A stretch of 20,172 bases of DNA from a virus, in IMG/VR virus record IMGVR_UViG_3300048780_000326, positions 1 to 20,172 of that record; one strand, written 5' to 3'. The notes under the pieces were generated by a model. The model made no database searches. It saw only the letters and a list, made by a program, of their open reading frames with translations, and was not told the origin of the DNA. Within the stretch, counting starts at the first letter, position 1. Each line of letters begins with the position of its first letter. This document shows positions 1 through 20,172 of this stretch, piece after piece. A program made the position numbers and the translations under genes.

Positions 1-846
1 TTCCTCTTCGACGTCATCGGCTTCGTCATCGATCAGTGCATCCATAATGTCCATGGCAGACTTCATGTGCTCGTGGGCTTCGCCGAGCGAACCCTTGGTC
101 GCCGCGCTCAGCTTGCGGCCTTCCTTGGTCTCGTGGCGCTTCGCCGACCAGGACTTTGTGTCCATGCCGTACACCTCGGCCAGCACGTCAAGATATTGCG
201 GCAGGTAGTCCATGTACGCATTGCAGAACTGCTGGGTGACCGTCGCGGCGGCCGTCACCATCTCCTCACGACTCAGGTTGCCGTCCCAGATGGCGTCCTG
301 CAGCGCATCCTGCAGCGCGCCGATCATCTGGTAGCCAGCCGCCATAATCTGCCGCTCATTCAGCTCCTCGTTGAAGTCGCCCTTATTCTCACGGCGCGAT
401 TTCACGTCACCGACCAGGGCGAGAGTATTCATCGGGAAGGTGACAACGGACCCCTCCCAGAGCCGGATCTCCTTCAAGTGCCGAACTCCGTCGATCACCT
501 GCGCCTTGATGGGGTCATAGCCGATCGAGAGTCCCTTGACCACCTTCGCCTTGAGCAGCAGGTAGGCTTTCTTCGCCTCGGGGATCTCCAGCAGCAGTTG
601 CCCCTTGCACGCCAGGCCTTCGGACGTGTCCTCGAGCGCCAGCTCGCCAATCGGGCAGTCGGTCTTATGCTGCCACAGCATGGGTACCTTGCTGCCGTTT
701 TCCTGTAGCGTCTTGGTGAAGGCGCCGGGCTCGACCAGGTCGCCGCCATCGTCGACATTGCTATACGGCGAAAGCATCCCCTCGAACGATCCGTCCTCAT
801 TGAGCGATTTGACCGCCATTCGGAATTGACGCTGCTTGTTTTTCAT
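1..846 (-). CDS. HK97-type prohead maturation protease (partial, 3' end off the window)
   Basis: Capsid maturation serine protease that cleaves scaffold and major capsid protein inside the prohead. The 282 codons present run open to the left edge, so the C-terminus is missing. The start ATG (846-844) overlaps the portal stop as ATGA. The translation shows the family pattern: a D-G-G-D-x-V-x-P-G-A-F segment near residues 33-43, then the candidate catalytic His60 in L-W-Q-H-K and Ser107 in K-G-L-S-I-G-Y. Residues 150 onward are helical and charged and include K-E-G-R-K-L-S-A-A-T, which resembles the spacer found after the protease domain in this family, perhaps acting as scaffold (inference). 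The position directly after portal is the usual HK97 gene order, and the major capsid gene would be expected just beyond the window. Confidence 0.9.
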   Translation of the reverse strand, partial: MKNKQRQFRMAVKSLNEDGSFEGMLSPYSNVDDGGDLVEPGAFTKTLQENGSKVPMLWQHKTDCPIGELALEDTSEGLACKGQLLLEIPEAKKAYLLLKAKVVKGLSIGYDPIKAQVIDGVRHLKEIRLWEGSVVTFPMNTLALVGDVKSRRENKGDFNEELNERQIMAAGYQMIGALQDALQDAIWDGNLSREEMVTAAATVTQQFCNAYMDYLPQYLDVLAEVYGMDTKSWSAKRHETKEGRKLSAATKGSLGEAHEHMKSAMDIMDALIDDEADDVEEE

Positions 847-2159
847 CTGCTCTCCCTTGACTTCTTGCCGACGACCTGGACGCGGGCCGCCGGCGTTGCG
901 CCCTGCATGTTCTGCACGGGCGCGAGATTGACCTGAACAAAGTGCTCGTCGCCGCCATCGATCGGGTTTAGACCCTCAGACCCTCGGACTTCGTTGATGC
1001 ATTCGATACCGTTCTGCAGCATCGTCGCATAACCCTGCATGCGCGCCTGGAAGTCGGCGCGGAGAAGGGCACTGAGATCGTGCCGGAAAAAATAACCCTG
1101 ATGCTTTTCCTCCGGCGTAAGAACGCAGCGCCACAACTCCTGCTCCCATCGCGTCAGGTGCGTCATCAGCGTGAAGCGCACAAACTGTTCCGCCAGGGAC
1201 TCGATGTTGGAAAACGTGGCATGCGACAGATCGCCGACAAGGGTGGGAAAGACAGAGAACCATCGGCAGATATCGGGGATCGTGAACTCGCGGCTTTCGA
1301 TGAGCTGCGCATCCTTAGCCGAGAGCCCGATCTGCTCGTACTCAAGGCCCTGCTCCAGGATTGGCGGCTTGTGCGGGTCCGAGTAAGTCTTCTCCCAATT
1401 CGCTGCGAAGCGCTCATAATCCTTGTCATCCTTGAACTTGTTCGGATGCTTGAGCACGTACGGGATACGTCCCCCCCTCGCGTAGAAGTTCGCAACATTG
1501 CGCTCCTGGGCGATTGCCGTCCCCAGCGACTGACGCGCCATGGTGATCATGCTGTAGCCCCGAACGCCATCCCAGCCGAGGCCGCGAAGATGCAGGATGT
1601 CCTGCGGCTTGCCCCTTTCGACGGTGTAGGTCTTGTCAGCCTGATGCTCCTCGCGCACCACGTAGATGAGCCGCTTCTGCCCGGTTTTCTCGCGGTCAGG
1701 GAATACCATCTGGGGCTGAAGGGGATAAAACTCCAGAGCCTCGCCCGTTCCGGACCGCCGCGCGATCTTGGCGAACCCATTACCCTGCAGCACCAGGTGC
1801 GACGTCAACAGCTCTGTGAATGTCTGGGTTGTAATCTCCTCGGACGGGGCATATTTCAGCGCCGTGTACAGGGGCTTACCTATCGCCATATCCTTTATGT
1901 TGCCGTTCTCCCGCATCATATTGACGGGCAGGAAACCGACAGACTCGGAGATGATCTTGTTGCAGGCCCAGACGGTGCTGAGCCCCATGGCGGTGTCGGT
2001 GGAAACCGGCTCGCCAGACCACGCCGGGAGGCCGCCCGAGAGGGCGTTATAGATGCCGTAGTACCCATTGCGGGCATACCATCCAGCGCTGATCGTATCG
2101 AACGAAAACGCGGCAGCCTTCTTCGCGCGGCCGAGCGCGCTCTTGATTCCTTTGAACAT
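843..2159 (-). CDS. Phage portal protein (HK97 family)
   Basis: Dodecameric ring protein at the capsid vertex through which DNA is packaged and to which the tail attaches. It is about 438 residues, near the usual 390-450 of the family. Family-type segments are visible: an N-terminal V-S-T-D-T-A-M-G-L-S-T-V-W-A-C stretch around residues 52-66, and a late S-H-A-T-F-S-N-I-E-S-L-A-E-Q-F-V block typical of HK97 portals. I chose ATG 2159, which overlaps the last base of the terminase stop (TGATG). An in-frame TTG one codon upstream is possible. The 3' end overlaps the protease start by four bases. Together with terminase and protease it forms the standard packaging/head cassette. Identification rests on sequence pattern and gene order. 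Confidence 0.93.
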   Translation of the reverse strand: MFKGIKSALGRAKKAAAFSFDTISAGWYARNGYYGIYNALSGGLPAWSGEPVSTDTAMGLSTVWACNKIISESVGFLPVNMMRENGNIKDMAIGKPLYTALKYAPSEEITTQTFTELLTSHLVLQGNGFAKIARRSGTGEALEFYPLQPQMVFPDREKTGQKRLIYVVREEHQADKTYTVERGKPQDILHLRGLGWDGVRGYSMITMARQSLGTAIAQERNVANFYARGGRIPYVLKHPNKFKDDKDYERFAANWEKTYSDPHKPPILEQGLEYEQIGLSAKDAQLIESREFTIPDICRWFSVFPTLVGDLSHATFSNIESLAEQFVRFTLMTHLTRWEQELWRCVLTPEEKHQGYFFRHDLSALLRADFQARMQGYATMLQNGIECINEVRGSEGLNPIDGGDEHFVQVNLAPVQNMQGATPAARVQVVGKKSRESR

Positions 2160-3844
2160 CAAGCACTCCTAACAACGGGTGAAATGTAGGCGGATTCCAG
2201 TGCTAACGCCGCCGGATATTGCGCGAGAAAAAGCGCGATTGCGGCATCGATCTTGTCCTCGGGCTTCTTCTTGTCTGGCATCCGGTAGTTTCCGGCGCCC
2301 GACTCCGAAGTCATCACATTCGATATGCACCAGGTAAGCACCGGGTGACCGTCATGGTGGAAGCGGCCATCGTAGACCGCGCCCTCTAATTCCTTCATCG
2401 CCGGCGAGAGAATCGCCGGGCTGGGCGGCATCTCCACCCTTGTCGCTCCGGATATCTCCTCGACTCGCTGTGACCACTGGTCCGCGTACCGAGCGTCATA
2501 CGCGAGTTGCCGAACGTCATTGCGCTCGATGTCCCCGACAACATCTGCCTCGAGCAGGCTGTAGTCGATCGACGCCCCGCGCGTCGCGGTAAGAAATCCG
2601 CCTTTGACCCATTTCTGATAGTGCTGATTTTGAGGTTCCTGAACGCGCTCCTCGGGAAGGTAAGCACGCGTCAGCGCATAATAGTGTGGCTTGTCGCCCT
2701 TTGAATCGTCGCGATAAAGTCGGACACAGGCCGCCAGGTCGAGCTTGGACGCAAGATCCGATCCGATCCAGCACGGCAAATGTTTGACTAACTCCTCCTG
2801 CTGATCCTTGAGCTCCTGATCGAAGCATGCTCCCCAGAAAACCATATTCATCCAGTTTCCAGAGCCCCCGGCCCAGATGTTGAGATACTTGGCCTTGACC
2901 AGGTTTGCCTTCGCCGGATTGCGGATCGCCGCCTGAATGTCGAGCTCAATTGCCTCTCTGTCGTTGGAGATTCCCAACATGGGCTGGGCCATCTGCAACG
3001 CTTCTTTCGTCGTCCATTCGACGGTTTCATCCGCGCAATGGATAAGCACAAACCACCGTTCATTCGGAAGCGTTCCTTCCAGAACCTTTTCCGCCTCATC
3101 CTGCAGCGCATGGCAGGGATTTTCGGTCGACCCGACGCCCGCGGTAGAGACGACGAAGATCAAAGAACCGGAGCGCTTCGAAGCTCCCGTCTTGTAGGTG
3201 TCGTAGAGCTCGGGGTTGAGCGCTTCGTGATACTCGTCAAGGATGGCGCACCATACAGAGGCGCCATCGCCGGGTTTTTTACATAGCGGGATAAAGCGTG
3301 AACGTGTTCTAAGCTGATAGATCGCCCGCGAGGATGTCTCGATCCCAAAGCGCTCACGAAACGCCGTCTCCTGGTCGATCATCGCCTTCGCGGGACGGAA
3401 AACCTCCATCGCCTGACGCATGGAGTTCGCGCCACAATAGACCTCGGCGCCGGGCTGGCCGGCAAAGAAGGCCATGATGACGCCGACCATCGCGGCGAGT
3501 GGAGACTTCCCCGATCCGCGAGGCATCAGGATGAAGGCTTCGCGGTATTTACGGACCCCGGTTTCGCGGTCGACCCATCCAAAGATCGACGCGAGGATGA
3601 AGATCTGCGCATCTTCCAGGACGATGCGCTGGCCCTGTTTTATTCCTTTCTCGTGTCTATACTTGCTTGCAACGTCGCAGGCGAAGTTCACCCAGGCGGC
3701 ATCGAACACCCATCGCGCGGAGCTGTCGAGATCAGTGAGGTGTATCCCGCACGCCAACCGCACCCACTTCGAAGCGCAGATCTGCCCCTCTGCTATTGCA
3801 CGCGCGTAGCGGGTGGCGCGGGAGGCGTAGTCAAGTTGCTCCAT
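2159..3844 (-). CDS. Terminase large subunit
   Basis: DNA-packaging motor with ATPase and headful/cos nuclease activities, 561 residues, the usual full length. The ATPase half has Walker A P-R-G-S-G-K-S at 108-114, Walker B I-L-D-E at 201-204 (D203, E204) and the coupling motif V-V-S-T-A-G at 231-236. The RNase H-like nuclease half has candidate metal-binding aspartates D363 (W-I-G-S-D-L-A), D450 (L-A-Y-D-A-R) and D533 (E-D-K-I-D-A-A). The ATG at 3844 has a GGAG eight bases upstream. It lies inside the small-subunit gene, overlapping it by 52 bases, so the two are probably translationally coupled. It is followed directly by the portal. No key residue appears lost, so it looks functional. Confidence 0.96.
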   Translation of the reverse strand: MEQLDYASRATRYARAIAEGQICASKWVRLACGIHLTDLDSSARWVFDAAWVNFACDVASKYRHEKGIKQGQRIVLEDAQIFILASIFGWVDRETGVRKYREAFILMPRGSGKSPLAAMVGVIMAFFAGQPGAEVYCGANSMRQAMEVFRPAKAMIDQETAFRERFGIETSSRAIYQLRTRSRFIPLCKKPGDGASVWCAILDEYHEALNPELYDTYKTGASKRSGSLIFVVSTAGVGSTENPCHALQDEAEKVLEGTLPNERWFVLIHCADETVEWTTKEALQMAQPMLGISNDREAIELDIQAAIRNPAKANLVKAKYLNIWAGGSGNWMNMVFWGACFDQELKDQQEELVKHLPCWIGSDLASKLDLAACVRLYRDDSKGDKPHYYALTRAYLPEERVQEPQNQHYQKWVKGGFLTATRGASIDYSLLEADVVGDIERNDVRQLAYDARYADQWSQRVEEISGATRVEMPPSPAILSPAMKELEGAVYDGRFHHDGHPVLTWCISNVMTSESGAGNYRMPDKKKPEDKIDAAIALFLAQYPAALALESAYISPVVRSA

Positions 3845-4251
3845 TCATCGCTCTCCGTTGTGCCTGCGGCTTTATCCCCAGTGTCGTGGATGAGCTTGCG
3901 GCCTGCTGTACCGAGGCAAAGCTTTGTCGAGAATTTGTCATAGTTTGCAAAGTCAGAGGACTGCGGCTCAAGGCGGCGGCAGCGGGCCATGATGCGGGCC
4001 AGCATCTCCACGTCGATGCGGTCCCCGGCTGTCAGCTTGACGCCATTCGCGGCGGCAGCCATCTCGATGTCCTTCCACGCTTCAAGATGCTGGCCCGCTG
4101 ATGGACTATGCTTGTCCAGGAACTTCGGAGGCGGCGGCCCCAGGTCCCCCTTGGGCTTGATTGCAGACGCGCGAGCTCGCTTGCGCGCGGGGTCCTTGGC
4201 GTCCGCCCCCGACAACGCATGTTCGATATCTGATTTTGGTGGCCTTGCCAT
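3793..4251 (-). CDS. Terminase small subunit (P27-like)
   Basis: DNA-recognition subunit of the packaging terminase, 152 residues. The assignment rests on position immediately before the large subunit and on a P27-type look: a basic, Pro-rich N-terminus (K-P-K-G-D-L-G-P-P-P-P around 33-43), then an L-E-A-W-K-D-I-type helix and a long central helix (about residues 57-105) with D-x-x-x-x-x-x-L-A-R-x-M-A-R-C-R-R-L. The start has no good Shine-Dalgarno, but it is the first ATG of the frame and gives the expected length. The last 52 bases overlap the large-subunit gene. The 173 bases upstream carry two inverted repeats and could be its DNA target (see cos candidate). The family call is moderate; terminase small subunits diverge quickly. 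Confidence 0.78.
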   Translation of the reverse strand: MARPPKSDIEHALSGADAKDPARKRARASAIKPKGDLGPPPPKFLDKHSPSAGQHLEAWKDIEMAAAANGVKLTAGDRIDVEMLARIMARCRRLEPQSSDFANYDKFSTKLCLGTAGRKLIHDTGDKAAGTTESDEWSNLTTPPAPPATRVQ

Positions 4252-4424
4252 GGGTCATAGCCGCACACAGTTGAGCCAGGTGCGATTGGCGTTGAGAGCT
4301 GAGCGTTTCTTTCGTCCCAAATCGTTGAATCCATTGTCCAAAACCTTAGAATTTTGCGGACGTAAAAATTCTTCCAATAACGGGTCTAGACGCCGAAGGT
4401 TGTAGAGATTTAGACCCCCTACCC
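4252..4424. other. Non-coding gap between HNH and terminase: candidate cos/packaging region
   Basis: This 173-base gap holds two inverted repeats unlike the GC-rich surroundings. One is AT-rich: AGAATTTT (4348-4355) against AAAATTCT (4365-4372). The other is GGGTCTA (4382-4388) against TAGACCC (4411-4417). A C-rich tract with TACCCC repeated lies at about 4416-4431. In cos phages of the HK97 type the cohesive end site lies beside the HNH and terminase genes, so this is the natural place to look for it. No cleavage site can be read from sequence alone, and a terminator or operator role for either dyad remains possible. Confidence 0.4.
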
Positions 4425-4796
4425 CTACCCCTTGATTTCATTAGGCTTATGCCCGAATCCGCCATCTTCCACCGCTGTCTTGCGATCGTGATCCGCCTTC
4501 GTCAAGCCTTGCCAGTTGTTCGGATCCCAAAACAACTTCATGTCGCCGCGATGAGGGATGATGTGATCGACAACCTCCGCTGGATAGAACCTTCCGCCAT
4601 GCTCCTTGAACCAATCAACTGCGAGCGGATGCGCGAGCAGGTAAGCCTTACTCGACTTCTGCCACCTGTATCCATAGCCACGCTGAGTCGAATTCAGCCG
4701 CTTCATAAGCGCAGGTGCAGCCTTATGCTCTGCGCACCGTCCGCCGCGCTCGACCAGGTTCTTGCACCCAGCCCGAGCGCATGGTCGTTTCGCCAT
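4425..4796 (-). CDS. HNH endonuclease adjacent to terminase (packaging-type)
   Basis: A 123-residue HNH nuclease. The N-terminus has a Cys/His cluster (C-A-R-A-G-C, then R-C-A-E-H) that may bind zinc. The HNH core follows: V-V-D-H-I-I-P-H-R-G-D, then W-D-P-N-N-W-Q-G-L-T-K-A-D-H-D-R-K-T-A, giving the His, Asn and His positions of the beta-beta-alpha-metal fold. ATG 4796 is chosen because GGGGG lies seven bases upstream; an in-frame TTG at 4814 would add six residues. Position next to terminase matches the HNH proteins (such as HK97 gp74) shown to work with terminase in cos cleavage. A free-standing homing endonuclease is less likely given the location. Confidence 0.88.
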   Translation of the reverse strand: MAKRPCARAGCKNLVERGGRCAEHKAAPALMKRLNSTQRGYGYRWQKSSKAYLLAHPLAVDWFKEHGGRFYPAEVVDHIIPHRGDMKLFWDPNNWQGLTKADHDRKTAVEDGGFGHKPNEIKG

Positions 4797-4814
4797 CGCT
4801 AATCCCCCTACCAA

Positions 4815-5594
4815 TCAATGCAGCAAGTATCCGCCGGCCTGCGCGCCGAACATCGTGTAGGCCTTCAACTGGCAGGAGAGATGCGGGTGCAGGGTGCATT
4901 CGCTCACCTTGGTTTCGATCTGATCGCCCGTGAGCAGCATGTGATTGAAGGTTCCGGTGGTAGTCACGAACAGCTTAGTGAAGCCCTGCACGTTCCCCAT
5001 GATTAGCGGAATGTCGGAGTTGGTCGCCAGCGTATCCGCATGAGTAACGAACAGCGAAACTCGGCCGATGAGCCCGCCGTCACCACCGGGCGTTCCTGCG
5101 AGCTGGGCGCCCACCGCGGCGATCTGGACATCAGCAGCGCCCAACGTCTTGTCGCCGTGCTTCGATAGCGTGTCGAAGGCACCAGAGGCGCTGTTGAGCG
5201 TTCCCGTGGCCGCATCTGCCGTCTTGCTCAGATGTTTTCCAACCGTGGTGATCGTGACAGCCGCCGACGTGATGAGCTTGCCGGACTGCTTTACCTGTTC
5301 CGCGCCCTGCGCTGCCATGAGGCCGATGTTCTTGGTCGTCTGCGCGACGCCTGAGAGCGTGCCATACACGATCTGGTGCCCGTCATCCCGAGGCGGAGCA
5401 TTGACGGTATCGAGGGCGATCCCGATTTTGTCGAGGTTGGTCCCGACCTTCGCGAGGACTGCGGCGGAGCCTTGGCTGTTCGACTGGATCGCGTGATGCA
5501 CCGGCCAAAGAGCCCACGTCAAAAAGACGCACATCACCGGAACGCAGCACAGTGCGACAGCTTCGAAGTAGGAATGGGAGGTAAGAGGCTTCAT
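4815..5594 (-). CDS. Membrane-anchored protein of unknown function
   Basis: I do not recognise a family for this 259-residue protein. One hydrophobic segment near residues 9-31 could be an uncleaved anchor, with the rest outside the cytoplasm. The following 200 residues are low in aromatics and rich in Ala, Thr, Ser, Gly and Val, with repeated amphipathic stretches (about 40-60, 78-105, 110-165) like those of periplasmic rod or MCP-like helices. The C-terminus has two Cys, near residues 233 and 241, that could form a disulphide. It is ATGA-coupled to the 85-residue membrane protein upstream, so the two may act together. Position between lysozyme and terminase would allow a lysis, superinfection-exclusion or envelope role, but nothing decides. 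Confidence 0.75.
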   Translation of the reverse strand: MKPLTSHSYFEAVALCCVPVMCVFLTWALWPVHHAIQSNSQGSAAVLAKVGTNLDKIGIALDTVNAPPRDDGHQIVYGTLSGVAQTTKNIGLMAAQGAEQVKQSGKLITSAAVTITTVGKHLSKTADAATGTLNSASGAFDTLSKHGDKTLGAADVQIAAVGAQLAGTPGGDGGLIGRVSLFVTHADTLATNSDIPLIMGNVQGFTKLFVTTTGTFNHMLLTGDQIETKVSECTLHPHLSCQLKAYTMFGAQAGGYLLH

Positions 5595-5848
5595 CGGAGA
5601 TTCCCTCTCTCAGCAGCATCAATCTGCGACTGAGTCAAGTGCGTGCCGGCGACATTGTTCCCGCGCGGGTCGTTTGGATCGTCCAGCTCACGCTTCTTGA
5701 AGAACGCGGAGACGAACGAATACGGAGCCACGACGAGCAAACCCACCGTCGTTGCGGCTACGGCGAGGCCTGGCGCGCAGTCGCTCTCGTTGGCGTTCGC
5801 GTAAGCGTCCGAGATCACCTTGCCGACGTGCTTGAACGGGTTGACCAT
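5591..5848 (-). CDS. Small single-pass membrane protein
   Basis: 85 residues, unknown family. A short amphipathic N-terminus with one Cys near residue 24 is followed by a hydrophobic segment at about 27-49, then a charged, Asp/Asn/Arg-rich tail with K-K-R-E-L right after the membrane segment, which by the positive-inside rule would place the tail in the cytoplasm. ATG 5848 is chosen because GGGAGA lies a few bases upstream; the open frame continues upstream another 23 codons to 5917 without such a site. Its stop overlaps the next start as ATGA. A holin-like role is conceivable from size and location, but one membrane segment and the missing motif make this only a guess. Confidence 0.72.
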   Translation of the reverse strand: MVNPFKHVGKVISDAYANANESDCAPGLAVAATTVGLLVVAPYSFVSAFFKKRELDDPNDPRGNNVAGTHLTQSQIDAAERGNLR

Positions 5849-5934
5849 GAAGTCTCCCAAACTCGTGTTACGGACGGGCTGACACCAGCGAGGCCCCTGC
5901 TGTGTCAGCCCGCCCATAAGGTTAGAGAGTCAGC

Positions 5935-6276
5935 TTAGAGCGACTTCGCCACGGTAACGAGCGTGGGGAAGCCCGCAACCAATGCCTTGACGGTGCTGAT
6001 GACGTTGGTGTCCAGCCCCGCATCACTCAGCTTGGCCTCTGCGGCCGATCCGCCAGCAGTGAGCACAGAAGCCAGCTCTCCGAGGACGGCGTACCCCGCC
6101 TGCTCCAGTGTGACGGCAAGAGGGCCATAGGTGGGGATCGCGGACGTGACCTTCTCGACGACAGCCGCGGTGCCCTCTACCTTTACGATATCGGCTTCGA
6201 CCTTCGGGATTGCGGCGACGATTGCGGTATAGGCCTTCGCGAAGAAATGCCCGACGGATTTGAAATTGATTGCCAT
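5935..6276 (-). CDS. Small Ala/Val-rich protein of unknown function
   Basis: 113 residues, unrecognised. The sequence begins M-A-I-N-F-K-S-V-G-H-F-F and is dominated by Ala, Val and small residues, with several mildly hydrophobic helices (about 14-25, 56-76, 95-110) but no strong membrane span. AGGAG lies about eight bases upstream of ATG 6276, so the start is well supported. It sits between the 45-residue ORF after lysozyme and the small membrane protein. An association with the membrane or with the envelope-facing genes beside it is possible but not shown. Confidence 0.75.
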   Translation of the reverse strand: MAINFKSVGHFFAKAYTAIVAAIPKVEADIVKVEGTAAVVEKVTSAIPTYGPLAVTLEQAGYAVLGELASVLTAGGSAAEAKLSDAGLDTNVISTVKALVAGFPTLVTVAKSL

Positions 6277-6311
6277 GATATTGCTCCTTGCGAGGGTTGC
6301 TCGCCGTTCTG

Positions 6312-6449
6312 TTAGTCCTTGCCCAGTGCCGCCTGCGTCGCGGCGTCCGCGATGATCTGCTTCAGCCGCTTAGTCTCTTGCTCGGCGGCGTCTACCCGCT
6401 TGGCCTTCTGCTCCAGCTCGCCGTATCGCTTCCACATCTCAGGGCACAT
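6312..6449 (-). CDS. 45-residue coupled small ORF after lysozyme
   Basis: Its ATG (6449-6447) overlaps the lysozyme stop as TAATG, so translation can be coupled. The product begins M-C-P-E-M-W-K-R-Y-G-E-L and is almost entirely helical and charged (E/K/R/Q rich), consistent with a short coiled coil. There is no signal peptide, lipobox or membrane span, so it does not look like an Rz1-type outer-membrane lipoprotein. Support comes from the stop/start overlap and from filling the gap between two good genes; with only 45 codons it could still be chance. Confidence 0.5.
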   Translation of the reverse strand: MCPEMWKRYGELEQKAKRVDAAEQETKRLKQIIADAATQAALGKD

Positions 6450-7006
6450 TATGCCGCCCTCAGGAACATCCGCTCTTCTGCGTCACGCCGCCGCACCAAG
6501 CCACTTACCGGCTTGCCGCCAGCATTCACCCACAGACCAAACTGCGCAGCGGCGGCTTCGGTCTTGCCAGCGTTCAGATTCGTCAGCAGCGTCGAGCGCA
6601 GGAAGTTGCCGCGCCCAGCGTTGAACGTGAAGTCCACCAGCGCGTCAAACTCGTACTGGGTGATATCGAACCTGACAGCATGGTTCACACAGGCTACGGC
6701 TGCGGCCACATCGCTTACCAGCAGCGCTTCCGCCTGCGAATCCGTAATGACGAGACCTTTGCAAACATCGCCGCCGGTGTGACCATAGCCAATCGTCCAG
6801 ATTCCACCAACGTCCAGATACGCAATCAGCCGCACGCCTTCAAACCCCTCGGTGAGCGCGAGGCCGTTATTGTCGTAACGGAAGTTGTTCATGTATTGCC
6901 TCAAGTCATGCACCGCGATGCGCGCTTTATGCTGCGGCCCCAGGTACCGGGCCATCGACACATCGGCAGCATCCAGAGCCGCGTTCCACTCGTTGCGCAG
7001 CCGCAT
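6449..7006 (-). CDS. Endolysin, T4-type lysozyme (GH24)
   Basis: Muramidase that cuts the glycan of peptidoglycan to release phage. In the 185-residue form the catalytic set is Glu56 (in G-F-E-G-V-R-L), Asp65 (A-Y-L-D) and Thr71 (I-W-T-I-G-Y-G-H-T); the 9 and 15 residue spacings equal those of T4 lysozyme E11, D20, T26. ATG 7006 has GGAG eight bases upstream. A second in-frame ATG at 6892, also preceded by GAGG, would give a 147-residue enzyme without the first 38 residues. That extension is charged, not hydrophobic, so it is neither a signal peptide nor a SAR segment. Export would therefore need a holin. The stop overlaps the next small ORF. Confidence 0.95.
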   Translation of the reverse strand: MRLRNEWNAALDAADVSMARYLGPQHKARIAVHDLRQYMNNFRYDNNGLALTEGFEGVRLIAYLDVGGIWTIGYGHTGGDVCKGLVITDSQAEALLVSDVAAAVACVNHAVRFDITQYEFDALVDFTFNAGRGNFLRSTLLTNLNAGKTEAAAAQFGLWVNAGGKPVSGLVRRRDAEERMFLRAA

Positions 7007-7180
7007 CAAGATCTCCGGAAAAAAATAGGCCGCACGCGCATCCTTGACGTGCGACCCAGGAGGAAACTGCTTTGCGGCGCCGGAGTTCGACCGTCCGCTA
7101 TCAGGTGTTCTCTACTGACCCACGAAATACGCTTACGCGGAAAGTGGGGATTTCAGAACCACCGCAAACTGCAACCCCGC

Positions 7181-7210
7181 ACCGGCTCTGGCGTCAATCA
7201 CAGAGCCGGT
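7181..7210. repeat. 9-bp inverted repeat upstream of the lysozyme gene
   Basis: ACCGGCTCT (7181-7189) and AGAGCCGGT (7202-7210) form a perfect 9-bp stem with a 12-base loop. It lies inside the 237-base gap 7010-7246 between the membrane/coiled-coil protein and lysozyme, where I find no credible gene on either strand. There is no T-run on the minus-strand side, so it is not a classic terminator for the operon. It could be an mRNA processing or attenuating hairpin, or a weak plus-strand terminator. Confidence 0.5.
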
Positions 7211-7246
7211 TTCGTCTAGTGCTTCACGTTTTAGCGGGGTATTATC

Positions 7247-7543
7247 TCAATCTTTTGCAGGTCTGGACATATCGGGATAGCGGTAGGTATAGCCCGGCTT
7301 ATTCCGAATCTCATCCTTCAGTTCGTCGAAATCTTTGCGGAAGTCAACGATCTGTTGCTCCAGCGCCGCCAGCTGCGTTGGCGCAGAAGATAGGGCCGCC
7401 GACTGCACTTCCAGCGCGGAAATCCGGCTCGCCAGGCTGAGCATCCAACCGCCCATTGAAGCAACGACAGTCAGTGCCAGCGAGACGATTGCAACGATAA
7501 GGACGCCATTGCCTTTCGCTGGATCCCGCTCATTCGTGATCAT
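7247..7543 (-). CDS. Membrane-anchored coiled-coil protein (spanin or holin candidate)
   Basis: 98 residues. A short polar N-terminus is followed by one membrane segment at about 13-35 and a heptad-like helix at about 38-80 (L-A-S-R-I-S-A-L-E-V-Q then L-A-A-L-E-Q-Q-I-V-D-F-R-K-D-F-D-E-L-K), ending in a polar tail. The layout of N-terminal anchor and outward coiled coil is that of an inner-membrane spanin (Rz-like), though it is shorter than typical and no Rz1-like lipoprotein is seen nested in it. It is ATGA-coupled to the gene upstream and precedes lysozyme, which supports a lysis role by context only. Confidence 0.72.
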   Translation of the reverse strand: MITNERDPAKGNGVLIVAIVSLALTVVASMGGWMLSLASRISALEVQSAALSSAPTQLAALEQQIVDFRKDFDELKDEIRNKPGYTYRYPDMSRPAKD

Positions 7544-7815
7544 CGTTTCCCGCCTCCGCGTGTTGCTTGCCGTTCAGCTTGCTCTGTTGCCCGGATCGCA
7601 GCCCTCGCCTTGGCCACATCGCCAAAGCTGTCGCAATCCTTATGGACCCGCTGCAGCTCGCTCTTGATGTCCAGCGCGCGGTCCAGATTCCGCACTTCCG
7701 AGAAGGTCAGGGAAACGCCCCAACCGCAGCCGCTGCAGCGCAACCTGTAGCCGTCATCCAGTTGGGTGATCACGCTAGTGAACGCCGGTATACACAGCCA
7801 GTTTTTGCTGCGCAC
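7540..7815 (-). CDS. Small protein with a C2HC zinc-finger-like motif
   Basis: 91 residues from a GTG start at 7815, unknown family. Residues 27-30 are C-S-G-C-G-W and residues 58-61 H-K-D-C, giving C-x2-C-x27-H-x2-C, a plausible zinc site. The C-terminal third is helical and basic. The start is uncertain: GTG 7815 overlaps the upstream gene by 41 bases with only a weak ribosome-binding site, whereas a GTG at 7773 sits just after that gene's TAG stop. Both starts keep the Cys/His motif. Its stop overlaps the start of the membrane/coiled-coil gene. Confidence 0.65.
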   Translation of the reverse strand: MRSKNWLCIPAFTSVITQLDDGYRLRCSGCGWGVSLTFSEVRNLDRALDIKSELQRVHKDCDSFGDVAKARAAIRATEQAERQATRGGGKR

Positions 7816-8182
7816 TTTCTACCAGGTCCTCAGCACACCAGCGCTGGCGGATACGTTCTGCCCTCTGGTCTTCCGTCATATGAGCCGTCCGTGACTTGCC
7901 GCGCATTCCTACGATCGCCTCGACTTCCGCCTTAGAGAACGCTGTGCAGGAAGCCTTCGATCTCCGCTCCATGATCGCCTGCATTGCAGGATGTGGCGCG
8001 CTCACTGGCCTGCGAACCTCGCGCAGCGAACGCAATGCGACGATCGCACCCGTCTGATTGTGAAGCACCGGCTCAGCAGTGTTCTGCTCAACCATGCGCA
8101 CAGCCTCCTCGGGCTTCAGATAACGGCGAATCGAGTTGATTCCACGTTCATCTGTGACCCACAACGCTATGCTTTTCGACAT
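7775..8182 (-). CDS. First gene of the lysis/packaging operon, unknown function
   Basis: 135 residues, unrecognised. It begins M-S-K-S-I-A-L-W-V-T-D-E-R-G and has a compact basic N-terminal half that could be a small alpha/beta domain, then a basic helical region ending near R-I-R-Q-R-W. ATG 8182 is chosen because GAGG lies five bases upstream; the frame stays open to an ATG at 8350, but that extension has a poorly placed ribosome-binding site and runs into the control region. Being the first gene after a long regulatory gap, it could be a regulator or delayed-early product, but no helix-turn-helix is evident. Confidence 0.72.
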   Translation of the reverse strand: MSKSIALWVTDERGINSIRRYLKPEEAVRMVEQNTAEPVLHNQTGAIVALRSLREVRRPVSAPHPAMQAIMERRSKASCTAFSKAEVEAIVGMRGKSRTAHMTEDQRAERIRQRWCAEDLVESAQQKLAVYTGVH

Positions 8183-8392
8183 GCTTTCCTCTTTCAAACG
8201 CAGACATCGACGCACACGCGCGACGGCGCGTGAACAGGCGGATATGGAAATGGAGACGGAGCTATTCCTAGGCTTCACAACGGCCCGATTTTCGCTCGGA
8301 CTGTACAGCCAGTCGGTGCTGGCTACGCTGCTTTCGCAGTTACGTTGCATACCTTCGCCAGTACGTCAGTGAGGTACAAATAGGACTATGAG

Positions 8393-8411
8393 GCATGTTT
8401 TATCAACATGC
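8393..8411. promoter_or_regulatory. Operator-like perfect dyad
   Basis: GCATGTT and AACATGC flank a five-base centre (TTATC), giving a 19-bp perfect 7+7 palindrome. It overlaps the candidate minus-strand -35 region. The geometry suits a dimeric helix-turn-helix regulator. No U-tract follows on either strand, so a terminator is unlikely. Confidence 0.5.
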
Positions 8412-8423
8412 AATGGGTAGGTT

Positions 8424-8441
8424 GCACATAATTCTGTGATT
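8424..8441. repeat. Operator-like direct repeat, copy 1
   Basis: The 18-bp GCACATAATTCTGTGATT recurs at 8478-8495 with one change. Its core CACATAATTCTGTG is itself a near-perfect dyad, with one mismatched pair of seven. The copies are 54 bases apart, close to five helical turns, so proteins bound at both would lie on the same face of the DNA. Confidence 0.6.
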
Positions 8442-8477
8442 GGCGATCTACCCGTATAAACATTGGACGAAACACAT

Positions 8478-8495
8478 GCACATAATTCTGCGATT
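8478..8495. repeat. Operator-like direct repeat, copy 2
   Basis: GCACATAATTCTGCGATT, matching copy 1 at 17 of 18 positions. It ends one base before the stop codon of the gene to its right, so both copies lie outside coding sequence, which argues against a protein-level explanation. Confidence 0.6.
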
Positions 8496-8496
8496 C

Positions 8497-8991
8497 TTAC
8501 TTTTCCACAAGGCTGCGGGGTGTCTGTATCGCTGCGCAGCACGCCTTCCGGTGCTCCATTTCGAGCTTCTGCATGATGCCCTGCGCCTCTGGCATCTTCA
8601 TCAGCTCGCCGAAGGTCATAAACTCCTCGGGATGATCCTTGGCATACGCCGCATCGTCCGCTTCCGCCTTGCGAATCTCTGCTGCCTCGCGGACCAGCTT
8701 GCGCTCGATGACAGCCTGCTTCAACTTTGCGCATTCTGGGAAGGCCGTCTCGCCGTCACGCTTTGGGTAGCGCGCAATGTCATCCAGTCCGCCCTCGATG
8801 TCGACCAGGTCGAATCTCGCCAGGTCCTCAGCCAGCACCAAGTAATCGTCCATGCCCAGCTTGGCCTGGCGCCGAACGCCCAGCTTGGCCAGAAGCCGCG
8901 TAATAGCCGCTTGCTTCTCGGCTGGCGATAACGGCGATAGCCTGCTGCGCTGCATCGAGGCTGGATTCGGTTTTACCCTTGAAAGTTCCAT
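8497..8991 (-). CDS. Possible helicase-loader-type replication protein
   Basis: 164 residues, mostly helical. ATG 8991 is firmly indicated by GGAG six bases upstream. The central part has a pattern seen in phage helicase-loader-like proteins that follow the initiator (about D-Y-L-V-L-A-E-D-L-A then G-L-D-D-I-A-R and F-P-E-C-A-K-L-K-Q-A-V); the C-terminal half is charged and coiled-coil-like. The location directly after the replication initiator parallels lambda O-P. It has no ATPase motifs, so it would be a P-like rather than a DnaC-like loader. The first 164 bases overlap the initiator gene in another frame, an unusually long overlap. The functional call is tentative; the gene itself is well supported. 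Confidence 0.6.
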   Translation of the reverse strand: MELSRVKPNPASMQRSRLSPLSPAEKQAAITRLLAKLGVRRQAKLGMDDYLVLAEDLARFDLVDIEGGLDDIARYPKRDGETAFPECAKLKQAVIERKLVREAAEIRKAEADDAAYAKDHPEEFMTFGELMKMPEAQGIMQKLEMEHRKACCAAIQTPRSLVEK

Positions 8992-9985
8992 GTATATCTC
9001 CTGTTTTTCCAAATTGATTGAGGGGCCCGTCCTGGTACTTCGTGATGTTCGACAGCCACAGACGCGGCCGCTCGCCGTGCGGCGTTCCCGGACTTCGCGC
9101 CCGGTGGTTCAGGCACGCCTGAAATCTCTCCAGCGTCAGCCCCGGCGCGGACTGCAGCAGCAGCGACAGTGCCCTAGCCTCCGAGCCATCCCACGCCAGC
9201 ACGACGTCCTTGAACTTCGCATAGGTGACGATCGCCAGGCGGAAGGGCGTATGCCGTGGATCTGCCGGAGCTGTTGCGTTTGCTTTTGCCCTGATCGGCG
9301 CTTTTGCTTTTCGCTTTGCTTTGGCAGGTGCGACGGTCTCGCCGGGAAACGCAAGAAGGTTCCATGGTGGTTCAATGATGGTTCCTCCTATATGGGGGTG
9401 TGGGGGTTCGGTCTCACAGACCGCAATTTCGGTCTCACAGACCGCAATTTCGGTCTCACAGACCGTTTCTACTACGACGGCATCGGCAAATGGTTCCACG
9501 GATGCGGTCTCACAGACCACTTTTACTGCGGCGGCATCGGCAAAAAGTTCCACGGATGCGGCCTCTACTTCTTCTGCGTCCAAGATCAACGGCTGGCGCT
9601 GGGCTAGACGGAAGCGGGCCGCGAACGGCTGCTTCAGGTCTGTCCCTAGAACCCTCAGGTTGATCTGGAAGGCGTATTTGTAAAACTTCCCCTCGACCCG
9701 CTGACGCGCGACAAGGTTTATCTCTTCGAATATCTGCAACATGCGGCGGACGGTCCGCAAATTCAATTCGGAACTCCCCGCCACACGCTCCACCGACGGC
9801 CAGCCATAGCCCGCAGCGTCGGCCGCATCCGCGAGCACAACCAGGACAGCCTTCGCGGTCGGATTACCCAGCCGCGTTCGGTATGCCGAATTGGTTACCT
9901 CGTTGCTCACGCACGCCCACCCTTCGCCGTCGTATCCCCGGCCGCTCTTGCTGCTCGATTGACGTGCTGCACCGTTGCCCACCAT
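8828..9985 (-). CDS. Replication initiator protein with winged helix-turn-helix domain
   Basis: DNA-binding initiator analogous to lambda O, up to 385 residues. Residues 41-100 match the common phage pattern: P-T-A-K-A-V-L-V-V-L-A-D-A-A-D-A-A-G-Y-G-W-P-S, then the recognition-helix region L-N-L-R-T-V-R-R-M-L. Residues 141-193 are a repetitive V-C-E-T linker encoded by four DNA dyads, probably the origin. The linker and an Ala/Lys-rich stretch (about 219-240) lead to a C-terminal domain (245-335) of unknown fold. ATG 9985 has no good ribosome-binding site. GTG at 9910 (residue 26) has a GAAGGG upstream and would start with S-N-E-V-T-N, closer to relatives. The 3' end overlaps the next gene by 164 bases. 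Confidence 0.8.
   Translation of the reverse strand: MVGNGAARQSSSKSGRGYDGEGWACVSNEVTNSAYRTRLGNPTAKAVLVVLADAADAAGYGWPSVERVAGSSELNLRTVRRMLQIFEEINLVARQRVEGKFYKYAFQINLRVLGTDLKQPFAARFRLAQRQPLILDAEEVEAASVELFADAAAVKVVCETASVEPFADAVVVETVCETEIAVCETEIAVCETEPPHPHIGGTIIEPPWNLLAFPGETVAPAKAKRKAKAPIRAKANATAPADPRHTPFRLAIVTYAKFKDVVLAWDGSEARALSLLLQSAPGLTLERFQACLNHRARSPGTPHGERPRLWLSNITKYQDGPLNQFGKTGDIHGTFKGKTESSLDAAQQAIAVIASREASGYYAASGQAGRSAPGQAGHGRLLGAG
9409..9570. repeat. Iteron-like dyad array inside the initiator gene (candidate replication origin)
   Basis: The 15-bp dyad CGGTCTCACAGACCG (six-base arms, three-base centre) occurs at 9409-9423, 9430-9444 and 9451-9465, with a fourth copy at 9505-9519 differing only in its last base. 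The first three are spaced 21 bp. The last part is a 54-bp direct repeat (units from 9451 and 9505, with a decayed third from 9559). A poly-purine/pyrimidine, AT-richer segment lies on the far side at about 9280-9330. Lambda's origin likewise has four dyad iterons within gene O beside an AT-rich stretch, so an origin is the best reading. Confidence 0.65.
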
Positions 9986-10005
9986 TCCGTTCTGCTGCGT
10001 TACTG

Positions 10006-10278
10006 TCAGGCGCTCTTGCGCACTTCACTCGACAACGCGAACGCCGCCCAGGGTTTGCCGTCATCCGGGACTGCATTGTCGAAGAACGGCTGCGCAATCC
10101 TGACGCCCAACACATTAGCGAACTCGATCTCCACCTTGGCCGAGTTGATGATGGTCTGCGCGAGATCGCTGATCGCCTTGGCGCGGGCGACCTCCATGGG
10201 AATGGCCTTCTCTTCATCCCTCAACGCCTCAATCGCCTCAAATAAATGGTTCCGCAAGTCCGACATCTTATTTTTCAC
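10006..10278 (-). CDS. Small helical protein before the replication initiator
   Basis: 90 residues from a GTG start at 10278, chosen because AGGAGT lies five bases upstream; the open frame begins further up at 10308, and an ATG at 10266 lacks a ribosome-binding site. The product reads V-K-N-K-M-S-D-L-R-N-H-L-F-E-A-I-E-A-L-R-D and is rich in Ala, Glu and Ile, with a single long amphipathic helix region to about residue 60. It resembles a common small protein found just before phage replication genes, whose function I do not know. It overlaps the end of the HNH gene by 11 bases and ends 20 bases before the initiator ATG. Confidence 0.78.
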   Translation of the reverse strand: MKNKMSDLRNHLFEAIEALRDEEKAIPMEVARAKAISDLAQTIINSAKVEIEFANVLGVRIAQPFFDNAVPDDGKPWAAFALSSEVRKSA

Positions 10279-10921
10279 GTTGACTCCTGATCTTTCTGTT
10301 GAGCGCACCGCGCAGTTGAATCAATCCGAAAACCTCCGGCCCCCACCGCTGCGAACTGTTCCGCAGCATCAGGTCTCGACGCGACAGGCACTCGAGGTTC
10401 TCGAGCACGATGTTCGCCTTGTCGCCATCCTTGAAGATCACTACGCGCCCCGCCGGCACCGGACCGTGCGCCTCTTCCCACACGAGAATCTGCACACCCT
10501 TCCAATCGCGTGGCGTTCCGAGCGTGTCGGTGACCTTGCGCTCCCGATAGCCGTCTGGGTTGACGCGCTCCGTCCCGATTGGCATGTACTTATTTCCGAT
10601 CTGGCCGCACTTGAACTGCGTCTCCGCCATGCGCCCAGGAGCCCATCCCGGCATCTTCATTCCCTTGTTCGCCGGTACGTGCCCAGGCTTGAAGCGAAAG
10701 TCAGCCCCGACATTGTCTCCGCGCCGCAGACGATACGCATCCGGGCTGGCCAGAAACGCAGCCGTCTTCTTCAGCCCCAGCCTCGCCGCGACGCGATAGA
10801 TATTTTTCGCTGAGCAGCCGAGCTGCGTCGCGATCTCGGCCGTGGGTAGGTGGGGATACGTACGCTGCACGGCATCGAGCTCCTCCGGACTCCAGAGCTT
10901 GCGTTTAGCACGGGGGCTCAT
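10268..10921 (-). CDS. HNH endonuclease with N-terminal helix-turn-helix (phage type)
   Basis: 217 residues. Residues 9-52 form a Myb/HTH-like DNA-binding region (L-W-S-P-E-E-L-D-A-V then A-E-I-A-T-Q-L-G-C-S-A-K-N-I-Y-R-V). The rest matches a common phage HNH family: K-P-G-H-V-P-A-N-K-G, T-Q-F-K-C-G-Q, the P-I-G-T-E-R and D-G-Y-R-E-R-K-V strands, V-W-E-E-A-H-G-P-V-P, and F-K-D-G-D-K-A-N-I-V-L-E-N-L-E. The usual paired His before the D-G-D motif is I-F-K here, as in many phage members, so activity may rest on other residues. ATG 10921 overlaps the previous stop as TAATG. Such genes often act as mobile nicking endonucleases; a role in recombination or replication is also possible. Confidence 0.85.
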   Translation of the reverse strand: MSPRAKRKLWSPEELDAVQRTYPHLPTAEIATQLGCSAKNIYRVAARLGLKKTAAFLASPDAYRLRRGDNVGADFRFKPGHVPANKGMKMPGWAPGRMAETQFKCGQIGNKYMPIGTERVNPDGYRERKVTDTLGTPRDWKGVQILVWEEAHGPVPAGRVVIFKDGDKANIVLENLECLSRRDLMLRNSSQRWGPEVFGLIQLRGALNRKIRSQREK

Positions 10922-11475
10922 TAGCACGGCAGTCCCTTCGGCATCGCTACCCTGCGGCATTCCCGGCAGGTCGCATGCGGCGAGTACTTACTGAAGGTGC
11001 GCGGGCAGCTTGCGCACGTCTTCAGTTTCCCCGCCTTGGGGCGGCAGAGCTTGCAGATCTGCTGCGTGCTGCGAGCCTCCATCCGCCGGCCGCAGCCTGC
11101 AGCGCACAGCCGCATCGTCCGCGTGGTCTTCGCCGTCGGGCGGCACGTCGAGCACAGCGCCCCCTTCACGCAAGGGTTCAGCTCTGCCTTGCAGGCCGTG
11201 CAGTACCTCTTTGCCCGCTCGCCGCTGGCTACATACTGGCGCCACTCGATGACTCGGCCCGCTGCTGGCTGGGCAGGACGCACGGTGCGCAGGTTGGCGG
11301 GGTTCAGCTGCACCCGGTCGCGCCACTCCTGCGCTGGCGACACACTCAGCCGCTCGCGCTCGGCCTGCAGCGCAGCATCGGCGGCACGGATGGCGGCCGT
11401 GATCGGGATGCTGACGCACGGCAGCGTAGGCGATGCATCGAAGTCCTCAAGCCATGCAAACGCGTTGACGGCCAT
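10921..11475 (-). CDS. Protein with three tandem zinc ribbons
   Basis: 184 residues, no family recognised. The N-terminal half is an Ala/Arg-rich linker region. The C-terminal half has 13 Cys, 12 of them in three regular sets: C92/C95 with C108/C111, C124/C128 with C141/C144, and C154/C157 with C170/C173. In each set exactly 12 residues separate the two pairs, so these look like three copies of a small zinc-ribbon unit. Basic residues around the knuckles suggest nucleic-acid binding. Start ATG 11475 overlaps the upstream stop as TAATG, and the gene is coupled to HNH downstream in the same way. A DNA- or RNA-binding accessory of replication or transcription is a fair guess, not more. Confidence 0.75.
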   Translation of the reverse strand: MAVNAFAWLEDFDASPTLPCVSIPITAAIRAADAALQAERERLSVSPAQEWRDRVQLNPANLRTVRPAQPAAGRVIEWRQYVASGERAKRYCTACKAELNPCVKGALCSTCRPTAKTTRTMRLCAAGCGRRMEARSTQQICKLCRPKAGKLKTCASCPRTFSKYSPHATCRECRRVAMPKGLPC

Positions 11476-11678
11476 TAGACCGCCTCGCTGTCTTTACGCC
11501 TGCGAGCTTGTAAAACCGCCTCATCCGCAAACGCAGCAGCAGTGGCCACGGTGGGTATCCGCCCGGAATACATCTCGAGAATCACAGGGGTAACCGAGCA
11601 CACCATCCGCTCCCACAGCTCACACTCGTGCGCTGAGGCAAAACAGACCGCTGGCCGCTCGATATCAACTTTCACCAT
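11475..11678 (-). CDS. Small protein of unknown function
   Basis: 67 residues, beginning M-V-K-V-D-I-E-R-P-A-V-C-F-A-S-A-H-E-C-E-L-W-E. GGAGG six bases upstream of ATG 11678 gives firm support; that ATG overlaps the DUF4031 stop as TGATG. Two Cys near residues 12 and 19 and an Ala-rich helical C-terminus are the only visible features. No domain is recognised. Confidence 0.7.
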   Translation of the reverse strand: MVKVDIERPAVCFASAHECELWERMVCSVTPVILEMYSGRIPTVATAAAFADEAVLQARRRKDSEAV

Positions 11679-11980
11679 CACTCGCCTCCAAATAAATTCG
11701 CTTGCTCTTGACTACCGCCGCCGTGGGACCGCATGAACTGCACCATCTGTTCGCGGGTATGCTCGACAGCACCATGCTCGACAGCCGCAGTGCGCCGGGT
11801 TGCCACCAGGTCATAGTGCGGCAGCTTGTCTTTGGCTTGAAACCACTCCCGCCGCATCCCGATCGCCCGCGCCATGGCGTGCAGCTCCTCGAGCGTGTCC
11901 GCGTACATGTGGCAGCTGCGCTCCCAGCGAAAAGTCTTCGATCCACCATGTGCCATCACCGGATCCACATAAACGCTCAT
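11678..11980 (-). CDS. DUF4031 family protein
   Basis: 100 residues that match the DUF4031 pattern nearly end to end: M-S-V-Y-V-D-P at the start, a central S-C-H-M-Y-A-D-T-L-E-E-L-H-A-M-A-R-A-I-G-M-R-R-E-W-F-Q, then L-P-H-Y-D-L and R-R-T-A-A-V-E-H-G-A-V-E. The family is common in phages and in bacterial genomes; no biochemical function is established as far as I know. Conserved His, Asp and Arg residues suggest a small enzyme or nucleotide-binding fold (inference). The start overlaps the upstream stop as ATGA and the stop overlaps the next start, placing it in the tightly packed early operon. Confidence 0.88.
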   Translation of the reverse strand: MSVYVDPVMAHGGSKTFRWERSCHMYADTLEELHAMARAIGMRREWFQAKDKLPHYDLVATRRTAAVEHGAVEHTREQMVQFMRSHGGGSQEQANLFGGE

Positions 11981-12234
11981 GCGCCGGGCTCCGGCTCACA
12001 TAAGGGTTCACCTTCGTCGAGAATGATGACCCACTGGGGATTCTCAAGACTGCGTTCTAGCAACCGACGGGAATCGAGGTAAAGCACTTCGTCCGTCAAG
12101 TCGACTGTGGCGCTCGCGAGATCAAACCACATATCGCCATAGCAATTGCTTCCCTGAGGAACACATTCGCTTTCGATCACACCGGCAGCGCGTTCATACG
12201 CGAAGCTCATCTCGATCATTCGCAGGTCACTCAT
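11977..12234 (-). CDS. Small acidic protein of unknown function
   Basis: 85 residues, acidic, no family recognised. It contains alternating strand-like segments (W-F-D-L-A-S-A-T-V-D-L-T and Q-W-V-I-I-L-D-E) consistent with a small beta-containing domain, and two Cys near residues 24 and 31. The start and stop overlap the flanking genes as ATGA, which is the main evidence that it is real. Confidence 0.68.
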   Translation of the reverse strand: MSDLRMIEMSFAYERAAGVIESECVPQGSNCYGDMWFDLASATVDLTDEVLYLDSRRLLERSLENPQWVIILDEGEPLCEPEPGA

Positions 12235-12503
12235 CGCGATCCCTTCTTCGCTGCTCTTGCGAGCTTGCGGTCGGCCAATTCGCGGGCCAGTTGGCGTTCC
12301 CGTTCGAGGCGTTCATGCAACTCCGGCATGCGGTCCTCAAGCAGGCGCTGGGACTCACGCGGAGCGCACAGCGGATCGGCGGCGATAGCCAGGTCATCGA
12401 CCCGCACGATGACCACCAGCAGCGCACCGCTCTTCTTTAGCAGCCACGCCGCCGCAGCCTGCAGCGCACCGTTGCTCGTCAGCTCCCAATCACGCTTTGC
12501 CAT
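12231..12503 (-). CDS. Small protein with hydrophobic strand and charged helix
   Basis: 90 residues, no family recognised. Residues 18-36 (A-A-W-L-L-K-K-S-G-A-L-L-V-V-I-V-R-V-D) look like a helix followed by a buried strand; the remainder is a long Glu/Arg/Leu helix suited to a coiled coil, ending in a basic tail (A-A-K-K-G-S-R). ATG 12503 is the likely start: the reading frame continues upstream to 12620, but that part lies in antiparallel-free overlap with the DUF5131 gene and looks like out-of-frame noise (Arg/Cys/Ser rich). The true overlap with that gene is 14 bases. Confidence 0.65.
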   Translation of the reverse strand: MAKRDWELTSNGALQAAAAWLLKKSGALLVVIVRVDDLAIAADPLCAPRESQRLLEDRMPELHERLERERQLARELADRKLARAAKKGSR

Positions 12504-13584
12504 GCGCAACCTCCGGAAACTGGTGCCACTGCACGCCATCGAGCAGATCGCCCGCAGACTTCTTGCCGAGGCGCGCCATCCACACGTCGTTGTCTCTAGC
12601 CGATCCGAGAATCTGCCCATCCTTTCCGTCGCGCGTTAGTCTGACGTGAGGCTTATTGTCCGGATCGTCCCATCGGTGATCCCGCCACTCGCCCCATTGC
12701 TTGAAGAAGAAGGGCACGCCAGCGGCGACACACTGATCGCGCAGGCTGCAAGCCCAGGCCGGATGCATCGGGCGAGCTCCAGGGCCGCTCTCGCCGCCGC
12801 AGATCACCCAGTCAAGACGCGTCGCAATCTCTGCTCCGGGGTCCACACCTGCATTACTCAAAGCGTTCAGATACCTCCCAATCCCACTAACGCTCAGAAG
12901 TTCTTCCAGACTTACATGCCGCAGCAGGGGTTCAGCGGAGATGAACCGCACTGCTGCCGGCGTCTTCAGCAGCAGCGGGATACGCTCATCCGCAGCCTTC
13001 TGGTTCTCGACCGAGACACCCAACCACACGTTTAGCAGCGGCCAGTTACTACTTACTCGACAGCCGCATTCATCACGATCCGCGCCGAGATCATAGACAA
13101 CCTCAGCATTCTTCGGAAACATGGAGCGCGGATATTTCACGTGTGCTTCAATCTCAAACGCCAGGTCACCAGCAGCCAGCATCACATCGCTGCGTCTACC
13201 CGGCTCGCCCAGATATGCCAGCATCCGCTCCGGCCGCTTCGTGAGGATCTGAAACGTGTGCCGCGCGCACAGCGCCATCACCGCGAAGATACGGTCGCGC
13301 ATTTCATCCGTCACGTTCTCATGAAAGAGGTCGCTCATCGAGTTGACGAAGATGCGGCGCGGCGTCTTCCAGCGCAGCGGATCGAGCAGGTGCTCTTCCA
13401 CGAACTCGATCCTTCCATTCCACCTGCCCAACGCCGTCAGGCCTGCATACGCCAACCCCGGCCCGCTGAAGCGATGCGCTACGCTCTCGGCGTAGCAGTT
13501 GCGGCATCCCTCACTCACCCGCGAGCATCCCCGAATCGGATTCCACGTCGCATCCGTCCACTCGATTGATGTCGCACCGCTCAT
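12490..13584 (-). CDS. DUF5131 / phage Gp37-Gp68 family protein (radical-SAM-like)
   Basis: 364 residues. The N-terminus has the family hallmark I-E-W-T-D-A-T-W-N-P-I-R-G-C (C20) followed by C27 and C30, a C-x6-C-x2-C cluster that could hold an iron-sulphur centre, as in radical SAM-related proteins. Further family segments are F-V-N-S-M-S-D-L-F-H, the helical T-F-Q-I-L-T-K-R-P-E-R, N-V-W-L-G-V-S-V-E-N, R-F-I-S-A-E-P-L-L and the C-terminal W-V-I-C-G-G-E-S-G-P-G-A-R-P-M then F-F-F-K-Q-W-G-E-W. All are present, so the protein looks intact. The biochemical role of the family is not established to my knowledge. The start is ATGA-coupled to the ParB gene, suggesting joint expression. Confidence 0.92.
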   Translation of the reverse strand: MSGATSIEWTDATWNPIRGCSRVSEGCRNCYAESVAHRFSGPGLAYAGLTALGRWNGRIEFVEEHLLDPLRWKTPRRIFVNSMSDLFHENVTDEMRDRIFAVMALCARHTFQILTKRPERMLAYLGEPGRRSDVMLAAGDLAFEIEAHVKYPRSMFPKNAEVVYDLGADRDECGCRVSSNWPLLNVWLGVSVENQKAADERIPLLLKTPAAVRFISAEPLLRHVSLEELLSVSGIGRYLNALSNAGVDPGAEIATRLDWVICGGESGPGARPMHPAWACSLRDQCVAAGVPFFFKQWGEWRDHRWDDPDNKPHVRLTRDGKDGQILGSARDNDVWMARLGKKSAGDLLDGVQWHQFPEVAHGKA

Positions 13585-15452
13585 GCCGTCACCCCTTTGG
13601 ACTTCTTTCCCGCTGGCAGTACAGCCTTCTTCGCCGGAACCTTTTTCGCAGCAGGTTTAGCGACTTTCTTGACCGGCTTTGCGGCGTCCGGAGCGGTCCA
13701 TTTGAAACCGAGCTCCTTCGCGACGGCGTCCATCGCCCGGCGCTCAGCCTCTTTCCGTTCGCGGCGGTCGACCTTCAGCAGGTCCGCGTGCTCTAGCGCG
13801 GCGGCCAGACGAATCAACTCATCCACCATGGCCGTGCCGATATATTTCTCGATCGCATCCATTGCGACATCATCCTGCGCGGACAAGTGAGTGCCCTTCG
13901 CGGTTGGTACCGGAATCCCCATTGACACCGCCAGGCTTACACCGTCAATACCCCACCCGCGCTCGAGTGCATCCTCGAGGAGCTTGCGCAGAACCGCTTC
14001 ACGCTTCTCCATCGCCTTCGCCAGCAGCAGCTTCATGAACGCGACACGCACCGGCCGCTCGCTCTCCACGTACGCCTTCGCAGCAGCCTCACGCGCTTCA
14101 CGCTCCGCCGTCGTCTCCGATGGCTTCGGCTTATCCTCGCTGCGCGCCTGCTTCTCCTCCCAGCCCTTCGAGTGCACCTTGCAGCCCACCGCGATGCACA
14201 CCCGGACAGTCTCACCGGCCATCCGCAGCTTCTCCCTGCCGCCCATGTAGCCGCGATCGCCCGCATCGCTCCAATCCACCGTCACACCCGAACGCACATT
14301 CGCGCAGCTGCCCATCTTGGCATCGATCCACTGGCCGTACTTCAGCACCTTCGCCGGGTTGGCCGTCTCGGCAGCTGACTTGATAGAGCACGCCGCAATC
14401 CCATCATTGGGCACAATGCTCGGCTTCACGCTGGATATCTTCCAGCTCAGCCGCGGTACCAGAACCTTCGGCTTGGCCAGCTCATCGTGCCCAGCCTTGC
14501 GCATCTCGATCTGCACGAAGCCTTCCGTCTTGGCTGCGAAGCATGCGCCGTCGGTGCAGGTCGCGTCGCCCATCTCCATATCGCCGAAGAGCGGCGTATT
14601 AGCCTTGGTATTCTTCGGGCACTCCGCGCAGGGCCCAACGTCGGGCAGCAGGTAGTCTTCGTCCGTCAGCGACCAGGGCGCGCGGCTCAACAGGATGCCC
14701 GACTCAGCCTCAATCCACGCCTTCAGCCGAACGACGCTCTGCGGTTCAAAGGTGTAGGAATAACGCGACGAATTCCCCGCAGCCTTATCCGCGCGCGCCT
14801 GCACAACGCTCGCGATCCGCTGCTGCAGCACCGTCTCCACGGTCGTCTTCGAGCCCGCGCTATGGTCCAGCGTCCACTTCAGTGCGGCATTCTGCTCGGC
14901 CTCCGCCAGGCGCGCCAGCAGCAGCGCATGGTCGATGGTGATCAACTCAGCCCGCATCGCATCGCGCGAGTGCAGCGTCAGCGCACACAGGCGCAGGATC
15001 TTCGCGACATAGCTCTGCTCCTTGCCCATCCGCGCCGCGACTGCCGGAATCGAGCCAAGCACCTGGAGCAGCCGCTCGAAGGCCTCAGCTTCCTCCACGG
15101 GGTGAATGTCGACGCGCTGCAGGTTGGCGACGATCGCGGTCTCGGCCGCCTCGGCATCGGTCATGCCGCGAGCCAGCAGGCACGGCAGCAGCTCGAGGCC
15201 AAGCTCCCGCGCTGCCAGCAGGCGGCGATGCCCGGAGACGACCTCGTAAACGTCAACGCCGTGGCCACCGTCGCAGTCCTCAAGGAACACTGGCCGCACC
15301 AGCAGCGGCTCCTGGAGGCCGGACTGCGCGATCGAGGCCTTGAGCTCGTCAAGCCTAGACCGGTCGAAGGTCTGGCGTGGGTTGGTGCTCGAGGCGCGAA
15401 GGTCAGCGACGTTCAGCTCCAACAGGATTCGTTCCGAATTGCGGTCTGTCAT
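13581..15452 (-). CDS. ParB/RepB/Spo0J-like protein with zinc-knuckle middle and Lys-rich tail
   Basis: 623 residues. The N-terminal ParB domain has R-x-x-x-x-N-P-R-Q-T-F-D (19-30), the nucleotide-binding G-H-R-R at 74-77 and A-N-L-Q-R at 109-113, then an HTH region at about 134-155 (I-P-A-V-A-A-R-M-G-K-E-Q-S-Y-V-A-K). A middle C4 motif follows: C275/C278 with C299/C304, in the setting C-A-E-C-P-K-N-T and C-T-D-G-A-C-F-A-A-K seen in large plasmid and phage ParB-like proteins. The tail (590-623) is Lys/Ala/Pro-rich. AGGAG lies upstream of ATG 15452. No ParA is visible nearby, so a regulatory, nuclease or DNA-organising role is as likely as partition. Confidence 0.9.
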   Translation of the reverse strand: MTDRNSERILLELNVADLRASSTNPRQTFDRSRLDELKASIAQSGLQEPLLVRPVFLEDCDGGHGVDVYEVVSGHRRLLAARELGLELLPCLLARGMTDAEAAETAIVANLQRVDIHPVEEAEAFERLLQVLGSIPAVAARMGKEQSYVAKILRLCALTLHSRDAMRAELITIDHALLLARLAEAEQNAALKWTLDHSAGSKTTVETVLQQRIASVVQARADKAAGNSSRYSYTFEPQSVVRLKAWIEAESGILLSRAPWSLTDEDYLLPDVGPCAECPKNTKANTPLFGDMEMGDATCTDGACFAAKTEGFVQIEMRKAGHDELAKPKVLVPRLSWKISSVKPSIVPNDGIAACSIKSAAETANPAKVLKYGQWIDAKMGSCANVRSGVTVDWSDAGDRGYMGGREKLRMAGETVRVCIAVGCKVHSKGWEEKQARSEDKPKPSETTAEREAREAAAKAYVESERPVRVAFMKLLLAKAMEKREAVLRKLLEDALERGWGIDGVSLAVSMGIPVPTAKGTHLSAQDDVAMDAIEKYIGTAMVDELIRLAAALEHADLLKVDRRERKEAERRAMDAVAKELGFKWTAPDAAKPVKKVAKPAAKKVPAKKAVLPAGKKSKGVTA

Positions 15453-15481
15453 AAATCCCTCACTCCTGAAATGTTTGGTTT

Positions 15482-15515
15482 GCGCACGGCGAAAGCCTTT
15501 CCTCTTGCCGTGCGC
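15482..15515. promoter_or_regulatory. Perfect 9-bp inverted repeat just upstream of the ParB-like gene
   Basis: GCGCACGGC (15482-15490) and GCCGTGCGC (15507-15515) are perfect complements around a 16-base centre, which itself contains the dyad GAAAG-C-CTTTC (15491-15501). The element fills the 69-base gap before the ParB-like start and lies 30 bases from it. No T-run follows on the minus strand, so it is not a typical terminator. It may be a ParB binding or autoregulatory site, or an mRNA hairpin. Confidence 0.5.
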
Positions 15516-15521
15516 GCAGCA

Positions 15522-15920
15522 CTAGCGAACGACGCTGACCGTCTTTGCGTCGACGTTGTCGCAGTCGACCTTCAGCGTCAGCACATCCGAGCGCGTCAGG
15601 TCAGAGATCGAGTTGGATATGCGCGTTCCCGCGGCGTCATAGACCAGCACGCGAACGCGGCGATGCAGTTGCTTATGGTTCGGGTCCTTATGGTTGGCAA
15701 TCGCCTTGGCAGCCGACTCCACGCGCCCAGCCACATCGCTCGCGCGAACAATCGCCTCCTGCAGCCGTGTGAAATCTTCGGTGTCGACATCGACCTTGAG
15801 GGTGATCACCTTGTCAGCGACGCCTGCCAGCGGCAGTGCAACCCTGCCCGCGAACCGCGAGCGCTTGGCTACCTTCTTCTTTGCAACCTTCTTTGCTGCC
15901 TGCTTCGACGTACCTGCCAT
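15522..15920 (-). CDS. Lys-rich basic protein of unknown function
   Basis: 132 residues, no family recognised. The N-terminus is a basic tail (Q-A-A-K-K-V-A-K-K-K-V-A-K-R) like those of histone-like or DNA-compacting proteins. The rest alternates beta-like stretches (V-I-T-L-K-V-D-V-D-T and V-L-T-L-K-V-D-C-D-N) with a helix at about 50-75. The two near-identical L-T/I-T-L-K-V-D segments suggest an internal repeat. AGGAGG four bases before ATG 15920 gives a strong start. It immediately precedes the ParB-like gene, whose tail has similar Lys/Ala composition, so both may bind DNA; this is inference from composition. Confidence 0.75.
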   Translation of the reverse strand: MAGTSKQAAKKVAKKKVAKRSRFAGRVALPLAGVADKVITLKVDVDTEDFTRLQEAIVRASDVAGRVESAAKAIANHKDPNHKQLHRRVRVLVYDAAGTRISNSISDLTRSDVLTLKVDCDNVDAKTVSVVR

Positions 15921-15940
15921 ACTGCCTCCTCATCCACGCT

Positions 15941-16192
15941 CTACGTGGAAAGCTCAATGTGTGTGGTTCGGCCGTTCCTACGGCGGAAGAAGTTCAGCTG
16001 CAGCGGCCGAGACCGGACCTGTACAACGGCAGCCCCGTCGCGATGCATACCCGCGCCCTGGATCAATGCGGCACGCTTCATCGCCTTCAACGTTGCGGCC
16101 ACTGCTACGCGCGACCAGCCGAGAGCCTGCGCCACTTCGACGCTGGTCATGCCTGCAGGATGTGCGCGTAGCAGGCTCAAAATCTTTTCCAT
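15941..16192 (-). CDS. Small winged-helix DNA-binding protein
   Basis: 83 residues. Residues 1-48 read as a winged helix: M-E-K-I-L-S-L-L-R-A-H-P-A-G-M-T, then S-V-E-V-A-Q-A-L-G-W-S-R-V-A-V-A-A-T-L-K-A-M, the helix-turn-helix with a Ser-Arg recognition helix, followed by wing strands to about 62. The C-terminus is basic (F-F-R-R-R-N-G-R). ATG 16192 overlaps the previous stop as TGATG, with a G-rich ribosome-binding site just upstream. It is probably a local transcription regulator of the phage. Confidence 0.75.
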   Translation of the reverse strand: MEKILSLLRAHPAGMTSVEVAQALGWSRVAVAATLKAMKRAALIQGAGMHRDGAAVVQVRSRPLQLNFFRRRNGRTTHIELST

Positions 16193-16893
16193 CACCCCCG
16201 AACCTCTTCAACGGTCAGGTCAATGGCTTTGCCGAAGACCTCGATTGCGGCGTCCCAGACCTTGCGCGGATCGACTAGAGGAAGGTCGAGGGCGAGGTCG
16301 AGGGCGAGGTCGAGGGCGAGGTCGAGGTCGAGGGCGAGGTCGAGGTCGCGGGCGAGGGCGAGGTCGAGGTCGCGGGCGAGGGCGAGGTCGAGGTCGAGGG
16401 CGAGGTCGAGGTCGAGGGCGAGGGCGAGGTCGCGGGCGCGGGCGAGGGCGAGGTCGAGGGCGAGGGCGAGGTCGAGGGCGCGGGCGTATTTTATTTTCGG
16501 CAGTTCTTCGAACTGCCGAGCGTGCCCACGGAATCTCTCAGCCAACTCACTATCAGCCCCAGCAACCCGATCCGCCAGGTTGCGCAGCCCGATCGGGATC
16601 AATACGTTCAGCGTCGCGTTCAGCAGATACTCATAGCGCGCTTGTTCGAGAACCGGATTGCGCGTGCCCACGAGCTTCGGGATAAAGGGCACTAGCTTCT
16701 GCCGATGCTCATCGTCAAACCAGTAATTCAAGCCAATGCCGAAGCGCGTCAGCGCTGGGCAAGCACACTGCGGATAATTGCTATGCGGTTCATTGTTGAA
16801 CCACGCCACGGCTTCCATGATGCTGAGGCCGTCTACGCCGCGGCGATGGTATCCACCGCTCAACTTCAACGTTTCCAGATCCAGTACCTTCAT
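16192..16893 (-). CDS. Phage protein with conserved N-terminal domain and (D/A)-L repeat region
   Basis: 233 residues. The first 115 residues resemble a conserved domain found in phage and actinobacterial proteins: L-K-L-S-G-G-Y-H, then G-L-S-I-M-E-A-V-A-W-F-N-N-E-P-H-S, C-A-C-P-A-L, then L-V-P-F-I-P-K-L-V-G-T-R. Members often end in long Ala-rich repeats. Here residues about 138-205 are instead L-A-L-D-L-D type, encoded by 34 hexamers (see repeat). Function is unknown to me. AGGAGG lies before ATG 16893. The unique C-terminus after the repeat (D-P-R-K-V-W-D-A-A-I-E-V-F) returns to normal sequence and in frame, so the repeat expands by whole codons and the gene stays open. Confidence 0.82.
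   Translation of the reverse strand: MKVLDLETLKLSGGYHRRGVDGLSIMEAVAWFNNEPHSNYPQCACPALTRFGIGLNYWFDDEHRQKLVPFIPKLVGTRNPVLEQARYEYLLNATLNVLIPIGLRNLADRVAGADSELAERFRGHARQFEELPKIKYARALDLALALDLALARARDLALALDLDLALDLDLALARDLDLALARDLDLALDLDLALDLALDLALDLPLVDPRKVWDAAIEVFGKAIDLTVEEVRG
16284..16487. repeat. Coding hexamer repeat, 34 units
   Basis: Read on the plus strand, the array is 34 consecutive six-base units of consensus GG(T/G)CG(A/C), 204 bases in all, with two degenerate positions (third and sixth base). On the coding strand it gives alternating Leu or Arg with Asp or Ala. Because units are six bases, gain or loss by slippage changes length by two residues without frameshift. No other tandem repeat this long occurs in the window. 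Confidence 0.95.
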
Positions 16894-16973
16894 TGCTTCC
16901 CTCCTGGGGAGTGCTGCGCGGACGGCGAGTATCCCGCCGCCCGGTTGTGTTGCGGTGGTCTTGCGCGTAGCAA

Positions 16974-17723
16974 TCAGGCGATAACGACGGTGCCTTCAGG
17001 CAGGTTCGCCACCATCCAGTACTTCACCAGCAGGGCGGTGTCATGCTTCCAGCGGCCAGCGTCCACGCCGAGCAGAGCGATGGTCGGCAACTGGCCGGGC
17101 GTGCCCTTCAGCCGCACGATGAACTCGGACTTCACCGGATCAATCTCGCGGAAGGTGCGATAGGGCATCAGCTCGATGCGCTTCGGCAGCTGGATATCCC
17201 CGCGAGAGACCGAACCCTGCTTCGCCGTGACCGTCTGGGTATACCCATCGTCCTGCGTGGCGATGCTGCTCTCATTGCTGAGCGAGCTGGCGAACCGTTG
17301 CAGCTGCACAACCTCCTCGGTCGGCAGGAAGCCCATCTGCAGCGAGAGCAGGAACGCCTCTGGCACCTGGTATGCGTCGAACGGAAACGGGTTGCTCTCT
17401 CTGTTGGTGGTTTGCAGCCACTTATGCCGCTGGCCGTTCTCGTCCGCCTCGAGCGAGACCAGCGCGACGGTCTCATGGTCGATGACCTGCACCGCCGTCT
17501 TGCCTGCTTCGGAGAAGTCGTCGATGCCTGCGATATACGCATCGCGGAAGCCGGTGAGGCTGATGAGCTGCAGGGTTGGCTTCGCGGGCGGGACGATCAG
17601 CTCGCCGAGCGACGCACCATAGCCGCTCGGCTTCACGGCATAGTTGCGATCGCCAATCACTTCGACAAGCGGCTGCGGGTTGAATAGATTCTTGAGATTG
17701 GTAACTGCGCTTGCGAGGTCCAT
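16974..17723 (-). CDS. Conserved early-phage protein (partner of next gene upstream)
   Basis: 249 residues. I do not recognise a named domain, but the pattern matches proteins of Firmicutes phages I know of without a clear function: S-L-T-G-F-R-D-A-Y-I, Q-V-I-D-H-E-T-V-A-L-V-S, F-P-F-D-A-Y-Q-V-P-E-A-F, D-D-G-Y-T-Q-T-V-T-A-K-Q-G, and L-M-P-Y-R-T-F-R-E-I-D-P-V. It may be a distant counterpart of the DUF2303/YfdQ group, which I rate as possible only. GGAG is six bases upstream of ATG 17723. The gene follows the 126-residue protein at 17775-18155 after 51 bases, the same pairing as in those phages. A replication or recombination role is inferred from position. Confidence 0.7.
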   Translation of the reverse strand: MDLASAVTNLKNLFNPQPLVEVIGDRNYAVKPSGYGASLGELIVPPAKPTLQLISLTGFRDAYIAGIDDFSEAGKTAVQVIDHETVALVSLEADENGQRHKWLQTTNRESNPFPFDAYQVPEAFLLSLQMGFLPTEEVVQLQRFASSLSNESSIATQDDGYTQTVTAKQGSVSRGDIQLPKRIELMPYRTFREIDPVKSEFIVRLKGTPGQLPTIALLGVDAGRWKHDTALLVKYWMVANLPEGTVVIA

Positions 17724-17774
17724 CGGGTTCTCCGGAGTGCGTGCTGCGGTTGCGAAGCGTGGAAGGTTGCGGGA

Positions 17775-18155
17775 TTATTTCGCGCTGCTGAAGACGATCG
17801 GAGCAGGTGCCTCGACAGGCTTCGCCGGGGTGAAGATGTGCATCTGGCGTGGATCCTCATCGAGCGCGTAAAGCACGCCATCAGCATCCTTGGCGACGAA
17901 GATCCGGGAGTTGGCTGGCACCAGGCCAGCCAGTCGAGTCTTGACCTCCGACTCGACGTTGATCTGCACGCGGTCATCTTTCGGGTGGAAGTCCACGGTC
18001 ATCGTGATCGAACGCTTAGCCTTCGCCTCGGTATTCGGGTCCATGATGTTCTTGATCACCTTCGCCAGTTCAACCTCGAAGGCCTCAACAAGTGCGCCCT
18101 CGCAGATGTTGCCGATGTTGATCGGTATGGGTTCGTTCTCTTGCTGGTCTGCCAT
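17775..18155 (-). CDS. Conserved early-phage protein, often called replication terminator protein
   Basis: 126 residues. The core G-A-L-V-E-A-F-E-V-E-L-A-K-V-I-K-N-I-M-D-P-N-T and A-K-A-K-R-S-I-T-M-T-V-D-F-H-P-K-D-D-R is a recognisable phage family that databases often label replication terminator protein, a name I would not take as proven function. The C-terminus is Pro/Ala-rich and probably flexible. AGAGG lies six bases before ATG 18155. The gene is followed by its usual partner at 16974-17723. Presence of this pair in a GC-rich phage is notable if the family is mainly known from Firmicutes, as I recall. Acts presumably in the cytoplasm on DNA (inference). Confidence 0.7.
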   Translation of the reverse strand: MADQQENEPIPINIGNICEGALVEAFEVELAKVIKNIMDPNTEAKAKRSITMTVDFHPKDDRVQINVESEVKTRLAGLVPANSRIFVAKDADGVLYALDEDPRQMHIFTPAKPVEAPAPIVFSSAK

Positions 18156-18256
18156 CGCTTCCTCTCTCTCTTGAAAACTCTTGCTTCTACTCCCGCCGGT
18201 GCTGGGCGCACGGCCAGAGTTCTTTATTCGCTCGCCGTCCGCGCAGGACCGCAGGA

Positions 18257-18670
18257 CTAGGGACGCAGTCTATGCAGCAGCTCCGCTCCGGAGAAGCCGG
18301 CGCTCGCCGCGTGACGCAGGATATGCAGCAGGTAGATCCCGCCCAGAATCTCCAGCCCGATCGCCACGAGGAACGAGACCGAGCAGCAGAGCGCGGCGAA
18401 ATCGATGGCGTCGTCTTCGCCCTCCGGCCCGTCCACCATCACGCGGTCGGGGATGGCATCCCAATCGAGCTTGCCCTTGACCGCCGCTGGCCGTCCGCTC
18501 CAGGTGCAACCATGGGCATCGCCGTCATCCTCCACGGGTGCGGAGGCGCGCGCGTAGGCCTGCTCCAGGTCGGAGCACACCAGCCGGTTCAACTCCTCGC
18601 CATGGATGCGGTTCAACGTCACCAGCGGATTCTTCTCGATCGCTGCTGCCTGCTTCATCGTTTCGTTCAT
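18257..18670 (-). CDS. Protein with C-terminal membrane segment, unknown function
   Basis: 137 residues, no family recognised. A polar N-terminal part with charged helices (E-E-L-N-R-L-V, D-L-E-Q-A-Y) is followed by a Gly/Asp linker and then a hydrophobic segment at about 92-117 (A-A-L-C-C-S-V-S-F-L-V-A-I-G-L then I-Y-L-L-H-I-L). It would be tail-anchored with the bulk in the cytoplasm. ATG 18670 has GGAG six bases upstream and overlaps the previous stop as ATGA. The same frame is open as far as 19000, but that Arg/Ala-rich extension is a shadow of the neighbouring genes. Confidence 0.72.
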   Translation of the reverse strand: MNETMKQAAAIEKNPLVTLNRIHGEELNRLVCSDLEQAYARASAPVEDDGDAHGCTWSGRPAAVKGKLDWDAIPDRVMVDGPEGEDDAIDFAALCCSVSFLVAIGLEILGGIYLLHILRHAASAGFSGAELLHRLRP

Positions 18671-18948
18671 TCCGGTCTCCATTTCTTGTCGTGCTTTGGT
18701 TGCTTGCCTCGGCGGCGCAGATCGCGCAGCAGGCGTTGCCTCTTCAGGCGCTGGGTCTCCTCGCGCCACTCCCGCCGCCGCTCTGCCTCGAAGGCCAAAA
18801 TGCAGCTGGGCTTGTTGCAGCGGTTGGCCCGCGAGGTCATGTAGGCGCACTCGTCGCCGTTCGGCAACTTGCACGGATCCTCCGGCGTGCAGTCGCAGAA
18901 GCGGCAGCGCTGCACGGGAACCTTCGCGAGGGCGCGGGGAGAGATCAC
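18667..18948 (-). CDS. Small Cys-rich protein
   Basis: 93 residues from GTG 18948 (GTGA overlap with the regulator's stop, GGGAGG nine bases upstream). Residues 15-50 hold a cluster C-R-F-C-D-C, then E-D-P-C, C-A-Y, and R-C-N-K-P-S-C, likely one or two structural zinc sites of the type found in small phage proteins. The C-terminal half is strongly basic and helical (R-R-R-E-W-R-E-E-T-Q-R-L-K-R-Q-R), so nucleic-acid binding is probable. The reading frame extends upstream to 19188, but that part lies opposite the regulator gene and is not supported. Function unknown. Confidence 0.75.
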   Translation of the reverse strand: MISPRALAKVPVQRCRFCDCTPEDPCKLPNGDECAYMTSRANRCNKPSCILAFEAERRREWREETQRLKRQRLLRDLRRRGKQPKHDKKWRPE

Positions 18949-19232
18949 AGTGCGCAACCTCCCGTCGTGCAATCTCCCGTCGCGCGCATCTTGGCGGCAC
19001 TCTTGACGTCGCCCGCTGCGTGCAGCTGGCGCTGCGCCTGGGTGTCCTTGAAGAACTGGCGCAGCAGGTGGTGCGAGTAGGCGCTCATCACCCCCACGCC
19101 TCGCTCCCAGCTGGCGATAGCGGAGGCGGATACGCCGATCGCCTGCGCTAGCTCTGACTGCGAGAGGCCCAGGGCCTTGCGCTGGCACAGCAGTTCAGTC
19201 CCAGTCGACGCGATAAAGGCACACTTTTTCAC
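18945..19232 (-). CDS. XRE-family (Cro/CI-type) helix-turn-helix regulator
   Basis: 95 residues from a GTG start that overlaps the previous stop (GTGA). Residues 10-46 are a clear XRE domain: T-E-L-L-C-Q-R-K-A-L-G-L-S-Q-S-E-L-A-Q-A-I-G-V-S-A-S-A-I-A-S-W-E-R-G, with the recognition helix near A-S-A-I-A-S-W-E. The remainder (50-95) is short and lacks a LexA-type protease or a clear dimer domain, unlike CI repressors. It sits inside a polycistronic stretch instead of at a divergent promoter, so it may regulate from within the early operon or be a Cro- or antitoxin-like protein. A toxin partner is not evident. Confidence 0.88.
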   Translation of the reverse strand: MKKCAFIASTGTELLCQRKALGLSQSELAQAIGVSASAIASWERGVGVMSAYSHHLLRQFFKDTQAQRQLHAAGDVKSAAKMRATGDCTTGGCAL

Positions 19233-19489
19233 TGGCGCCCCCCATCGTGGGCGGCCTCTTCGTGCGCTTCTTCAGCGATCCGTAAGAGCGCCTTACCGAT
19301 TGAAGAGAAATAACCCCAATCACCCGGTGCTCCGAAGGCCGCGGGGATGGATTGTCCGGCTAGCGTCCTCGCCAACGCCCGCGCCATACCCCTCGCATCT
19401 GCTAAGTCGGATCCGTCCCCATCCCCCGCATAAATCTCATTAGCCCTTGCATCGATCGCGGCCACAAGTGCCTGCATGCCAGCGGTCAT
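19229..19489 (-). CDS. Small acidic Ala-rich protein, unknown function
   Basis: 86 residues, beginning M-T-A-G-M-Q-A-L-V-A-A-I-D-A-R, with a D-G-D-G-S-D-L-A-D-A stretch near residues 23-32 and an aromatic centre G-D-W-G-Y-F-S-S. No family recognised. Support comes from ATGA overlap with the gene upstream and GTGA overlap with the regulator downstream, and from an uninterrupted frame of normal composition. Confidence 0.65.
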   Translation of the reverse strand: MTAGMQALVAAIDARANEIYAGDGDGSDLADARGMARALARTLAGQSIPAAFGAPGDWGYFSSIGKALLRIAEEAHEEAAHDGGRQ

Positions 19490-20172
19490 CGGGACACCCC
19501 CGTCGCAGTGAGCAGCGCCGCCTCTTCGTGGGTGAGGCGCAGCCCAGGGGGCACCGGCGCAGGATCGAACAGCGCCTCCACACCGCGCCCGATCGGGGCA
19601 GCGAAGTATTCGATATGGCGGTCTAACCTGCCGCCGCGGAAGAACACGCCATCCTCGACGCGGGCATTGTGCGCCGCGCCGCCAGCGCAGTGTGGTCCGC
19701 AGTGCGCGCAGGCCGCGTCCGCATCGTTCCGCCAGAAGTGGTTTTCCCCATCGATCCGGACAGAATGAGCGTCGGTATGTCCGCGCTCCTCGCAGCAGTA
19801 CATGCCGTTGCGGCAGTGGCCGCAGAGCGGACCGGAGATTGGCTGCGGCGATGCAGCAGCTCCCCGAGCCGCAGCGTCACGGAGCTCGCCAAGGCGCGCA
19901 GCCAGCTTGAAGATGTTGCCGACGACGCAGCTATCGGTGTGCCGGGGAGCATCGAACCACCTGTAGAGGCACTCCGCGCAATAGACCCACGTGCTATCAC
20001 CGAGGCACGCGCGGATCCGCTGTTCAGCGAGTTGCAGCGCCAGGGCATTGAGGTCGGCCTGGACGAAGGCGGTGGCGAGAGCAGCGTCCTCTAAGGTTGC
20101 ATGGCTGGAACTCGCATCAACCGGCGAATCGGTCTGTGCCTGAACATCGGACGGTGTTGACGGTACCCGCAT
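19486..20172 (-). CDS. Cys/His-rich protein (5' end at window edge)
   Basis: At least 228 residues; the ATG at 20172-20170 is the last codon of the window, so the true start may lie beyond it. Several zinc-type motifs are visible: C65/C68 with H78 and C82, C117/C120 with C126/C127 and H132, and C155/C158 with C162. Between them are Asp- and Ala-rich linkers. No family is recognised. The stop overlaps the next start as ATGA. Multiple zinc knuckles in the first early genes suggest nucleic-acid binding, but this is inference. Confidence 0.65.
   Translation of the reverse strand: MRVPSTPSDVQAQTDSPVDASSSHATLEDAALATAFVQADLNALALQLAEQRIRACLGDSTWVYCAECLYRWFDAPRHTDSCVVGNIFKLAARLGELRDAAARGAAASPQPISGPLCGHCRNGMYCCEERGHTDAHSVRIDGENHFWRNDADAACAHCGPHCAGGAAHNARVEDGVFFRGGRLDRHIEYFAAPIGRGVEALFDPAPVPPGLRLTHEEAALLTATGVSR

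Follow-up and report, generated by a model that had tools for sequence, protein, structure and literature searches.

The placement of a replication origin within the coding sequence of its own initiator is a layout known from bacteriophage lambda and its relatives (PMC7466680, PMC5043065). In lambda, dimers of the O protein bind near-perfect inverted repeats, O and P contact the opened strand, and transcription through the origin matters (PMC5043065). The lambda iterons are annotated at 39034, 39054, 39078 and 39101. The oriL origin of phage SPP1 lies inside gene 38 and combines initiator-bound repeats with an AT-rich unwinding element (PMC6316719), and an origin within the repA gene of mycobacteriophages is suspected (PMC7157519). 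Repeats are also described for the unwinding regions themselves, as the 13-mers of oriC and in plasmid RK2, and as the DnaA-trio, which is strand-specific (PMC10797057).

The window studied here, that is the whole stretch of DNA that was analyzed, comprises 20,172 nucleotides (positions 1 to 20,172 of IMG/VR record IMGVR_UViG_3300048780_000326). On comparative sequence evidence we consider it very probable that positions 9354-9519 are the replication origin of this soil phage, located within the coding sequence of its own initiator, which would bind the dyads found there. A lambda-style origin in the initiator gene had been proposed in the initial annotation, and this reading is supported by a close relative, by a survey of the initiator family, and by the joint change of recognition helix and iterons; to it the present analysis adds family-wide evidence for a signal at the DNA level, a natural swap of helix and iterons, and a second element beside the array. 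As a lambda-like origin with a new iteron, the locus would add an example to an arrangement that is already known.

Over its first 16.3 kb the window is 100% identical to a 35.6-kb contig of a Granulicella MAG, the initiator gene included, and therefore the phage probably infects an acidobacterium. The MAG contig ends within a low-complexity run of the window (16282-16478), a long 6-bp repeat (GAGGTC/GAGGGC) that encodes an LDLALALDL-type stretch in the open reading frame at 16192-16893. Two further features of the window were noticed in passing: 49 bp at 18198-18246 are 98% identical to a site close to the opposite end of the phage contig (G001:C152:1376-1424), and a ParB-like protein (ParB_N and HTH_ParB, 623 aa) is encoded beside a DUF5131 protein (13581-15452 and 12490-13584, respectively).

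The initiator gene and its dyad array

The features of the locus are as follows:

8497-8991, minus strand: next gene (open reading frame), overlapping the 3' end of the initiator gene out of frame
8828-9985, minus strand: replication initiator gene (PF13730 HTH_36, 7e-7; phrog_1032, 1e-13)
9354-9384, minus strand: GAACC element, a putative unwinding element, three copies at 11-bp spacing (GAACCATCA TT GAACCACCA TG GAACCTTCT)
9409-9423, plus strand: dyad iteron closest to the GAACC element, exact CGGTCTCACAGACCG, a 6-3-6 dyad
9430-9444, plus strand: dyad iteron, exact CGGTCTCACAGACCG
9451-9465, plus strand: dyad iteron, exact CGGTCTCACAGACCG
9505-9519, plus strand: dyad iteron with one mismatch, CGGTCTCACAGACCA; the alignment with the close relative L035 shows the same change
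9451-9504 and 9505-9558, plus strand: two head-to-tail 54-bp units, 87% identical, each with a dyad
9656-9907, minus strand: N-terminal winged helix-turn-helix (residues 27-110, AlphaFold2), likely reader of the iterons

Counted from its first ATG the initiator has 385 residues, with the conserved part beginning at about residue 26. Its N-terminal part matches PF13730 above the cut-off, and in PHROGs the best assignment is to the replication initiation protein phrog_1032, with weaker matches to several O-like families. AlphaFold2 predicts with confidence a winged helix at about residues 28-108 (pLDDT mostly 93-98 over residues 31-110), in which helices are followed by a two-strand wing; pLDDT falls below 50 across most of residues 153-251, a region that includes the part encoded by the array. 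The best Foldseek matches to the model are winged-helix regulators, MarR-like and others, none of them at E <= 1e-3. As modeled, the protein consists of a DNA-binding head, a disordered linker whose coding sequence carries the array, and a C-terminal part. The product of the next gene has no match in Pfam, PHROGs or NCBIfam; its position, where a helicase-loader gene would be expected, makes it a candidate for that role.

The four dyads reported in the initial annotation are all present inside the initiator gene: three exact copies of CGGTCTCACAGACCG follow each other in 21-bp steps, and the fourth, CGGTCTCACAGACCA, lies 54 bp further on. The mixed 21/54-bp spacing, which had been singled out as unfamiliar, is real, and partly reflects past duplication, as the step of 54 bp stems from the doubling of a unit of that length that contains a dyad. 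A search of the 20 kb with up to 3 mismatches found no further copies of CGGTCTCACAGACCG, other than reverse-strand readings of the same four sites; at 3 mismatches there are 7 matches, against a mean of 1.04 and a maximum of 5 in dinucleotide shuffles. Clusters with at least 3 copies of a 12-mer occur twice in the window, as the dyad array and as the low-complexity run at 16282-16478. The cumulative GC skew does not turn at 9.4 kb, a result that is uninformative with all genes on one strand.

In the minus-strand gene the dyad repeat is read as the peptide V-C-E-T. All copies in the window share one reading frame (p = 0.035 in synonymous shuffles), and for this reason the repeat in the DNA and the repeat in the peptide are inseparable within this gene, so that the decision falls to comparative evidence.

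The sole close relative found in IMG/VR, L035, has an initiator with 79% amino acid identity. It retains all four dyads without a single difference, the altered first base of the fourth included, and it also carries the GAACC element; in both tandem spacers GAAATT (EI) has become GGAAAA (GK). Dyad DNA that is kept while the spacer residues vary is what the initial annotation had expected of an origin; the reverse pattern, V-C-E-T kept with the dyads lost through synonymous changes, was looked for in this relative, which displays the opposite. The divergence of L035 is modest, and taken alone it would not be decisive for an origin. When IMG/VR was scanned for the exact 15-mer, a single copy was found in 28 of 29 contigs and the array solely in that of L035; by estimate, the number of single-copy contigs is roughly that expected by chance in a collection of such size. 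In nine viral contigs that resemble each other (L006, L007, L009, L010, L016, L018, L019, L020 and L024) the 15-mer occurs once, in non-coding sequence, immediately after an A-rich run and CCCAG...CTGGG, apparently an unrelated shared element or a coincidence. A tblastn search of named phages with the window's initiator gave no match, and more distant relatives were then taken as queries.

Iteron arrays and recognition helices across the family

Relatives were gathered by the helix-turn-helix domain alone, with their linkers ignored, and were reduced to 92 genes of less than 70% identity, the window's included; lambda O was added for a total of 93 tested genes, and a 12-mer with at most 1 mismatch was counted as a copy. 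At least 3 copies of a repeat are present in 72 of the 93 genes. The excess over shuffled sequences has p <= 0.05 in 65 of the 93 with synonymous-codon shuffles and in 71 with codon-order shuffles, the mean best copy number being 3.35 as compared with 1.80 and 1.61, respectively. Clustered linker arrays number 61, and start at a median of 13 codons past the helix-turn-helix domain. In about a third of the surveyed relatives a clustered array was not detected; the counts of genes with repeats or arrays are lower bounds, because the strict repeat scan misses even the iterons of lambda itself. A search of plasmids for relatives yielded four, all weak.

The sequence of the iteron is lineage-specific (for example, AAAGGGTGACA, ACCACCGGACA, CCCCGCAGCAG and GATCGCCCGATT), and its spacing is mostly 21-24 bp, with peaks at 22, 21, 23 and 24 bp. 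Spacings that are not divisible by three account for 106 of 177, and in 48 of the 61 arrays the copies are spread over two or all three reading frames, such that one DNA repeat gives rise to different peptides (as IKGDN and ERVTS, for example). Since the arrays run through several frames, it is the DNA that is selected and not the peptide. The same conclusion is suggested by sequence conservation: in ten non-redundant close pairs the iteron DNA is 97% identical (512/528), as compared with 87% between iterons (458/524) and about 81% in the C-terminal part. These pairs leave out the group in which helix and iterons are swapped (L159/L169 and L154/L155/L158, described below); over all 23 close pairs the corresponding values are 93, 85 and 83%. 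The earlier suggestion that the repeat DNA is conserved beyond the needs of a linker is thus borne out both by L035 and by the frame and shuffle tests across the family. An automated dyad score calculated on the consensus iterons is significant in 8 of 61; we do not claim that all iterons of the family are dyads, as many resemble direct repeats whose second half is imperfect.

A natural swap bears on the identity of the protein domain that reads these repeats. The initiators of L159 and L154/L155 are 88% identical, and in the DNA of their C-terminal parts 315 of 320 positions agree. They have different recognition helices (NVSKENVCRNISRL in L159, NVHVSNVSKNISRL in L154/L155), and in step with the helix the iterons are replaced, from the TGGTGCGGAGGCGCAC type in L159 to the CCCGCGCCAGCGCGG type in L154/L155. 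L169 has the pairing of helix and iterons found in L159, and L158 that found in L154/L155. More generally, across the 61 arrays the more alike two recognition helices are, the more alike the iterons tend to be, after control for the rest of the domain (partial rho = 0.26, a value reached by none of 300 permutations). This joint change supports the helix-turn-helix domain as the reader of the iterons.

The GAACC element beside the iterons

The repeated element at 9354-9384 was absent from the initial annotation. It is the sole GAACC triplet at 10-12 bp spacing in the window, and none of 200 shuffles gives one. The surrounding DNA (9345-9385) has 51% AT, against 40% for the whole initiator gene, and in stability the 40 bp from position 9355 rank below about 98.7% of the window, with another 40-bp stretch of the same gene, at about 8979, being weaker still.

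Most relatives encode E-P-S directly past their arrays, often two or three times. The glutamate codon of this motif is GAA in 66 of 66 cases, at a GAA:GAG ratio of 528:561 elsewhere in the same genes, and serine is almost invariably encoded by TCA. Furthermore, GAACCRTCA is found in all three frames, with N-H-Q, N-R-Q, T-I-I and T-V-I as the other readings; it follows from the fixed codons and the use of all frames that the conserved unit is a DNA string and not a peptide. The copies recognized by a site model of the element number 131 in the 4.9 kb after the arrays, as against 43 in the remaining 46 kb, with 5 on the complementary strand. In 71 of 79 cases the interval between copies is 10, 11 or 12 bp, that is, one helical turn, with multiples of three unfavored. 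Exact AACCRTCA within 75 bp past the array is present in 39 of 61 genes, as compared with 7.8 (at most 14) in synonymous shuffles, and pairs of AACC at 10-12 bp in 68 of 92 genes, as compared with 24 (at most 30) in shuffles. The AT excess in the family profile is highest at the GAACC stretch (+0.13).

The association is also recovered in the reverse direction. When IMG/VR was scanned with the DNA pattern as the sole criterion (GAACCRTCA twice plus one more GAACC, with gaps of 1-4), 59 of the 80 loci among the matches listed fell in an open reading frame with the initiator helix-turn-helix domain, and 55 of these 59 had at least 3 repeat copies within 220 bp upstream; about nine of the remaining loci are of the same kind, truncated at a contig end, and the others are mostly low-complexity sequence. 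In two loci, L241 and L260, the iteron, which lies some 20-190 bp upstream of the matched pattern, itself seems to include GAACCRTCA (TGAACCATCAGA and AACCGTCAGATT), so that iteron and GAACC element appear to be merged.

Among twenty named phages, most of those in which the helix-turn-helix was recognized have linker repeats. GAACCRTCA or close forms are found in phages of Pseudomonas, Sphingopyxis, Stenotrophomonas and Microcystis; four copies of GAACCGTCC, spaced by 11, 11 and 13 bp, are present in Arthrobacter phage Cupello; and GAACC is repeated every 12-17 bp, followed by other tails, in Vibrio phage H20, Salmonella S107, a Klebsiella phage and Bifidobacterium Bbif-1. The element is absent from Shigella phage SfII, Yersinia YeP1, Vibrio lentus phage 1.016, Ruminococcus phiRgIBDN1 and lambda, and is thus widespread and not universal. 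It accompanies at least 21 of 27 clusters of C-terminal parts, which have no detectable relation to each other at E 1e-3, and it is constant across the swap of helix and iterons between L159/L169 and L154/L155/L158. Both observations make it likelier that the element is read by a host factor that is itself conserved, or that it directly affects the opening of the DNA, than that its reader lies in the initiator's variable parts. In the open-access literature a search with the GAACCRTCA string gave unrelated records among the matches listed, and searches by topic led to the layouts of lambda and SPP1 and to no description of the element, which is not proof of novelty.

We put at about an even chance the general proposition that tailed phages widely use GAACCRTCA, recurring on the coding strand at intervals of one helical turn, as a signal for opening the origin; its reader may be a replication factor conserved among hosts. 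The element stands beside lineage-specific iterons in initiator genes of phages of Acidobacteriota, Pseudomonas, Sphingopyxis, Stenotrophomonas, Arthrobacter and Microcystis, and, as shorter GAACC repeats, in phages of Vibrio, Salmonella, Klebsiella and Bifidobacterium. The alternative that survives best is that GAACC works at the level of RNA, for example as evenly spaced contact sites for Rho or for antitermination, and not in DNA opening. The strong bias to the coding strand (131 to 5) is compatible with such a role, as are the G-poor, C-containing composition of the element, its spacing near 11 nt, and the importance of transcription through the origin in lambda (PMC5043065); however, a nine-base core is kept, which exceeds the needs of a degenerate C-rich signal, and the element directly adjoins the iterons, coincides with the AT maximum, and follows the array in position. 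On balance we regard the RNA reading as unlikely.

Alternative readings, proposed mechanism and known origins

The dyads might instead be operators, at which the initiator gene is repressed or otherwise regulated in its transcription by its own product or by a different regulator, and not parts of an origin. Winged-helix domains are often those of repressors, and the best structural matches of the initiator are MarR-like and other regulators. Against this, the sites lie about 460 bp or more inside the coding sequence, they occupy the same relative place in many relatives, adjoining the AT-rich element, PHROGs assigns the protein to replication initiation, and the initiator genes of lambda and SPP1 hold origins (PMC7466680, PMC6316719); taken together, these observations make the operator reading highly improbable.

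It is harder still to maintain that the repeat was selected as a V-C-E-T linker peptide and that the identity of the DNA is a by-product of recent tandem duplication. This would agree with the single frame of the window's copies, the evident duplication of the 54-bp unit, and a synonymous-shuffle probability of just 0.035, but in L035 the dyad DNA is kept with changed residues in both tandem spacers, the array falls within a predicted disordered region, and the reading is largely refuted by the arrays of relatives, which cross frames and translate one DNA repeat into different peptides. Finally, almost no credence can be given to the idea that GAACC is a peptide motif (E-P-S, E-P-S) binding the helicase or its loader, as E-P-S is the commonest reading of the copies but the invariant GAA codon, the copies in three frames, and the excess over synonymous shuffles all speak for the DNA.

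An origin within the initiator gene could operate in the following manner. Dimers of the N-terminal winged helix of the initiator would bind the four dyads, which would lie on nearly one side of the double helix, given spacings of two turns (21 bp) and about five (54 bp). The resulting complex would strain the adjoining, less stable stretch with its coding-strand GAACC repeats one turn apart; this stretch would open and give entry to the helicase, which the C-terminal part of the initiator would deliver, probably together with a loader from the next gene. The DNA is free to follow the needs of binding because the sites fall in the part of the gene that encodes the disordered linker. A single coding sequence bears two signals at the DNA level, with little regard for the reading frame.

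Very few phage origins have been mapped, and, if the pattern holds, those of many uncultured phages could be read directly from sequence, by looking for a helix-turn-helix initiator, repeats in its linker, and GAACC steps alongside. The joint change of helix and iterons offers a natural data set for learning how a helix-turn-helix domain reads DNA, and the GAACC element poses the question of which phage or host protein reads a strand-specific, once-per-turn signal beside otherwise unrelated origins.

These results can be compared with the systems described at the outset. The likeness to lambda gene O invoked in the initial annotation is a fair one as to layout: in lambda, too, the iterons, which are 20, 24 and 23 bp apart inside O, stand about two helical turns from each other within the initiator gene, beside weak DNA to which the putative unwinding element of the window would correspond. 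The differences are that lambda has another iteron sequence and no GAACC repeats, and that a loader of the lambda P type is unrecognizable in the phage of the window. A profile of the window's initiator family had no match at the lambda locus, with just the weaker matches to O-like PHROGs as a link, and sequence comparison gave no sign that the protein belongs to the lambda O family. SPP1, with the layout compared from PMC6316719 alone, likewise has its repeats inside the initiator gene; it belongs with another host lineage and has a second origin, oriR. With respect to the 13-mers and the DnaA-trio, GAACCRTCA differs from both the 13-mers and a 3-base repeat, and its spacing is one helical turn, but the element resembles them in its position beside the initiator sites, and like the DnaA-trio it is strand-specific.
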